From assembly GCA_020630915.1 (NCBI GenBank), contig JAHDIF010000009.1:47680-111679 (forward strand): 64,000 nt of DNA. Reading direction: 5' to 3'. The stretch comes from Dokdonia sp. Its GTDB lineage: Bacteria; Bacteroidota; Bacteroidia; Flavobacteriales; Flavobacteriaceae. The notes beneath the pieces were generated by a model that saw only the letters and a list, made by a program, of their open reading frames with translations, searched no databases and was not told the origin of the DNA. Each line of letters starts with the position of its first letter. The first letter of the stretch is position 1. This document shows, piece by piece, positions 1 through 64,000 of the stretch. The position numbers and the translations under genes were made by a program.

Positions 1-390
1 CCTATAGGAGGCACTGCATTTATTGATGTAAAAGATCTAATTGATGTTATGATTAAGGGCATGAGAAGTACCTTATACAATGAGCGTTATGTGGCAATAT
101 CAAGTAATCATTCTTTTCAATTTATACTTGAGAAAATTGCTGGTTCTTTAGATCTAAAACCGCCAAAAAAAGTATTGTCTACCAGATTCTTAAAGATTCT
201 CCGTTTTCTTGATCTATGTATTGGACCTATTAAAAGAGAAAGAAAACTAACTAGGCCAATGATTAAAAGTTTACAAACAACTTCTCATTTCTCAAACATT
301 AAGATTAAGGAGGCACTTTCTTTTGATCCTATACCAATAGAAAGAACGATTAAAAGGATCTCAACCTATTACCAGAAAACAATACTGTAG
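1..390 (+). CDS. NAD-dependent epimerase/dehydratase (SDR), C-terminal part
   Basis: The reading frame is open from base 1 (PIGGTAFIDVKDL...), so this is the 3' end of a gene that begins before the window; the ATG at 49 is internal. The segment G-G-T-A-F-I-D-V-x-D-L-x-D-V resembles the stretch of extended SDR proteins where the substrate domain folds back on the Rossmann core (the 'VHVDDVA' region). About 129 residues remain, and the glycine-rich NAD motif would lie upstream. Its end faces the next gene with only 2 bp between stop codons. Substrate cannot be told. Confidence 0.7.
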   Translation, partial: PIGGTAFIDVKDLIDVMIKGMRSTLYNERYVAISSNHSFQFILEKIAGSLDLKPPKKVLSTRFLKILRFLDLCIGPIKRERKLTRPMIKSLQTTSHFSNIKIKEALSFDPIPIERTIKRISTYYQKTIL

Positions 391-392
391 TT

Positions 393-866
393 TTACTGTT
401 CAATAACAGTCTTTGGAATCACGCGCCCAGCACTGTTCTTCGCTTGAATAATACTATCTTTCTTTTTTCTTAATTTTTCTCCCCTCGCACTGCGAATAGA
501 ATCTTTAATGCGCTTTTCTTCTTTATTAATAGAATCTACAACTTTAAACTCACCAGCCACTCTTTGTTGCACCTTCATTATAAGTTGTTTATACTCCTCT
601 ACATCAGCACTGTAGTACACAATACTTGTTGCATATTGCAAACTATCTATATCATACTTTTCAAAAATATGAGATTCTGGCTTTAAGCCTGTCTGACTAA
701 ACAACTGAATATTATAACCTCTAGCTGCGTTTATAATGGTTAAATCATAAACAATATCTTCCATCTTTTCTAATGGAATCAAATTATCTGGCTTCTCCAT
801 AGGAGCTATTCCCTGGCAAGACACAAGTAGCATTAATATGAAAAAAAATGTGACTCCTTTTTTCAT
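393..866 (-). CDS. DUF4296 domain lipoprotein
   Basis: A 157-residue protein with a lipoprotein signal (MKKGVTFFFILMLLVSC, Cys17 as lipidation site), so probably anchored in the outer membrane or facing the periplasm. The body (KMEDIVYDLTIINAARGYN..., then an IFEKYDIDSLQYATS-type motif) matches my memory of the DUF4296 family of Bacteroidota, whose function is unknown. The tail is a charged Lys/Arg/Glu helix. Its ATG overlaps the dihydroorotase stop by one base (TAATG), so it is translationally coupled as the last gene of the operon. Confidence 0.8.
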   Translation of the reverse strand: MKKGVTFFFILMLLVSCQGIAPMEKPDNLIPLEKMEDIVYDLTIINAARGYNIQLFSQTGLKPESHIFEKYDIDSLQYATSIVYYSADVEEYKQLIMKVQQRVAGEFKVVDSINKEEKRIKDSIRSARGEKLRKKKDSIIQAKNSAGRVIPKTVIEQ

Positions 867-2206
867 TATCTGTCAAAAGTTAGTCTTTCACCATGTAAAC
901 CTTCGTACACTTTAAAGTTTTTATAAGCAAGCTTACCGTTTACAAATGTATGTGTGACTCTAGAGGTAAAGGTTGTTCCTTCAAAAGGAGACCATCCGCA
1001 CTTATAAAGAATATTATCTTTATTTACAGTCCAAGGAGCATTAAGGTCTATAAGAACAAGATCTGCCTTATAACCAGTTTTAATATAACCCCTCTTTTCT
1101 ACATCAAAGAGTATCGCTGGATTATGACACATCTTTTCTACAATCTTTTCTAAAGAAATTTTTCCTTGATGATAAAACTCGAGCATTGCAGGAAGTGCAT
1201 GTTGCACTAGAGGTCCCCCACTAGGAGCTTTAGTATATACATTATTCTTTTCTTCTAGCGTATGTGGGGCGTGATCTGTTGCAATTACATCTATTCTATC
1301 ATCTAAAAGTGCTTTTAGCAAGGCTTCTCTGTCAGATGGTTTTTTTACTGCTGGATTCCACTTAATAAAGCTTCCTTTTTCCTCATAATCTTCATCAGAA
1401 AACCACAAATGATGTATACATACTTCTGAGGTGATTTGTTTATCTGCAAGAGGTTTTATGTTATCAAAAAGCGCTGTCTCCTTTCCGGTAGACAGGTGAA
1501 ACACATGAAGTCTTGCTCCCGTTTCTTTTGCCAGTTCTATAGCTCTAGACGAAGAAATGTAGCATGCTTCTTCACTACGTATTATAGGATGAAACTGCAT
1601 AGGGATATCCTCTCCATAGCGTTCCTTATAAATGGCTGTGTTTTTTCGAATTGTTTCTTCATCTTCACAGTGAACGGAAATCACCATATCGGTAGAAGAA
1701 AATATTTCTCTCAAAACTTCCTCATCATCTACAAGCATATTTCCAGTCGAACTTCCTAAAAAAAGCTTGAGTCCTGCGACTGACTTTTGATCTACTCTTA
1801 GTATTTCTTCAAGATTATCATTTGTCCCTCCGAACATAAATGAATAGTTAGCATACGAAGTTTTTGACGCGATCTCAAACTTTTGTTCTATCAGCTCTAC
1901 AGTAGTACTCTGAGGGTTTGTATTAGGCATCTCAATAAAAGAAGTAATGCCTCCAGCTATAGCCGCTTTAGACTCTGTGCCTATTGTTGCTTTGTGTGTC
2001 AAGCCCGGCTCTCTAAAATGCACTTGATCGTCTATAATGCCTGGAATTATATGTTTTCCCTCTGCATCAAATACATTAACATCAGAGCTTTTTGCACTTA
2101 TACTCTCTGCAATCTCTACAATGACCCCATTTTCTATAAGTATATCTCCTTTTTGTATCGTACCCTCATTAACAATATGCGCATCTTTTATTAATATAAT
2201 ATCCAT
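866..2206 (-). CDS. pyrC: dihydroorotase
   Basis: Amidohydrolase that cyclises N-carbamoyl-aspartate to dihydroorotate in cytosolic pyrimidine synthesis. 446 residues, typical of class I enzymes. Visible sites: DDQVHFREPG (59-68), Lys147 in GLKLFLG (candidate carbamylated metal-bridging lysine), His179 in VHCEDE, His236 in VFHLSTGKE, and Asp311 in ATDHAPHT. The first His of the usual HxH metal motif is Gln here; I recall this from other Bacteroidota dihydroorotases, so it is not taken as inactivation. Both ends overlap neighbours by one base (TAATG), giving a compact glycosyltransferase-pyrC-DUF4296 operon. Confidence 0.93.
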   Translation of the reverse strand: MDIILIKDAHIVNEGTIQKGDILIENGVIVEIAESISAKSSDVNVFDAEGKHIIPGIIDDQVHFREPGLTHKATIGTESKAAIAGGITSFIEMPNTNPQSTTVELIEQKFEIASKTSYANYSFMFGGTNDNLEEILRVDQKSVAGLKLFLGSSTGNMLVDDEEVLREIFSSTDMVISVHCEDEETIRKNTAIYKERYGEDIPMQFHPIIRSEEACYISSSRAIELAKETGARLHVFHLSTGKETALFDNIKPLADKQITSEVCIHHLWFSDEDYEEKGSFIKWNPAVKKPSDREALLKALLDDRIDVIATDHAPHTLEEKNNVYTKAPSGGPLVQHALPAMLEFYHQGKISLEKIVEKMCHNPAILFDVEKRGYIKTGYKADLVLIDLNAPWTVNKDNILYKCGWSPFEGTTFTSRVTHTFVNGKLAYKNFKVYEGLHGERLTFDR

Positions 2207-2934
2207 TAGGTTAGTTTCTTAAATACATGTTTTAATCGCAACTTTAGCACACCAAAGACGGCTTCCGATATAATTCCAGAACTCATTTTACTTTGGCCTT
2301 TTGTTCTATCTGTAAAGATAACAGGCACTTCCTTCATAGTCCATCCTTTTATATATGCCTTGTACTTCATTTCAATCTGAAAAGCATATCCTACAAATTT
2401 AATGTTGTCTAAATCTAAACTCTGCAGCACCTTTTTTTTGTAACACATAAAACCTGCTGTGGTATCATAAATAGGAAGACCCGTGATAAGTCTCACATAC
2501 TTAGAGGCTCCCCAAGACAAAAGCACTCTCCCCATGGGCCAATTTACTACATTAACACCTGTAATATACCTAGACCCTATTGACACATCAGCTCCGTCCT
2601 TATAACAGGCATTATAAAGCCTTATAAGATCGTTTGGATTATGAGAAAAATCTGCGTCCATTTCAAAAATGTATTCGTATGATTTCTTCAAAGCCCACTT
2701 AAATCCCGCAATGTAAGCTGTTCCCAATCCCATTTTCCCCTTTCTGGAGAGTAAATGTAAACTATCAGGAAATGCTTGTTGCAATTCTTTTATTTTGGCC
2801 CCAGTTCCGTCTGGAGAACCATCGTCTACAACTAGGATATGAAAATCTCTTTGCAACGCAACTATATTACGCACAAGTCTTTCAATATTTTCAATCTCAT
2901 TGTACGTTGGTATAACGACTAGAGCGTCTGCCAT
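2206..2934 (-). CDS. polyprenol monophosphomannose synthase-like GT2
   Basis: GT2 glycosyltransferase of the dolichyl/polyprenyl-phosphate mannose synthase type, which moves a sugar from a nucleotide donor to a lipid carrier at the cytoplasmic membrane face. Motifs: VVIPTYNEIENI near the start, VVDDGSPDGTG, MDADFSHNP (the DxD metal site) and GSRY. 242 residues with no membrane tail, as in short bacterial forms. I start at ATG 2934 rather than the GTG at 2943 given by the ORF track. A perfect -7 element lies just upstream (2951-2958). It is the first gene of the operon and its stop overlaps the pyrC start. Confidence 0.9.
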   Translation of the reverse strand: MADALVVIPTYNEIENIERLVRNIVALQRDFHILVVDDGSPDGTGAKIKELQQAFPDSLHLLSRKGKMGLGTAYIAGFKWALKKSYEYIFEMDADFSHNPNDLIRLYNACYKDGADVSIGSRYITGVNVVNWPMGRVLLSWGASKYVRLITGLPIYDTTAGFMCYKKKVLQSLDLDNIKFVGYAFQIEMKYKAYIKGWTMKEVPVIFTDRTKGQSKMSSGIISEAVFGVLKLRLKHVFKKLT

Positions 2935-2950
2935 AGAATACACTTTACAA

Positions 2951-2958
2951 CAAAAGTA
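2951..2958 (-). promoter_or_regulatory. -7 element TACTTTTG for the GT2-pyrC-DUF4296 operon
   Basis: Exact match to the Bacteroidota TAnnTTTG element on the minus strand, 16 bases before the ATG at 2934. Confidence 0.6.
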
Positions 2959-3027
2959 GGTATTTTATTAGTGAAGATATTTAACTCGTAGGGCTATTTA
3001 TGGTATTTTTAACGCCTAAACCTTTAG

Positions 3028-3681
3028 ATGGACCAAGGCATTAGAAATATCACACAACTTGATTGGATCACTCTTGTTATTACAGGATGCTTTTTTGCAT
3101 TAGCGGTCCTAAAATATATATATCCCAGAAAGTTTGAAGATTTTCTACTAATAATTTCATCTGACAAATTTTTTAGTGATACCATCAAAGGTTATAGTTA
3201 TATAAACATATTCTCAAATGTTTTGCTCTATGTCCAATGGATAATAACCTCCTTATTTATTTACATTGGGTACTGTTATTATGCTGGAGTTAATCTAGAG
3301 ACCTCGTATATCACTTATTTTTACATATTGTGCGGTTATGTGATTTTTGACCTATCAAAAATAGTAGTAGAGCGATTTATAGGGTACTTGGTGGGATTAA
3401 AAGAACTTATAAAAATTTACACCTATAGAAAAATAATGTTCAAAAATTTTATAGGGCTCATCCTGATCATATTTTGCACCATTCTTATATACAATTATGA
3501 ATATCTCCAGAGTTACTACTCAATATTCTTGGCCATTTCTATATTCATTTATGCTCTATCCATACTATTTACGGTTAGAAAATTTCAAAGTGAAATATTA
3601 CACCAGCCATCTTATTTTATTTTGTATTTTTGCACTCTCGAAATAGCACCCTATTACGTTATGTATAAAGTGTTTATTTAG
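3028..3681 (+). CDS. DUF4271 integral membrane protein
   Basis: 217 residues, almost entirely hydrophobic, with about five to six predicted membrane helices (roughly residues 14-32, 60-82, 88-110, 137-158, 162-182). The pattern and its position just before hemD match the DUF4271 family seen beside uroporphyrinogen-III synthase in many Flavobacteria. Function unknown. A near-consensus -7 box (TATTTTTA, 3004-3011) precedes the ATG. hemD follows after 29 bp, so co-transcription is likely. Confidence 0.8.
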   Translation: MDQGIRNITQLDWITLVITGCFFALAVLKYIYPRKFEDFLLIISSDKFFSDTIKGYSYINIFSNVLLYVQWIITSLFIYIGYCYYAGVNLETSYITYFYILCGYVIFDLSKIVVERFIGYLVGLKELIKIYTYRKIMFKNFIGLILIIFCTILIYNYEYLQSYYSIFLAISIFIYALSILFTVRKFQSEILHQPSYFILYFCTLEIAPYYVMYKVFI

Positions 3682-3710
3682 AATATTAACAGGGGTAAAA
3701 AAAAGCGTTT

Positions 3711-4457
3711 ATGAAAGTGAAGACTATTTTAGTATCACAGCCTAAGCCAAAAGTGGAAAACTCTCCATATTTTGAACTTGAGCAAAGACAGAAGGTTAAA
3801 ATTGACTTTGTGCCATTTATTCACGTAGAAGGAGAATCCAGTAAAGAAGTAAGACTACAAAAAGTAGACCTTAATGACTACTCGGCTATCATTTTAACTA
3901 GCCGAAATGCAGTTGATCATTTTTTTAGAATTGCAGAAGAAATGCGGTTCAAAGTACCTGATTCTTTAAAATATTTTTGCCAGAGCGAGGCAGTCGCTTA
4001 CTATTTGCAAAAATATGTAGTATACCGTAAGCGAAAAATATATGTAGGTAAACGTACCTTTCAAGAAATGGAACCGCTTATTAAAAAACATAAGACAGAG
4101 ACTTTTTTACTTCCTGCTTCAGACAAATTGAAGCCTGTAGTGCCAGAAACTCTCAATAAATTAGGTGTAAGCTGGAAAGAAGCTGTTTTTTACAAAACCG
4201 TTGTAAGTGATCTTTCTCATCTAGAAGATGTGTTTTACGACATTCTTGTATTCTTTAGTCCAAGTGGCATAAAATCCTTGTTTGAAAACTTCCCTAACTT
4301 TAAGCAAAACGATACACGCATTGCAGTTTTTGGCAATACAACAGTAAAAGCTGCAAAGGAAGCAGGTTTAAAAATAAATATACAAGCACCCACGCCAGAG
4401 ACACCTTCTATGACAATGGCGCTAGAAAAGTATATTAAAGACGTAAATAAAAAGTAA
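3711..4457 (+). CDS. hemD: uroporphyrinogen-III synthase
   Basis: Closes hydroxymethylbilane to uroporphyrinogen III in cytosolic heme synthesis. 248 residues, normal length. The family is poorly conserved; support comes from the two-lobe layout, the segment [14 protein letters not shown] (about residues 60-73), [14 protein letters not shown] and the [16 protein letters not shown] segment, all typical of HemD. Follows DUF4271 and ends in an intrinsic terminator. Confidence 0.88.
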
Positions 4458-4475
4458 TAGTCCTTTACAACTTAC

Positions 4476-4507
4476 AACCCCATCAGCAATGTTGGGGTTT
4501 TATTTTT
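4476..4507 (+). terminator. intrinsic terminator after hemD
   Basis: Stem AACCCCA / TGGGGTT with a 10-nt loop, followed by TTATTTTTT. It lies 18 bp after the hemD stop and next to a copy of the iterated palindrome. Confidence 0.75.
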
Positions 4508-4510
4508 TAC

Positions 4511-4524
4511 GCTTTCGCGAAAGC
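4511..4524. repeat. iterated palindrome, copy 1 (intergenic)
   Basis: GCTTTCGCGAAAGC within an 18-bp perfect palindrome (4509-4526), between the hemD terminator and the aspS promoter. The ORF track reads through it only because it extended aspS upstream. Confidence 0.95.
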
Positions 4525-4590
4525 GTGCTCAACCCAATTGAAACACATAAAAAAAAGAACTATATCCACCTTAGAGAAAAGACATCTTCC

Positions 4591-4598
4591 TATTTTTG
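4591..4598 (+). promoter_or_regulatory. -7 element TATTTTTG for aspS
   Basis: Exact TAnnTTTG match, 22 bp before ATG 4621. It sits inside the ORF-track extension (4489-4620), which argues that the extension is not translated. Confidence 0.65.
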
Positions 4599-4620
4599 CA
4601 ATAGATTACAAGAACACACT

Positions 4621-6369
4621 ATGTATAGAACGCACAACAATGGTAGCCTGCGTGCTACAGATGTAAATAAAGAAGTAACCCTAGCTGGATGGGTGCAAAA
4701 ATCTCGTGACAAAGGATTTATCATTTGGGTAGACCTACGAGACCGTTATGGTATGACGCAACTTGTATTTGATGAAGAGCGCACAGATAAAACCCTTATC
4801 GAAGAAGCACGTAAGCTAGGACGAGAGTTTGTAATACAAGTAACTGGAACTGTTGTAGAGCGCGATTCTAAAAACCCGAATATCCCAACGGGAGACATAG
4901 AGATTTTAGTTTCAAAACTAACGATACTCAATGAAGCCCTACTCCCTCCTTTTACTATAGAAGACGAGACAGACGGCGGCGAAGATATCCGCATGAAGTA
5001 CAGATATCTTGATATACGTAGGAACCCTGTAAAAAACAGTCTTATCTTTAGACATAAAGTCGCGATGGAGGTGCGTAAATACCTTTCTGACCAAGACTTT
5101 ATTGAAGTAGAGACACCGTACCTTATAAAATCTACTCCAGAAGGAGCCCGTGATTTTGTAGTGCCTTCTCGTATGAACGAAGGTCAATTTTATGCGTTAC
5201 CACAGTCACCTCAAACCTTTAAGCAATTGCTTATGGTAGGTGGTATGGATAAGTACTTCCAGATTGTAAAATGTTTTAGAGATGAAGATCTCCGTGCAGA
5301 TCGCCAGCCAGAGTTTACACAGATAGACTGCGAGATGGCATTTGTAGAGCAAGAAGACATTCTTAATGTTTTTGAAGGACTCACGAGACATCTACTTAAA
5401 GAAGTAAATGGTGTTGAAATAGGAGAATTCCCTCGTATGCAGTATGATGATGCGATGAGACTATATGGCAATGATAAACCAGACATTCGCTTTGGAATGC
5501 AGTTTGGAGAGCTTAATAACGTAGCACAACATAAAGAATTTAACGTCTTTAACAACGCAGAGCTAGTCGTAGGAATTGCGGTTCCTGGAGCTAATAACTT
5601 TACTCGTAAAGAAATAGACAAACTGATAGACTGGGTAAAACGTCCTCAAGTAGGCGCTTTAGGAATGGTCTATTGCCGCATTAATGACGATGGAAGCTTC
5701 AAGTCTTCTGTAGATAAATTTTACGATCAAGAAGATCTTGCCCAATGGGCAGAAGCTACAGGAGCAAAACCTGGTGACCTCATCTGTATTTTATCTGGAG
5801 AAACTAACAAAGTAAGAGCACAGCTAAGTGCACTCCGTATGGAACTAGCCGAAAGATTAGGCCTACGTAAACCAGATGAGTTTGCGCCACTATGGGTAGT
5901 AGATTTTCCATTATTAGAGTTAGATGAAGAAACAGGACACTACCACGCGATGCACCACCCGTTTACCTCTCCTAAACCAGGACAAATTGAATTACTAGAT
6001 TCTAAGCCAGGTGAAGTAAAAGCAAATGCTTATGATCTTGTACTTAACGGTAATGAAATAGGAGGAGGATCCATACGTATACACGATAAAGAAACACAAG
6101 CTATAATGCTTAAACATCTTGGCTTTTCTGAAGAAGAGGCAAAAGCACAGTTTGGCTTCCTAATGGATGCCTTTGAATATGGTGCGCCGCCACACGGAGG
6201 ACTAGCCTTTGGTCTTGATAGGCTTGTAGCTATTTTAGGAGGACAAGAAACGATACGTGACTTTATCGCATTCCCTAAAAACAATAGTGGACGTGATGTA
6301 ATGATCGATGCACCATCACCTATAGACGAGGAGCAACTGGAAGAATTAAACCTAAGCTTACGTGCATAA
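4621..6369 (+). CDS. aspS: aspartyl-tRNA synthetase
   Basis: Class II synthetase charging tRNA-Asp. 582 residues, normal for the bacterial form with an N-terminal OB-fold ([22 protein letters not shown]) and a GAD insertion. Catalytic motifs seen: RYLDIRR (motif 1 region), [18 protein letters not shown] (motif 2) and [15 protein letters not shown] (motif 3). The track start at 4489 is rejected: [11 protein letters not shown] at 4621 is the normal N-terminus and a perfect -7 box lies between. The last 8 bases overlap the next gene. Confidence 0.97.
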
Positions 6370-6631
6370 ACTAAGACGCTGGTTTATCATATTACTATTT
6401 TTTACACTTGCCATCTTAATGGGAGTAGGTTTTTATTTGCTTACAAATGGAGATGCCGCTTTAGGTCATAAATGTATAGGACTGTCTGTAGGAGGAGGCT
6501 TTTTTATTCTAATGCCCACTTTTATTTACCACAGGTGGAAAGACCGAAAGGTTGCAGATTATATGCTTACAGATGAAGCATTTAAGCGCATGAAGGCTTA
6601 TAATGAGTCAAAACCTACTGAAAAACAGTAA
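6362..6631 (+). CDS. small two-helix membrane protein
   Basis: 89 residues starting at GTG inside the end of aspS (8-base overlap), so it should be read by translational coupling. Two hydrophobic helices (about residues 6-27 and 40-58) are followed by a charged soluble tail ([21 protein letters not shown]). I recognise no family; similar small proteins often follow aspS in Flavobacteria. Function unknown. Confidence 0.7.
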
Positions 6632-6681
6632 GTTTACACAAATAAAACATAGAAGCAACCGTATCTTTAATTATAAAGACG

Positions 6682-6689
6682 TAGTTTTG
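6682..6689 (+). promoter_or_regulatory. -7 element TAGTTTTG for the cold-shock gene
   Basis: Exact TAnnTTTG match 27 bp before ATG 6717, so the cold-shock gene has its own promoter and a short 5' leader. Confidence 0.6.
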
Positions 6690-6716
6690 CACTTTATTAA
6701 TTACTTATTTTTTATA

Positions 6717-6908
6717 ATGGAAGGAACAGTTAAATTTTTCAATGAGTCTAAAGGTTATGGTTTTATAACTAATGACGATACCGGTAAAGACATCTTTGTA
6801 CACGTTACAGGTCTTAATGGTGAAACTATCAACGAAGGAGACAAAGTTGAGTACGTAGAAGAAGAAGGAAGAAAAGGAATGACAGCTGCACAAGTACGTG
6901 TACTGTAA
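6717..6908 (+). CDS. cold-shock protein (CspA family)
   Basis: 63-residue single cold-shock domain, an RNA/ssDNA chaperone of the cytosol. Both RNP motifs are visible: KGYGFI (RNP1) and DIFVHV (RNP2). The ORF track begins at 6603, but the family N-terminus MEGTVKFFNESKGYGFI starts at ATG 6717, downstream of a perfect -7 element. A strong terminator follows 28 bp after the stop, giving a monocistronic unit. Confidence 0.96.
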   Translation: MEGTVKFFNESKGYGFITNDDTGKDIFVHVTGLNGETINEGDKVEYVEEEGRKGMTAAQVRVL

Positions 6909-6936
6909 TGATATAGATTTTTTTACGATTGCAAAG

Positions 6937-6963
6937 GCTCACTTTAAAAGTGAGCTTTTTTTA
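6937..6963 (+). terminator. intrinsic terminator after cold-shock gene
   Basis: Stem GCTCACTT / AAGTGAGC with a tight loop, then seven or more T. The following 108 bp up to tadA contain no gene I can support. Confidence 0.85.
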
Positions 6964-7071
6964 TGCCATATATTTTGGGTAGGTATCTGCTTTAACGCCT
7001 CGCTCTAATTTTAGTCGTGAATCTCGCGAGCTCGATTTCGAAAACCTGCATGTTCGGCAGACAGTAGCTTA

Positions 7072-7521
7072 CTAATTCAGATTACGCTTTTCTATAAAGA
7101 AACGCTTTAAGAGTGCACTCGCCTCCTTTTCTAGGACACCACCTTCTACCTGGGTCTTTGGATGCACTTGCGTACCCATTTTCTTAAAACCTCTCGTTTC
7201 ATCTTTTGCCGCATATACTATTCTATCCAACTGACTCCAATATAGAGCCCCTGCACACATCTGGCAAGGCTCTAGTGTTATATACATGGTACACTTAGTA
7301 AGATACTTGCCTCCTAAATAACTAGCGGCAGCAGTAATAGCCTGCATCTCTGCGTGCGCCGTTACATCATTAAGACGCTCCGTAAGGTTATGAGCTCGAG
7401 CAATAATCGTATTATTTACAACCACTACTGCTCCTACGGGCACCTCGCCTTTTTCATAGGCCTCTTGCGCCTCTGCAAGGGCCCGCTTCATAAAATAAGT
7501 GTCATCATAAGGCGCTATCAT
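7072..7521 (-). CDS. tadA: tRNA(Arg) adenosine-34 deaminase
   Basis: Zinc deaminase converting A34 to inosine in tRNA-Arg(ACG). 149 residues. Catalytic motifs TAHAEMQAI (His zinc ligand plus proton-shuttle Glu) and EPCQMCAGAL (two Cys ligands in PCxxC). Other nucleoside deaminases share these, but the length and the PVGAVVV segment fit TadA. Transcribed away from dxs; the 50-bp gap holds a promoter for each. Confidence 0.95.
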   Translation of the reverse strand: MIAPYDDTYFMKRALAEAQEAYEKGEVPVGAVVVVNNTIIARAHNLTERLNDVTAHAEMQAITAAASYLGGKYLTKCTMYITLEPCQMCAGALYWSQLDRIVYAAKDETRGFKKMGTQVHPKTQVEGGVLEKEASALLKRFFIEKRNLN

Positions 7522-7538
7522 AGGATATATTTGATATT

Positions 7539-7546
7539 CAAAAATA
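7539..7546 (-). promoter_or_regulatory. -7 element TATTTTTG for tadA
   Basis: Exact TAnnTTTG on the minus strand, 17 bp before the tadA ATG. Confidence 0.6.
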
Positions 7547-7559
7547 CAATATCAAGACG

Positions 7560-7567
7560 TACCTTTA
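7560..7567 (+). promoter_or_regulatory. -7-like element TACCTTTA for dxs, possibly leaderless
   Basis: One mismatch to TAnnTTTG and only 4 nt before ATG 7572, so transcription would start at or next to the start codon. Confidence 0.4.
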
Positions 7568-7571
7568 CCAT

Positions 7572-9338
7572 ATGGCACAAAAGCTATTAGATACCATACA
7601 ATATCCTGAAGATTTTAGAACCTTCTCACGCCAACAGTTAGAGCATCTAGCTCAAGAATTAAGGTCGTTTATTATTGATATTGTAGCGACTAAAGAAGGT
7701 CATCTTGGTGCAAGCTTGGGAGTAATAGAACTTACGATTGCCCTACACTACGTATTTAATACTCCAGACGATAAACTTATTTGGGATGTTGGGCATCAAG
7801 CCTACGGACACAAAATCCTTACAGGTAGAAAAGATGTATTTCACACCAATAGGCAACTTGATGGCATAAGCGGCTTTCCAAAAATAACAGAAAGTCCTTA
7901 CGATACCTTTGGTACTGGACATAGTAGCACCTCCATTTCTGCCGCCTTAGGGATGGCTCTGGCCTCTCAACTAGATGGGAAATTTAATCGCCATCATATT
8001 GCTGTAATCGGAGACGCTTCAATCGCTAGTGGAATGGCTTTTGAAGGGTTAAATCACGCAGGAGTAACGGATGCCAACTTATTGGTTATTTTAAATGATA
8101 ATGCTATTGGAATAGACCCTAGTGTAGGAGCACTGAAACAATACTTAACTAATGTAAAGAAAGGCACTGCAAGACAAGAAAATATTTTTGAGGCCTTAAA
8201 TTTTAATTATTCGGGACCTATTGATGGGCACAATCTAGGAGAAGTGTTACATACACTGCAAAAACTTAAAAACACCAAAGGCCCCAAGTTTTTACATGTA
8301 ATTACCACAAAAGGTAAAGGGCTCGCCCTAGCAGAAAAACACCAGGTCACATATCACGCTCCAGGTAAATTTGATGCAAAAACAGGTGCGCTCGCTGCAA
8401 AAAAGACAATATCTCAACCTCCAAAATATCAGGATGTTTTTGGAAAAACATTGGTTGAACTAGCTAGAGAAAACAAAAATATAATAGGAATTACTCCAGC
8501 AATGCCCACAGGTAGTTCCCTAAAATATATGATGGAGGCCTTCCCTGACCGTGCACTCGATGTAGGAATTGCAGAGCAACATGCGGTGACACTTGCCGCA
8601 GGCCTAGCGACACAAGGTAAAGTGGTGTATTGCACGATCTACTCTACATTTTTACAACGAGCTTATGATCAAGTAATTCATGATGTTGCTTTGCAAAATC
8701 TTCCTGTTATTTTCTGTATCGACAGAGCGGGTCTTGTGGGTCAAGATGGGGCTACCCATCACGGCGCTTTTGACCTATCCTATCTGAACTGTGTGCCTAA
8801 TCTTACCATTTGCGCACCAAGCAATGAGATTGAGCTACGAAACATATTGTACACAGTACAAAAGGATCTAAAAGGACCTATCGCGATAAGATATCCGAGA
8901 GGCAGAGGGTCCCTTTTGGATTGGCAACAGCCATTTAAAGAATTACCCATAGGCCAAGGAGAACAAATAGCACTTGGAGTCAATATAGCTGTTGTTTGTT
9001 TAGGAGCTATAATAGAAAATGCTAAAGAAGCGGTTTTGCAGATTTCTAAAGAAGTGAGCATCTATAATATGATATTTTTAAAACCTTTAGACACGCAACT
9101 CCTAGATACGATTTTTAGTAAGTATCAAACCATTATCACTGTAGAAGACGGATCAAAAATAGGCGGCTTGGGAAGCAGTGTGACAGATTATGCTTTCGCG
9201 AAAGCGTATAAAGGAAATATCATTACACTAGGTCTTGATGATGAGTTTTTCCCTCATGGCACTACTGAACAACTTCAAGAAGAAGCTGGTATTTCTATAA
9301 ATTCTATCAAGAAAATACTTCTAGAATCTTCAAAATAA
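7572..9338 (+). CDS. dxs: 1-deoxy-D-xylulose-5-phosphate synthase
   Basis: Thiamine-diphosphate enzyme joining pyruvate and glyceraldehyde-3-phosphate, the first step of the MEP isoprenoid pathway. 588 residues, somewhat shorter than E. coli Dxs. Seen: HLGASLGVIELTIALH near the start, GDASIASGMAFEGLNHAG with ILNDN (metal/ThDP site; the usual GDG is GDA), the pyrimidine domain with YSTFLQRAYDQ and DRAGLVGQDGATHHG. The C-terminal domain contains an in-frame iterated palindrome read as YAFAKAYKG about 49 residues from the end. A bidirectional terminator follows. Confidence 0.96.
   Translation: MAQKLLDTIQYPEDFRTFSRQQLEHLAQELRSFIIDIVATKEGHLGASLGVIELTIALHYVFNTPDDKLIWDVGHQAYGHKILTGRKDVFHTNRQLDGISGFPKITESPYDTFGTGHSSTSISAALGMALASQLDGKFNRHHIAVIGDASIASGMAFEGLNHAGVTDANLLVILNDNAIGIDPSVGALKQYLTNVKKGTARQENIFEALNFNYSGPIDGHNLGEVLHTLQKLKNTKGPKFLHVITTKGKGLALAEKHQVTYHAPGKFDAKTGALAAKKTISQPPKYQDVFGKTLVELARENKNIIGITPAMPTGSSLKYMMEAFPDRALDVGIAEQHAVTLAAGLATQGKVVYCTIYSTFLQRAYDQVIHDVALQNLPVIFCIDRAGLVGQDGATHHGAFDLSYLNCVPNLTICAPSNEIELRNILYTVQKDLKGPIAIRYPRGRGSLLDWQQPFKELPIGQGEQIALGVNIAVVCLGAIIENAKEAVLQISKEVSIYNMIFLKPLDTQLLDTIFSKYQTIITVEDGSKIGGLGSSVTDYAFAKAYKGNIITLGLDDEFFPHGTTEQLQEEAGISINSIKKILLESSK
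9192..9205. repeat. iterated palindrome, copy 2 (inside dxs)
   Basis: Perfect GCTTTCGCGAAAGC, in the frame giving A-F-A-K-A in the C-terminal transketolase domain. Confidence 0.95.
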
Positions 9339-9366
9339 AAAGGAGAGACGCGAGTCTCTCCTTTTT
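9337..9366. terminator. bidirectional terminator between dxs and the M36 protease gene
   Basis: A 13-bp perfect stem AAAAAGGAGAGAC / GTCTCTCCTTTTT with a GCGA loop. A-tract on one side and T-tract on the other serve the two convergent genes. Confidence 0.9.
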
Positions 9367-9388
9367 ATAATCTACATAAATTCATTTG

Positions 9389-12052
9389 TTATCTAATAAT
9401 CAGCTTTGTAGTTTCTGATATCGTAGCTGTCTGTAATTGCATCAAATAAACACCTCTAGACAGGTTGCTTGCATTCACATTTAGCGAGCCTTCTAACAAC
9501 GCATTTTGCTCAAATATCTTCCGACCATTAAGATCAAAAATACTAATCTGACCTTCTCCTAAACTCGCTGCAACGTTAATCGTTACTTCACCGTTAGATG
9601 GGTTAGGGAATACACTAAATGTTGTTGAGGCTAAATCTTGCACTCCTAATGAAGCGTCAAAACAAGGGCTCTCAGGATCATCTACCGCAGGTGTATCAAA
9701 AGCTTCTACCTGATCTGTACGACTAAATTTACTGCCTTGCTGCGCACTTACTCCTAGACCTCTTGTTGCAAAAACGCCCCATACAGAACATTTTATGGTT
9801 GCTTTATCCTCGTCTGCAATCATTGTATTAATATCTACCGCTGCAAGTATACCGTCTCTACCATCAACAAATCCAGGATTACATGACTGTAACTTTAGAC
9901 CATCGATAACCAACTGCAAGGCGATATTATTTCCTCCTGTACCATTGTAAATATCTTCATCAAAACCGTACTCATCAATAAGCATCCAGGTCATGTCCCA
10001 CAACATAGTAGACCATACAGTACCGATACCGTGCGGTTGAGAAATAGCTGCTGTATTATTGGTGTCTCCATAAGTAAGGTCATTTACTGCAAAATCTGTA
10101 CTGTAAGGTGCTGGTCTAATCCCTGGACCATCTACAGGTTGTCCCGTAGCATATGTCCCTATGCCCCTTGCTTCTTCAGCAAAATCATCCGGATTCATTG
10201 TAAGGATGAGTCCAAAATAATCTGACCATCCTTCTCCCATTTGTTCATCATTAAATAAACAACTTGCAGCAGCAGGCCCTCCTGTTAATCTGTTTGAGAT
10301 ACCGTGTCCATATTCGTGCGCTATAATTCCGTTATCCAAACTACCATCTAACTGGTATGGCCCTGCATTAAGCAATGAAACATTAATCATTTCTCCAGCT
10401 TGTAAAGCAGCAATTATTGCTTCTCCATCTGCTTGTGTCACCATAATGCTTGGTATTGTAACCTGATTTCCAACAGCGCCTGCTCCCATTGCTATTGGAT
10501 CATCTGCGACGTTATTAACCATAATAACAGCAATAGCTCCTTCATTCTCCGCCGCAAGTACTTTAAATCCAAACTCACATTCTCCTCTTCGTATCACAGC
10601 AATCTTACCATTTAAGTCTGCTCCGTTTATAATGGTATCACAGGCATCTATCTCATCTGTAGAAACACCTCCATCATTGTTATCCTCGGATAAGGCTAAA
10701 TCTCCAACGAGTGGCGTATCTTCTGGTAATGGAGCACCAAACCCAGCTGGCACACCTAAATAACCTCCATCTAAAGTTCCTCCATTAATCGTTAAGGCCT
10801 CTCCGGGATCTCCTGCCGCACTCCATAAGAACATGCTCATCCTAGGATTAGAACCGTCTGGAGGCGTCCCAAAAGTAGCGTTATTTAAACCTCCACCATC
10901 TTGAGAATCTGCAAAAACAAAATCATTTCCTGCTCCTTCACCTGTATAATTAGTCTGCTGGAAATTCCCCGAAACCTCATCAAAACCATATTGATACATC
11001 ACATCATGCAGTATATTGTTCCAATAAAATAGATTGGTAGTAACCGCATCTAACATGTTTACCGGTGCGGTGTCAAATTGATATTCAAAATTAAAATCTA
11101 AAGCCGCTCCGCCATCTGGCGAAAAACCTGGATTATTATCTGCATCAATATCATCTGATGCTAGTACATTATTCCCTCTTGTAATTGTAAATTCTGCTCC
11201 TTCTACCCCATCTGTATCGTGCCATCCAAAAGGTGAGGCTTCAAGATCTTGTGGATCTACCACTAGTTCATTAGCCCCGTGGTTAGGGCTCTCTAATGGC
11301 ATAGGAAAAACATTGTATTGCTCCCCTGCTAGCGCAACACTCGCTGCTTCTTGAGCAAAGCCAAAAACTTCTTCCGACTCTTTGCTAGCAACACTCGTGG
11401 TGTTGCCATGCTTATGTGAATCAAATGTGCAACTAACAATCCAATCTTGTTGATTTAATAATTCACCCGTAAGTGCATCAATTCTTACACTATACCAATG
11501 TGGTTGATTGGTCATGTGTATACTAAGATCCCACGCGAGTTTTAATTGATTATCCTCCGTAGTTTGATACACCAATTTTACAGGTACATTATCAAAAGAT
11601 ACTCCTCCTTGATTGAGTAGCACCTCTTGACCCGAAATGGTTTCCAAAATTGAAAAGTTAGCATTTCCTGCTCCCAACAATTCAGAAGCTGTTGTTGCAG
11701 CTTGTAATGGAGAAAGAACAGGAGTTGTAGCATTAACGCTACCTACAATGCCTCTTCTTAAATTATCTCCAATATGTACAATTTGCTCTCCTTTAAAAGC
11801 CGCCGAAACATTACCGTTAAATACTTCAATTCCGTTTACTTTTTGAATTGCATAAAGGTGAACTACTCCATTTTTTCTTGATAGATATTGGTTATATGTA
11901 GATAACTCCTCCACATCTTGTTCTAGAAGACCATCTGCGGCTCGGGTAGTCAATAAATTATCTTTAAGTAATGTCATATAATCTTGAGCTTGTAACGTAC
12001 TAAACGCAAGAACAAACATTACTACAAAAGCAATTGTGTATTTCTTTTTCAT
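9389..12052 (-). CDS. secreted M36 (fungalysin) metalloprotease, T9SS substrate
   Basis: 887 residues: Sec signal peptide (MKKKYTIAFVVMFVLAFSTLQAQ), N-terminal FTP-like propeptide, M36 catalytic domain with zinc motif HEYGH (about 578-582) and GEGWSDYFG carrying the third ligand, and a PA insert (ADLNGKIAVIRRGECEFGFKV) before the HExxH. The C-terminus (FSVFPNPSNGEVTINV... to TTKLIIR) is a type A T9SS sorting domain, so the enzyme is exported to the surface or medium, presumably to digest extracellular protein. Alone on the minus strand between terminator and dgt. Near-consensus -7 box (TATTTTTA, 12084-12091). Confidence 0.95.
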   Translation of the reverse strand: MKKKYTIAFVVMFVLAFSTLQAQDYMTLLKDNLLTTRAADGLLEQDVEELSTYNQYLSRKNGVVHLYAIQKVNGIEVFNGNVSAAFKGEQIVHIGDNLRRGIVGSVNATTPVLSPLQAATTASELLGAGNANFSILETISGQEVLLNQGGVSFDNVPVKLVYQTTEDNQLKLAWDLSIHMTNQPHWYSVRIDALTGELLNQQDWIVSCTFDSHKHGNTTSVASKESEEVFGFAQEAASVALAGEQYNVFPMPLESPNHGANELVVDPQDLEASPFGWHDTDGVEGAEFTITRGNNVLASDDIDADNNPGFSPDGGAALDFNFEYQFDTAPVNMLDAVTTNLFYWNNILHDVMYQYGFDEVSGNFQQTNYTGEGAGNDFVFADSQDGGGLNNATFGTPPDGSNPRMSMFLWSAAGDPGEALTINGGTLDGGYLGVPAGFGAPLPEDTPLVGDLALSEDNNDGGVSTDEIDACDTIINGADLNGKIAVIRRGECEFGFKVLAAENEGAIAVIMVNNVADDPIAMGAGAVGNQVTIPSIMVTQADGEAIIAALQAGEMINVSLLNAGPYQLDGSLDNGIIAHEYGHGISNRLTGGPAAASCLFNDEQMGEGWSDYFGLILTMNPDDFAEEARGIGTYATGQPVDGPGIRPAPYSTDFAVNDLTYGDTNNTAAISQPHGIGTVWSTMLWDMTWMLIDEYGFDEDIYNGTGGNNIALQLVIDGLKLQSCNPGFVDGRDGILAAVDINTMIADEDKATIKCSVWGVFATRGLGVSAQQGSKFSRTDQVEAFDTPAVDDPESPCFDASLGVQDLASTTFSVFPNPSNGEVTINVAASLGEGQISIFDLNGRKIFEQNALLEGSLNVNASNLSRGVYLMQLQTATISETTKLIIR

Positions 12053-12142
12053 ATTATTATTGGGTGTTTGATTTTTTAGTATTTAAAAATAAGATAGAAA
12101 TTGTTAAATTTTTAATAAAATGGGCGTATTTAACACATTTGT

Positions 12143-13480
12143 CTAATCCTGTACACTTAAGCCTTTAATTTTTTGAAATAAGCGCAAAGATTGACCATCT
12201 GTCTTTAAAGAGATTTGGTTACATATATATAACAACTCGTCATATAAAAGTCCCCTTCCTCCTTCGTTAAATTCTCCGAAAATAGTAAGTACCAATTTAT
12301 CATAGTGTGTCGGTGCTTCTTGAAGTGCCTTACACCGCACATCTAAAAGAGTTGTAAGGATCTCATAACCAGCAATTTCTTTCTCAATAACCTCCTGACT
12401 TTGATAAATATTCGAGATACTTATTTTAAGAATATCCTGGATTTGAGCTTCGTACTTCGATTTGTCTAATAATGCTTTCGCGAAAGCGCCCTTAAGAATA
12501 GCCTCTTCATTTTGCATAAAAATGCGTACTGCATCATCTATAAGTGTACCTATAGCCAGTGCTCTCAAGTATCCAACACGAGCTGCCTTAGTGGATAGCT
12601 CATAATATTTCTTAGTATTTATACTTGGAACGAGTTTTACCATATACTCCAGTGCATATTCTTCTGATATGAGTCCAAGATTGATACCGTCTTCAAAATC
12701 TATAATCGTGTAGCAAATATCGTCTGCTGCCTCCACTAGAAAGGTAAGCGGGTGGCGTGCATAGCTTATATCATTTCCTTTTCTAGTTTGTACAAGTCCC
12801 AATTCTTGAGCCACTTCTTGAAAAGATGCTTTATCACTTTGGAAAAAGCCATACTTCTTATCGGCAATATGAGGGGTAGGTTTTTTAGGAAGTGACTCTT
12901 TAGGGTACTTCATAAAAGCTCCTAAGGTCGCATACGAAAGTCGCAAGCCTCCAGAAGCTCCAGGATGAGACTCTGTAAGCACTTTGAAACCATTTGCATT
13001 TCCTTCAAAAGAGCACAGGTCTTCATACTCTTTTGGGGTAAGTTCTTTTTGAAAACGCTTTCCGTTTCCATTTTTAAAGTAATCGCCTATGGCTTTCTCG
13101 CCACTATGTCCAAAAGGAGGATTGCCTATATCGTGTGCAAGTGCTGCAGCTGCTACAATCGCTCCAAAGTCATTAAAATGATAGCCATGAACTTCAGCTA
13201 GATGCGGGTATTTTTCAAGAATTTGTCTTCCCACCTGTCTCCCAAGCGATCTTCCTACGACAGAAACCTCAAGACTATGTGTAAGTCGCGTATGGACAAA
13301 ATCAGTTTTAGACAAAGGGATCACCTGCGTTTTATCCTGTAGACTCCTAAAGGCACTCGAGAAAATAATACGGTCATAATCTACCTCAAAACCCAACCGA
13401 GTTTCATCCTGTTCCTTACGTAGTCTTTTATTAGTATCGCCTTGTCGTTTTAGAGACAAGAGCTGTTCCCACTGCATCAT
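12143..13480 (-). CDS. dgt: dGTP triphosphohydrolase (HD domain)
   Basis: Hydrolyses dGTP to deoxyguanosine and triphosphate. 445 residues. HD signature: RLTHSLEVSVVGR (first His) and ALAHDIGNPPFGHSGE (His-Asp pair), the usual dGTPase arrangement. An in-frame iterated palindrome encodes GAFAKALL around residue 335. Two adjacent ATGs can serve as start (13480 or 13477). Another palindrome copy lies upstream at 13521. Confidence 0.93.
   Translation of the reverse strand: MMQWEQLLSLKRQGDTNKRLRKEQDETRLGFEVDYDRIIFSSAFRSLQDKTQVIPLSKTDFVHTRLTHSLEVSVVGRSLGRQVGRQILEKYPHLAEVHGYHFNDFGAIVAAAALAHDIGNPPFGHSGEKAIGDYFKNGNGKRFQKELTPKEYEDLCSFEGNANGFKVLTESHPGASGGLRLSYATLGAFMKYPKESLPKKPTPHIADKKYGFFQSDKASFQEVAQELGLVQTRKGNDISYARHPLTFLVEAADDICYTIIDFEDGINLGLISEEYALEYMVKLVPSINTKKYYELSTKAARVGYLRALAIGTLIDDAVRIFMQNEEAILKGAFAKALLDKSKYEAQIQDILKISISNIYQSQEVIEKEIAGYEILTTLLDVRCKALQEAPTHYDKLVLTIFGEFNEGGRGLLYDELLYICNQISLKTDGQSLRLFQKIKGLSVQD
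12474..12487. repeat. iterated palindrome, copy 3 (inside dgt)
   Basis: Perfect copy, read on the minus strand as A-F-A-K-A. Confidence 0.95.
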
Positions 13481-13520
13481 ATATTCTTTATCTTATGAAG
13501 AGCAATATACATTTTGTTAC

Positions 13521-13534
13521 GCTTTCGCGAAAGC
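13521..13534. repeat. iterated palindrome, copy 4 (intergenic)
   Basis: Perfect copy between the divergent dgt and TonB receptor genes, upstream of the candidate Pho boxes. Confidence 0.95.
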
Positions 13535-13575
13535 GCACTTATCCAATATCTTACCCCTACCAGAAAACCTTTTCT

Positions 13576-13603
13576 TAACATTAGACTAAAGTCAGCTAAC
13601 ATT
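13576..13603 (+). promoter_or_regulatory. distal TAAC repeats upstream of the TonB receptor gene
   Basis: TAACATT at 13576, the weaker TAAAGTC at 13587 and TAACATT at 13597: steps of 11 and 10 bp. About 40 bp upstream of the proximal pair at 13641; possibly extra binding units of the same regulator. Confidence 0.4.
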
Positions 13604-13640
13604 GAGACAACACAAAGGTCACACCTTCCTAAAATAACAA

Positions 13641-13658
13641 TAACATTAGGGTAACCAG
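13641..13658 (+). promoter_or_regulatory. candidate Pho box, proximal pair
   Basis: TAACATT at 13641 and TAACCAG at 13652, exactly 11 bp apart. They begin 36 and 25 bp before the start of the -7-like box at 13677, the same register as at the PiT gene. Confidence 0.55.
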
Positions 13659-13676
13659 TAGGGCGGATTTACGTAC

Positions 13677-13684
13677 CATCTTTG
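13677..13684 (+). promoter_or_regulatory. -7-like element CATCTTTG for the TonB receptor gene
   Basis: One mismatch to TAnnTTTG, 21 bp before ATG 13706. A weak core box is expected for an activator-dependent promoter. Confidence 0.5.
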
Positions 13685-13705
13685 CATCGAATTTATACCC
13701 TATTA

Positions 13706-16558
13706 ATGAAACACGTATTTCTTTTTGTATTGATACTAACAAGTATCGCGTTAAATGCCCAAAATGGGTCAATTTCTGGAACGTTGCAAGACGGTGAAGC
13801 TGCCGGTCAGCCCTTACCGTTTGCAAATATCATAATTAAAGGTACTACGCAAGGTACCACCTCAGACTTTGATGGAAACTATAGTATTGACAATGTTGCA
13901 CCTGGAACGTATACTATAGAATTTTCTTTTGTTGGATACGAAACAAAAGAAATTGCAGCTGTAATCGTTACCGCAGATAACATCACAAACCTTGACGCAA
14001 CTCTTAATGCGAATGCTGCAGCTCTAGACGAAGTAATTGTAAAAACCACTGTGCGTAAAGAAACAGAAGCGGCGCTTCTTTTAGATCAGAAAAAAGCAAC
14101 GGTCATTAAACAAAGTATAGGTGCTCAAGAACTTGCGCGTAAAGGAATAAGCAATGCGGCAGCTGCAGTCACTAAAATTTCTGGTATTTCTAAACAAGAA
14201 GGTGGCGGTAATGTATACGTACGTGGTCTTGGAGATAGATATTTAAATACAACCTACAACGGGTTGTCCCTACCTGCAAATAATATTGAGAAAAAGAATA
14301 TGGACTTAGGCCTCTTCTCTTCTGATGTTATCCAGAATGTAGGTGTGAGCAAAACATATGCAGCCAACTTTTACGGAGATTTTGCCGCTGGAAATGTAGA
14401 TATCGTTGCAAAAGAGTACACAGGTGATTTCTTTCTTGATGCAGATCTAGGAACCACTTTTAACACCAATGCTGTTGGGAAAGATTTTCTTAAGAGTGAA
14501 GGAACAGGATACTTTGGCTTTTATAATAGATATCAGAATAATCCATTTGCGGTGATCTTATCACACGGCGTAGATCCAATATCTTCTGGCGCCACAACGG
14601 GGTTATCTGGAAGTATCTCAGGAGGAAAGTCTTGGGACATAGGAGAAGAATCAAGACTCAGTGTGTTTGCTACGACTTCTTTTGGGAGTAATTTTGAGTA
14701 TAGAAGAGGACAACAGGCCAATGTTACAGGAGCAGCAAATACTATTTTTGAAGAAGCTGAAGAGTTTGAGTTTAGTCGTACCACTACAGCAATGGCAAAC
14801 ATCGTATATCGTATAAATGGTGATCATAAAATAAAATTTAATTCTCTCTTTATAAACGACGCTACAGATGAGGTAGGGCGATTTGGTATAGACGGTAATG
14901 GATTCTTTAGAGGAACTGTAGCAGATGACGATGACTTTGGGTTCTTTACTCAAAATGTGCAGTTTGAGCAGGATATGATTTATGTAAACCAGCTCACTGG
15001 AATAAGTCGCTATAATGACAAAATAAAAGTAGATTATGGCGTGGGCTACAACAAAGTGCTCGCACGCCAGCCAGACAGAAAACGTATCGCACTAGAACAA
15101 TATGATCTTGCACTTGATAATGACGAGAATACAAGTCCTATTTTTTTTAGCCAAGTAGTCTTTGACAACCAGAGATATTTCCAAAACATTGATGACAGTG
15201 AGTTTAATGCTCGGGTAAATATAAACTACGCAATGTCTGAAGACCTCACTTTTAATTTTGGTTACAATGGACGTTCTAAAAATCGTTCTTTTGACAACCA
15301 ACGTTTTGGGTATGAAATCATTAATCCAGGAACAGAAGTACAAGACCCAAATAATCTGAATGAGGTTTTTAATATTGAAAATCTAGGGACGGTATATAAC
15401 ACAAGAGTTTTTAGAAGCCTAGAAGGTTTAAGCAATACAAACCTGCCAGGAGAGTTAGAAAATACGTACTCTGGAGAACTTAATGTGCACGCATTGTATG
15501 CAGATGCCACCTATAAAATGGGAGAAAAATGGACAATCACTCCTGGTTTGAGAGTAGAGGCATTTAATCAAAATATTGAATATAATGTAATCAATCTTGC
15601 ATTTAACAATCCTGGCAGTAATGAGGCTACAGAAACTTTTTTACTTCCAAGTTTGAATGTGAAATATGCGCTAACAGAAGACAAAAACCTTCGTTTTTCT
15701 GCTAGTAGAACTGTTTCTAACCCAGAGTTTAAGGAAGTAGCTCCTTTTGTGTATGAAAATGTTACAGATCGTATTGGAGGAAATCCAGACCTGTTAAACG
15801 ATCCAGCGTTTTCAACCATTCTTAATTTTGATGCGAAATATGAATGGTTTTTAAGTAGAGGTGAGATTTTCTCTATAGGCGCTTTCGCCAAAATGATCAA
15901 TAATCCCGTAAACCTCGTATCTGCAAATGACGCAACAGGGACGCAACGCTTCTTTAGAACAGGTGATAAAGCTGAAATTTTTGGAATTGAATTAGAAGTG
16001 CGCAAGACATTAATACAAGACGAAGAAGAAAACAAATTACTTTCTGCTGGATTAAATGTAACCTACACTTCTACAAAACAAGATTTGAAAACAGTTTCAG
16101 GGACGTTTAATACAAACTTTAACCGAGACTCAGACGAGTTACAAGGAGCGTCTCCATTTCTTATAAATGCAGACCTAAGCTACTCTCCTACTTTTGGCAC
16201 TTACAAGCCTATGGCAAACCTTGTGTTTTCATACTTTTCAGATCGTATAGATGCATTAGGATCAGGACAACTAGGAAATATTGTAGAGAAAGGGGTTCCA
16301 ACATTAGACTTCATTTGGAAAAATAAAATCAATGAGCATTTTGAAATTAATGCAAGTATTAAAAATTTATTGAACCCTACCATAGCTCGTGTAAGAGAAA
16401 ACGCAAACATAGGAGTAAGTTTAGCACAACAACTCAATATTCCGGTAACAGAAGTTATAGACAGCAACGGAAATTCACAATTTATAGCAGAAGAGTTTGA
16501 CCTTTCAAGTTACAAAAGAGGTGTAAATATAGGCTTGCAATTAAAGTACACATTTTAA
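13706..16558 (+). CDS. TonB-dependent receptor, likely phosphate-regulated
   Basis: Outer-membrane beta-barrel importer, 950 residues. Signal peptide MKHVFLFVLILTSIALNAQ, then a carboxypeptidase-like regulatory domain (GSISGTLQDGEAAGQPLPFANI, about 20-105), a plug (about 110-240: KISGISKQEGGGNVYVRGLGDRY) and a long barrel ending in aromatic LKYTF. I use ATG 13706; the track start is a TTG overlapping the promoter. Next comes a beta-helix lipoprotein gene 40 bp on. The TAAC-repeat promoter and the nearby porin O/P and PiT genes suggest import of a phosphorus compound; substrate unproven. A degenerate palindrome lies at 15881. Confidence 0.92.
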   Translation: MKHVFLFVLILTSIALNAQNGSISGTLQDGEAAGQPLPFANIIIKGTTQGTTSDFDGNYSIDNVAPGTYTIEFSFVGYETKEIAAVIVTADNITNLDATLNANAAALDEVIVKTTVRKETEAALLLDQKKATVIKQSIGAQELARKGISNAAAAVTKISGISKQEGGGNVYVRGLGDRYLNTTYNGLSLPANNIEKKNMDLGLFSSDVIQNVGVSKTYAANFYGDFAAGNVDIVAKEYTGDFFLDADLGTTFNTNAVGKDFLKSEGTGYFGFYNRYQNNPFAVILSHGVDPISSGATTGLSGSISGGKSWDIGEESRLSVFATTSFGSNFEYRRGQQANVTGAANTIFEEAEEFEFSRTTTAMANIVYRINGDHKIKFNSLFINDATDEVGRFGIDGNGFFRGTVADDDDFGFFTQNVQFEQDMIYVNQLTGISRYNDKIKVDYGVGYNKVLARQPDRKRIALEQYDLALDNDENTSPIFFSQVVFDNQRYFQNIDDSEFNARVNINYAMSEDLTFNFGYNGRSKNRSFDNQRFGYEIINPGTEVQDPNNLNEVFNIENLGTVYNTRVFRSLEGLSNTNLPGELENTYSGELNVHALYADATYKMGEKWTITPGLRVEAFNQNIEYNVINLAFNNPGSNEATETFLLPSLNVKYALTEDKNLRFSASRTVSNPEFKEVAPFVYENVTDRIGGNPDLLNDPAFSTILNFDAKYEWFLSRGEIFSIGAFAKMINNPVNLVSANDATGTQRFFRTGDKAEIFGIELEVRKTLIQDEEENKLLSAGLNVTYTSTKQDLKTVSGTFNTNFNRDSDELQGASPFLINADLSYSPTFGTYKPMANLVFSYFSDRIDALGSGQLGNIVEKGVPTLDFIWKNKINEHFEINASIKNLLNPTIARVRENANIGVSLAQQLNIPVTEVIDSNGNSQFIAEEFDLSSYKRGVNIGLQLKYTF
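15881..15894. repeat. degenerate palindrome (inside TonB receptor gene)
   Basis: GCTTTCGCCAAAAT: intact left half, decayed right half. Read as A-F-A-K-M, the usual frame. Confidence 0.5.
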
Positions 16559-16598
16559 TCAATCATAAACTAACAGAATACTAATAAAAATTTAAAAA

Positions 16599-17756
16599 AT
16601 GAAAACAAACAAATTTCTCTTAAGTCTTTTTGCTGTAGCAACCCTATTTGTAGGATGTGCAGATGACGATACTGCAGATGTAACTATTAATCAAAATGGT
16701 GGTGTGACAAATCCAACTTCTAATGTCATAGGAGGAACCCTTACAGAAGATCTTACACTTTCTACGGGAACTGAGTACTCATTAGAGTCTGCTCTTATTG
16801 TACCGGAAGGATTTACTTTAACAGTAGAGCCAGGAGTAGTGGTAAAAGCTGCTTCAGGATCTGACGTTTATATTGCAGTTTTACAAGATGGAACTATAAA
16901 TGCAGAGGGCACCTCCTCTAACCCAATAGTATTTACATCGGCAGACTCAACTCCAAACCCTGGTGATTGGGGCGGTCTTATTATCTTGGGGAGAGCACCT
17001 ATCAACTCAGTAGTAGGAGGTGATGCTACTTCTACCTCAGAAATTGGAGGATTACCATATGGAGGAAGTGTCGCAAACGATAATTCAGGTATATTACGAT
17101 ATGTGCGTATTGAATACTCTGGAGGAGCGGCAGATGCTGCATCAGAAAATAACGGATTCTCATTTTATGCAGTAGGTAATGGAACGACTATAGAATATAT
17201 CCAAGCTTTTGAAGGAGCAGATGATGGTGTAGAGTTTTTTGGAGGCACAGTAGACGCTTCTTTTGTTTCTGTTATTGGAGCACAAGATGATTCTGTAGAC
17301 TGGACAGAAGGATACACCGGCTCTTTAACAAACGTTTATATTGAGCACAGACAGATACATGACAAAGGAATAGAAGGTGATGGTTTTAATACCGATATAG
17401 GAAATAACTCTAGCCCAGTATTTTGGTCTGCTCCAACAATTGCAAATCTTACTATTAATGGCCTAGGGTCTTCTAATGAAAATGAAGCAGTAAGATTACG
17501 TGCTGGAACGAGAGCAGTTATAAGCAATGTTCTGCTTCAAGGATTTACAGAAGGTTTTGATCTTGATGATACAGAAACAGGCAATGGTGTATTAGCTGGA
17601 GAAACGTCTATTACAGATATCACATTTGATGATGTGACATTGAACCTTAAGAATGATACGGGTGCTGCTTTTGACGAATCAGATGTTATAAGTGGTGTAA
17701 ATAATGGGGTTGGGGCAGATTATGCTTCTTGGAGTGCTGGCTGGACTCGTGACTAA
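16599..17756 (+). CDS. beta-helix-type surface lipoprotein paired with the TonB receptor
   Basis: 385 residues with lipoprotein signal (MKTNKFLLSLFAVATLFVGC). The body is rich in short Gly/Asn-containing strands (LTVEPGVVVKAASGSDVYIAV, PIVFTSADSTPNPGDWGGL, YVRIEYSGG, DGVEFFGGTVDASFVSVIG) typical of a right-handed parallel beta-helix. Similar proteins are often labelled only hypothetical. Lying 40 bp after the receptor gene suggests a surface partner, in the way SusD partners SusC, though it is not SusD-like. Ends in a shared convergent terminator. Confidence 0.8.
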   Translation: MKTNKFLLSLFAVATLFVGCADDDTADVTINQNGGVTNPTSNVIGGTLTEDLTLSTGTEYSLESALIVPEGFTLTVEPGVVVKAASGSDVYIAVLQDGTINAEGTSSNPIVFTSADSTPNPGDWGGLIILGRAPINSVVGGDATSTSEIGGLPYGGSVANDNSGILRYVRIEYSGGAADAASENNGFSFYAVGNGTTIEYIQAFEGADDGVEFFGGTVDASFVSVIGAQDDSVDWTEGYTGSLTNVYIEHRQIHDKGIEGDGFNTDIGNNSSPVFWSAPTIANLTINGLGSSNENEAVRLRAGTRAVISNVLLQGFTEGFDLDDTETGNGVLAGETSITDITFDDVTLNLKNDTGAAFDESDVISGVNNGVGADYASWSAGWTRD

Positions 17757-17776
17757 TTGAATTTGAAAATAGCCAA

Positions 17777-17811
17777 TAAAAAAAGGTCTCATTATTTGAG
17801 ACCCTTTTTTT
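17777..17811. terminator. bidirectional terminator
   Basis: Stem GGTCTCA / TGAGACC with TTATT loop, flanked by A7 and T7. Serves the beta-helix lipoprotein gene and the convergent MORN gene. Confidence 0.88.
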
Positions 17812-17827
17812 ATTTATAGGTTAATAC

Positions 17828-17841
17828 GCTTTCGCGAAAGC
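17828..17841. repeat. iterated palindrome, copy 5 (intergenic)
   Basis: Perfect copy inside an 18-bp palindrome, 10 bp beyond the stop of the MORN gene. Identity with copy 8 (31627) extends to 24 bp. Confidence 0.95.
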
Positions 17842-17851
17842 GTACTATTCT

Positions 17852-18217
17852 TTATTTATTACTTACTATCCGAGAACCTTCATTCTTCCAAGTATTTACA
17901 GAAGTTATTCTAGAATTTGTATAAGAAACCTCAGTAAGTGTATCTCCCTTCCAGAAAAACCAGGTCCCCACTTTGTTGCCATTTTCATATTGGGCAGCAG
18001 CAGTTTTAACGCCTTTGCGATCATAACTAATCCACTCTCCTGTTAACTTACCCTCTTTAGTAAAAAATCCTGTCTGACTTAATTCACCACTATCGTGATA
18101 TAGCGTAGCTTTAATGATATCACCATCTTGTACATAAAGATCTTTTTTCACTATATCCTGTGCACTTACGCTAAAAAAAGCAAAAACAAATGCTGTTAAA
18201 ATGAATATTTTTTTCAT
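17852..18217 (-). CDS. secreted MORN/YwqK-like repeat protein
   Basis: 121 residues with a signal peptide (MKKIFILTAFVFAFFSVSAQ). The rest is a series of about four short repeats of the form G-x-x-x-x-x-x-Y-x-x-x-G (KATLYHDSGELSQTG, KLTGEWISYDRKG, GNKVGTWFFWKG), as in MORN / YwqK-type proteins. No known activity. Transcribed divergently from the porin gene from a perfect -7 box; TAAC-type repeats lie farther up. Confidence 0.75.
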   Translation of the reverse strand: MKKIFILTAFVFAFFSVSAQDIVKKDLYVQDGDIIKATLYHDSGELSQTGFFTKEGKLTGEWISYDRKGVKTAAAQYENGNKVGTWFFWKGDTLTEVSYTNSRITSVNTWKNEGSRIVSNK

Positions 18218-18248
18218 CCTGTAGTATTTAAAAATTACTGTCGTCCAT

Positions 18249-18256
18249 CAAATTTA
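18249..18256 (-). promoter_or_regulatory. -7 element TAAATTTG for the MORN gene
   Basis: Exact TAnnTTTG on the minus strand, 31 bp before the ATG at 18217. Confidence 0.55.
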
Positions 18257-18287
18257 ATAAAAGCCTAACGATTTTTAAACTTTTAAG

Positions 18288-18308
18288 TAACATTAATTTT
18301 ACATTAAT
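18288..18308 (+). promoter_or_regulatory. 11-bp-spaced repeat pair (candidate Pho box)
   Basis: TAACATTAAT at 18288 and TTACATTAAT at 18299, exactly 11 bp apart. No matching -7 box lies downstream on the plus strand. The pair is about 32 bp beyond the minus-strand -7 of the MORN gene but in reverse orientation to it, so the target is unclear. Confidence 0.35.
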
Positions 18309-18513
18309 CCCATAACTAACTAATTTACATATAATTAATATTAAATTTTATTTGTTTTAAATGCTTGCCACGAACTCATTTTATCATACGTGATTTAAAG
18401 ATTCCCTAATAATAAGTTTACACGATTCCAAATACTGATTAAGAAATTAGTCCCGTCTTTACAAAAGAACATTTCAATATTTTTAGTTTTTGTCGACCTA
18501 ATTTTGAAATGGC

Positions 18514-18541
18514 GGGCTACCCATTGGGTAGCCCTTTTTTT
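18514..18541 (+). terminator. orphan intrinsic terminator hairpin
   Basis: A 9-bp stem GGGCTACCC / GGGTAGCCC with ATT loop, followed by T7. No plus-strand gene lies upstream. TAATTTTG (18499-18506), a perfect -7 match, lies just before it. It could end a tiny RNA or insulate the porin promoter. Confidence 0.75.
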
Positions 18542-18562
18542 GACTTAATGGTAATCTGTATT

Positions 18563-18580
18563 TAACAATGGCTTAACATT
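18563..18580 (+). promoter_or_regulatory. candidate Pho box of the porin gene
   Basis: TAACAAT at 18563 and TAACATT at 18574, exactly 11 bp apart. They start 25 and 14 bp before the -7-like box at 18588; the -25 unit is shared with the TonB receptor and PiT promoters. Confidence 0.55.
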
Positions 18581-18587
18581 AATAGCG

Positions 18588-18595
18588 GTTCTTTG
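18588..18595 (+). promoter_or_regulatory. -7-like element GTTCTTTG for the porin gene
   Basis: Two mismatches to TAnnTTTG, 24 bp before ATG 18620. Confidence 0.4.
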
Positions 18596-18619
18596 CACTC
18601 GACAAAAACTAAAATAATA

Positions 18620-19828
18620 ATGAAATTTAAAATTACACTTGTAACAGTACTTTTCTGTACGTTGTTCTCTTTTCAATCAAACGCTCAAAAAGTTGTTGAC
18701 TCAAAATTTGGTAAAGGCGTTTTTAATGTAATTGCAAAGGATAGTTCTTGGAGCATGAAATTTGCGACGAGAATGCAATTTTTATCTACCTCCGTTCTTG
18801 CAGCAGATGAGCCTAACTCGGCTGAAATAGAACAAAACTTTTTAATACGTCGTGCACGATTTAAATTTGATGGATTTGCCTTTAGCCCAAAATTGAAATA
18901 CAAATTTGAGCTTGGACTATCCAATCGTGATATCTCAGGAGGATCAGAATTTACAAGAAACACCCCTCGCTACATTCTTGATGCTGTTGTCATGTGGAAT
19001 TTTGCAGGAAACTGGGAGCTATGGGCAGGACAGACTAAACTTCCTGGTAACATAGAGCGTGTTGTTTCTTCTGGTAATCTACAGTTTGTAGATCGTTCTT
19101 TACTAAACTCTCGCTTTAATATTGATCGTGATGTGGGATTACAATTACGTCATAAGGACAAGCTAGGTGAGAATTTTGTAATAAGAGAAAAGATCGCCAT
19201 ATCTCAAGGAGAGGGACGTAATGTAACTCAAGGAAATGAAGGCGGACTTCAATATACAGCCAGGGTAGAGTTTTTACCTTTTGGAGAGTTCAAAAGCAAA
19301 GGAGATTACTCTGCTAGTGATTTAAAACGTGAAGCTACTCCAAAATTAATGGCTTCAATTAATTATGACCATAACAATAATGCGGTACGTGAGAGAAGTA
19401 ACCTAGGAGGATATATGTTCTTAAGTGATGGATCTTTATATCAGACTAATATTAATACCTTCTTTGCCGATGCCGTATTCAAATATCAAGGATTCTCTTT
19501 TACAACTGAATTTGCTAGACGAGATGCAGAAGCTGCGATCGCAGTAGAAGCAGATGGCACAGCAACTGGAGATGTAGTAAATGTAGGAAACTCATTAAAC
19601 CTACAAGCTGGATATTTACTACCTAGCAATCTTGAATTTTCAGGGAGATATACGAATGTAAATCTAGATGGCATCGCTGGTGGCGCAAAGACTGATCAAT
19701 ACACATTAGGTGCTTCCAAGTTTTTTGTAGGACACAAACTTAAGTTACAAACAGATCTTAGTTACACTACTATTAATGGTGAAGGAGATAACTGGATGTA
19801 CAGGCTACAATTAGATGTTCATTTCTAA
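18620..19828 (+). CDS. porin O/P (phosphate-selective porin family)
   Basis: 402-residue outer-membrane porin of the OprO/OprP family, allowing anions such as phosphate to enter. Signal peptide MKFKITLVTVLFCTLFSFQSNAQ, then FNVIAKDSSWSMKFATRMQF, QNFLIRRARFKFDGFAF and ELWAGQTKLPGNIERVVSS, typical of this family, and a terminal strand ending in HF. ATG 18620 is used instead of the upstream TTG (18593) that overlaps the promoter. A Pho-box-like pair precedes it and the PiT permease gene follows. Confidence 0.9.
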   Translation: MKFKITLVTVLFCTLFSFQSNAQKVVDSKFGKGVFNVIAKDSSWSMKFATRMQFLSTSVLAADEPNSAEIEQNFLIRRARFKFDGFAFSPKLKYKFELGLSNRDISGGSEFTRNTPRYILDAVVMWNFAGNWELWAGQTKLPGNIERVVSSGNLQFVDRSLLNSRFNIDRDVGLQLRHKDKLGENFVIREKIAISQGEGRNVTQGNEGGLQYTARVEFLPFGEFKSKGDYSASDLKREATPKLMASINYDHNNNAVRERSNLGGYMFLSDGSLYQTNINTFFADAVFKYQGFSFTTEFARRDAEAAIAVEADGTATGDVVNVGNSLNLQAGYLLPSNLEFSGRYTNVNLDGIAGGAKTDQYTLGASKFFVGHKLKLQTDLSYTTINGEGDNWMYRLQLDVHF

Positions 19829-19837
19829 ACGAATACA

Positions 19838-19855
19838 TAACTTTTACATAACTTA
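19838..19855 (+). promoter_or_regulatory. candidate Pho box of the PiT gene
   Basis: TAACTTT at 19838 and TAACTTA at 19849, each preceded by ACA and exactly 11 bp apart, starting 36 and 25 bp before the -7-like box at 19874. Confidence 0.55.
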
Positions 19856-19873
19856 TAGATCGAAATAGAATTG

Positions 19874-19881
19874 CATTTTTG
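19874..19881 (+). promoter_or_regulatory. -7-like element CATTTTTG for the PiT gene
   Basis: One mismatch to TAnnTTTG and the same CAnnTTTG form as at the TonB receptor gene; 24 bp before ATG 19906. Confidence 0.5.
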
Positions 19882-19905
19882 CACTTTCAAAACAACTTAT
19901 AATAC

Positions 19906-22155
19906 ATGGATAATCTTTATATTTTAATGGTAGGAGCGCTAGTTGTACTAGCCGTCTTTGACATTATCGTAGGAGTAAGTAATGATGCTGTAAATTTTCT
20001 AAACTCAGCCATTGGTTCTAAAGCGATAAACTTTAAGGCGATTATGATTATCGCTAGCTTAGGTATCTTTATAGGAGCGGTATTCTCTAGTGGTCTTATG
20101 GAAGTTGCCAGAAAAGGGATATTTGTCCCCGGCCAGTTTACCTTTGATGAGATTATGGTCATATTCATGGCCGTAATGATAGCAGATATATTACTGCTTG
20201 ATTTCTTTAACACTTTAGGTTTACCTACTTCGACAACAGTATCTATCGTTTTTAACTTATTAGGAGCCGCAGTAGTGATGGCAATCATCAAGATTACTGC
20301 TAATGATAGCCAGACAATGGCAGATATATGGACGTATATCAATTCAGAAAAAGCCTTGAGTATCATAAGTGGTATACTCCTCTCTGTAGTTATCGCATTT
20401 AGTGTAGGAGCCATAGTTCAATATATCTCCCGTTTAATTTTCACATTCAACTACGAGAATAAAATCAAAAACTTCGGAGCTATTTTTGGAGGAATTGCCC
20501 TTGCTGCGATAACCTACTTTATATTTATGAAGGGACTCAAAGGAACTCCTTACTATAAAGAAATTAAAGGTTTACTAGAAGGTAATGAAATATACATTAT
20601 GCTCGGAAGCTTTGTATTCTGGACAGGATTCTCTTATGCTTTTGAAAAAATATTTAAAAAGACGGTACTTATTGTTGTTATAGCAGTAGGAACGTTTGGT
20701 CTTGCTCTTGCATTTTCAGGTAATGATCTTGTAAACTTTATAGGGGTACCTATGGCAGCTTGGCACTCATATGAGGCTTGGTCCGTTTCTGGAGTTGCAG
20801 CATCAGAATTCTCTATGGATGTTTTGGACAAAAAAGTACCAGCAGAGCCACTTATTCTTTTTATAGCAGGTGCTATTATGGTTGTAACACTTTGGACTTC
20901 TAAAAAAGCAAGGACCGTTGCAGATACTGAAATAGGTCTTTCTCGCCAAGATGAAGGAAAGGAGAAATTCAAGCCTAACATGCTCTCTAGAGGTATCGTA
21001 AGAGGCGTTTCTATTATTAACGCAGGATTTAGTGCTATTCTTCCTAAAGGAACTGTTGCCGCTATAAATTCTAAGTTTGAAAAACCAGTAGTAGACTTAC
21101 CAAGATCTAAAAGCTATGAACTTCCAGCTTTTGATATGATTAGAGCCTCTATTAATCTTGTTGTAGCAGGAATCTTAATATCGATAGCAACCTCTATGAA
21201 ATTACCACTTTCTACAACCTACGTTACATTTATGGTAGCGATGGGTACATCTCTTGCAGATCGTGCTTGGGGTCGTGAGAGTGCGGTTTATAGAGTAGCT
21301 GGAGTATTAAATGTTATCGGAGGATGGTTCTTTACAGCATTTAGTGCCTTTTGCGCGGCAGGAACGCTCGCTTTCTTAATACACCTAGGTGGTCCTGAAG
21401 GGCGTTTTGGTGTAGTTGCCATATTACTAGTTATTGCGGCTATACTTTTAGTACGTAATTACCTTGCTCATAAAAAGAGTAGCGAAGTTGCAAGAGAAGA
21501 GTCTAACTTAAGCAGAGCAGAAAGTCAGACAATTCAAGGGATTATAGAGGAAAGTGCAGATAATATCGCAAAAACCGTTTCTCGAACTAATAAAATCTAT
21601 ACAAATGTTCTTAAAGGTCTTTCAAAAGGCAAAGTAAAAAGCCTTAAAAAGAGCCGTGAAGGTGTAGAAAAATTAAATGAAGAGGTAGATGAGCTACGTA
21701 GTAACATATTTTACTTTATCAAAAACCTCGAAGAAACGAGTGTGCGTGGATCTAACTTTTACATTCAAATTTTAGGATTCTTAGAAGACATTACGCAATC
21801 TCTAGAATATATAGCAAAGGCGAGCTACAAACACGTGAATAATAATCACAAGCCTTTACGCTTTAATCAAATACGCGATCTTCAAGAAATTGATGCAAAG
21901 TTAAGTACGTTCTTGGAAGAGACCGCTTTAGCATTTAAAGAACGTAATTACGACAAGATTGAAAATCTTCTAGGAGAAAAGAAAGCGTTATACGACAATG
22001 TTACTGAAAAAATTCAGAAACAGGTAGAGCGCACTCGATCAGAAGAATCAAGTCCTAAGAATACGACCTTATACTTTGGTTTACTTTTAGAAACCAAAGA
22101 TCTTATTGAAGAGATTATGAACCTTCTGGAGCTATACAATACAGAGCACAGATAA
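19906..22155 (+). CDS. PiT-family phosphate permease with C-terminal PhoU-like domain
   Basis: 749 residues. Inner-membrane inorganic phosphate transporter: both PiT signature repeats are present as GVSNDAVNFLNSAIGSKA (about 23-40) and FSGNDLVNFIGVPMAAW (from about 270). The transport part spans some ten helices to about residue 510. The remaining 210 residues are helical and charged (NLSRAESQTIQGIIEESADNI..., SYKHVNNNHKPLRFNQIRDL), like a PhoU/DUF47 regulatory domain, so transporter and regulator are fused. No separate phoU is present here. Strong terminator downstream. Confidence 0.93.
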   Translation: MDNLYILMVGALVVLAVFDIIVGVSNDAVNFLNSAIGSKAINFKAIMIIASLGIFIGAVFSSGLMEVARKGIFVPGQFTFDEIMVIFMAVMIADILLLDFFNTLGLPTSTTVSIVFNLLGAAVVMAIIKITANDSQTMADIWTYINSEKALSIISGILLSVVIAFSVGAIVQYISRLIFTFNYENKIKNFGAIFGGIALAAITYFIFMKGLKGTPYYKEIKGLLEGNEIYIMLGSFVFWTGFSYAFEKIFKKTVLIVVIAVGTFGLALAFSGNDLVNFIGVPMAAWHSYEAWSVSGVAASEFSMDVLDKKVPAEPLILFIAGAIMVVTLWTSKKARTVADTEIGLSRQDEGKEKFKPNMLSRGIVRGVSIINAGFSAILPKGTVAAINSKFEKPVVDLPRSKSYELPAFDMIRASINLVVAGILISIATSMKLPLSTTYVTFMVAMGTSLADRAWGRESAVYRVAGVLNVIGGWFFTAFSAFCAAGTLAFLIHLGGPEGRFGVVAILLVIAAILLVRNYLAHKKSSEVAREESNLSRAESQTIQGIIEESADNIAKTVSRTNKIYTNVLKGLSKGKVKSLKKSREGVEKLNEEVDELRSNIFYFIKNLEETSVRGSNFYIQILGFLEDITQSLEYIAKASYKHVNNNHKPLRFNQIRDLQEIDAKLSTFLEETALAFKERNYDKIENLLGEKKALYDNVTEKIQKQVERTRSEESSPKNTTLYFGLLLETKDLIEEIMNLLELYNTEHR

Positions 22156-22183
22156 TCATAACTCAACTTTATGTTATAACTTT

Positions 22184-22215
22184 AAGACTCGATATATCCC
22201 TATCGAGTCTTTTTT
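22184..22215 (+). terminator. intrinsic terminator after the PiT gene
   Basis: An 11-bp stem AAGACTCGATA / TATCGAGTCTT with a TATCCC loop and T-tract. It lies only 13 bp before the chrA ATG, which separates chrA from the phosphate block. Confidence 0.9.
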
Positions 22216-22227
22216 AATTCTAAGAGT

Positions 22228-23379
22228 ATGAGTACGCTTTCGCGAAAGCAAAAACAGTCAAATTCACACCTAAAAGAAGTAGCTACAGTTTTCTTTAAAC
22301 TAGGGTGTTTTGCATTTGGTGGTCCAGCGGCTCACATCGCGATGATGGAATCTGAGATTATCCAGAAGCGCAAATGGATGACGCAAGAGCATTTTTTAGA
22401 CCTTATAGGTGCCACAAACCTTATTCCTGGACCCAACTCCACAGAAATGACCATGCATTGTGGTCACGAGCGTGCGGGTAAATCGGGGCTATTTGTTGCA
22501 GGGGTGAGCTTTATCTTTCCAGCCGTATTTATCACTGGAATTCTCGCCTATTTATATGTAGAATATGGAGAATTGCCAGAAGTGGCTCCATTCTTATTTG
22601 GGATCAAACCAGCCGTTTTAGCCATTATTGCTGCTGCGGTATATAAATTGGGGGGGAAAGCAGCAAAAAGCTATGAATTAAGAGCTTTGGGCATTCTCGT
22701 ATTATTAGCTGCATTACTTGGCGTAAATGAAGTAGTAGCTCTATTAAGCGCTGGTTTTGCTGGAGGAATGTATTTCTACACAAAATCTGCACTTCAACAG
22801 AGCACAACAAAATCAATACTTCCTATCCCACTACTGCTATCCGGAATACTCACCAAAACTCCTGTTTTAAAAGTATTTCTAACCTTTTTAAAGGTAGGTG
22901 CCATTTTATACGGAAGTGGCTACGTACTATTTGCCTACCTAGATGCAGAGCTTGTTACTCGTGGCTGGCTTACTCGCACAGAATTAATAGATGCCATTGC
23001 TGTTGGCCAATTTACGCCTGGACCCGTATTGTCTACCTCAACCTTCATTGGATACCAACTTTCGGGGTTTTGGGGAGCTATTGCTGCAACTGCGGGTATT
23101 TTTCTTCCGTCCTTTATTTTTGTAATGATACTCAACCCCATACTCCCTAGACTTCAAGGGTCAAAATTCTTTCGCTACTTCTTAGACTCCGTAAATGTTG
23201 CTGCGGTAGCTGTAATGCTGGCTGTACTCATTATTATGGGTAAAGAAACACTCATAGACTGGAGAGCAATTGTGATAGCTGCTCTAAGTGCTTTCTTCGT
23301 ATTTTCAAAATGGAAACTCAACGTTATGTGGCTCATTGCTGGAGGAGCTGTCTTGGGCTATTTATTATTACTTATATAA
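22228..23379 (+). CDS. chrA: chromate transporter (CHR family)
   Basis: 383-residue membrane protein with two homologous CHR halves. The first has FFKLGCFAFGGPAAHIAMME and GATNLIPGPNSTEMTMH; the second has FLKVGAILYGSGYVLFAYL and AIAVGQFTPGPVLSTSTFIG. Characterised members export chromate; in marine bacteria the natural substrate is uncertain. Codons 3 to 7 are the iterated palindrome (MSTLSRK), and another copy lies 13 bp after the stop, so the gene is bracketed. The next in-frame Met lies well downstream, inside the first conserved motif, so this start is likely. Confidence 0.92.
   Translation: MSTLSRKQKQSNSHLKEVATVFFKLGCFAFGGPAAHIAMMESEIIQKRKWMTQEHFLDLIGATNLIPGPNSTEMTMHCGHERAGKSGLFVAGVSFIFPAVFITGILAYLYVEYGELPEVAPFLFGIKPAVLAIIAAAVYKLGGKAAKSYELRALGILVLLAALLGVNEVVALLSAGFAGGMYFYTKSALQQSTTKSILPIPLLLSGILTKTPVLKVFLTFLKVGAILYGSGYVLFAYLDAELVTRGWLTRTELIDAIAVGQFTPGPVLSTSTFIGYQLSGFWGAIAATAGIFLPSFIFVMILNPILPRLQGSKFFRYFLDSVNVAAVAVMLAVLIIMGKETLIDWRAIVIAALSAFFVFSKWKLNVMWLIAGGAVLGYLLLLI
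22236..22249. repeat. iterated palindrome, copy 6 (first codons of chrA)
   Basis: Perfect copy starting 8 bases into the gene, read as L-S-R-K. Identity with the start of the propeller gene (45047) runs for 22 nt from the ATG. Confidence 0.95.
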
Positions 23380-23392
23380 TTTATAGTCGTAC

Positions 23393-23406
23393 GCTTTCGC
23401 GAAAGC
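23393..23406. repeat. iterated palindrome, copy 7 (after chrA)
   Basis: Perfect copy in the gap between the chrA stop and its terminator. Confidence 0.95.
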
Positions 23407-23417
23407 ATAAAAACTAC

Positions 23418-23446
23418 AAAACCCAACACATTACTGCGTTGGGTTT
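23418..23446 (+). terminator. terminator-like hairpin after chrA
   Basis: Stem AAACCCAAC / GTTGGGTTT. Only a weak T-rich tail (ATCTTCTTT) follows on the plus strand. Confidence 0.6.
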
Positions 23447-23468
23447 ATCTTCTTTAGGGCAAAAAATA

Positions 23469-23500
23469 AAGCTAAGGGAAGTATATACTCACCTTAGCTT
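23469..23500 (-). terminator. intrinsic terminator after nrdA
   Basis: Stem AAGCTAAGG / CCTTAGCTT with a minus-strand T-rich tail (TTTATTTTTTG), 8 bp beyond the nrdA stop. Confidence 0.75.
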
Positions 23501-23508
23501 CTAATAAA

Positions 23509-26136
23509 TTATGATCCACACATAAGGCAATCGTCATCTCCTTGACCCGCCTTTGCTTGTGCAATGATTTGCTTCATCTCTTCTGGCGTCATAGGTGCTG
23601 TATTCACTTCTTGCTGTGGCATTGTTGCTTGTGTCTGATTGAGTAAGCTCGCTTGTTGCGTCTCATAAGACGGTGCTGGCTCTTCTAGACTCATCTGCAC
23701 TTGCATATCTGCAGCTTTCTGCGCGTGTTGCACTACCGCATCTGGTACAGCATTAGGCTGTGGCAATGGTTTTACCGGCGCTGGTTGTTGTGTTGCCTCT
23801 AGTTTTTGGGCTGCTCTCGCTGCCACCTGTTGTTGGGCTACCGCTGGTTGTGGTGCTGTCTTTTTCTTTTCGGCAGAAAGGGTAAACTTCTTAGCATCTA
23901 CCGCAGACTTCGTTCTGAGGTAGTACATTCCTGTTTTAAGACCACTTTGCCACGCATAGAAATGCATAGAGGTAAGCTTTGCAAAGTTTGCTCCTTCCAT
24001 AAATAAGTTAAGCGACTGCGACTGATCGATAAAGTATCCTCTATGACGGGACATATCTATAATATCTTTCATAGACATTTCCCATACGGTTTTGTAAAGG
24101 TCTTTTAACTCCTGAGGAATGACATCAATTCCTTGAATAGAACCGTTAGCACGCATAATTGCCGCCTTAAGCTCATCGTTCCATAGATTAAGAGATACTA
24201 GATCTTCTAGTAAGTGCTTATTTACCACTATAAACTCTCCCGAGAGTACACGACGTGTATAAATATTGGAAGTATATGGTTCAAAAGCTTCGTTATTCCC
24301 AAGAATTTGAGATGTGGATGCTGTAGGCATAGGTGCTACTAGTAATGAATTACGCACACCGTGTTCCATAACTTCTTTACGAAGTTCTGCCCAATCCCAG
24401 CGACCACTTAATTCTTCATCTTTAATATTCCAAAGGTTATGCTGGAATTCCCCTTGTGATATAGGTGATCCTTGGAAGGTAGAGTATGCTCCTTCTTCCT
24501 TTGCCATGTCCTTAGAAGCTGTTACTGCTGCAAAATATAGGGTTTCAAAAATTTCCTGATTAAGCTTTTTGGCTTCATCACTCGTAAATGGTAAACGTAA
24601 CTTTATAAACGTATCTGCAAGTCCTTGTACCCCGAGGCCTATTGGTCTATGGCGCATATTAGAGTTCTCTGCCTCAATGACAGGATAGTAATTACGATCT
24701 ATAACTTTATTTAAGTTTTTAGTTGCTCTTACTGTAATTCTATATAGCTCATCGTGATCAAAAGCTCCATCCTTTACAAACATAGGTAATGCTATAGATG
24801 CTAGATTACAAACGGCTACCTCATCTGGCGAAGTGTATTCTAATATCTCTGTACATAAGTTAGATGATCTAATAGTACCCAGATTTTTCTGATTAGATTT
24901 ACGGTTTGCCGCATCTTTATAAAGCATATACGGTGTTCCTGTCTCTATTTGAGACTCCATAATCTTTTCCCAAAGCTCACGGGCCTTTATCGTGCGACGA
25001 CCTTTACCTTCTTCTTCATACTTGGTGTATAACGCTTCAAACTCATCACCGTATACATCATATAGGTTTGGACACTCATTAGGGCACATTAAGGTCCATT
25101 GCCCATCTTCTTGCACACGCTTCATGAATAAATCAGAAATCCACATAGCGTAAAAAAGGTCACGCGCTCTCATTTCTTCTGCTCCGTGATTCTTTTTAAG
25201 GTCTAAGAAGTCAAAAATATCTGCATGCCAAGGCTCCATATAGATCGCAAATGATCCTTTACGTTTTCCGCCTCCTTGATCTACATATCTTGCCGTATCG
25301 TTAAATACTTTAAGCATAGGCACAATACCATTAGACGTACCATTGGTTCCTCCTATATAAGATCCTTTTGCTCGTACATTATGGATAGAAAGCCCTATCC
25401 CTCCGGCACTCTGTGATATTTTTGCGGTTTGCTTAAGTGTATCATAAATACCCTCGATACTATCTTCTTTCATAGTAAGTAGGAAACAAGAAGACATTTG
25501 AGGTTTAGGTGTTCCAGAATTAAAAAGTGTAGGCGTGGCGTGGGTAAAATACTTTTTAGACATTAACATATATGTCTCTTTTGCAGCCTCTAGATCATTT
25601 AAGTGTATTCCTAAAGACACACGCATTAACATATGCTGTGGTCGCTCTGCAATTTGCCCGTTAATCTTTAAAAGGTATGAACGCTCTAAGGTTTTGAACC
25701 CAAAATAATCATATCCAAAATCACGGTTATAGATAATAGTAGAGTCTAACTCATCTTTATTATCCATAATTACTTGATAAACATCATCCGCAACCATTGG
25801 AGCCTTCTTACCCGTACGTGGGTTCACATACTCATAAAGATCTGTCATCACTTCAGAGAAAGACTTCTTTGTATTCTTGTGTAGGTTTGAGACAGAGATT
25901 CTCGCGGCAAGCTTTGCATAATCTGGGTGACTCGTCGTCATAGAGGCAGCAGTCTCTGCTGCTAGATTATCTAACTCACTTGTAGTTACACCGTCATAAA
26001 GACCTTCGATCACACGCATCGATATCTTTACAGGATCTACAAAATCACTAAGTTCATAACATAACTTTTTTACCCTTGCGGTAATTTTGTCGAACATAAC
26101 CGGTTCCTGACGGCCATCTCTTTTTACTACATACAT
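23509..26136 (-). CDS. nrdA: ribonucleotide reductase class Ia, large subunit
   Basis: Reduces ribonucleoside diphosphates to deoxy forms in the cytosol with NrdB. 875 residues: N-terminal ATP cone ([19 protein letters not shown] to about 90), substrate barrel with [46 protein letters not shown] and the NxCxE active-site motif, and a redox tail ending in DDDCLMCGS (CxxC). Between barrel and tail lies an unusually long Gln/Pro/Ala-rich linker (about residues 750-850), which accounts for the extra length. Lies 149 bp downstream of nrdB with a palindrome relative in the gap. Confidence 0.97.
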
Positions 26137-26237
26137 ACACTTATAAATTTGTTCTCCCCCTATAGATTGCCCCCTATGGAGAAAAGGTTAGTTAGTAACA
26201 GACGTCACTCTGTACTTTTTTTGAATTATTATTGTTC

Positions 26238-26252
26238 GCTTTTCGCGAAAGC
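26238..26252. repeat. palindrome variant with one inserted T (between nrdB and nrdA)
   Basis: GCTTTTCGCGAAAGC: one extra T in the left arm. Lies in the 149-bp gap inside the nrdBA unit. Confidence 0.6.
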
Positions 26253-26285
26253 GGACTCCTTAAAGTCCTTTGTTGGTTCTATAAT

Positions 26286-27272
26286 CTAGAATGCTGCATC
26301 AAAACTAATGGACTGCCCTGCTCCATTATCATCTTTGTCTTTTACAACACCTGCTTTTTGGTACTCTCCTACTCGCTTCTCAAAGAAATTAGTCTTTCCT
26401 TGTAGCGAGATCATATCCATAAAGTCAAATGGGTTTGCCGTACCGTATACTTTCTCACAATCAAGCTCGGTAAGTAAACGATCTGTCACGTACTCGAGGT
26501 ATTGGGTCATTAAGTTAGAATTCATACCTATAAGACTCACTGGAAGTGACTCGGTAATAAACTCACGCTCTATATCTAATGCGTTTACAATAATTTCTGT
26601 AATACGCTCTCTAGGCACTTTATTTACTAAATGATGGTTGTGTAGGTGCACCGCAAAATCACAGTGAACTCCCTCATCACGAGATATCAACTCATTAGAA
26701 AAAGTAAGTCCTGGCATAAGCCCTCTTTTCTTTAACCAGTAGATCGAACAAAACGCCCCAGAAAAGAAAATTCCTTCTACTGCAGCAAAAGCGATCAAAC
26801 GCTCTGCAAAACTTGGAGAATCTATCCACTTAAGAGCCCAGTCTGCTTTTTTCTTAATGGCAGGAAAGTTCTCTAATGCGTTAAATAATTTATCTTTTTC
26901 TACCTCATCCTTTACGTAGGTATCAATAAGAAGTGAATACGTTTCTGAATGAATGTTTTCCATCATGATCTGGAATCCATAAAAGAACTTTGCCTCAGAG
27001 TATTGTACTTCATTCACAAAATTTTCGGCTAGGTTCTCGTTTACGATACCGTCTGACGCAGCAAAAAATGCGAGGATGTGTTTTATAAAATAGCGCTCAT
27101 CGTCATTCAACTTGCCAGTCCAATCTACTAAGTCTTGATGCAGATCAATTTCTTCTGCAGTCCAAAAACTTGCTTCAGATTTTTTATACCAATCCCAAAT
27201 ATCATCATGCTGGATTGGAAATATTACGAATCTGTCTTTGTTTTCTGCTAAAATTGGTTCTACTGCGCTCAT
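26286..27272 (-). CDS. nrdB: ribonucleotide reductase class Ia, small subunit
   Basis: Ferritin-like diiron subunit that makes the tyrosyl radical for NrdA. 328 residues. Metal ligands and radical site are readable: [15 protein letters not shown] (Glu-x-x-His with the radical Tyr four residues after the His), [10 protein letters not shown] and [10 protein letters not shown]. First gene of the nrdBA unit; upstream is a long region with DnaA-box-like sequences and a near -7 box GATATTTG (27322-27329). Confidence 0.97.
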
Positions 27273-27368
27273 TGTCCGATAGTTTACTATTATTTTTCTT
27301 TTTCATTCCACTAGGGACTAACAAATATCAATAAAAAAGAACCTGAGGATGGTATTAACTGACTGTGG

Positions 27369-27484
27369 TTATCCACAAAGTTTTCAACACGGGCGATTTT
27401 TATTGGTTCTTATAATTTTGTTAAACCACAATTTCAAAATATTGGTAATCAGTATTTTAAATAACTAGCATATACTTATCAACA
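27369..27484. promoter_or_regulatory. DnaA-box-like 9-mers upstream of nrdB
   Basis: Exact TTATCCACA at 27369-27377, then TTTTCAACA at 27381-27389 and TTATCAACA at 27476-27484. In E. coli DnaA boxes regulate nrdAB; the parallel here is inference. Confidence 0.45.
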
Positions 27485-27550
27485 ACTCAAACAAAACAGT
27501 TTAAAAATCGCTTAGCAAGGGGTTTTAGGCTTGCTTACATATTATTTTGA

Positions 27551-27568
27551 TAACATTTTGATAACATT
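27551..27568 (+). repeat. 11-bp direct repeat with TAACATT core
   Basis: TAACATT at 27551 and 27562, embedded in two copies of ATTTTGATAAC. Same core and spacing as the candidate Pho boxes, but without a convincing -7 box in register. Confidence 0.5.
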
Positions 27569-27623
27569 TTTTGCGCAAACCACCCGTCGCTTTTTTAAGG
27601 ATAATTCTTACAGAAACCGCCAT

Positions 27624-27652
27624 AAAAAAAGAGTCAGAAAATATCTGACTCT
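27624..27652 (-). terminator. orphan minus-strand terminator
   Basis: A 9-bp stem AGAGTCAGA / TCTGACTCT followed on the minus strand by T7. It lies over 200 bp beyond the sdhB terminator with no gene between. Confidence 0.8.
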
Positions 27653-27767
27653 CGTTTCTATAATTTTCAAATCCCCCAATAAGAAAATTAAGGTTAATCG
27701 AATAAGCTTTTATGCTCTTATTGATTATACTGATGTAAACTTACTGTGTTTCTCAATTATTTACAAC

Positions 27768-27787
27768 GGGCAAATGCCCCCTTTTTT
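27768..27787 (+). terminator. orphan plus-strand terminator
   Basis: Short GC stem GGGCA / TGCCC followed by CC and T6. No supported plus-strand gene lies upstream; may end a small RNA. Confidence 0.5.
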
Positions 27788-27853
27788 AGATTACGCCTAG
27801 AACTCATTATAATTATGAGTTTAAAGTTCTTAGGGCCTCATACTTTTTTAAAC

Positions 27854-27890
27854 TAAAAAATCTCAAACATTCTAAAATATTTGAGATTTT
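27854..27890 (-). terminator. intrinsic terminator after sdhB
   Basis: An 11-bp stem AAAATCTCAAA / TTTGAGATTTT with minus-strand T-tract, 46 bp beyond the sdhB stop. Confidence 0.75.
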
Positions 27891-27935
27891 ATACTAATAT
27901 ACGCTCCTGGCTACTGGCGTGGCAGGAAAGTGTGT

Positions 27936-28682
27936 TTATCCTTTTAAACTTGCCGCAAGATACTCACGGTTCATTCTTGCAATATTTTCTAGAGAAATTC
28001 CTTTAGGGCACTCTACTTCACAAGCTCCTGTGTTTGTACAGTTACCGAAGCCTTCCTCGTCCATTTGTTTTACCATATTCATCACACGGTCTGTTGCCTC
28101 TACTTGCCCTTGTGGCAGTAACGCAAATTGACTCACCTTAGCCGATACAAATAGCATGGCGCTAGAGTTCTTACAACTTGCCACACAAGCACCACATCCT
28201 ATACACGTTGCCGCCGCAAAGGCATCATCTGCATCTGCTTTTTCAATAGGGATGGAGTTTGCATCTTGTGTATTACCTGATGTATTTACAGATATGAATC
28301 CACCAGCGTGCTGTATACGGTCAAAGGCAGAACGATCTACCATCAAATCTTTAATTACAGGAAATCCTGCCGCTCTCCACGGTTCGATAGTAATAGTCTC
28401 GCCGTCTTTAAACTTACGCATGTGCAACTGACAGGTAGTAACCAGACGATCTGGCCCGTGTGCTTCTCCATTGATAAACATAGAGCACGACCCACAGATT
28501 CCTTCACGGCAATCATGATCAAATACCACAGGCTCTTCTCCTTCATTGATAAGCTTATTATTAAGCACATCCATCATTTCTAAGAAAGACATATCTCCAT
28601 CGATACCATCGATTGGGTATGTCACCATTTGTCCTTTAGCTTGTGCGTTTTTTTGACGCCAAATTTTTAACGTTAGTTTCAT
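27936..28682 (-). CDS. sdhB: succinate dehydrogenase/fumarate reductase iron-sulfur subunit
   Basis: Carries electrons from the flavin subunit to the membrane quinone site. 248 residues. Cluster ligands: CREGICGSC...C ([2Fe-2S], N-terminal ferredoxin domain), [11 protein letters not shown] ([4Fe-4S]) and [14 protein letters not shown] (C-terminal region). Last gene of sdhCAB, 102 bp after sdhA. Confidence 0.97.
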
Positions 28683-28784
28683 CTGTTTCTTTTTATTATT
28701 ATATAATAGTCAGATGTAATTCGCCATTAAAATTTCTAGTAAACATTACTATTTAGTTCTAGTGGCTCATTTCATATATCTTTC

Positions 28785-30797
28785 TTATTTATAGCTTCTT
28801 TGTTTTACTTCAATATTTTCGTAGACGAGCTCTTCTTTATGCAATACAGCATCTTTAGGCGCTCCTTTGTATTCCCAAGCAGAAACAAACGTAAAGTTCT
28901 CATCATCACGTAATGCTTCTCCCTTTTGTGGACCGTCCAGCTCTACAGATTCTTCTCTAAAGTGACCTCCACAAGATTCATCTCTTGTTAGAGCATCCTT
29001 AGCAAAGAGCTCTCCTAGTTCTAAGAAATCTGCCACACGAAGTGCTTTTGCAAGCTCTTCGTTAAACTCATTTTGTGTTCCAGGAACACGCACTTCTTTA
29101 TAGAACTCTTCACGTAGTGCAGCAATTTCATCAATCGCGCTTTGAAGGTCTGTCGCATTACGAGACATCCCACATTTGTTCCACATAATTTTACCAAGCT
29201 TTTTGTGGAAGTAATCTACAGGTTTTGATCCATTATTATTAATAAGTGCATCTACCTGATTACGTACATTTTGCTCTGCTTCTTCAAATTCTTTAGTATC
29301 TGTAGAAATTGGTCCCGTGCGGATATCATTAGATAAATAATCACCAATAGTATAAGGAAGGACAAAATAACCATCTGCTAGACCTTGCATAAGTGCAGAG
29401 GCTCCTAGACGGTTTGCCCCGTGATCTGAGAAGTTTGCTTCCCCTATCGCATAGAGTCCTTCTACAGAAGTTTGTAGGTTATAATCTACCCATAGACCTC
29501 CCATTGTATAATGTACCGCGGGGTAAATCATCATAGGGGTATTGTACGGGTCTTGGTCTACAATTTTTTCATACATCTGGAAGAGGTTCCCATATTTGGT
29601 TCTTACTACATCCTGACCTAGTTTCTTTACAAGAGCAGCGTCGTTAGCATCTAAATGCTGTACATAAGCTTGTTCTTTTCCGTAACGTTCGATTGCACTT
29701 GCAAAGTCAAGGTATACAGCTTCTCCTGTTTTATTTACTCCAAAACCAGCATCACAACGCTCCTTAGCAGCACGCGATGCAACATCACGAGGCACTAGGT
29801 TTCCAAAGGCAGGATAACGACGCTCTAAGTAGTAATCTCTATCTTCTTCTTTAAGCTCTGTAGGCTTTAATCTGCCCTCGCGTATCGCGATAGCATCTTC
29901 TTTCTTGGCTGGCACCCAGATTCGTCCGTCATTACGTAATGACTCAGACATCAAGGTTAATTTAGACTGGTGATCTCCAGACACTGGAATACACGTAGGG
30001 TGTATTTGTGTGTAGCAAGGATTTGCAAAATAAGCTCCTCGTTTGTGCGCTTTCCAAGCAGCTGTCACGTTAGACCCCATCGCATTTGTAGAAAGGTAAA
30101 ATACGTTTCCGTATCCTCCAGTTCCCAATACTACAGCGTGAGCAGAGTGACGTTCTATTTCTCCAGTAACCAAGTTACGAGTGATAATTCCTCGTGCTTT
30201 CCCATCTACTTTTACAACGTCTAGCATTTCATGACGGTTGTACATTTTAATCTTACCGCGACCTATCTGGCGATTCATCGCAGAGTAAGCGCCTAGCAGC
30301 AACTGCTGCCCTGTTTGCCCTTTTGCATAAAAAGTACGACTCACAAGCACTCCTCCAAAGGAACGGTTATCTAACAATCCACCGTAATCACGTGCAAAAG
30401 GAACTCCTTGTGCCACACATTGATCAATAATATTTGCACTCACCTCAGCAAGACGGTACACATTTGCCTCACGAGAGCGGTAGTCTCCTCCTTTTACCGT
30501 ATCGTAAAATAAACGATAGGTAGAGTCTCCATCTCCTTGATAGTTTTTTGCCGCATTAATTCCTCCTTGCGCTGCAATAGAGTGTGCACGACGTGGGGAA
30601 TCTTGAAAGCAAAATGCTTTTACATTATAGCCTAGCTCTGCCAGCGTAGCTGCGGCAGATCCTCCGGCAAGTCCTGTACCCACAACAATCACGTCTATAA
30701 GACGCTTGTTTGCAGGGTTTACAAGGTTAATATCGTTTTTATGCTTTGTCCACTTATCAGCTAGTGGTCCTTGAGGTATTTTAGAATCTAATGCCAT
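28785..30797 (-). CDS. sdhA: succinate dehydrogenase/fumarate reductase flavoprotein subunit
   Basis: Oxidises succinate at a covalently bound FAD in the TCA cycle and respiratory chain. 670 residues. Seen: dinucleotide fold [20 protein letters not shown] (about 36-55), [15 protein letters not shown] with the His that binds [15 protein letters not shown] in the active-site region, and the C-terminal domain with [10 protein letters not shown]. The size and B-type SdhC make this the Bacteroidota three-subunit enzyme. Starts 11 bp after sdhC. Confidence 0.97.
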
Positions 30798-30808
30798 AGC
30801 TTTATTTT

Positions 30809-31504
30809 TTAGTGAGGGATTTGATTAAGGTGCAGGTATACTGCAATAAAAATAAATCCAACAGGTATAGCAACTGCCCAAACCTTTGCAAATTTTGATA
30901 AGGCTTTTGAGTAAGAGTTGTTAAATCCAACAGATTGGAAGGTAGATGCAAACCCGTGCCATAAGTGCAATGCAAGTAATACAAATGAGATTACATATAA
31001 TAACACGCGCACCGGGCTTTCAAATTTATGCACCGTTTCTTCATAATACCTATACCCAGATGACAGGTCGTCAGGATTTATTAATCCCGTCATATCTCCC
31101 TGAACATACTTTACAGTCATCTCGTGAATCCAAAAATCATAAAAGTGCAATCCTAAGAACGCAAGAATTACTAATCCAGACAAAATCATGTTACGAGATG
31201 TCCAAGGTGCCGCAGCTCCTCCTTTGTAATTTGCATATTTTACAGGTCTTGCTTTACGGTTTTGTAATTCTAACACAAATCCCATAACGAAGTGAAATAC
31301 AACTCCGAATATGAGAACAGGTTGCAGGGCAAACTGCACTAAAGGATTGGTTCCCATAAAATGAGACCAAGTGTTAAAGGTGTCTGGCGCTATCACAGCT
31401 GTACTATTGATCACAAAGTGCTGTGTTAAAAAAACAACCAGAAAGAGGCCAGAAAGCGCCATTGCTACTTTTCTACCTATTGAAGATTTTAATAATCCGC
31501 TCAT
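30809..31504 (-). CDS. sdhC: succinate dehydrogenase cytochrome b subunit (B-type)
   Basis: 231-residue membrane anchor with five predicted helices, each holding candidate heme-ligand His ([37 protein letters not shown]). The single large SdhC without SdhD fits the B-type, diheme, menaquinone-linked enzyme. First gene of sdhCAB. Confidence 0.95.
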
Positions 31505-31529
31505 GAATTTTGGTTTGAAATAATGTACA

Positions 31530-31537
31530 CAAAAATA
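31530..31537 (-). promoter_or_regulatory. -7 element TATTTTTG for sdhCAB
   Basis: Exact TAnnTTTG on the minus strand, 25 bp before the sdhC ATG; a TTG lies about 20 bp further upstream as a possible -33 element. Confidence 0.6.
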
Positions 31538-31626
31538 CGTCGCAAACGTTATTTTAACAAGCTCAAGAGGGTTTATTACGCACTATTTAGAATGGATTTA
31601 AGGAGGGTTTCAATTATGTTGAATAC

Positions 31627-31640
31627 GCTTTCGCGAAAGC
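31627..31640. repeat. iterated palindrome, copy 8 (intergenic)
   Basis: Perfect copy inside an 18-bp palindrome, between sdhC and the BNR gene terminator. Confidence 0.95.
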
Positions 31641-31771
31641 GTACTCTACAACCCAAAATGTTGAACACTTTCAAGATTAATGAAAGTTTTTAAGAAAATT
31701 TTGCGTTTATCAAAAAACTACAAAAAATTTGAATTGCGTTTAAAAAGAAGTAACTATTTTAAACGCTATTC

Positions 31772-31798
31772 AAAAAAACCCACCTCTTAGGAAGTGGG
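31772..31798 (-). terminator. terminator after the BNR/VPS10 gene
   Basis: Stem CCCAC / GTGGG with a short inner pairing and a minus-strand T7 tail, 26 bp beyond the stop. Confidence 0.7.
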
Positions 31799-31824
31799 CA
31801 TTATATAATAATAAATTCAACTCA

Positions 31825-34674
31825 TTACTTCACTTCAAGAGTGGTTGTCGCTGCTTGCGTGTTCCCACCACCGCCGTCTAGTGCAAGGGTGTATGTCCCT
31901 TTGGGTAGATAATAGCTTCCGTTTCCGGCTTTTTGAATATCTAATTCTCCATTAGCTTTCTCCAGTGCTTTTTTACCCTTTTCTGTAATTGTAAGATCAT
32001 AGTGCGCCACACCTATACCAGCTTGAGGTTGCAAAGGCATACGTTGCAATTCCTTGCCACTAGCATCTTTAACTACTAGTGAGAATTTGCCTGCATAATC
32101 CATAAAATAAGGCACCTTTACTTCTGGCTCCATAGGGTCTCTCCACATACTAAAACTATTCCCCCAGCGTGGTGAGCTCCTAATAGAAGCTACCTCAAAT
32201 AATTGAACGCTTTTACCCTTTTCCATAAATTGAATAGGCGTCATATCGGCTCTATAAATACTTCTCCCGTGGGTACCTAGTAGTAGGTGGTTTTCTCTTT
32301 TTTGAATTTTAATATCGTGTATAGCTACAGCAGGTAAAGCTTTCGCGAAAGCGTGATAACTACTTCCTCCATCCATACTTACATACGCCCCATTATCAGT
32401 ACCTACGTAGATGATATTCTCTTTTTTAGGATCCTCTACGATTACATTTACTGGAGACATAGGTATATTTCCAGAAATATTATTCCAAGTTTGTCCATAA
32501 TTATCAGACACATAGACATACGTAGTAAAGTCATCCCAACGGTATCCGTTGAGTGTTGCGTATACACGTTCTTTTTTATGCTCGCTGGCTACTACGCGGC
32601 TCACCCACAAATCCTTAGGCAGTCCTGCACTTATATCCGTCCAGTCACCTCCTCCATTTTGAGTAACCTGAATCTTACCATCATCACTTCCTGTATAAAT
32701 TAACCCAAATTGAAATGGAGATTCACTTACAGTTGCAAGTGTTCCATAAGCCACATTTCCTGGCTTACCGCCGTAAGTGAGGTCTGGACTAATGGCCTCC
32801 CAGTCATCTCCTTGGTTCATAGAGCGCATTAACTTATTACCTCCTAGATACAAGATGTCTTGGTTATGCGAGCTTAACAGAATAGGTGTCTGCCAGTTAA
32901 AACGGTAGGGCTTTTCTCCTAATTCGTGCTTGATATTAAAACGTTTAAACTCTTCTGTCTCACGATTTATTCTAAAGTAATTACCAAACTGAAATCCAGT
33001 ATACACCACATTATGATCCCGGCTATCTACCTGAACCTGCATACCATCTCCTCCCATAATGCTCTCCCAAGGGTATTGACCACTTTGCTCCCAAGACTTG
33101 TCCTCCGGAGCATTATTGGCTCCTACCCAAACGCCATTATCTTGCAACCCTCCATATACATTATAGGGCTCTTCGTTATCTACTTGGATACTATAAAACT
33201 GTCCTACACTTGGGCTGTTACATTTTATCCAGTTTTCTCCATCATCATAGGTGATATTTACACCGCCGTCGTTTCCATTAATAAGGTGTTTTTCATTTTT
33301 AGGATTGATCCATAAGGCGTGATGGTCTGAGTGCACATTTTCTGCACTGATGCTCGTAAATGTTTTTCCGCCATCTTTAGATTTTACGATTGGGACGCCA
33401 TAAATGTAAATGTCTTGATCGTCACTAGGGTTTACATTAATTTCCCCAAAGTAATACCCATAACTATAGTATAGATCATCTATATACCCATCGTGTGTTT
33501 TCTTCCAAGATTTTCCTCCATCGTCAGATCGATACACTTCTGCACCAGTTACAGGAGTATCAAATAGTTGTGTGTTTGCTGTTTCTAGATAGGTTGCCAG
33601 ATCTGCCGGTTGCACGTCGCCTTGACGCACCATTCCTTTTACGTTCTCCGCGCGATATTTTTCTTGAAAACCATTTTGCTTTAAGAAACCATTTAATTTC
33701 TTATTATCCAGTGCTAGGAAGGCATCCTTGGTCATGGTCTTAAAATCATCTTTAGTTAAACTACCAGAGCGATTGCCTTTTTTACCCTCTGCCTTTCGGC
33801 GAAATTGACTATCGTGTACTGCATACACCGTATTCTCATCATACACAGCAAGACCTATCCTACCCACTCCATCACCAGAAGGAAATCCTGTAAGTTGTGA
33901 CCAAGTGCTACCACCATCGGTACTTTTATACACACCAGATCCATTACCAGAGCCTTCAAAATTCCAAGCTTTACGATCTTTATCCCAAGCGCTTGCGTAC
34001 ATCGTATTAAAATTTGCAGGATCGTGATCCAGATCAATAATCCCACTTTCTGAGTTTACAAAAAGTGTTCTAGACCAGGTGGCACCTCCATCGGTAGTTT
34101 TATACACCCCGCGCTCATCATTGGTAGAATACAAATGTCCCAAGACGCCCACAACTACCTCGTTTGGATTGTTGGGGTTTATTAAAATGCGTCCTATATG
34201 GTGCGAGTCCGGCAAACCCACATTTTGCCAGGTAGTTCCTTTATCTGTAGATTTTAAAATCCCTATTCCCGCATAACTAGATCGTGAGGAGTTATTCTCT
34301 CCAGTTCCTACCCATATGGCACCAGATTTCCAATCTACTGTTACTTCACCTACATTTTGGGTAGGCGCGTTGTCCATCACGGGTGTAAAAGTCGTCCCGT
34401 TGTTATTTGTATACCATAATCCTCCACTAGCATACCCCACATAAAATTCTGAAGGCATATCTGGATTTACCGCAAGATCTACCACACGGCCACTCATAAC
34501 TGATGGGCCTATGTTTTCAAAGGGTAGATTCTTAACTAATGAGTTTTGGATCGCGGTTTCTTTGGCCGTTATCGCCTGTTGTAATTGGTCTGAAGAAGTT
34601 GCTGGTTGTTGTGAGTGTGCTTTCGCGAAGGCAAAAATACTCACTCCTGTTACAAAGAGTACTCGTAATTTCAT
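31825..34674 (-). CDS. secreted BNR/VPS10-type beta-propeller protein
   Basis: 949 residues with a signal peptide (MKLRVLFVTGVSIFAFAKAHS). At least nine Asp-box/BNR repeats of the S-x-D-x-G-x-T-W type are visible (KSTDKGTTW, KTTDGGATW, KSTDGGSTW, RSDDGGKSW, VSDNYGQTW, VSMDGGSSY), as in sortilin/VPS10 propellers; databases often call these glycosyl hydrolases without proof. No T9SS tail and no catalytic motif that I can name. The gene holds two palindrome copies: a degenerate one in the signal peptide (FAFAKAH) and a perfect one (HAFAKAL) near the C-terminal third. Confidence 0.85.
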   Translation of the reverse strand: MKLRVLFVTGVSIFAFAKAHSQQPATSSDQLQQAITAKETAIQNSLVKNLPFENIGPSVMSGRVVDLAVNPDMPSEFYVGYASGGLWYTNNNGTTFTPVMDNAPTQNVGEVTVDWKSGAIWVGTGENNSSRSSYAGIGILKSTDKGTTWQNVGLPDSHHIGRILINPNNPNEVVVGVLGHLYSTNDERGVYKTTDGGATWSRTLFVNSESGIIDLDHDPANFNTMYASAWDKDRKAWNFEGSGNGSGVYKSTDGGSTWSQLTGFPSGDGVGRIGLAVYDENTVYAVHDSQFRRKAEGKKGNRSGSLTKDDFKTMTKDAFLALDNKKLNGFLKQNGFQEKYRAENVKGMVRQGDVQPADLATYLETANTQLFDTPVTGAEVYRSDDGGKSWKKTHDGYIDDLYYSYGYYFGEINVNPSDDQDIYIYGVPIVKSKDGGKTFTSISAENVHSDHHALWINPKNEKHLINGNDGGVNITYDDGENWIKCNSPSVGQFYSIQVDNEEPYNVYGGLQDNGVWVGANNAPEDKSWEQSGQYPWESIMGGDGMQVQVDSRDHNVVYTGFQFGNYFRINRETEEFKRFNIKHELGEKPYRFNWQTPILLSSHNQDILYLGGNKLMRSMNQGDDWEAISPDLTYGGKPGNVAYGTLATVSESPFQFGLIYTGSDDGKIQVTQNGGGDWTDISAGLPKDLWVSRVVASEHKKERVYATLNGYRWDDFTTYVYVSDNYGQTWNNISGNIPMSPVNVIVEDPKKENIIYVGTDNGAYVSMDGGSSYHAFAKALPAVAIHDIKIQKRENHLLLGTHGRSIYRADMTPIQFMEKGKSVQLFEVASIRSSPRWGNSFSMWRDPMEPEVKVPYFMDYAGKFSLVVKDASGKELQRMPLQPQAGIGVAHYDLTITEKGKKALEKANGELDIQKAGNGSYYLPKGTYTLALDGGGGNTQAATTTLEVK
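32339..32352. repeat. iterated palindrome, copy 9 (inside BNR gene)
   Basis: Perfect copy read on the minus strand as A-F-A-K-A, just after a BNR motif. Confidence 0.95.
34619..34632. repeat. degenerate palindrome (signal peptide of BNR gene)
   Basis: GCTTTCGCGAAGGC, one mismatch. Read as A-F-A-K-A at the end of the signal peptide. Confidence 0.6.
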
Positions 34675-34755
34675 AGTGGTTGATTATTATGAGCCTTGAA
34701 AGTACGCAGAAGTACGATTGTTGCCAAATCGTTTTAGGAAGTTTAACAGGATTAA

Positions 34756-34770
34756 TGTTTCGCGAAAGCA
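34756..34770. repeat. degenerate palindrome upstream of pepP
   Basis: TGTTTCGCGAAAGCA: left arm lacks the C; intergenic between the divergent BNR and pepP genes. Confidence 0.5.
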
Positions 34771-34810
34771 AACCCAAATTTGTATTTTTACTTTTTAATC
34801 TAGCACACTT

Positions 34811-36103
34811 ATGAAATACCACCCAATAGACAGCTCCCTTTTTGTAAAAAACCGCAAAAACTTTATGGCGCAAATGCAGCCCAACAGTCTTGCCGTTTTT
34901 AATAGTAATGATATCTATCCTATTAGTGCAGATAGTACGATGCCTTTTGAGCAACACCGAGATATTTTTTATCTAAGTGGCGTAGATCAAGAGGAGAGTA
35001 TTCTTGTATTATTTCCAGATTGCCCCAAAGCGCAGTATCGTGAGATGCTCTTTTTAAAAGAGACTAATGATCATATAGCCGTATGGGAAGGCGAGAAATT
35101 AACCAAAGAAGCTGCTTTTAAAACGGCAGGTATCAAAACCGTTTTCTGGTTACAAGATTTAGAAAAAATATTTGCAGAGTTAATGACCTATGCAAACACC
35201 GTATACGTAAACACAAACGAACATTACCGTGCTGCCGTAGAGACAGAAACCCGTGAAGACCGCTTTACAAAATGGTGGAAAAATAAATATCCTGCACACA
35301 GCGTAGCAAAGAGTAATCCAATATTACAACGCCTACGATCTGTAAAAGACCCTATAGAATTAGACCTTATGCAACAAGCCTGTGATATCACAAACAAAGG
35401 GTTTCGCAGAGTGTTACAATTTGTAAAGCCAGGAGTTTGGGAATATGAGATCGAAGCCGAACTTATGCACGAATTCCTCCGTAATCGTTCTAGAAAATTT
35501 GCCTACACCCCTATTATTGCAACAGGTAATAATGCAAACGTTTTACACTACATAGAGAACAACCAGCAATGTAAAGACGGTGAGCTTATTTTAATGGACG
35601 TAGCGGCAGAATATGCAAATTATTCTAGCGACTTAACGCGCACTATTCCTGTAAACGGTCGTTATACTGATCGCCAGAAAGCAGTATACAACGCCGTCTT
35701 ACATGTAAAAGATGAAGCTACAAAAATGCTCGTCCCTGGAACACTTTGGGAGCAATATCACATAGAGGTGGGTAAATTAATGACTTCAGAGTTACTGGGA
35801 CTGGGACTCATAGACAAGGCAGATGTGCAAAACGAAAATCCAGATTGGCCTGCCTATAAAAAATATTTTATGCACGGGACCAGCCATCATATAGGATTGG
35901 ACACTCACGATTACGGCTTATTACATGAACCTATGCAAGAAAATCATGTCTTTACCGTAGAGCCGGGCATCTATATTCCAGATGAAGGTTTTGGCATTAG
36001 ACTAGAAGACGATGTGGTCATCCAAAAAACAGGAGAACCCTTTAATCTCATGAGAGATATTCCTATTACCGTTGAGGAGATTGAAGACCTCATGAATGGA
36101 TAA
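34811..36103 (+). CDS. pepP: Xaa-Pro aminopeptidase (aminopeptidase P, M24B)
   Basis: Cleaves N-terminal residues before proline. 430 residues: N-terminal creatinase-like domain (to about 165) and a pita-bread catalytic domain. Metal ligands in order: LMDVAAEYANYSSDLTRT (two Asp), [13 protein letters not shown] (His), VEPGIYI (Glu) and RLEDDVVI (Glu). No signal peptide, so cytosolic. A CAnnTTTG box (34775-34782) lies 28 bp upstream. Confidence 0.95.
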   Translation: MKYHPIDSSLFVKNRKNFMAQMQPNSLAVFNSNDIYPISADSTMPFEQHRDIFYLSGVDQEESILVLFPDCPKAQYREMLFLKETNDHIAVWEGEKLTKEAAFKTAGIKTVFWLQDLEKIFAELMTYANTVYVNTNEHYRAAVETETREDRFTKWWKNKYPAHSVAKSNPILQRLRSVKDPIELDLMQQACDITNKGFRRVLQFVKPGVWEYEIEAELMHEFLRNRSRKFAYTPIIATGNNANVLHYIENNQQCKDGELILMDVAAEYANYSSDLTRTIPVNGRYTDRQKAVYNAVLHVKDEATKMLVPGTLWEQYHIEVGKLMTSELLGLGLIDKADVQNENPDWPAYKKYFMHGTSHHIGLDTHDYGLLHEPMQENHVFTVEPGIYIPDEGFGIRLEDDVVIQKTGEPFNLMRDIPITVEEIEDLMNG

Positions 36104-36109
36104 GGATAC

Positions 36110-36123
36110 GCTTTCGCGAAAAT
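36110..36123. repeat. half-decayed palindrome after pepP
   Basis: GCTTTCGCGAAAAT; left arm intact, right arm runs into the A-tract of the shared terminator. Confidence 0.55.
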
Positions 36124-36160
36124 AAAAAAAGCCCGATCTAATTATAGAATCGGGCTTTAG
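36122..36160. terminator. bidirectional terminator between pepP and lysC
   Basis: A 10-bp stem AAAGCCCGAT / ATCGGGCTTT. The minus-strand T-tract is the stronger, for lysC; pepP converges on it. Confidence 0.82.
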
Positions 36161-36175
36161 TATATTTAGAAGCAA

Positions 36176-37504
36176 TCATACTGAAAGTTCTTCCTGAAAC
36201 ATATACCCTTGCAGCAATTGCAAAGCCTGCTGTTTATTTTCTGTGGCAACGAGTAAAGAAATATTGTGATCACTGCCACCATAAGAAATCATACGTACGT
36301 GCACATCTCTCAATAGCTGGAACAATTGCGGGGTTTGGGTATCTCGGTTCACTTCATTCCCAACCAAGCATATAATGCTTTGCTCCTTATCAATTGTTAC
36401 CTGGGAGAATACAGAGAGTTCCTTTTCGATCATAGTAAGGTATGTATCATCGTCTATCGTGAGAGATATAGCTATCTCAGATGTAGTAATCATATCTATA
36501 GATGTTTCATACCGCTCAAAAATCTCAAATACTTTACGTAAGAATCCGTGAGACTGTAACATTCTTGCAGATTTGATTTTGATAGCTATAATGCCATCTT
36601 TAGCGGCGATGGCCTTCACTCCTTTACCTACAGGATTATGGGTAACTAAAGTACCTAAAGCTTGAGGATGTAAGGTGTTCTTTAAGCGCAATGGTATTTT
36701 TTGCCCTCTAAGAGGTTGTACCGTTTGCGGATGAAGAATTTTTGCTCCAAAGTAAGCTAACTCTGCAGCCTCATCATAAGATAGTACAGGTAATGCCTGA
36801 GTGTGCTCTACAAATCTTGGATCATTATTATGAAAACCATCTATATCTGTCCATATCTGGACTTCACTAGCTCCGATAGCTGCTCCAAGAATAGTAGCTG
36901 TATAATCACTACCTCCGCGCTTCAGATTAGACACACGACCCTCAAAATCTCTGCAGATAAAGCCTTGGGTAATATAAATCGTACCCGAAGTATTTTTATC
37001 TATCAATCGATGTACAATTTCTTTAATGTAGTATTTGTCTGGCTCTTGATTATTATCAATACGCATAAAATCTAACGCTGGCAATAGCGAGGCTTGTAGC
37101 CCTTCTTGTTTTAAAAAATTAGAAAATATAAAAGTTGATAATAATTCACCTTGCGCGACAATAGCATCGTCTATGATTTGACTATAAGTATCCTCCTGCA
37201 CAAGACGATCTATCTCTGCAAATACCTCATCTACATATCCAATAACGATAGCTCTTATAGTTGTGTTGGTAAATAACTGTTCAATCACTTGATCATATTG
37301 TTCTTGAAGAGCATTAGATAACTTTTGAAATTTCAAAAAATTTCTATCTCTTGCACAATCTGCTATTTGCGTAAGCGTGTTCGTAGTTCCTGACATGGCA
37401 GAAAGCACCACTATTTTCGTTTCTGGAGTATCGATTATATGACGCACTGCAATCATATTTTCTATAGATCCAACTGACGTACCTCCAAATTTTAATACTT
37501 GCAT
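36176..37504 (-). CDS. lysC: aspartate kinase (monofunctional)
   Basis: Phosphorylates aspartate, first step towards lysine, threonine and methionine. 442 residues. KFGGTSVGS at residues 4-12 (ATP site) and LKRGGSDYTATILGAAI in the kinase domain; two ACT domains after about residue 300 (AIKIKSARMLQSHGFLRKVFEIF, DVHVMISYGGSDHNI-like strand). The track starts at a TTG (37522) that lies inside the perfect -7 box TAGTTTTG, so I use ATG 37504. Divergent from an ACT-like gene that may be functionally linked. Confidence 0.94.
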   Translation of the reverse strand: MQVLKFGGTSVGSIENMIAVRHIIDTPETKIVVLSAMSGTTNTLTQIADCARDRNFLKFQKLSNALQEQYDQVIEQLFTNTTIRAIVIGYVDEVFAEIDRLVQEDTYSQIIDDAIVAQGELLSTFIFSNFLKQEGLQASLLPALDFMRIDNNQEPDKYYIKEIVHRLIDKNTSGTIYITQGFICRDFEGRVSNLKRGGSDYTATILGAAIGASEVQIWTDIDGFHNNDPRFVEHTQALPVLSYDEAAELAYFGAKILHPQTVQPLRGQKIPLRLKNTLHPQALGTLVTHNPVGKGVKAIAAKDGIIAIKIKSARMLQSHGFLRKVFEIFERYETSIDMITTSEIAISLTIDDDTYLTMIEKELSVFSQVTIDKEQSIICLVGNEVNRDTQTPQLFQLLRDVHVRMISYGGSDHNISLLVATENKQQALQLLQGYMFQEELSV

Positions 37505-37519
37505 TTTATATTTTTTTGG

Positions 37520-37527
37520 CAAAACTA
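37520..37527 (-). promoter_or_regulatory. -7 element TAGTTTTG for lysC
   Basis: Exact TAnnTTTG on the minus strand, 15 bp before ATG 37504; overlaps the rejected TTG start. Confidence 0.62.
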
Positions 37528-37558
37528 TTTTTTTCTAGTCATTAACTATAAAAATTAC

Positions 37559-37566
37559 TAATTTTG
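37559..37566 (+). promoter_or_regulatory. -7 element TAATTTTG for the gene at 37602
   Basis: Exact TAnnTTTG 35 bp before the TTG start. With the lysC box, it makes a compact divergent promoter region of about 100 bp. Confidence 0.55.
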
Positions 37567-37601
37567 ATCAATTATAAACACATTGTGAATTATATAACAT
37601 T

Positions 37602-38258
37602 TTGAAAACTATATCTAATTGTATTTCGGAGATAATTGTTTCGCAACCTTATCTTGAAGAAGCACTCTCTCAAAAGATTATTAACTACTCTGCACTTGCT
37701 GAAAAATTAAATCAGCAGGTAGAAGATATGTTAGGCAAACCTGTAAAAAGCGGTGCTATTTTAATGGCGTTAAGACGCTATGCGCCACCTACAGACACTA
37801 AAAAATCTATGCGGCTGCAAGAAGTTCTAGCCTCATTAGGGGATATTACCGTTCGTTCAAAACTAATTGTATTCACCTTCAAAAATTCTCCCACACTCAT
37901 TAAAAACCATGCCATTGTTCTAAGTTCCGTAGGGCAGAACCCGCATGTATTCTATACATTTTCTAGAGGTATTCACGAGAGTACACTCATTATTTCAAGT
38001 AGTGAAAAAGACAATATTGAAAAAAATTTTAAGAATGAGACTACTTTAAATTATCAAGATAATCTCTCAGCAATAAGCATACGATTACCAAAAGGAAATA
38101 ACACGGTAGCCGGCTTATACTATCAGATTTTCAAAAGACTCGCTTGGGAAGGCATTGCCCTTAGTGAGCTTATTTCAACTACAAATGAATTTATTGTATT
38201 AGTCGAGGATCATCTTGTAGACCGAGCGTTTTCTGTTATTAAAAAACTGCATACCTAA
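37602..38258 (+). CDS. uncharacterised ACT-like protein divergent from lysC
   Basis: 218 residues from a TTG start; no in-frame ATG occurs before residue 43. The N-terminal half (EEALSQKIINYSALAEKLNQQVEDML...GAILMALRRY) looks like a small helical DNA-binding or oligomerisation domain; the second half (LSAISIRLPKGNNTVAGLYYQIFKRLAWEGIALSEL...EFIVLVEDHLVDRAFSVIKKL) has the beta-alpha-beta pattern of an ACT domain. An amino-acid-responsive partner or regulator of aspartate kinase is plausible but unproven. Its stop overlaps the convergent brnQ stop by 4 bp. Confidence 0.65.
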   Translation: MKTISNCISEIIVSQPYLEEALSQKIINYSALAEKLNQQVEDMLGKPVKSGAILMALRRYAPPTDTKKSMRLQEVLASLGDITVRSKLIVFTFKNSPTLIKNHAIVLSSVGQNPHVFYTFSRGIHESTLIISSSEKDNIEKNFKNETTLNYQDNLSAISIRLPKGNNTVAGLYYQIFKRLAWEGIALSELISTTNEFIVLVEDHLVDRAFSVIKKLHT

Positions 38259-39520
38259 TCTCTTTTTCTAGCTACTAAATTAAGAAGTGTCCATACCAAA
38301 ATCGTTGGAGTAAGCCATCCTAAGCTCACAGTTCCAAAAGGGATAAATTCTTGAATCCCTTTAACTGTATTTTCAAAACCTACCGATGCCAGAAAATCTG
38401 GTAGACTAAAAATTATTGTGGTTACAATAGTCGCTTTAAATACTTTCTTACTTGCCCATCTTTCTGGTAAAGCATTCAAAAAGATAAGCACTATAGTTAT
38501 AGGATAAATAAACATAAGTGCTGGAACTGCTACCACAATTATTGCGTGCACATCGAGCTGCCCCATAAGCACTCCTAGAATACATCCAACCACAGCTGTA
38601 ACCCTGTAGGCAACTTGAGAGTTACCTACTAGTCCCTTTACAAAATCTGCCGTGCCAGTAATGATTCCCACAGCGGTTGTAAAACAAGCCAGCCCCACTA
38701 AAACAGCAAGAAATATTGTACCAATACTTCCTAGAGAATTCAAACTTAGTTGGTTTAAAAGTTCAGTTCTATTATCTATGGATAGCGTACCACTATTCAT
38801 AGCGCCTAGTGCTACAAGACCTCCGTAAATAGAAAGCAATCCGAGACCAGCAAGTATTCCTGCCTTTGTAATTATACTTTTATTTTGATCAAAATCACCA
38901 CCTTTAATTCCTAAAGAGATAACAATCACACCTCCTACTACTACCCCTCCTATTGCATCAAAAGTTTGATACCCTTCTAGTATACCACTAGTAAAGGTAC
39001 TTTCAAAAATTGACGCTCTCATAGGCTCAAAATCACCTAAAAAACCTATGATAATAATTAATGTCAGAATGATAATAATGCCTGGAGTAAGGAACTTACC
39101 GACAACATCTAGAATTTTCGATCTATTCAATACAAACAACAATACCAAAGAAAAATACACACTACTTAGAACCCAAGAAGACACATCAAAATAGGGAGCT
39201 ATCGCCATCTCATACGTAACAGAAGCTGTACGCGGTGCGGGTAAAGTAACAGAAATACCATATACGATAATGCAGTAGATTAGAGCAAAGATTGGATGTA
39301 CCTTTTTAGCAAAATCCACCATCGTTCCCTGTAGCTTGGCGTGACCATAAATAGCCATAATAGGTATTACAACAGCACTTAAGGCAAACCCAAAGAGCAC
39401 TAAAACCCAACTATCCCCAGCATTATGCCCAAGAAATGGTGGTAAAATCAGATTTCCAGCACCAAAAAAAAGAGAAAATAAAGCAAAAGCCGTGATGAAA
39501 GTTTGTTTGGTGAATTTCAT
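38255..39520 (-). CDS. brnQ: branched-chain amino acid:cation symporter (BrnQ/LIVCS family)
   Basis: Inner-membrane importer of Leu/Ile/Val coupled to Na+ or H+. 421 residues and about 12 helices. N-terminal family signature FFGAGNLILPPFLGHNAG (about 19-36) and LPAPRTASVTYEMAIAP are clear. Single gene on the minus strand, diverging from the alpha/beta hydrolase gene. Confidence 0.93.
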   Translation of the reverse strand: MKFTKQTFITAFALFSLFFGAGNLILPPFLGHNAGDSWVLVLFGFALSAVVIPIMAIYGHAKLQGTMVDFAKKVHPIFALIYCIIVYGISVTLPAPRTASVTYEMAIAPYFDVSSWVLSSVYFSLVLLFVLNRSKILDVVGKFLTPGIIIILTLIIIIGFLGDFEPMRASIFESTFTSGILEGYQTFDAIGGVVVGGVIVISLGIKGGDFDQNKSIITKAGILAGLGLLSIYGGLVALGAMNSGTLSIDNRTELLNQLSLNSLGSIGTIFLAVLVGLACFTTAVGIITGTADFVKGLVGNSQVAYRVTAVVGCILGVLMGQLDVHAIIVVAVPALMFIYPITIVLIFLNALPERWASKKVFKATIVTTIIFSLPDFLASVGFENTVKGIQEFIPFGTVSLGWLTPTILVWTLLNLVARKRD

Positions 39521-39555
39521 AGGTTACTTGATATTTGCGCCTCAATATACTATGA

Positions 39556-40347
39556 ATGACTGCCACACACAAAGGTGTTTCTATAAATTATACAGATCAA
39601 GGTGCTGGACTTCCCCTAGTACTACTTCATGGTTTTATAGAAAACAGCGCTATGTGGGAGGATCTTGTAGTACCGCTTTCTCAAAAGTATCGTGTCATCT
39701 GCATAGATCTTTTAGGACATGGAGAGTCTGAATGTATCGGCTATATCCATACTATGGAGGAAATGGCAGGGGCAGTCCATTCTGTGATCTTACATTTAAA
39801 ACTGCCTGCGGTTTCTATCATTGGTCATAGTATGGGTGGTTATGTAGGTTGCGCTTTCGCGAAAGCGTACCCAGAAAAATTAGCAGCCCTTTGCTTACTT
39901 AATTCTACCCCGCTGCCAGATAACCCCGAAAGGAAATTACTGAGAACACGAGCTAACAAAATGGCAAAACAACAATACACTCAACTCATAAAGATGTCCT
40001 TTGGGAATCTTTTTGACAGTGCAACAAAATCGAGGTGTAGTGACCAAATAAAGTTAGCTTTAAATCAAGCATTACAAACACCTGTGCAGGGATATATCGC
40101 TGCAAACTCGGGAATGAGCCTTAGAGAAGATTACTCTTCAACCTGGATGCAAGGTTACTTTAAAAAAGGAATGATCCTAGGAGAAAGCGACTGGATTGTT
40201 GACAGTGATAGGCACAAAAAGGACTTTAAAGACTCTTGTGACTATTTTAAAATTATACCAGGAGGACATATGAGCCCTATTGGACAAACTGCCAGCGTAA
40301 TAAATAATATTTTACACTTTTTGCAGATCACCTTGAGCAGTACGTAG
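39556..40347 (+). CDS. alpha/beta hydrolase
   Basis: 263 residues, cytosolic. Oxyanion loop LLHGFIENSAMWEDL, nucleophile elbow IIGHSMGGYVG (Ser in GHSMG), a helical cap, and the catalytic His in PGGHMSPIGQ near the end. Likely an esterase or related hydrolase; substrate unknown. A perfect palindrome copy is read just after the nucleophile elbow as CAFAKAYPEK. The overlapping track ORF at 39492 is a shadow. Confidence 0.88.
   Translation: MTATHKGVSINYTDQGAGLPLVLLHGFIENSAMWEDLVVPLSQKYRVICIDLLGHGESECIGYIHTMEEMAGAVHSVILHLKLPAVSIIGHSMGGYVGCAFAKAYPEKLAALCLLNSTPLPDNPERKLLRTRANKMAKQQYTQLIKMSFGNLFDSATKSRCSDQIKLALNQALQTPVQGYIAANSGMSLREDYSSTWMQGYFKKGMILGESDWIVDSDRHKKDFKDSCDYFKIIPGGHMSPIGQTASVINNILHFLQITLSST
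39853..39866. repeat. iterated palindrome, copy 10 (inside hydrolase gene)
   Basis: Perfect copy read as A-F-A-K-A in the helix after the catalytic Ser. Confidence 0.95.
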
Positions 40348-40447
40348 AGGAAATGCTATTTTTTATCGTTGTTATAGGCGCTCTAACTTAGGAAATTTCT
40401 ATGTTGGAAAAAATTAATAATATGCGATATAATTAAAAGTATAAGAT

Positions 40448-40678
40448 TTGTCATCTTCATCTACTGTTTTAAAATTTTATTTGTGCAAGGCATTTGGCCA
40501 TAATTATCGTAAAATTAAATCGTACGATAATGGCGTGGTGAAGTTAGAATGCAAAAATTGTCATAAGTTTTATATGAAAAAGAAATTTGGGGGAGTCATC
40601 CCATTTTCTAACAGGCTAGAACAAGCTTATGAAGGTTTAGAAAAGTACCGAATAAAAAAATCACACAGATTCAACTAA
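40448..40678 (+). CDS. zinc-ribbon microprotein, first of a tandem pair
   Basis: 76 residues from a TTG start (no in-frame ATG upstream before a stop). The pattern C-K-x-F-G-H-x-Y-R ... E-C-x-x-C offers Cys, His, Cys, Cys as zinc ligands, followed by a basic helix-rich tail (LEQAYEGLEKYRIKKS). It aligns along most of its length with the next gene. Reminiscent of the small DUF1660 prophage family, but I do not claim membership. Function unknown. Confidence 0.6.
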   Translation: MSSSSTVLKFYLCKAFGHNYRKIKSYDNGVVKLECKNCHKFYMKKKFGGVIPFSNRLEQAYEGLEKYRIKKSHRFN

Positions 40679-40847
40679 AATTTAAAGAGTAAGCTCTTAT
40701 CCTTAATTACTTGAAAACAACTGTCAAAAACGCAGGACGTTAGTTGAATTAATCTTGCTTTTTGTTAATTTTTTAAGCATTTCATCGATTATTTTGTGCA
40801 TTTAGTAGATTTTTTATCATATTCGTATGTGAAAAAATCTTAAAATC

Positions 40848-41099
40848 ATGGCAATTATTACAAACGTTCACAAAGAACAGACCTTCAACCCCATCGCAAG
40901 CATTTCTTGTAAACTTTTTGGACACAAATACCGCATTACTAAAAGATACGAATCTAATCTGAAAGAATTTGAGTGCGCTCATTGTAAAAAGCAATTTACT
41001 TTAGACGGATATGGGCACTACACCCCATTAACTCCAAAACTCAAAAAAGTAAATGAAGTGTATGAAAGTTTCTATACTAAGAAATTATCAATTAGGTAA
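40848..41099 (+). CDS. zinc-ribbon microprotein, second of a tandem pair
   Basis: 83 residues, ATG start. CKLFGHKYR and FECAHCKKQF repeat the C-K-x-FGH-x-YR / EC-x-x-C pattern of the preceding gene, and the tails also align (LKKVNEVYESFYTKKL against LEQAYEGLEKYRIKKS). The two are therefore diverged duplicates. Separated by 169 bp, so not obviously one operon. Convergent with thiL, with 1 bp between stops. Confidence 0.68.
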   Translation: MAIITNVHKEQTFNPIASISCKLFGHKYRITKRYESNLKEFECAHCKKQFTLDGYGHYTPLTPKLKKVNEVYESFYTKKLSIR

Positions 41100-41100
41100 A

Positions 41101-42150
41101 TTAAGACCCTTCTAGCGCATTCCAACCTCTTGAAATAAGAGGTATCGTTGTGTTTGCTCTTGTAATTAAATGTTTACCATCTCCTTCTGGCAAAATGTGA
41201 CCAATAACAGTGAAATTAGGATTCCCTTTTATTTTAGGATAATCTTTTTGTGTTATACTGAACAATAATTCATAATCCTCCCCACCACTCAAGGCAATTG
41301 TTGTACTATCTATAGTAAACTCCTCACATACATTTATTACCTGAGGATCTAAAGGAATTTTATCTTCATATACGTGACACCCTACTTTAGAGTTCTTACA
41401 AATGTGCAACACTTCAGAAGAAAGCCCATCACTAATATCTATCATCGCTGTAGGAACTACCTCTAGAGCCTTCAATAACTCAACTACATCTTTACGTGCT
41501 TCTGGTTTTAACTGGCGCTCTACTATGTAGGAATACTGCTCCAAATCCGGTTGATTATTAGGATTGGCCTTAAACACGGCCTTTTCCCTTTCTAGTACCT
41601 GCAGTCCCATATATGCTGCACCTAAGTCTCCAGAAACTACCAATAAGTCATTTTCTTTGGCTCCAGAACGGTGAACAATATCTTCCTTTGCAGCATGTCC
41701 TATTGCCGTAATACTTATAACCAAACCTACGTTTGAGGAAGTTGTATCTCCACCAACAAGATCAACTTTATAATTTTTACAAGCTGCGTTAATGCCCTCA
41801 TACAAATCCTCCAGCGCTTCTAAGGGAAACCTATTTGAAACTGCTATGGAAACAGTAACCTGACTCGCAATTGCATTCATTGCATAAATATCAGATAAGT
41901 TTACCATTACCGCCTTATATCCTAAATGTTTAAGGGGGACATAACTTAAGTCAAAGTGCACGCCTTCTACTAACAAATCAGTACTAATTACTACCTGATC
42001 TTTTGAAAATTCCAAAATTGCAGCATCATCTCCCACACCTAAAACAGTTGTATCCTGACGTACAGCAAAGTTCTTAGTAAGATGCTCTATTAACCCAAAT
42101 TCACCTAATTCTCCCAAAGAGGTTCTTGATTGATCTTTATCTTCTAGCAT
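41101..42150 (-). CDS. thiL: thiamine-monophosphate kinase
   Basis: ATP-dependent phosphorylation of thiamine phosphate to the diphosphate cofactor. 349 residues. ThiL/PurM-type motifs: GVGDDAAIL, STDLLVEGVHFD, GYKAVMVNLSDIYAM and LVGGDTTSS (metal-binding Asp residues). The track's TTG start (42180) lies upstream of a perfect -7 box; the ATG at 42150 gives the usual MLEDKDQSRTSLGELGEFGLI start. The transcript would have almost no leader. Confidence 0.95.
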   Translation of the reverse strand: MLEDKDQSRTSLGELGEFGLIEHLTKNFAVRQDTTVLGVGDDAAILEFSKDQVVISTDLLVEGVHFDLSYVPLKHLGYKAVMVNLSDIYAMNAIASQVTVSIAVSNRFPLEALEDLYEGINAACKNYKVDLVGGDTTSSNVGLVISITAIGHAAKEDIVHRSGAKENDLLVVSGDLGAAYMGLQVLEREKAVFKANPNNQPDLEQYSYIVERQLKPEARKDVVELLKALEVVPTAMIDISDGLSSEVLHICKNSKVGCHVYEDKIPLDPQVINVCEEFTIDSTTIALSGGEDYELLFSITQKDYPKIKGNPNFTVIGHILPEGDGKHLITRANTTIPLISRGWNALEGS

Positions 42151-42155
42151 AAATA

Positions 42156-42163
42156 CAAAGGTA
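42156..42163 (-). promoter_or_regulatory. -7 element TACCTTTG for thiL, probably leaderless
   Basis: Exact TAnnTTTG on the minus strand, 5 nt before the ATG at 42150. Confidence 0.6.
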
Positions 42164-42352
42164 ATAAAGGAGCTGTACAAGACTATAATTTAACTATTAA
42201 ATTTACAGTAACTGAGCTACATATAATTAGGAGAACACGACGTTCAATTGTTATATAAGTGTGTAATTGACAAGGAACTCTTTATAAGAACTTACGCTAG
42301 GCTGTATTCATTTTGTAACTTTACACAGCCAGAGCAAACAACTGCTAATCCT

Positions 42353-43765
42353 ATGAAAAAAACTATCTCACTATCATTATCTATTCTTTTTATGATCCTT
42401 TCGCTATGTGTAGTGGCTCAAACACCTTGCGAAAACAACGAAGCCAACGGATTCCCTTGCTTGGGTTATGATCTTCAAGATAGAATAACGGGTGGAGAAA
42501 TGAATGCTTCTTTTGTAAATGATAGTTGGGGATGGACCGATCCTTTAGATGGAAAAGAATATGCCCTAGTAGGTCTAAATAATGGGACTGCCTTTATTGA
42601 CATTTCCAACCCCACGGATGTTATTTATCTTGGCAAACTACCCACCCATACAGGGAATAGCATTTGGAGAGACGTAAAGGTATATAATAACTATGCCTTT
42701 ATCGTAAGCGAGGCATCTGGACATGGCATGCAAGTTTTTGATTTAACTAGACTTCGCGATGTAGATACCCCCCCTGCCATCTTTACAGAAGATGCTCATT
42801 ACAATGGTTTTGGAAATGCACACAATATCGTTATCAATACAGAAAGCGGGTTCGCATACGGTGTGGGAACTTCTACCTTTGGAGGAGGACCTCATTTTGT
42901 AAACATTCAAGACCCTTTAAATCCTATTGCCGCCGGCGGATATAGTGAAAACAACTACAGTCACGATGCCCAAGTGGTTACATACACTGGCCCAGACGTT
43001 GATTATACAGGCAGAGAAATTCTAATAGGTAGTAATGCAAATCTTGTTGCAATTGTTGATATCACAGACAAGAACAATCCTGTAGAAATTTCTACTATTT
43101 CTTATCCGGCTATTGGATATACGCACCAAGGTTGGTTTACAGAAGACCAGAAATTTTTCCTTTTAGGAGATGAAATAGATGAAATAAGTTTTGGATTCAA
43201 CACGAGAACATTAGTCTTTGATTTTGAAGATTTAGACAACCCTTTCCTGTCTTTTGAGTATGAAGGAACGAATGCCTCTACAGATCACAATGGATATGTG
43301 GTTGGCAATAGATTCTATTTAGCAAGCTATAGAGCAGGTATGAGAGTTATTGATATCTCCGATATTCAAAACCAAAATATGACAGAAATTGGATATTTTG
43401 ACACTTTCCCTCCCAATGATAATGTGGGCACCGCACAATTATGGAATGTATATCCCTTTTTTGAAAGTGGAAATATTGTACTTTCTGGAGAAAGCGGTTT
43501 TACTCTCGTAAAAGCAAATGAAACCCTGAACACTGTCGCTTTTGATCAAATTCAAGGAGTTTCTATATATCCCAACCCAGCAAAAAATATAGTCAGACTC
43601 CGAGCTAGCCAACAAATTGGCAAAATATCCGTTTACAACATATTGGGCCAAGAAGTAATCACGAGAATGGCATCTGATTATATAGAAGTAGATATATCAC
43701 ATTTACGATCTGGAATCTATTTAGTAAATACCCCTCTAGGAACTCAAAGAATTATAAAAAAATGA
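42353..43765 (+). CDS. choice-of-anchor B protein with T9SS sorting domain
   Basis: 470 residues: signal peptide MKKTISLSLSILFMILSLCVVAQ, a seven-bladed-propeller-like body with LVIVP-type repeats (WGWTDPLDGKEYALVGLNNGTAFIDIS, WRDVKVYNNYAFIVSEASGHGMQVFDL, HNIVIN...GYAYGVGT), and a C-terminal type A sorting domain (VSIYPNPAKNIVRLRAS...GTQRIIKK). So it is exported by T9SS and attached to the surface. The track start at 42248 is a long false extension. First gene of the tight cassette; overlaps the next by ATGA. Confidence 0.88.
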   Translation: MKKTISLSLSILFMILSLCVVAQTPCENNEANGFPCLGYDLQDRITGGEMNASFVNDSWGWTDPLDGKEYALVGLNNGTAFIDISNPTDVIYLGKLPTHTGNSIWRDVKVYNNYAFIVSEASGHGMQVFDLTRLRDVDTPPAIFTEDAHYNGFGNAHNIVINTESGFAYGVGTSTFGGGPHFVNIQDPLNPIAAGGYSENNYSHDAQVVTYTGPDVDYTGREILIGSNANLVAIVDITDKNNPVEISTISYPAIGYTHQGWFTEDQKFFLLGDEIDEISFGFNTRTLVFDFEDLDNPFLSFEYEGTNASTDHNGYVVGNRFYLASYRAGMRVIDISDIQNQNMTEIGYFDTFPPNDNVGTAQLWNVYPFFESGNIVLSGESGFTLVKANETLNTVAFDQIQGVSIYPNPAKNIVRLRASQQIGKISVYNILGQEVITRMASDYIEVDISHLRSGIYLVNTPLGTQRIIKK

Positions 43766-45018
43766 TCATAAGAAATCTATTACTAGCTGCACTAAGTCTC
43801 TTAGCACTAGCTTCGTGTTCAAATGATGATGACCTGCCAGGAATTATTATAACGCCGGTCTCAGAAGAGACTGAAGATAATCAGGATACTATTATAGGAG
43901 ACATATTAGTTCGAACTTCTTGCGAAAATGGTTTTGCAAGTATTTATCCTTGTAATAATTATGATCTTATGTCCAGACTTACTATTGAGACACTTAACAC
44001 TACAGGAGGCAATGACATATGGGGATGGACTGATCCTTTAGATGGAAAAGAATATGCAATCGTAGGTACACGACAAGGCACTGTTTTTATAGACATTTCT
44101 AATCCAGAACAACCCCTCATTATAGGAACACTACTTACCGCAACTGCAGACTCTACTTGGCGAGATATAAAAGTATATAATAATCATGCTTTTATCGTAA
44201 GTGAAGCCGCAAATCACGGGATGCAAATTTTTGACCTTACAAGACTTCGTAATCCAGACGCAAACCCGCAAACTTTTGACGCAGATGCACAGTACACAGA
44301 CATTGGGAATGCGCATAACATTGTGATTAACGAAGATAGTGGTTATGCCTATGCAGTAGGGACTGCCACGTTTAATGGCGGAGCCCATTTTATAAATATA
44401 CAAGACCCTGTTAATCCGGTCGCAGCGGGAGGTTATGAAGTATCTGAATATACACACGATGCTCAAGTAGTTACCTATAACGGTCCTGATACAGCATATC
44501 AAGGGCAAGAAATTTTTATAGGGTGTAATGAAAATGAAGTAGTTATTATAAACGTTACAGACAAAGAGAATCCTTCCTTAATAAGCACCGTCACCTATCC
44601 GGACACTGGGTACGTCCACCAAGGGTGGCTCTCAGAAGATCATAGCTTTTATTATGCAAATGATGAGCTAGACGAAAGTCAGTTTGGTTTCGAATCTCGC
44701 ACTCTCGTTTTTGATTTTACAGATCTCGACAATCCTTTCTTTGCAAGTCCGTTTTTTGGCCCAACACAGGCAATAGATCATAACCTATACACACACAATA
44801 ATGAACTCTTCCTCTCCAACTACACGGCAGGGTTGAGAGTTGCAAGTATCGAAAATCTGTCAACACCTGTTGATATAGGTTTTTTTGATACTTTCCCAGA
44901 AAATGACAATACAGAATTCAATGGCGTTTGGAGTGTTTACCCATTTTTCGAAAGCGGCAATATCATCATAAACGATGTTTCTCAAGGACTATTTATAGTT
45001 AGAAAATCTGGATCGTAA
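43762..45018 (+). CDS. choice-of-anchor B lipoprotein (paralogue of preceding gene)
   Basis: 418 residues, a close paralogue of the preceding product: nearly the same WGWTDPLDGKEYAIVGTRQGTVFIDIS, WRDIKVYNNHAFIVSEAANHGMQIFDLTRLR and HNIVINEDSGYAYAVGT segments. Instead of a T9SS tail it has a lipoprotein signal (LLALASC). The tandem duplicates thus use different anchors: one T9SS-attached, one lipid-attached. ATGA overlap with the gene before; 1 bp to the next. Confidence 0.88.
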   Translation: MIIRNLLLAALSLLALASCSNDDDLPGIIITPVSEETEDNQDTIIGDILVRTSCENGFASIYPCNNYDLMSRLTIETLNTTGGNDIWGWTDPLDGKEYAIVGTRQGTVFIDISNPEQPLIIGTLLTATADSTWRDIKVYNNHAFIVSEAANHGMQIFDLTRLRNPDANPQTFDADAQYTDIGNAHNIVINEDSGYAYAVGTATFNGGAHFINIQDPVNPVAAGGYEVSEYTHDAQVVTYNGPDTAYQGQEIFIGCNENEVVIINVTDKENPSLISTVTYPDTGYVHQGWLSEDHSFYYANDELDESQFGFESRTLVFDFTDLDNPFFASPFFGPTQAIDHNLYTHNNELFLSNYTAGLRVASIENLSTPVDIGFFDTFPENDNTEFNGVWSVYPFFESGNIIINDVSQGLFIVRKSGS

Positions 45019-45019
45019 T

Positions 45020-46453
45020 ATGAAGAATTTTTTCGTTACTATGTCAATGAGTACGCTTTCGCGAAAGCGTTATCTGTTATTGTATATTTTTACATGCCTT
45101 GTGTGTTTTAGCTGTGAAGATGATGAAGGAGCAACTCCTGGCGAGGGGCAAGAAGATGTTAGCAATCCTGAGGATCCAGATGGAAATACGGCAGATTTTA
45201 CCGTCGAATTCTCTACTATTTACGGAGGAAGTCAGGATGACACCTTTCATCAAATAATTGCTACCAATGACGGTGGTTATGCAGCTTTAGGATACTCTCA
45301 GAGTGTAGATGGAGATATTGTAGACAATACAGAGCAAGTAAATATGTACTGGCTCGTTAAAATAGATGATCAAGGGGCAATCCAATGGTCTAAAACCTAT
45401 GGTGGCTCCGGCGATGATAGAGGAGAGCACCTCATACAGACTAATGATGGGGGCTTTGTAATTGCAGGATACACCACAAGCTCTGATGGAGACGTGTCTC
45501 AAAACGCAGGTTTTTACGATCACTGGCTACTTAAACTGGATGCTTCTGGTATCATACAATGGGAACGCAGTTACGGTTTTGCAGGCTCTGATCAATTATT
45601 ATCTGTAATACAAACCGCAGATGGAGGTTTCTTTACAGCAGGGTTTTTAGACGTATCGGCCTCTGGGGGAGCGGGAAATGATGGTTTTACAGATACCAAT
45701 AACAACACAAACAGAACTACACAACACGGTGTAGGAGAGTTTTGGGGTCATAAACTAGATGCAAATGGCCATATGGTATGGAGACGCTATTTTGGCGGTA
45801 CAAATAATGATCGTGCCTATCAAGTAATCGAAGCGCAAGATGGTGGAATTTTAATGGTAGGAGCTAGTGAGAGTAATGATTTTGATATTACAGATTCAAG
45901 AGGTAGTTATGATTACTGGGTAGTACGTTTAGACGGATCTGGTAATTTGTTGTGGGAGCAATCCTATGGAGGAACAGAAATAGATATTGCATATACAGCA
46001 ACGGCTACCGCAGATGGCGGATACTTGCTCGCAGGAGACTCTAGAAGTGGTGACCTAGATGTTTTAAGCCCAAAAGGAAATGCAGATGTATGGCTTGTAA
46101 AAATAGACGACCAAGGAAACATCCTATGGCAAAAAAGTCTCGGAGGTTCTAATTTTGAAAGTGCTAGAGCGATAGTACCTTTCAATAGTGGTTATGTTAT
46201 TACAGGAGGAGCAAGAAGCGCAGACGGTGACGTCACCTCTAATAACGGTCAAAATGATATTTGGGTCGTCACGATAGACGCAAATGGAAACATTCTTAAA
46301 CAACAGAGTTTTGGAGGAAACAATCAAGATTTTGGTTATGGGATTGCAGTGCAACAAGACAATATAATAATAGCTGGAGACACACAAAGTTCCAGTGGGA
46401 ATCTCATCGCCTCAAAAGGTGGTGTAGATGCAGTGATACTAAAACTACAATAA
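45020..46453 (+). CDS. beta-propeller lipoprotein
   Basis: Up to 477 residues. Lipoprotein signal YLLLYIFTCLVCFSC. The body has about seven repeats of G-G-x-x-x-D-x-x-x-x-x-x-x-x-x-D-G-G-(Y/F)-x-x-x-G-(Y/A), each followed by a strand ending in the W-L-V-K-I-D type (YGGSGDDRGEHLIQTNDGGFVIAGYTT and others), i.e. a WD40/PQQ-like propeller. Start unclear: ATG 45020, 45041 or 45047; the last gives a compact signal peptide MSTLSRKRYLLLYIF, whose codons 3 to 7 are the palindrome. Third gene of the cassette. Confidence 0.8.
   Translation: MKNFFVTMSMSTLSRKRYLLLYIFTCLVCFSCEDDEGATPGEGQEDVSNPEDPDGNTADFTVEFSTIYGGSQDDTFHQIIATNDGGYAALGYSQSVDGDIVDNTEQVNMYWLVKIDDQGAIQWSKTYGGSGDDRGEHLIQTNDGGFVIAGYTTSSDGDVSQNAGFYDHWLLKLDASGIIQWERSYGFAGSDQLLSVIQTADGGFFTAGFLDVSASGGAGNDGFTDTNNNTNRTTQHGVGEFWGHKLDANGHMVWRRYFGGTNNDRAYQVIEAQDGGILMVGASESNDFDITDSRGSYDYWVVRLDGSGNLLWEQSYGGTEIDIAYTATATADGGYLLAGDSRSGDLDVLSPKGNADVWLVKIDDQGNILWQKSLGGSNFESARAIVPFNSGYVITGGARSADGDVTSNNGQNDIWVVTIDANGNILKQQSFGGNNQDFGYGIAVQQDNIIIAGDTQSSSGNLIASKGGVDAVILKLQ
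45055..45068. repeat. iterated palindrome, copy 11 (start of propeller gene)
   Basis: Perfect copy in an 18-bp palindrome, read as L-S-R-K right after ATG 45047, as in chrA. Confidence 0.95.
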
Positions 46454-46455
46454 AA

Positions 46456-47229
46456 ATGAAAAAGATTTTTTTAATCGCATTATTAACTATAGCTGCCCTG
46501 AGCTGTAAGGAAGATGAAACTCAAATACAAAACCCAGGAACCCTCAATCTCACCTTTGAGAATGCGGTAGGGACAGAACTTCTAAGTTTAGGTAATAGCT
46601 ACACAAATAGCAGTGGCGAAGGCTATAGCATACAAGAATTAAAATACATAATTTCTAATATTACGCTTACGCGAAAAGATGGTTCTCTTGTAGTTTACCC
46701 GCCAGGTCAAAGCTATTTTGTAATTAACGAAGCAGATGCAAACTCTCTCACGATACAATTAAATGATATAGAGGCTGGAGCTTATACTTCAATGACTTTT
46801 GGTTTTGGAGTAGACCCCACAAAATACCCTATTGAGTCTGGCACCCTCAATTTTATCCCTACAGCCGAAGAAGCCGGAATGTTATGGACTTGGTCTGCTG
46901 GGTATAAGTTTATAAAATTTGAAGGTGTCTATACAATCCCTCCTTTAACAGGGTCTGACCCTTTTAGAATACATGTAGGCAGCCACGGAGCAAATTTAGA
47001 CAACTACAGAGAGATTACTGTTCCATTGGGAGATGACATTGCAAATACAGATTTTACAATTGGTGAAGGAGTAAATGCCAGCCAGACGATCTATTTTGAT
47101 GTCGCTCAAGTATTTGATGGACCCAACACTATCAGTCTAGAAAACGCCTCTGACATTCAGGTTGATCCTGTAAATGCTCCTTTAATAGCCACTAACATTG
47201 CCACAGCTTTTTCTGTGCCTCAGGGATAA
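46456..47229 (+). CDS. MbnP-family protein (copper-binding type)
   Basis: 257-residue lipoprotein (LIALLTIAALSC). Conserved MbnP-like features: GTLNLTFENAVGTELLSL..., the motif MLWTWSAGYKFIKFEG with Trp144 and Trp146, and FRIHVGSHG (His173). In characterised MbnP, a partner diheme enzyme (MbnH) turns a Trp into kynurenine and the protein binds copper. A diheme peroxidase gene follows at once with a one-base overlap (TAATG), so the pair is intact here. Copper binding is inferred from the family. Confidence 0.8.
   Translation: MKKIFLIALLTIAALSCKEDETQIQNPGTLNLTFENAVGTELLSLGNSYTNSSGEGYSIQELKYIISNITLTRKDGSLVVYPPGQSYFVINEADANSLTIQLNDIEAGAYTSMTFGFGVDPTKYPIESGTLNFIPTAEEAGMLWTWSAGYKFIKFEGVYTIPPLTGSDPFRIHVGSHGANLDNYREITVPLGDDIANTDFTIGEGVNASQTIYFDVAQVFDGPNTISLENASDIQVDPVNAPLIATNIATAFSVPQG
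46665..46676 (+). repeat. variant element GCTTACGCGAAA
   Basis: First of four copies of a related 12-mer in the window, here inside the MbnP-like gene. Confidence 0.5.
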
Positions 47230-48296
47230 TGAATAAATTACTTTACATATTAGTAATCATATTTTTCTTGAGTTGCGGCTCTGATAACGAAGACTATGCT
47301 GCTATTGAAGACGAAGATCTATCCCAAACAGAAAACCCTCTATTAGATTTTTCTGTGCCAAGCAATTTTCCTGACAGCACCTATGATATTTCTCAAAACC
47401 CACCTACAGAGAAAGGATTCGAACTAGGTAAGAAATTATTCTTTGATGGCAAGCTTGCCTCAGACGGTGTAGTATCTTGTGGCTTCTGTCACATCCAAGA
47501 TTTTGCGTTTACACACCATACGCATATAACAAGTCACGGTGTAAACGGCCTGATAGGAAAACGCAACGCACAACCACTTCACAACCTTGCATTTATGAAT
47601 GAGTTTACGTGGGATGGAGCCGCTACCTTCTTAGACTCTCAGCCCATTATTCCCATTACGGCAGAAGTAGAAATGAACGAAACAATCTCTAATGTTCTTT
47701 CTAAATTAGAAGCAGACCCAAACTACCCAACACTATTTGCAGAGGCCTATGGATCAGAAGGAATTACCTCAGAACGCCTGTTCAAGTCATTATCCCAATT
47801 TATGGTCATGATGGTCAGTGCAAATTCTAAGTACGACAAATGGGAAAGAGGTGAAGCTGTTACATTTTCTGAAGACGAAGAAAATGGAAGGATTCTTTTT
47901 CAATCTAAGTGTGCCTCTTGTCACTCAGGAACCCTCCAGACAGATCAATCTTATCGCAATAATGGGCTGCCACTCGACCCTACCTTTAATGACATAGGTA
48001 GAGAAATTGTTACTGGACTCGCTAGTGACCGAAGAAAATTTAAAGTCCCTAGTTTGCGTAATATAGAAATTACGTTCCCTTATATGCATGATGGAAGAAT
48101 TGCTTCGCTAGAGGACGTATTAGATTTTTATACAGATGGTATTGTCAATAGTGAAACCTTAGATCCTCTTTTTGTACAACCTGATGGATCCTTAGGACTT
48201 GTAATTTCAAACGAGGAGAAAACTCAACTCATTGCCTTTTTAAAGACACTTACTGATACAGATTTTTTAAATGACTCTCGATTTTCTGAGTTTTGA
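47229..48296 (+). CDS. diheme cytochrome c peroxidase / MbnH-MauG family
   Basis: 355-residue lipoprotein (VIIFFLSC) of the bacterial CcP/MauG superfamily. Two c-heme motifs: CGFCH (84-88) and CASCH (228-232), the hallmark of diheme peroxidases. Genuine CcPs reduce hydrogen peroxide; MauG and MbnH oxidise a protein partner. The one-base overlap with an MbnP-like gene favours the latter role. Last gene of the cassette. Confidence 0.87.
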   Translation: MNKLLYILVIIFFLSCGSDNEDYAAIEDEDLSQTENPLLDFSVPSNFPDSTYDISQNPPTEKGFELGKKLFFDGKLASDGVVSCGFCHIQDFAFTHHTHITSHGVNGLIGKRNAQPLHNLAFMNEFTWDGAATFLDSQPIIPITAEVEMNETISNVLSKLEADPNYPTLFAEAYGSEGITSERLFKSLSQFMVMMVSANSKYDKWERGEAVTFSEDEENGRILFQSKCASCHSGTLQTDQSYRNNGLPLDPTFNDIGREIVTGLASDRRKFKVPSLRNIEITFPYMHDGRIASLEDVLDFYTDGIVNSETLDPLFVQPDGSLGLVISNEEKTQLIAFLKTLTDTDFLNDSRFSEF

Positions 48297-48315
48297 AGTA
48301 AAAGAAAATTGACAA

Positions 48316-48352
48316 TAAATTCCTAAATAATTGCAAAATAATTAGGAATTTA
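48316..48352. promoter_or_regulatory. inverted repeat overlapping a -7 element
   Basis: Perfect 11-bp arms TAAATTCCTAA / TTAGGAATTTA, 15 bp apart; the right arm runs into the -7 box at 48351. Could be an operator for the next gene or a weak terminator for the cassette. Confidence 0.5.
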
Positions 48353-48358
48353 CTTTTG
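48351..48358 (+). promoter_or_regulatory. -7 element TACTTTTG for the gene at 48391
   Basis: Exact TAnnTTTG match 32 bp before the ATG. Confidence 0.55.
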
Positions 48359-48390
48359 TTTCATTAAATTTAGCCCAAATTCAACAAAAG

Positions 48391-48621
48391 ATGATAGATA
48401 AGAAATTGATGGAGGAAGCGCTAGCCTTTGAAACGGCTAAAATGAGTAATATGTCAACAAGTGATCGCGTAAAATCTTCGCGAGAAGCTAAACGATTAAT
48501 TCTAGCTATAAATGAAGTATACAAAGAATCTAAAGATCCTGAATTAATGGATCTAATGAAACGTTTAACCGCAAAGAAAAAGAAAATTGAAAAGCGATTA
48601 ATGGGTAGACCTGCCGCTTAA
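48391..48621 (+). CDS. small helical basic protein of unknown function
   Basis: 76 residues, rich in Lys/Arg/Glu and predicted fully helical (KLMEEALAFETAKM, REAKRLILAINEVYKES, LMDLMKRLTAKKKKIEKRLMG). No signal peptide. I recognise no family. Own promoter and inverted repeat upstream, terminator downstream, so it looks like a regulated single gene. Confidence 0.7.
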   Translation: MIDKKLMEEALAFETAKMSNMSTSDRVKSSREAKRLILAINEVYKESKDPELMDLMKRLTAKKKKIEKRLMGRPAA

Positions 48622-48642
48622 GATATCTTTGGATTTAGAAAC

Positions 48643-48682
48643 AAAAAGCCTCTTTACTCACGTAATGAGGCTTTTATTTTTT
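48643..48682. terminator. bidirectional terminator
   Basis: Stem AAAAGCCTC / GAGGCTTTT with T-rich tails on both strands. Overlaps the stop codon of the ThuA gene. Confidence 0.78.
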
Positions 48683-49735
48683 AGTCCATTTCCTTGAACT
48701 GCTTTTTGTATCGGTAGGGAAATCTTCTGGAACCTCTTGAGTCACATTACCTGTTGCTGCCCATTCTACTCCACGTTGTAACGAAGTTATAAACCCTACG
48801 GACTCCATACTAAAATCCATATGCCCTAGCGCACTGTGAAAAATACGACCCATGCCATAGTTTATTGTCATTAACAAAGGCTCGTCACGACCAGAACCCT
48901 TATTATCTAGTGCCCAGGGTTGTGCATTTCCCTCTACGTCAGAAAAAGCAGTAGCTAGTACCGTAACGTTCTTAGCTGGACCACGCAGTCGGTCATACAA
49001 TTCATCTTTAGTATGCATCCATTTTTTAGGAAGTCCTTTCATAATAGGGTGTTCCGGAGATCTTATCGTGAGTAAGAATTCTATTTCTGGACCGTGCGAG
49101 GACTCTTCTCCGTTGGAAGGCTCTATATATTCATTATCATCTTTATAATATATCTGACTGCCTTTAGTAAGTGGCCTTTCACCCCATCCACCTAGACCTA
49201 TCATCTTATTAAATTCCTCCCAATCACCCCAAGCATTGTTTGCTGCATGGATAACAACGAGGCCGCCGCCTTCCCGCATATACTTCTCAAACGTGTCCCG
49301 AACTTCTGGAGAAAAATCGGTTGTTTGCCATCCAAAATTGCTAATCACCACATCGTAAGATGTAAAGTCCGGTGAATAGGTAGGGTTTTGGACAATAGTA
49401 TCATGAGGCTTATAGACTTGACCATCATTTAAGGAATATGTAGCAATCAACTCAGTTATTTGAGCGTGTTCTAATCCATCTACAGTGCCGTGATGCGGAC
49501 CTTGATAGGTGTTTTCCATACGAGCAATATCTACAATAAAAAGACCTGTTTGCTCTATATAGTCTTTCATCATCAGGGTTGTTTTGGGCCATACACCGTG
49601 ATTGTTCTGGCCATCTATAATAAGGGCTCTTAGTTGTTCTTTAGACGCTTCTTTTTCGGTATTACTGCTTGTCAAATGTTTTGTGCAGCTCACGGTGCTA
49701 CAAATAATTAAAACTAATAAAATTCTTGTTTTCAT
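48674..49735 (-). CDS. ThuA-like domain lipoprotein
   Basis: 353 residues with a lipoprotein signal (LIICSTVSC). The body follows the ThuA/GATase-like fold: LRALIIDGQNNHGVWPKTT, YDVVISNFGWQTTDF, YMREGGGLVVIHAANNAW, then EHPIMKGLPKKWMHTKDELYDRL and GRIFHSALGHM. Periplasmic ThuA domains are associated with sugar metabolism, but no activity can be assigned. Third gene after the TonB receptor and TauE genes, 65 bp gap. Confidence 0.85.
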   Translation of the reverse strand: MKTRILLVLIICSTVSCTKHLTSSNTEKEASKEQLRALIIDGQNNHGVWPKTTLMMKDYIEQTGLFIVDIARMENTYQGPHHGTVDGLEHAQITELIATYSLNDGQVYKPHDTIVQNPTYSPDFTSYDVVISNFGWQTTDFSPEVRDTFEKYMREGGGLVVIHAANNAWGDWEEFNKMIGLGGWGERPLTKGSQIYYKDDNEYIEPSNGEESSHGPEIEFLLTIRSPEHPIMKGLPKKWMHTKDELYDRLRGPAKNVTVLATAFSDVEGNAQPWALDNKGSGRDEPLLMTINYGMGRIFHSALGHMDFSMESVGFITSLQRGVEWAATGNVTQEVPEDFPTDTKSSSRKWTKK

Positions 49736-49800
49736 AATTACAATTATTAAACTTCAAACTACCGTAATAATCTCAAACTACGTATTAAAATATTCCCTTA

Positions 49801-50559
49801 CTAAAAAATAAACATCTTACCTATCGCTAGAATTAATACAGTAATTAGCAAATAATAAGCTGCCTGATCTGCCCAAGCAACCTTCGTAGCAAATCTAGCA
49901 GTTAACCACCCTCCTAAGGTTTGACCAACAGCCATAATGCCCCCTATTTTCCAATCAATCATTCCTTTATATGCAAATAACCCAATAACTATTAAAGTGT
50001 ATAAAGCGATCACAAAACCTTTTAAAGCATTGCTCTCTAAAATATTAATGCGCAATACAAGCACCATAATGATGAGAAAAAATACGCCCATTCCCATCTG
50101 TATAAACCCTCCATAAAAACCTAGAGCAAACAACAAAGGAGCATATAAATACCAAGGTGGATTAAAATATACATCAGTAGCTCTTAACCATCGTTTAGGT
50201 TTTACCAACACGGCGATAAGCATAAATACAAGCATAAATCTAAAGACAGATCTAAACTGCTCATTACTCACATTAAGGGCCAACACACCTCCTGCTAGCG
50301 CCCCAATAAAAATGATCAAGATATAATTCCTACGTTTAGCTATATCCAGCTTTCCTCCTTTGTAAAAAACCCATGAAGCCACACTACTTTGTGTAAAAAT
50401 CCCTACTCGATTGGTTCCATTTGCAATATTGGGTGGCAGACCTAGTAATTCTGTGAGAATTGTAAGTGTAATAGCACTTCCGTTACCAGCAAGAGTATTA
50501 ATAGCCCCAGCAAACAAGGCGCCAAAACTAGCAAGAAGATACATTTGAAGGTCTGTCAT
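49801..50559 (-). CDS. TauE/SafE-family membrane exporter
   Basis: 252 residues, about eight helices. N-terminal family segment GALFAGAINTLAGNGSAITLTIL (about 14-36) and NGTNRVGIFTQSSVASW. The family moves sulfur-containing or other organic anions; substrate unknown. Starts 4 bp after the TonB receptor stop, so it is co-transcribed with it. Confidence 0.88.
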   Translation of the reverse strand: MTDLQMYLLASFGALFAGAINTLAGNGSAITLTILTELLGLPPNIANGTNRVGIFTQSSVASWVFYKGGKLDIAKRRNYILIIFIGALAGGVLALNVSNEQFRSVFRFMLVFMLIAVLVKPKRWLRATDVYFNPPWYLYAPLLFALGFYGGFIQMGMGVFFLIIMVLVLRINILESNALKGFVIALYTLIVIGLFAYKGMIDWKIGGIMAVGQTLGGWLTARFATKVAWADQAAYYLLITVLILAIGKMFIF

Positions 50560-50563
50560 ACTC

Positions 50564-52597
50564 TTATAAATCTACTACAATCCCTCCGAAGATATTAAAC
50601 TGAGGGGCTGGTTCAAAATATCGCCCTCCAAAAGCATTAATCCTCACATTATCTGTATACTCTTGATTAAGCAAATTATTCGCTCCTAGATAAGGTCTTA
50701 TCTGGGCATTCCTATAATCAAAAACATAACCCACTCTCACGTTTATCAACTCATAGCCGCTCACCTGCACATCATTAGAATCATTAGCAAATTGTGCTCC
50801 TACTAAATTTGCAATCACACTTGCGTGAAAACCACTTTTAGCAGCATGCTGCAACTCTATACTAGTGTTATGCTTAGGTATTCCTGGCAAGAAATTACCT
50901 TCAAAATTATCACCAGAGATTTGGTAATCGCTGTACCTAAACTCTGAAAAGGCATAAGAGAATGTCGCTTTCCACGCTTTCGCGAAAGCATAACTACCTT
51001 CAACCTCAACACCTATACGTTCTGTTTCTCCAGCATTTCTAAAGAACTCCCTGTCTGGAAAGGCCGCTAACTCAAAAGGAACAAGATCATCTTTTGTATT
51101 GATCAGAAAACCAACAACGCTATATTGCAATGAACCAATAACACTCCTGATTCCCAAATCTAAGTTTATAGATTTTTGCGCCTCTAGCCCTTCATTAAAC
51201 CCTTGTATGCCCGATGGATTTGCCGAAAGTTCTGAAAGTGTAGGGGTTTCAAAACTCGTAGACAGATTGGTAAAAATAGTATGACTTCTAGACAGCTCAT
51301 AATTTACACCTAAGCTAGGGTTAAAGGAAGAAAGTATAATATCTCCAGAGTCGTCACCATTACTCAAGAATGCATCTTGCGCCACTAGCTTATTATAATC
51401 ATACCGTATTCCTCCTGTGAGATACCACTTATTTAGAGTAAGGTGATCTAACAGATAAATACCTACATTGGTAAATCGTTCTTTTTGATCTAATGTTTGT
51501 TCTCCTATGTCACCTTCTAAATTTCTAAAACGTTTCCTATCATCACTTTGATATCCAAAGTCATACCCAACTTTCAAGGTATTATTTTTAATAGAATGAG
51601 ATATGCTGGCTCCTTGTCCCATATAATTTCGACCTAAGTCTATTGCTCCGCCAAATTCAAATGGGAGCTTCCCATTAAATTGCCTATTGCTATAAAAAGC
51701 ATAACTTGCTGCGGCCGTTTTTTTTGACAACTGCCAATCTAGACTGGCGCCTACTTTAAACTGCTGTACCGCTTCTTCGGTAGCAAAATCTATATTGTTT
51801 TGTCGTGCCTGACGCCTGTCGTGCTGCACTTCCTCAAGTGTAAGACCTCCAGGATCTTCTGCAAGTGGTGAGTCGCTGTAGTTAAGTATGGTTGTAAGGT
51901 GTATATTTTCGCGTAAGCGGAAAGCTCCTTTAAAATTGGTGTTGACCTGTTCAAAACCGCTCTGATCTCTATACCCATTAGAGCGACCATAATTTGCGTG
52001 AAAAAGATAATTTGCATCTGCATCTCCTATCCCAGCTGTCGCTTGGTAATTTTGAAACCCAAAAGATCCTGCTCCTACTTTCCAAGTAGAAAAATTACCT
52101 CGCAACGTATCAAAAGTCTTTGTGGTTAAAGAAATGACACCTCCCGAAGCATTACCATAAAGACTTGAACTAGAACCTTTAATGATTTCCAACCGCTCTA
52201 TAATTCCAAGATTTAGATTATCTAATTGTCCCTGTCCATCTGGCGTGGTTTCTGGAATGCCATCTACTATAAGTTTAATCCCTCGTATCCCAAAACTAGA
52301 TCGCGCACCAAAACCACGAATAGAGATACGTAAGTCTTGAGCAAAGTTTGTTGCATTTTGAGTAAATACGCCTGGCGCTTGCTGCACAAATTCTTGCAAG
52401 GAAGTTTGTTGTCTAGTGACATCTTCTTGAGTACCGCTATACACAGATATGGCAGATGTACTTTTACGCAATGAATTAGGAATTCTGTTTACTTGCAATA
52501 AAACAGTGTCTAATTGTTGCTCTGGGATAGAATCATTTTGTGCAAAACATACTTGGATTACACTTAAAAAAACGAGTAGTAAGCTTGATCTTTTCAA
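50564..52597 (-). CDS. TonB-dependent receptor (FecA/siderophore-like)
   Basis: 677-residue outer-membrane barrel with signal peptide MKRSSLLLVFLSVIQVCFAQ, a plug (about 45-160: QTSLQEFVQQAPGVFTQNATN, ISIRGFGARSSFGIRGIKLIVDGIPET, GSSSSLYGNASGGVISL) and a barrel ending in NIFGGIVVDL. Lacks the carboxypeptidase-like domain of SusC types, and the size suits metal-chelate or small-ligand uptake. A perfect palindrome is read as YAFAKAWKA, and a variant 12-mer lies at 51907. Heads the TauE-ThuA operon. Confidence 0.9.
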   Translation of the reverse strand: MKRSSLLLVFLSVIQVCFAQNDSIPEQQLDTVLLQVNRIPNSLRKSTSAISVYSGTQEDVTRQQTSLQEFVQQAPGVFTQNATNFAQDLRISIRGFGARSSFGIRGIKLIVDGIPETTPDGQGQLDNLNLGIIERLEIIKGSSSSLYGNASGGVISLTTKTFDTLRGNFSTWKVGAGSFGFQNYQATAGIGDADANYLFHANYGRSNGYRDQSGFEQVNTNFKGAFRLRENIHLTTILNYSDSPLAEDPGGLTLEEVQHDRRQARQNNIDFATEEAVQQFKVGASLDWQLSKKTAAASYAFYSNRQFNGKLPFEFGGAIDLGRNYMGQGASISHSIKNNTLKVGYDFGYQSDDRKRFRNLEGDIGEQTLDQKERFTNVGIYLLDHLTLNKWYLTGGIRYDYNKLVAQDAFLSNGDDSGDIILSSFNPSLGVNYELSRSHTIFTNLSTSFETPTLSELSANPSGIQGFNEGLEAQKSINLDLGIRSVIGSLQYSVVGFLINTKDDLVPFELAAFPDREFFRNAGETERIGVEVEGSYAFAKAWKATFSYAFSEFRYSDYQISGDNFEGNFLPGIPKHNTSIELQHAAKSGFHASVIANLVGAQFANDSNDVQVSGYELINVRVGYVFDYRNAQIRPYLGANNLLNQEYTDNVRINAFGGRYFEPAPQFNIFGGIVVDL
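50976..50989. repeat. iterated palindrome, copy 12 (inside TonB receptor gene)
   Basis: Perfect copy read on the minus strand as A-F-A-K-A within a barrel strand pair. Confidence 0.95.
51907..51918 (-). repeat. variant element GCTTACGCGAAA (minus strand)
   Basis: Second copy of the variant 12-mer, inverted relative to the other three. Confidence 0.5.
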
Positions 52598-52760
52598 AAG
52601 CTAATTTTTCTTGAAAAGTACAAGCTTCAAAAGACATCGCAAAATAGATATTCACAAAAAGAAAAGGATCTTCTCTAAGAAACCTAACTCCATAGAAAAA
52701 CCCTATCCAACTATCTGTTAGAATAATGTTATGAACGCTTAAACAATACGACCTAAGCCG

Positions 52761-52768
52761 TATATTTG
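52761..52768 (+). promoter_or_regulatory. -7 element TATATTTG for the suf operon
   Basis: Exact TAnnTTTG, 19 bp before the sufA ATG. Confidence 0.62.
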
Positions 52769-52787
52769 CAAAACATTTAAAAGTACT

Positions 52788-53117
52788 ATGATTACAGTAA
52801 GTCCAGAAGCAAAAATTAAGGTAGCCGCTCTTATGCAAGATGACGGTTACGATATCGCTACAGACTACGTGCGCGTAGGTGTGACTAGTGGTGGATGTAG
52901 CGGCCTTTCATACGAACTTAAATTTGATAAAACCCAGTCAGAAGGCGACAAGGTTTTTGAAGATAATGACGTAAAATTAATAGTAGATAAAAAAAGTTTC
53001 CTTTACCTCATAGGTACTACGCTAGAATATAGTGGTGGACTAAACGGAAAAGGATTTGTGTTTAACAACCCCAATGCACAGCGTACCTGTGGTTGTGGAG
53101 AGAGTTTTTCACTATAA
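52788..53117 (+). CDS. sufA: A-type Fe-S carrier (HesB/IscA/SufA family)
   Basis: 109 residues. Binds and passes on Fe-S clusters. The three conserved cysteines are present: SGGCSGLSY and TCGCGESF (CxC near the C-terminus). First gene of the SUF operon with its own perfect -7 element; a palindrome copy sits in the 45-bp gap to sufB. Confidence 0.94.
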   Translation: MITVSPEAKIKVAALMQDDGYDIATDYVRVGVTSGGCSGLSYELKFDKTQSEGDKVFEDNDVKLIVDKKSFLYLIGTTLEYSGGLNGKGFVFNNPNAQRTCGCGESFSL

Positions 53118-53124
53118 GTAATAC

Positions 53125-53138
53125 GCTTTCGCGAAAGC
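53125..53138. repeat. iterated palindrome, copy 13 (between sufA and sufB)
   Basis: Perfect copy in an 18-bp palindrome, 7 bp after the sufA stop. As a transcribed hairpin it could affect the sufA/sufB ratio, but there is no T-tract, so it is not a terminator. Confidence 0.95.
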
Positions 53139-53162
53139 GTAGACAAGCTAGAAAAAGATATC

Positions 53163-54608
53163 ATGGCATATACTGAAGATGATTTAAGGGAAGAATTAAA
53201 AACCAAAGAATATGAGTACGGTTTTTATACAGACATCGAGTCTGATACATTTCCTATAGGATTAAACGAAGACATCGTTCGTGCAATTTCTAAGAAAAAG
53301 GAAGAGCCAGAATGGATGACAGAGTGGCGCTTAGAGGCCTATAGAGCTTGGGAACAAATGGAAGAGCCAGAATGGGCTAATGTGCACTACGAGAAGCCTG
53401 ACTTTCAAGCGATTGCTTACTACTCTGCTCCGGTAGCTGTAGACCCGAACAAAACACTTGATGACGTAGATCCAGATCTTCTTGCAATGTACAAGAAACT
53501 AGGCATCTCCGTAGATGAGCAAAAGAAAATGAATAATATCGCGATGGATATCGTGGTAGATTCAGTATCTGTAGCAACCACATTTAAAGATACATTAGCC
53601 AAAAAAGGTATCATCTTTATGCCTATTTCCGAAGCCATTCAAGAACATCCTGAACTGGTAAAAAAATATATAGGTTCTGTAGTACCTAGAAAAGATAATT
53701 TTTATGCGGCCTTAAACAGCGCTGTATTTTCAGATGGATCTTTCTGCTATATTCCCAAAGGCGTTCGGTGCCCTATGGAACTTTCTACCTATTTTAGAAT
53801 TAACCAAGCAGGAACAGGACAGTTCGAAAGAACACTAGTCATTGCAGATGAAGGTAGTTATGTAAGTTACCTAGAAGGCTGTACTGCTCCTAGCCGTGAT
53901 GAGAATCAATTGCATGCTGCCGTAGTAGAGCTTATTGCACTAGACGATGCAGAGATTAAGTACTCTACTGTGCAAAACTGGTTTCCAGGAAATGCAGAAG
54001 GGAAAGGTGGTGTTTACAATTTTGTAACAAAGCGTGGTATTTGCGAGAAGAATGCTAAAATTTCTTGGACCCAAGTAGAGACAGGATCTGCCGTTACTTG
54101 GAAGTATCCTTCTTGCGTATTAAAAGGAGATAACTCTATTGGCGAATTCTATTCTATAGCGGTAACTAACAACTATCAGCAAGCAGATACGGGAACAAAA
54201 ATGATACACCTGGGTAAAAACACCAAGAGCACTATTATATCCAAAGGTATATCTGCAGGAAAATCACAGAACTCATATAGAGGTCTGGTACAAATAGGAG
54301 GACGTGCAGAGAATGCCCGTAACTTCTCACAATGTGATAGTTTATTAATGGGTAATGACTGTGGTGCGCACACTTTCCCATACATAGAGGCAAAAAACAA
54401 GACAGCACAAATAGAGCACGAAGCTACAACAAGTAAAATAGGTGAAGATCAAATTTTCTATTGTAACCAGCGTGGTATTGACACAGAAAAAGCGATTGCT
54501 CTTATTGTAAACGGGTTTAGTAAAGAAGTACTCAACAAGCTTCCAATGGAGTTTGCGGTAGAAGCTCAAAAACTACTTGAAATTAGTTTAGAAGGATCTG
54601 TTGGGTAG
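53163..54608 (+). CDS. sufB: Fe-S assembly scaffold SufB
   Basis: 481 residues, the usual length. Part of the SufBC2D scaffold in the cytosol. Typical segments: [69 protein letters not shown]. Between sufA and an inserted metallo-hydrolase gene; normal operons continue directly with sufC. Confidence 0.97.
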
Positions 54609-54646
54609 GCGTATTCTTATTAAAACAATCATCATTTAACATAATC

Positions 54647-55759
54647 ATGAACAGAATTTTAATTGTATTTCTCGCAACAACTTTCTTGATTTCCTGCAAA
54701 GGAGAACAAAAAGAAGCTACAGCTACAAATAAACCTGAAGTTAAAATGTATCGACTAGATGGAGGTACAATAATGGTAAATAATCTTCAGATATTTTCTC
54801 AAGGAGATTTATATAAAGGAGAAACAAAGCAATTTGCAAACAGTTATTTTATAATTGAGCATCCTAAAGGTAAATTGGTTTGGGATACTGGATTGCCTAA
54901 TAATTTAGTAGGGAAAGAACCTCTTACATCTCCAGATGGTAATTTTACAGTATCTAGAAAAGTGACATCAGGCAATCAATTAAGATTGTTAGGTCTGGCT
55001 CCTTCAGATATTGATTTTCTAGCATTGTCGCATACCCATTTTGATCATACAGGTGGAGCCTCTGTGTTTAAAGATGCCACGTGGTTGGTTCAAGAAAAAG
55101 AATATGTTCACGTAAGAAACGAGGAGAATCAGATAAAAAATCCAGATCAGTATAATGCCATCAAAAATCTTAATAAAATCAGAATAATAAATGGAGATTA
55201 TGATGTTTTTGGCGATGGTACTGTTGTTATAAAATCTATGCCAGGTCACACACCCGGACATTGCGCTTTATTTGTAGATCTAGCCTCTGGTCCCGTATTG
55301 CTTTCTGGAGATTTATATCATTTTGATGAAAATCGTGATAACAAAGGCATTCCTAGCTTCAACACAAGTATAGAAGAAACAAAAGAAAGTTTTGAGGCTT
55401 TTGAAGCTTTCGCGAAAGCAAAAAATGCAAAAATCATACTACAACACGAGCTTGACGACTTTAGTCAGACTATAAAAGGTGAGTTTATTTATCTAGAGGA
55501 CGCAGCCGTTTTTAAAGGGGATAACTTCATTTACGGTGTGAAGATAGATGAAAAAATGCGTGAGCTTGCAGAGCAAGTAACATCTAAACAAAGAGATCAA
55601 TACGATATGGTTCCTGTTACCATAAATGGCTCAATAAACCCAAAACCTGAAGGCACTGAAGGGTGGGATGAAATCATTACAATTAAAGAGATATTAGAAA
55701 TAAAAGAACCTACAAATGAAGGTTCTATTAAAATAGAAGGCGATCAAGCGTCTAATTAA
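54647..55759 (+). CDS. MBL-fold lipoprotein (AHL-lactonase-like) inside the suf operon
   Basis: 370 residues with a lipoprotein signal ([10 protein letters not shown]), so exported. Metallo-beta-lactamase core: [10 protein letters not shown] (HxHxDH, about 125-134), [14 protein letters not shown] and [14 protein letters not shown], most like the N-acyl-homoserine lactonase branch. About 85 extra residues after the core (REL...[19 protein letters not shown]) match nothing I know. Sits between sufB and sufC with gaps of 38 and 8 bp. An in-frame palindrome gives EAFAKAKNA. The role in Fe-S assembly, if any, is unclear because the product is extracytoplasmic. Confidence 0.85.
55406..55419. repeat. 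iterated palindrome, copy 14 (inside MBL gene)
   Basis: Perfect copy read as A-F-A-K-A. Confidence 0.95.
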
Positions 55760-55767
55760 GTATAGCT

Positions 55768-56517
55768 ATGTTAAAAGTAAATAACCTGCGTGCAGGAATT
55801 GAAGAAAAAGAAATTCTTAAAGGAATTAATCTAGAAATAAAAGCCGGAGAAGTACACGCTATTATGGGGCCTAACGGTTCTGGAAAAAGCACACTTTCAT
55901 CTGTAATTGCAGGAAAAGAAGAGTACGAAGTTCTAGATGGAGATATCTTGCTTAATGGAGAATCTATTTTAGAGATGGACCCAGAAGAACGTGCTCATGA
56001 AGGTGTGTTTTTATCATTTCAATACCCGGTAGAAATTCCAGGTGTCACAGTAACTAACTTCATAAAAACAGCAATCAATGAGTCGCGCAAAGCTCGTGGC
56101 CTTGAAGATATGCCTGCCAGTGATATGCTTAAGATGATTAGAGAAAAATCTGAACTTCTAGAAATAGACCGTAAGTTTTTGTCTAGATCTCTTAACGAAG
56201 GTTTTTCTGGAGGAGAGAAAAAACGTAATGAGATTTTCCAGATGGCGATGCTCGAGCCTAAATTATCCATACTAGATGAAACAGATTCTGGTCTTGATAT
56301 TGACGCCTTGCGTATTGTAGCAAACGGTGTAAACAAATTGCGTAGTGAAGATAACGCGGTTCTTGTAATCACTCATTATCAGAGATTGTTAGAATACATC
56401 GTGCCAGACGTAGTACATGTACTCGTAGATGGAAAGATCGTAAAGACTGGTGGTAAAGAACTAGCACTAGAACTAGAAGAAAAAGGATACGATTGGATCA
56501 AAGCAGAACTTGCTTAA
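55768..56517 (+). CDS. sufC: Fe-S assembly ATPase SufC
   Basis: 249-residue ABC-type ATPase driving the SufBC2D scaffold. Walker [10 protein letters not shown], signature [10 protein letters not shown] and Walker [13 protein letters not shown], with the SufC-specific absence of a membrane partner. 8 bp after the MBL gene and 11 bp before sufD. Confidence 0.97.
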
Positions 56518-56528
56518 AAAAGAAAAAA

Positions 56529-57842
56529 ATGTCGTTAAAAGATAAACTAGTTTCATCACACATTGTTTTTCAGGAAAGTCTGGATCCAGATAGCCCTATC
56601 TATGATGTGCGTAATGAAGCCATCAAGCATTTTGAAGAAGCCGGTTTCCCTACAAAAAAGGATGAAGCCTGGAAGTATACTTCGCTTAACAAGATTATAA
56701 AACCAGACTACAGCATATTCCCTAATGGAGAAGCAGGTCTTGATTATAAAGATGTAAAAAGATACTTTTTGCATAGCCTAGACACCTATAAAATTGTGTT
56801 TATAGATGGCGTGTTTAGCAGCCACCTAAGTGAGACCACCCATGCGGGTATAGATGTTTGTACAATGCGTAGTGCCCTTACAAAGTCGAAGTACAAAGCC
56901 GTTATAGATGTTTATTTTAATAAAATAGCACCCAAAGAAAGCTTAATAAGTCTTAATACCGCCTTTGCAAAAGAAGGAGCCTATATCAACATCCCAAAAA
57001 ACAAAGTAGCAGATAAGCCTATTGAGATCATTCATTTTTCTACGGGTAACGAAGCTGCCACAATGTTGCAACCTAGAAATCTTGTAGTAGCAGGAGAAAA
57101 TGCCGAAGTGCAAATTATAGAACGTCACCAGAGTCTTACAGAAAACCCTGTTCTTACCAATAGCGTGACAGAAATTTTTGCAGATAAAAGAGCAAACGTA
57201 GATTACTATAAAATTCAAAACGATACCCCAGAAGCATCCCTTATTGACAATACCTATGTAGATCAATATGATGACACTATTGTAAGCGTTCATACCTTTT
57301 CTTTAGGAGGTAAGCTTACGCGAAATAACCTCAACTTTTATCAAAAAGGAGAGCATATAGACAGTATTCTTAAAGGGGTAACCATTATAGGAGAAAAGCA
57401 ACACGTAGATCACAATACACTCGTACATCATGCACAACCTAACTGCGAGAGTCATCAAGATTATAAAGGAATTTATGATGATAACTCAACCGGTGTTTTT
57501 AATGGAAAAGTGTATGTAGATAAAATTGCACAAAAGACAAACGCCTATCAGTCTAACAATAATATCCTTGTAGATGATAAAGCAACGATTAACTCAAAGC
57601 CACAGCTAGAGATTTTTGCAGATGATGTTCGTTGTTCTCACGGTTGTACTATAGGACAACTAGATGAAAGTGCATTATTTTACCTGCGCTCAAGAGGAAT
57701 TCCTAAAAAGGAAGCGAGAGCACTGCTTATGTATGCCTTTGCCAATACCGTTTTAGAAAGCGTAAAAATACCTCAGCTCAAAGAACGTATTACAAAACAG
57801 ATCGCAAATAAACTTGGAGTAAATGTTGGATTTGCATTATAA
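56529..57842 (+). CDS. sufD: Fe-S assembly scaffold SufD
   Basis: 437 residues. Paralogue of SufB: DEAWKYTSLNKI at the N-terminus, HHAQPNCESHQDYKGIYDDNSTGVFNGKVYVDK and SQPQLEIFADDVRCSHGCTIGQLDE-type C-terminal beta-helix. I use ATG 56529 (MSLKDKL); the track start at 56493 overlaps sufC. Ends in a terminator, separating it from sufS. A variant 12-mer lies at 57314. Confidence 0.95.
   Translation: MSLKDKLVSSHIVFQESLDPDSPIYDVRNEAIKHFEEAGFPTKKDEAWKYTSLNKIIKPDYSIFPNGEAGLDYKDVKRYFLHSLDTYKIVFIDGVFSSHLSETTHAGIDVCTMRSALTKSKYKAVIDVYFNKIAPKESLISLNTAFAKEGAYINIPKNKVADKPIEIIHFSTGNEAATMLQPRNLVVAGENAEVQIIERHQSLTENPVLTNSVTEIFADKRANVDYYKIQNDTPEASLIDNTYVDQYDDTIVSVHTFSLGGKLTRNNLNFYQKGEHIDSILKGVTIIGEKQHVDHNTLVHHAQPNCESHQDYKGIYDDNSTGVFNGKVYVDKIAQKTNAYQSNNNILVDDKATINSKPQLEIFADDVRCSHGCTIGQLDESALFYLRSRGIPKKEARALLMYAFANTVLESVKIPQLKERITKQIANKLGVNVGFAL
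57314..57325 (+). repeat. variant element GCTTACGCGAAA
   Basis: Third copy of the variant 12-mer, inside sufD. Confidence 0.5.
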
Positions 57843-57865
57843 CTCAATCTAATGTTTAAAATATA

Positions 57866-57897
57866 AAATCTGCTTTCTAACGAATGCGGATTTTTTT
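57866..57897 (+). terminator. terminator after sufD
   Basis: An 8-bp stem AAATCTGC / GCGGATTT (one G-U pair) followed by T7, splitting the suf genes into two transcripts. Confidence 0.7.
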
Positions 57898-57941
57898 GTT
57901 AAGAGCATCTTTAATCCTATGTATATCAATCGTTCAAACCG

Positions 57942-57949
57942 TATCTTTG
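57942..57949 (+). promoter_or_regulatory. -7 element TATCTTTG for sufS
   Basis: Exact TAnnTTTG, 16 bp before the sufS ATG. Confidence 0.62.
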
Positions 57950-57965
57950 TGTCAAAGAATTTGTT

Positions 57966-59180
57966 ATGTTAGACATTAATAAAATACGAGAAGATTTTCC
58001 TATTCTCAAACGAGAAGTAAACGGGAAGCCTCTTGTGTATTTTGACAATGCAGCTACCTCGCAAACCCCTCAGGTAGTCATAGACGCCATTGTAGATTAT
58101 TACAGCACATACAATGCAAATATTCACAGAGGCGTACATTCTTTAAGCCAAGAAGCGACGGACGCTTACGAGCAGGCACGTATAAAAATTCAGAAGCATT
58201 TTAATGCAGCACAATCTTATGAGATTATTTTCACCTCTGGTACGACGCACAGTATCAATCTTGTTTCCAGTGGTTTTGAATCTCTTATAAATCAAGGTGA
58301 TGAGGTATTACTTTCGGCTTTAGAACATCATAGCAATATCGTGCCGTGGCAAATGTTGTGTGAAAAAACAGGAGCTACTTTAAAAGTGATTCCTATGACA
58401 CAAAGTGGGGAGTTAGATATGGCCGCTTTCGCAAAAGCAGTTACCCCAAAAACAAAATTAGTATTTGTAAATCACGTATCCAACGCACTAGGAACAGTTA
58501 ATGATATTAAAACTATCATAGCCAAAGCCCATAGTGTAGGAGCTGCTGTCCTAATTGATGGTGCGCAAGCAACCCCTCACATCAAGCCAGATGTTCAAGC
58601 ATTAGATGTAGATTTTTATGTCTGTTCTGCACATAAAATATGCGGCCCTACGGGAGTGGGTATCCTTTACGGAAAGCAAGAGTGGCTGGATAAATTACCT
58701 CCGTATCAAGGTGGTGGAGAAATGATAGAAACCGTTACGTTTGAAAAAACAACCTATGCCGGTTTGCCTCATAAATTTGAAGCAGGCACTCCTAATATAT
58801 GTGGCGGTATTGCTACTGGTGTCGGGTTAGATTATATGAATAGTATTGGTTTTGATACTATTGCAACGTATGAAAACGAGTTGCTTACATATGCCACAGA
58901 AAAGCTCATTGCCATTGATGGGTTAAAAATTTATGGTACTTCAAAAGAAAAAACTGCAGTAATCTCTTTTAATGTAGGAGAAATTCACCCTTATGACATA
59001 GGTACTATTTTAGACAAGCTAGGAATTGCTGTACGTACGGGACATCATTGTGCGCAGCCTATTATGGACTTTTATAAGATACCTGGAACTGTGCGCGCCT
59101 CATTTAGCTTTTACAATACGATGGAGGAAATAGATATTTTTGTTGCTGGCTTAGAAAAAGCAGTATTAATGTTATCATAA
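57966..59180 (+). CDS. sufS: cysteine desulfurase SufS
   Basis: PLP enzyme that takes sulfur from cysteine. 404 residues. PLP lysine Lys224 in SAHKICGPTG, substrate His in EHHSNIVPWQ, and the persulfide Cys362 in RTGHHCAQPIMDFY (group II desulfurase). A degenerate palindrome is read as AAFAKAV. Transcribed from its own promoter; sufE follows with another. Confidence 0.97.
   Translation: MLDINKIREDFPILKREVNGKPLVYFDNAATSQTPQVVIDAIVDYYSTYNANIHRGVHSLSQEATDAYEQARIKIQKHFNAAQSYEIIFTSGTTHSINLVSSGFESLINQGDEVLLSALEHHSNIVPWQMLCEKTGATLKVIPMTQSGELDMAAFAKAVTPKTKLVFVNHVSNALGTVNDIKTIIAKAHSVGAAVLIDGAQATPHIKPDVQALDVDFYVCSAHKICGPTGVGILYGKQEWLDKLPPYQGGGEMIETVTFEKTTYAGLPHKFEAGTPNICGGIATGVGLDYMNSIGFDTIATYENELLTYATEKLIAIDGLKIYGTSKEKTAVISFNVGEIHPYDIGTILDKLGIAVRTGHHCAQPIMDFYKIPGTVRASFSFYNTMEEIDIFVAGLEKAVLMLS
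58425..58438. repeat. degenerate palindrome (inside sufS)
   Basis: GCTTTCGCAAAAGC, one mismatch, read as A-F-A-K-A. Confidence 0.6.
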
Positions 59181-59225
59181 TTATTAACTTTCTTTGGTCA
59201 GTCTGTCAGTCTCGTACTTAGGCAT

Positions 59226-59233
59226 TATCTTTG
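59226..59233 (+). promoter_or_regulatory. -7 element TATCTTTG for sufE
   Basis: Exact TAnnTTTG, the same octamer as at sufS, 18 bp before the sufE ATG. Confidence 0.6.
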
Positions 59234-59251
59234 TTTCACTAATTAGTACTT

Positions 59252-59677
59252 ATGAGTAGTATACAAAAAATACAAGAAGAAATCATTGATGAGTTCTCTA
59301 TGTTTGACGACTGGATGCAACGCTATGAGTATATGATAGACTTGGGTAAATCTTTACCCCTTATCAATGAAGCGTACAAAACAGATGATTACATTATAAA
59401 AGGCTGCCAGAGTAAAGTATGGGTACACGCTCAAATGGAGGATAATAAAATACATTTTACTGCAGATAGTGATGCTATTATTACTAAAGGAATTATAGCC
59501 ATTTTAATTAGAGCTTTTTCAGGACAATCTCCTCAAGATATTATTGATGCAGATACGGCTTTTATAGATGAGATAGGTCTCAAAGAACACCTTTCGCCTA
59601 CGCGCGCAAACGGTCTTGTAAGCATGATAAAAGAAATAAAGCTCTATGCGGTAGCATACCAAACACAATTAAATTAA
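59252..59677 (+). CDS. sufE: sulfur acceptor SufE
   Basis: 141 residues. Takes the persulfide from SufS and delivers it to SufB. The active Cys is in IKGCQSKVWVHA, the standard SufE motif. 5 bp before the next gene. Confidence 0.95.
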   Translation: MSSIQKIQEEIIDEFSMFDDWMQRYEYMIDLGKSLPLINEAYKTDDYIIKGCQSKVWVHAQMEDNKIHFTADSDAIITKGIIAILIRAFSGQSPQDIIDADTAFIDEIGLKEHLSPTRANGLVSMIKEIKLYAVAYQTQLN

Positions 59678-59682
59678 ACGCT

Positions 59683-60006
59683 ATGAGCGAAGAAATAAAT
59701 ACAGAAGAACTAGGTGACAAAATAGTACGAGTACTTAAAACTATTTATGATCCAGAAATACCGGTAGACATTTACGAACTAGGTCTTATTTACGATGTGT
59801 TTGTAAATGAAGACATGGATACTAAAATCCTTATGACTCTTACCACACCTAATTGCCCCGTAGCAGAAACACTTCCTAAAGAAGTTGAAGACAAAGTGAA
59901 GTCACTTAAAGATGTAAACGATTGTGAGGTAGAAATCACTTTTGACCCTCCTTGGAGTCAAGATCTTATGAGTGAAGAAGCAAAGCTAGAATTAGGGATG
60001 CTATAA
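59683..60006 (+). CDS. SUF-system DUF59/MIP18 family protein
   Basis: 107 residues. Conserved DPEIPVDIYELGLIYDV and TTPNCPVAETLP (the Cys in NCPV) are typical of DUF59 / SufT-like Fe-S maturation factors. Between sufE (5 bp) and a DUF2480 gene (1 bp), the usual Bacteroidota arrangement. Confidence 0.93.
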   Translation: MSEEINTEELGDKIVRVLKTIYDPEIPVDIYELGLIYDVFVNEDMDTKILMTLTTPNCPVAETLPKEVEDKVKSLKDVNDCEVEITFDPPWSQDLMSEEAKLELGML

Positions 60007-60007
60007 T

Positions 60008-60517
60008 ATGGCTGGAGAGATCGTAAATAGAGTAGCTCAAAGTACCCTAATTACTTTTAATCTAGAGGAACTTTACGTACCAGGAGAAAGGAAGTTAATA
60101 GACATCTCACAGTGGTTAGATCAAGGATTTATATTACGAGAGAAAAGCTTTCGCGAAAGCGTAAAAAACCACAACTATCTTCCTTACCAAGACACCTTAG
60201 TTGCACTTACTTGCAGTACAGATGCCATTGTTCCAGCTTGGGCCTATATGCTTGTCGCAACTACCTTAAATGCATATGCCAGAAAAGTAGTTCAAGGTAA
60301 TCTCGAAACCTTAGAAACGATATTATTTACGGAGGAAATCTCAAAAATTGATATCACTCCCTATAAAAACGTACCTGTAATTGTAAAAGGCTGTTCCAAC
60401 AAACCTGTTCCTCAAAATGCCTATCTACTTCTCATTGAAAAATTACAACCCGTTGCGCGCAGTTTGATGTTTGGCGAAGCGTGCTCTGCAGTCCCATTAT
60501 TTAAAAAAAAGAAATAA
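60008..60517 (+). CDS. DUF2480 family protein
   Basis: 169 residues, cytosolic, typical of DUF2480, which is found almost only beside suf genes in Bacteroidota: INRV...YVPGERKLIDISQWLDQGFILREKSFRESV, ALTCSTDAIVPAWAYML and the C-terminal VKGCSNKPVPQNAYLLL. The palindrome here is read as F-R-E-S, a frame not used elsewhere. Role in Fe-S assembly is guilt by association. Confidence 0.88.
   Translation: MAGEIVNRVAQSTLITFNLEELYVPGERKLIDISQWLDQGFILREKSFRESVKNHNYLPYQDTLVALTCSTDAIVPAWAYMLVATTLNAYARKVVQGNLETLETILFTEEISKIDITPYKNVPVIVKGCSNKPVPQNAYLLLIEKLQPVARSLMFGEACSAVPLFKKKK
60147..60160. repeat. iterated palindrome, copy 15 (inside DUF2480 gene)
   Basis: Perfect copy, the only coding copy in the F-R-E-S frame. 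Confidence 0.95.
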
Positions 60518-60520
60518 GAA

Positions 60521-61465
60521 TTGACACGAGTATTGCCTGTCCTATTTTTACTATTATCTTTTGCTACAACAGCACAAGAAGTTGCCAAAGACACTATCCC
60601 AGATGGATGGAAAAGCAAAGCACTAGCAGAACTGCTGTTTAGTCAAAGTTCCTTTAATGAAGACTGGCAAGGTGGAGGAACCTCAAATGTTGCTGGAAAT
60701 ATAAACTACAACCACGACCTCAACTATAAAAAAGGTAAACTCAACTGGGACACAAAGCTCATTGCAAATTTAGGACTCAATGCAGCAAGAGGACAACGAT
60801 TTGTGCGGAAGACGTCAGATAGATTAGAGCTCAATAGTATTATTGGAAGTCGTATTGCACAATCCAGATGGTATACTTCTGGTCTTTTTAATTTTAGAAC
60901 CCAGTTCTTACCCGGTTATCGTTTTTTTGATACAGAAATTACCTCTAGTAGCACTAACATAGCAGAAATAGTGCAACAGCGAGAAAAAATCACACAATTT
61001 TTCTCTCCCGCTTATCTTCAAATTGGACCAGGTATTCTTTGGAAAAAGAGTAACAACCTTACTATAAACTTTGCTCCGATTACCTCCAGATTTATTTTTG
61101 TCTCTGGCAGATTTACAGCTGTTGTACCAGAAGAAGTTGAAAATTTTGAACCTTATTTTGGGGTTGCTGCAAATGAAACTACACGCTTTGAGTTAGGAGC
61201 CTCCCTAAGTGTGTATTACAAAGAAGAAATTTTTAAAAATATTGTTTTCGAGAACACTCTAAATCTCTACTCAGACTACCTAGAAAAAACAAAAAACATA
61301 GATTTAGATTATACCCTTAATGTAGGTATGCAAGTAAATAAGTATATCACAACAAATCTCTTATTACAGTTAATCTACGATGAGAATGCAGTAAATGGTT
61401 TACAAGTGCGACAAGTTTTAGGCGTAGGTTTAAAATATGCTTTTTTAGAATGGCGATCTTCTTAA
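60521..61465 (+). CDS. DUF3078 protein, first copy
   Basis: 314 residues from a TTG start 3 bp after the DUF2480 stop, followed by a signal peptide (TRVLPVLFLLLSFATTAQ). WKSKALAELLFSQSSFNEDWQGGGTSNVAGNINYNHDLNYKKGKLNWDTK is characteristic of DUF3078, an outer-membrane beta-barrel-like family of unknown function. Its tie to the suf operon is positional. Confidence 0.82.
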   Translation: MTRVLPVLFLLLSFATTAQEVAKDTIPDGWKSKALAELLFSQSSFNEDWQGGGTSNVAGNINYNHDLNYKKGKLNWDTKLIANLGLNAARGQRFVRKTSDRLELNSIIGSRIAQSRWYTSGLFNFRTQFLPGYRFFDTEITSSSTNIAEIVQQREKITQFFSPAYLQIGPGILWKKSNNLTINFAPITSRFIFVSGRFTAVVPEEVENFEPYFGVAANETTRFELGASLSVYYKEEIFKNIVFENTLNLYSDYLEKTKNIDLDYTLNVGMQVNKYITTNLLLQLIYDENAVNGLQVRQVLGVGLKYAFLEWRSS

Positions 61466-61570
61466 TGAGTGATTAAACAGCAATCTTATCGATATAATGT
61501 TTTGTTTAATCGACTAAAAGCAATACTTGGTTTATCCTTAAAAAGCAAGAAAATTCTAAGCAACTACAAG

Positions 61571-61578
61571 TATATTTG
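61571..61578 (+). promoter_or_regulatory. -7 element TATATTTG for the second DUF3078 gene
   Basis: Exact TAnnTTTG, 27 bp before ATG 61606. Confidence 0.6.
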
Positions 61579-61605
61579 TACCATCTAAACTTAACTTATT
61601 ATAAC

Positions 61606-62556
61606 ATGAAAAAAGTAATTGTAACATTTAGTCTTTTGATCCTTTGTGCAAGTGCATTTGGACAAACTAAAGAAGAGCTAGAAGGACAAATGGCTCCCAA
61701 AAAAGCTGAGATAGGAAAACTTCAAGGTGAGGTAGATGCTTTGCAGGCTCAAATAGATGCACTTCCAGGATGGAGAAAAGGAGCTTTTGGAACTTTAGGA
61801 GGAAGCATCTCAGAATTTAATAATTGGTTCAACCAAGGAACTCCTAATGTATCTTCTGGTACTATAGGTATTACTGGAAATGCTTTTGCAAATTTGAAGC
61901 AAGACAAATTTTTCTGGAACAATTCTTTAAACCTTAACCTCTCGTGGGTGAAGTTTGAAGATAACGACGCCACTATGGTAGATCCAGAAACAGAAGGGTT
62001 TAGAGAAGCTGTAGATGTATTTAATATTTCATCTCTTTATGGTAGAAATATTGCCAAAAACCTTGCGGCATCAGCACTAGGGGAATATAGAACTACAATC
62101 CTGAACAATTTTAATGACCCTGGATATTTAGATCTTGGGGTAGGTGTTACTTGGACTCCTGTTCAAAATCTTGTAGTGGTGGTTCACCCATTAAACTATA
62201 ACTTTGTTTTTGCAGATAATGATGCCGTTTTCCAGTCATCTTTAGGAGCAAAAATATTAGTAGATTATACAAGACAGATAGGAGCGATTAACTTTAAATC
62301 GAACCTAACCGCTTTCCAGAGTTACGAAAATGGAGATCTTTCTAACTGGCAATGGACCAATGCTTTTGCATACACTCTATGGAAGAAAATCGGTGTAGGG
62401 TTTGATTTTGGATTACGTAACAGTAACCAAGAAACATTAGCTAATAGCCTTGCTGCTTTTGCTGCAGGAGATATGACTGGTGAAACACCTACTTTTGAAA
62501 ATCTTGATGGTCAATTACAGTCTTTCTGGACTCTTGGATTGAGCTACGCTTTCTAG
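61606..62556 (+). CDS. DUF3078 protein, second copy, with N-terminal coiled coil
   Basis: 316 residues: signal peptide MKKVIVTFSLLILCASAFGQ, a short coiled coil (about 21-53, KEELEGQMAPKKAEIGKLQGEVDALQAQ), then the DUF3078 barrel (GWRKGAFGTLGGSISEFNNWFNQGTPN). Diverged paralogue of the preceding gene but with its own promoter. The track start at 61576 overlaps the -7 region; ATG 61606 gives a clean signal peptide. Function unknown. Confidence 0.85.
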   Translation: MKKVIVTFSLLILCASAFGQTKEELEGQMAPKKAEIGKLQGEVDALQAQIDALPGWRKGAFGTLGGSISEFNNWFNQGTPNVSSGTIGITGNAFANLKQDKFFWNNSLNLNLSWVKFEDNDATMVDPETEGFREAVDVFNISSLYGRNIAKNLAASALGEYRTTILNNFNDPGYLDLGVGVTWTPVQNLVVVVHPLNYNFVFADNDAVFQSSLGAKILVDYTRQIGAINFKSNLTAFQSYENGDLSNWQWTNAFAYTLWKKIGVGFDFGLRNSNQETLANSLAAFAAGDMTGETPTFENLDGQLQSFWTLGLSYAF

Positions 62557-62568
62557 GCTTACGCGAAA
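62557..62568 (+). repeat. variant element GCTTACGCGAAA
   Basis: Fourth copy of the variant 12-mer, touching the stop codon of the second DUF3078 gene. Confidence 0.5.
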
Positions 62569-62584
62569 ACAAATGCAACAATAT

Positions 62585-62614
62585 AAAAAGAGCGACCAAA
62601 TGGTCGCTCTTTTT
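62585..62614. terminator. bidirectional terminator between DUF3078 and hflX
   Basis: A 14-bp perfect stem AAAAAGAGCGACCA / TGGTCGCTCTTTTT with a 2-nt loop, T-tract on both strands. Confidence 0.92.
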
Positions 62615-62624
62615 TGTTCAAATT

Positions 62625-63839
62625 CTATAAATTCTGATCCTCATACTCGGGATACAAGAACTTGTTATAGGGGAAACGAGTCACGTGTATCTCACGCACA
62701 CGCTCATATACCTTTTTTCTAAATGCTTCTAAGTTATCCTTATTTAAAGCCGAGATAAATATCGCATCACCATTAGCACGTGCCATCCATGTTTTTTCCC
62801 ACTCCTCTAGAGAGTAATGAACGCCTGTGCGCTCTACCATAAGATCTTCTTCGTCAAAATCTTCGGCTTCGTAGGCATCAATTTTATTAAAAACCATTAA
62901 GGTAGGTTTATCCAGCCCGCTAATTTCGTCCAGCGTTTTATTTACAGATTCTATATGATCTTCAAACTGCGGGTGAGAAATATCTACTACGTGCAGGAGC
63001 AGGTCTGCTTCTCGCACTTCGTCTAGTGTGCTCTTAAAAGAATCTACGAGTTGCGTAGGTAGTTTTCGTATAAAGCCTACCGTATCAGATAATAAAAATG
63101 GCAGATTCCCTATTACTACTTTACGTACCGTAGTATCCAGCGTAGCAAATAGTTTATTCTCTGCAAAAACTTCACTTTTTGCCACTGTATTCATAAGAGT
63201 ACTCTTGCCTACATTGGTATATCCCACAAGTGCCACACGCACCAGAGCACCTCGATTACCGCGCTGGGTGGCCATTTGCTTATCAATAGTTTTTATCTTT
63301 TTCTTAAGCAAGGCAATGCGATCCCGCACGATACGTCTATCGGTCTCAATCTCTGTCTCTCCAGGACCTCGCATCCCGATACCTCCACGCTGTCGCTCTA
63401 AGTGTGTCCATAAACCTACTAGCCTAGGTAGTAAGTATTCATACTGTGCAAGCTCTACCTGTGTTCTCGCGTAACTCGTTTGCGCACGCTGTGCAAAAAT
63501 GTCCAGAATGAGATACGTACGATCTACAATCTTACATTTTAAAATTTTCTCAATATTTTTTTGCTGCGCCGGGGTAAGCTCATCATCAAAGATTACAGTA
63601 CCTACCTCGTGTTGCTCTACATAAGCAGCCACATCTTCCATCTTACCCGTCCCTATAAACGTTTTAGGATTAGGCATATCAAGCTTTTGCGTAAACCGCT
63701 TGAGCACTCTTCCACCTGCTGTATAGGCAAGAAACTCGAGTTCATCTAAGTACTCATTCATCTTCTCCTCGTTCTGAGCACGTGTGACCAACCCAATGAG
63801 TAGGACTTTCTCGTAATCTGTTTTTTCTACTTCTAGCAT
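62625..63839 (-). CDS. hflX: ribosome-associated GTPase HflX
   Basis: 404 residues. Splits or rescues stalled ribosomes. N-terminal HflX domain (TFIGTGKMEDVAAYV, FDDELTPAQQKNIEK), the GGIGMRGPGETEIETDRR helical linker, then a GTPase domain with GYTNVGKST (G1), LSDTVGFIRKLP (G3) and NKID (G4). ATG 63839 (MLEVEKTDYEKV) is used; the track start at 63887 lies upstream of a perfect -7 box. The mRNA would be leaderless or nearly so. Confidence 0.95.
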   Translation of the reverse strand: MLEVEKTDYEKVLLIGLVTRAQNEEKMNEYLDELEFLAYTAGGRVLKRFTQKLDMPNPKTFIGTGKMEDVAAYVEQHEVGTVIFDDELTPAQQKNIEKILKCKIVDRTYLILDIFAQRAQTSYARTQVELAQYEYLLPRLVGLWTHLERQRGGIGMRGPGETEIETDRRIVRDRIALLKKKIKTIDKQMATQRGNRGALVRVALVGYTNVGKSTLMNTVAKSEVFAENKLFATLDTTVRKVVIGNLPFLLSDTVGFIRKLPTQLVDSFKSTLDEVREADLLLHVVDISHPQFEDHIESVNKTLDEISGLDKPTLMVFNKIDAYEAEDFDEEDLMVERTGVHYSLEEWEKTWMARANGDAIFISALNKDNLEAFRKKVYERVREIHVTRFPYNKFLYPEYEDQNL

Positions 63840-63843
63840 ACTA

Positions 63844-63851
63844 CAAAGGTA
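63844..63851 (-). promoter_or_regulatory. -7 element TACCTTTG for hflX, probably leaderless
   Basis: Exact TAnnTTTG on the minus strand, 4 nt before the ATG; same octamer as at thiL. Confidence 0.6.
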
Positions 63852-63946
63852 GGGAGTAGTCTGCCGAAAACGAAATGAAAGTAGCAATCAAAACTGAAAT
63901 AGCTTCCGAACTGATCTTAAAACTTTAGAGCTCTGGTGAAAGTGTT

Positions 63947-64000
63947 GGTGATGGGTGATGGGTGATGGGTGATGGGTGATGGGTGATGGGTGATGGGTGA
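63947..64000. repeat. GGTGATG heptamer tandem repeat, open at window end
   Basis: Seven perfect copies plus 5 bases of an eighth, with no variation, continuing beyond the window. Non-coding in context, upstream of hflX. Confidence 0.95.

Follow-up and report, generated by a model that had tools for sequence, protein, structure and literature searches.

TAAC repeats in fixed register with the -7 element are probable Pho boxes of Dokdonia and other Flavobacteriaceae

Repeats in the promoters of the TonB receptor, porin and PiT genes

The window, a 64,000-nucleotide stretch of a Dokdonia sp. genome, carries on its plus strand the gene of a TonB-dependent receptor with a CarboxypepD_reg domain according to Pfam (13706..16558), the gene of a 385-aa secreted protein or lipoprotein downstream of it (16599..17756), the gene of the phosphate-selective porin O/P (PF07396; 18620..19828) and that of a PiT phosphate transporter with a PhoU-like C-terminal half (PF01384; 19906..22155). 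The receptor is homologous to the one encoded divergently from phoBR in Flavobacterium. For the 385-aa protein, searches of Pfam and NCBIfam gave no match; a 34% identical homolog in locus L322 is preceded by the repeats described below, and from its position we infer that the protein corresponds to the F. johnsoniae lipoprotein FII. PiT orthologs were found in 243 of 251 Flavobacteriaceae genomes.

A sequence-only reading of this DNA had placed pairs of TAAC-starting heptamers, exactly 11 bp apart, before the receptor, porin and PiT genes, and these pairs are indeed present at 13641/13652, 18563/18574 and 19838/19849. Measured to the -7-like boxes that start at 13677, 18588 and 19874, the registers it gave (-36/-25, -25/-14 and -36/-25) are exact. 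The -25 unit is common to the three promoters, as had been said, and in fact all three share the -36 position as well, because the porin promoter contains a degenerate -36 unit, TAATCTG at 18552, that had been overlooked. The porin promoter thus has three units (-36/-25/-14), and the receptor and PiT promoters have two (-36/-25).

In the receptor promoter, which is an exact-register match, the -36 unit TAACATTAGGG (13641..13651, plus strand, as are all the elements of these promoters) is followed by the -25 unit TAACCAGTAGG (13652..13662) and the -7-like box CATCTTTG (13677..13684), compared here with the consensus TAnnTTTG, which lies at -12 to -5 in the sigma-A promoters of Bacteroidota (PMC9723704). 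Two extra TAACATT units at 13576 and 13597 (13576..13603), 21 bp from each other, precede the -36 unit by 65 and 44 bp; as 44 = 4 x 11, they are probably distal sites that face the same side of the helix. The porin promoter consists of the degenerate -36 unit TAATCTGTATT (18552..18562), the -25 unit TAACAATGGCT (18563..18573), the -14 unit TAACATTAATA (18574..18584) and the box GTTCTTTG (18588..18595); among the porin O/P promoters of 30 relatives, TAA[CT] is found at -36 in 26, [TA]AAC at -25 in 29 and TAAC at -14 in 25. The PiT promoter has TAACTTTTACA at -36 (19838..19848), TAACTTATAGA at -25 (19849..19859) and the box CATTTTTG (19874..19881), aligned with GATATTTG in the relatives.

Two further stretches of the window resemble these elements. 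On the plus strand, 27551-27580 holds a good-looking 11-bp pair, TAACATTTTGATAACATTTT, between the nrdB and succinate dehydrogenase genes, both of which are on the minus strand, so that a downstream plus-strand gene is not obvious. The intergenic stretch 52717-52731 of the minus strand reads TAACATTATTCTAAC, and no -7 box was seen in register with it.

Conservation of the repeats and their register

Within the window, the bare pair TAAC-N7-TAAC occurs 6 times against 3.07 expected, and at least 6 occurrences were reached in 8 of 100 shuffles. By itself the window therefore leaves the motif barely above chance and is not convincing; the comparison of relatives settles the question. PiT orthologs were gathered from the 251 Flavobacteriaceae genomes, and 87 upstream regions were examined. 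The pair is present in 73 of these 87, with a mean of 0.97 and a maximum of 5 in dinucleotide shuffles, and in 67 of the 87 (67 of the 73 with the pair) its second TAAC stands at a distance of exactly 29 nt from the TTTG that follows, which no shuffle reproduced. A spacing of 11 between TAAC words was seen 76 times at PiT promoters, and the next commonest spacing 13 times.

The PiT promoters share the consensus AAAAnATAACAtTTaggTAACAtt-N-GATATTTGCA, in which the invariance of TAAC and TTTG is a consequence of the way the sequences were selected; the seventh base of the first unit, a T, is also invariant. The -7 box of the relatives reads GATATTTG instead of TAnnTTTG. The first T of the consensus is consistently absent, so that the weakness of the -7 box, which the sequence-only reading had claimed, is itself conserved.

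As a regulon finder the bare pair was dropped, having 88 occurrences in the Dokdonia genome against 146 for a reversed control. The exact-register pattern TAAC-N7-TAAC-N25-TTTG behaves differently, with 4 matches in this 2.97-Mb genome and none for the control. Three of the four precede the genes of the TonB receptor, PiT and moxR; the fourth (L184) lies upstream of a TonB-receptor-like gene, in a hairpin-like, terminator-looking stretch. Allowing one mismatch gave 34 matches against 32 for the control, which is uninformative beyond the known targets. One such match (L212, G000:C14:38011) stands before the gene of a 184-aa membrane protein, 3 kb from phoBR.

Genes that carry the box

Over the 251 Flavobacteriaceae genomes the exact pattern has 869 matches, compared to 472 for the reversed control (p = 1.7e-21), or about 3-4 per genome, on the same few genes. 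From 15 genomes, 60 exact matches were taken without selection by gene: 33 precede PiT (14), moxR (12), a TonB receptor (6) or a receptor-linked lipoprotein (1), and 17 of the remainder are inside long reading frames. The sequence-only reading had said that a lack of enrichment at other phosphate genes would refute it; this did not come about, the exact register returning at PiT, PitA-DUF47, porin O/P and the phoB-linked TonB receptor. In addition, phoB has the repeat, in inverted form and not in the genus of our Dokdonia, and PhoX and EndA carry the motif in part.

Flavobacterium anhuiense, F. tyrosinilyticum and F. sp. Root186, close relatives that stand in for F. johnsoniae and were identified by means of the GldM sequence, have 12 matches in all. 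In each of the three genomes the box stands before moxR and before the TonB receptor gene that diverges from phoB-phoR; in two it also precedes the DUF47-PitA operon, which places a non-orthologous phosphate transporter under the same box and which we count as telling. In 11 of 12 EndA loci of F. johnsoniae relatives the promoter shows a TAAC 29 nt upstream of TTTG, and both of two PhoX-MauG operons have a single TAAC unit in the same register (a Pfam search found PhoX in just 3 of 16 genomes). Because the EndA and PhoX promoters keep a single unit in register, the -25 unit is the constant one.

The moxR box of the Dokdonia genome, TAACCAATTATTAACA (G000:C15:57508-57551, L187), is an exact-register box upstream of the gene and recurs in 12 of the 15 relatives sampled. 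The three Flavobacterium genomes have it too, which suggests a long-standing link between PhoB and the MoxR/Bat system.

The phoB promoters and a candidate PhoB

In 26 of 30 relatives (L064-L093), the phoB promoter contains an inverted repeat, GTTA-N7-GTTA, located some 53-55 bp before a TAnnTTT[AG] box and about 85 bp upstream of phoB. A spacing of 11 was found 29 times there, vs 7 for the next. The reverse repeat is absent from the phoB promoters of the genus itself (L064, L065).

The Dokdonia genome has three OmpR-family regulators, one PhoB-like and two of the HK-RR type that resemble RprY by eye. The PhoB-like one is encoded on the minus strand 20 kb upstream of the TonB receptor (1492-2175, L031) and combines a receiver with an OmpR-type DNA-binding domain (PF00486); a histidine kinase gene lies downstream. 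Its best model is the PhoB equivalog TIGR02154 (213.7 bits, below the curated cut-off of 296), and it scores 206.9 against the Bacteroidota PhoB model NF053854, below the cut-off of 270. With a threshold of E <= 1e-30, 245 of the 251 genomes have an ortholog, although a few of these are weak, and the protein is 74% identical to the PhoB encoded beside the boxed receptor in Flavobacterium. We consider it likely to be the PhoB that acts on the boxes.

Comparison with known systems

The arrangement resembles the Pho box of E. coli, which is defined by direct repeats of 11 nt in tandem, each with some 7 conserved bases, before phosphate genes (PMC4415409). Here at least two tandem direct repeats with an 11-nt period are found, and they are sited at the promoters of PiT, PitA, porin O/P, the TonB receptor and phoB, that of the own-genus phoB excepted. 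It also resembles the activation of sigma-70 promoters by E. coli PhoB in that the distance from the -10/-7 element is fixed and the number of units varies (PMC4415409); the distance here is 29 nt to TTTG in 67/73 PiT and 11/12 EndA promoters. The core differs, however, being TAACATT here and CTGTCAT in E. coli, and so does the promoter, which is of the Bacteroidota sigma-A type (TAnnTTTG, PMC9723704) with one unit fixed at -25 from the box.

Another Flavobacteriales regulator of the PhoB/PhoP type, PhoP of Riemerella anatipestifer, has the most conserved motif letters TTTAACA in DAP-seq and shares with our boxes the core TTAACA and the target moxR, which it activates: it shifts the moxR promoter, and moxR is 4-fold lower in the phoP mutant (PMC9603813). 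That study defined no 11-bp tandem, -7 register or phosphate regulon (PMC9603813). The probable Pho box described here has its own core and promoter geometry; in the literature searched, the operator was previously known just as the Riemerella PhoP motif.

TTAACA-like hexamers with an 11-bp period also make up the PhoP box of Bacillus subtilis (TT[ACT]A[CT]A repeats). It too is built of tandem repeats (PMC4415409), but it belongs to promoters of another sigma factor and to another phylum.

The low-phosphate response of Bacteroidota has already been reported. In F. johnsoniae, low Pi induces the TonB receptor beside phoB with a log2FC of 8.0 (2^8-fold), EndA with 4.1-4.7 and PhoX with 12.5 (PMC8115612), and the orthologs of this PHO regulon (the TonB receptor and lipoprotein by phoBR, EndA and PhoX) carry the -25 unit in the relatives. 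Counting against phosphate control of this class of gene, porin O/P Fjoh_0542, beside phoR, is not induced at low Pi, so boxed genes need not all respond strongly to phosphate; PitA is missing from the table of induced genes (PMC8115612). That work reports expression and no binding motif, and the text of the sigma-A promoter study contains no Pho box (PMC9723704). Putative Pho boxes have been described at plcP clusters of marine bacteria, including a Dokdonia, and no Bacteroidota motif was seen there (PMC4796936). A search of the literature open to searching, which leaves out most subscription journals, found no definition of a Pho box for Flavobacteriaceae.

Interpretation and alternatives

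We propose, with a probability of roughly 0.9, that the repeats are Pho boxes of a Bacteroidota type bound by PhoB; their conservation, their register and their recurrence at phosphate genes all support this reading. By analogy with what is known of PhoB (tandem binding, sigma contact and activation; PMC4415409), two or three 11-bp units TAACATTnnnn, one of them always 25 bp upstream of the -7 element, would be bound head to tail by phosphorylated PhoB, as a dimer or, at the porin promoter, as a trimer. The box would replace the upstream sigma contact: PhoB would take the place of the missing -33/-35 contact at a conserved weak -7 box, recruit sigma-A RNA polymerase at low phosphate and so activate a weak promoter. 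A shift by whole turns between promoters (-36/-25 vs -36/-25/-14) suits a protein on one face of the helix. The missing repeat at phoB in the genus itself, the scores of the PhoB candidate below the cut-offs and the absence of PitA from the induced genes of F. johnsoniae count against the proposal. In the Dokdonia genome the predicted targets would be the TonB receptor with its lipoprotein, porin O/P, PiT and moxR.

The last of these speaks against a Pho box, as moxR is not a classical phosphate gene, and its presence suggests that the role of the regulator is wider than phosphate. One could suppose that the box is the site of another OmpR-family regulator, ArcA-like or RprY-like, that answers to redox or envelope stress rather than to phosphate. 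The authors of the Riemerella study likened the PhoP motif to that of E. coli ArcA, and the direct PhoP targets with the best support there are aerotolerance genes, moxR/bat (PMC9603813); in our survey, too, few genes are boxed as often as moxR. Nevertheless, we regard this as unlikely. Apart from the PhoB-like protein, the Dokdonia genome offers just the two regulators that resemble RprY, and the boxed genes are overwhelmingly phosphate genes, up to the replacement of PiT by the non-orthologous DUF47-PitA. Moreover, the box is present at phoB, and the matches examined include no RprY-type gene.

That the TAAC units merely extend a sigma-A promoter and have no activator of their own would account for the rigid register to the -7 box in 67 of 73 PiT promoters, but it is very improbable: with about 3-4 exact matches per genome on the same few genes the pattern is not a general promoter element, the number and position of units vary in whole 11-bp steps (as with the porin -14 unit), and at phoB the box is inverted and further upstream, which is impossible for a core element. 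Least credible of all is the chance occurrence of TAAC words in AT-rich intergenic DNA. It agrees with the weak enrichment in the window and with the bare pair not being enriched in the Dokdonia genome, yet it is already refuted by the PiT promoters, 73 of 87 of which have the pair where shuffles reach 5 at most, and the return of the box at the same genes throughout the class also tells against it.

If PhoB is the protein that binds these boxes, the rule TAACATTnnnnTAAC, in which the second unit precedes the -7 box by 25 bp, can be scanned for, and sequence would suffice to predict the Pho regulon; unknown genes, among them the TonB receptor/lipoprotein pair and moxR-bat, are nominated by it for membership. 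The rule would further illustrate the action of PhoB on promoters that use the unusual sigma factor of Bacteroidota, organisms that perform much of the turnover of organic matter in the sea, in soil and in the gut, where they are often phosphate-limited.

Matches outside Flavobacteriaceae

Raw counts across the class, judged by eye, have no overall excess outside Flavobacteriaceae, and a signal appears only after choosing family-like matches. Twenty matches that resembled the family box were picked by eye, at a stage when their genes had not yet been looked at. They precede porin O/P (6; three by Pfam and three by BLAST to those), PitA (4), phoB (2; 64-66% identical to the PhoB candidate of Dokdonia), a TonB receptor (2), DUF47 (1) and a weak PiT-like gene (1), and four precede unrelated genes. 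Among 20 other matches that served as controls, one belongs to a phosphate operon, with a canonical-looking box. The contrast of 16/20 vs 1/20 phosphate-related matches depends on a choice by eye and is suggestive, not a formal test. On this sequence evidence the box extends beyond the family, to some of its relatives.

We lean, with some reserve, towards a single PhoB operator throughout the class Bacteroidia, with an obligatory -25 unit, a promoter of the TAnnTTTG type and the core TAACATT, whose ancestral regulon would comprise phosphate uptake (PiT/PitA-DUF47, porin O/P, the TonB receptor with its lipoprotein, phoB) and the MoxR-Bat envelope operon. If this is true, phosphate starvation would be wired to envelope or oxidative stress throughout Bacteroidia.

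Genomes without the PiT box

Several reduced genomes keep phoB and have no PiT box, mostly where PiT closely follows the porin gene. The co-occurrence of box and phoB is not a clean test, as nearly every member of the family has phoB and the comparison is confounded by the reduced genomes: the sole complete genome without phoB (G023) has no box, and neither do several reduced genomes that bear phoB. In four reduced genomes (G066, G053, G020 and G185; L110, L112, L114 and L123) hardly any space is left between the porin O/P and PiT genes; the promoter that lies there in other genomes has gone together with its box, and phoB is still there, possibly reflecting a loss of separate control.
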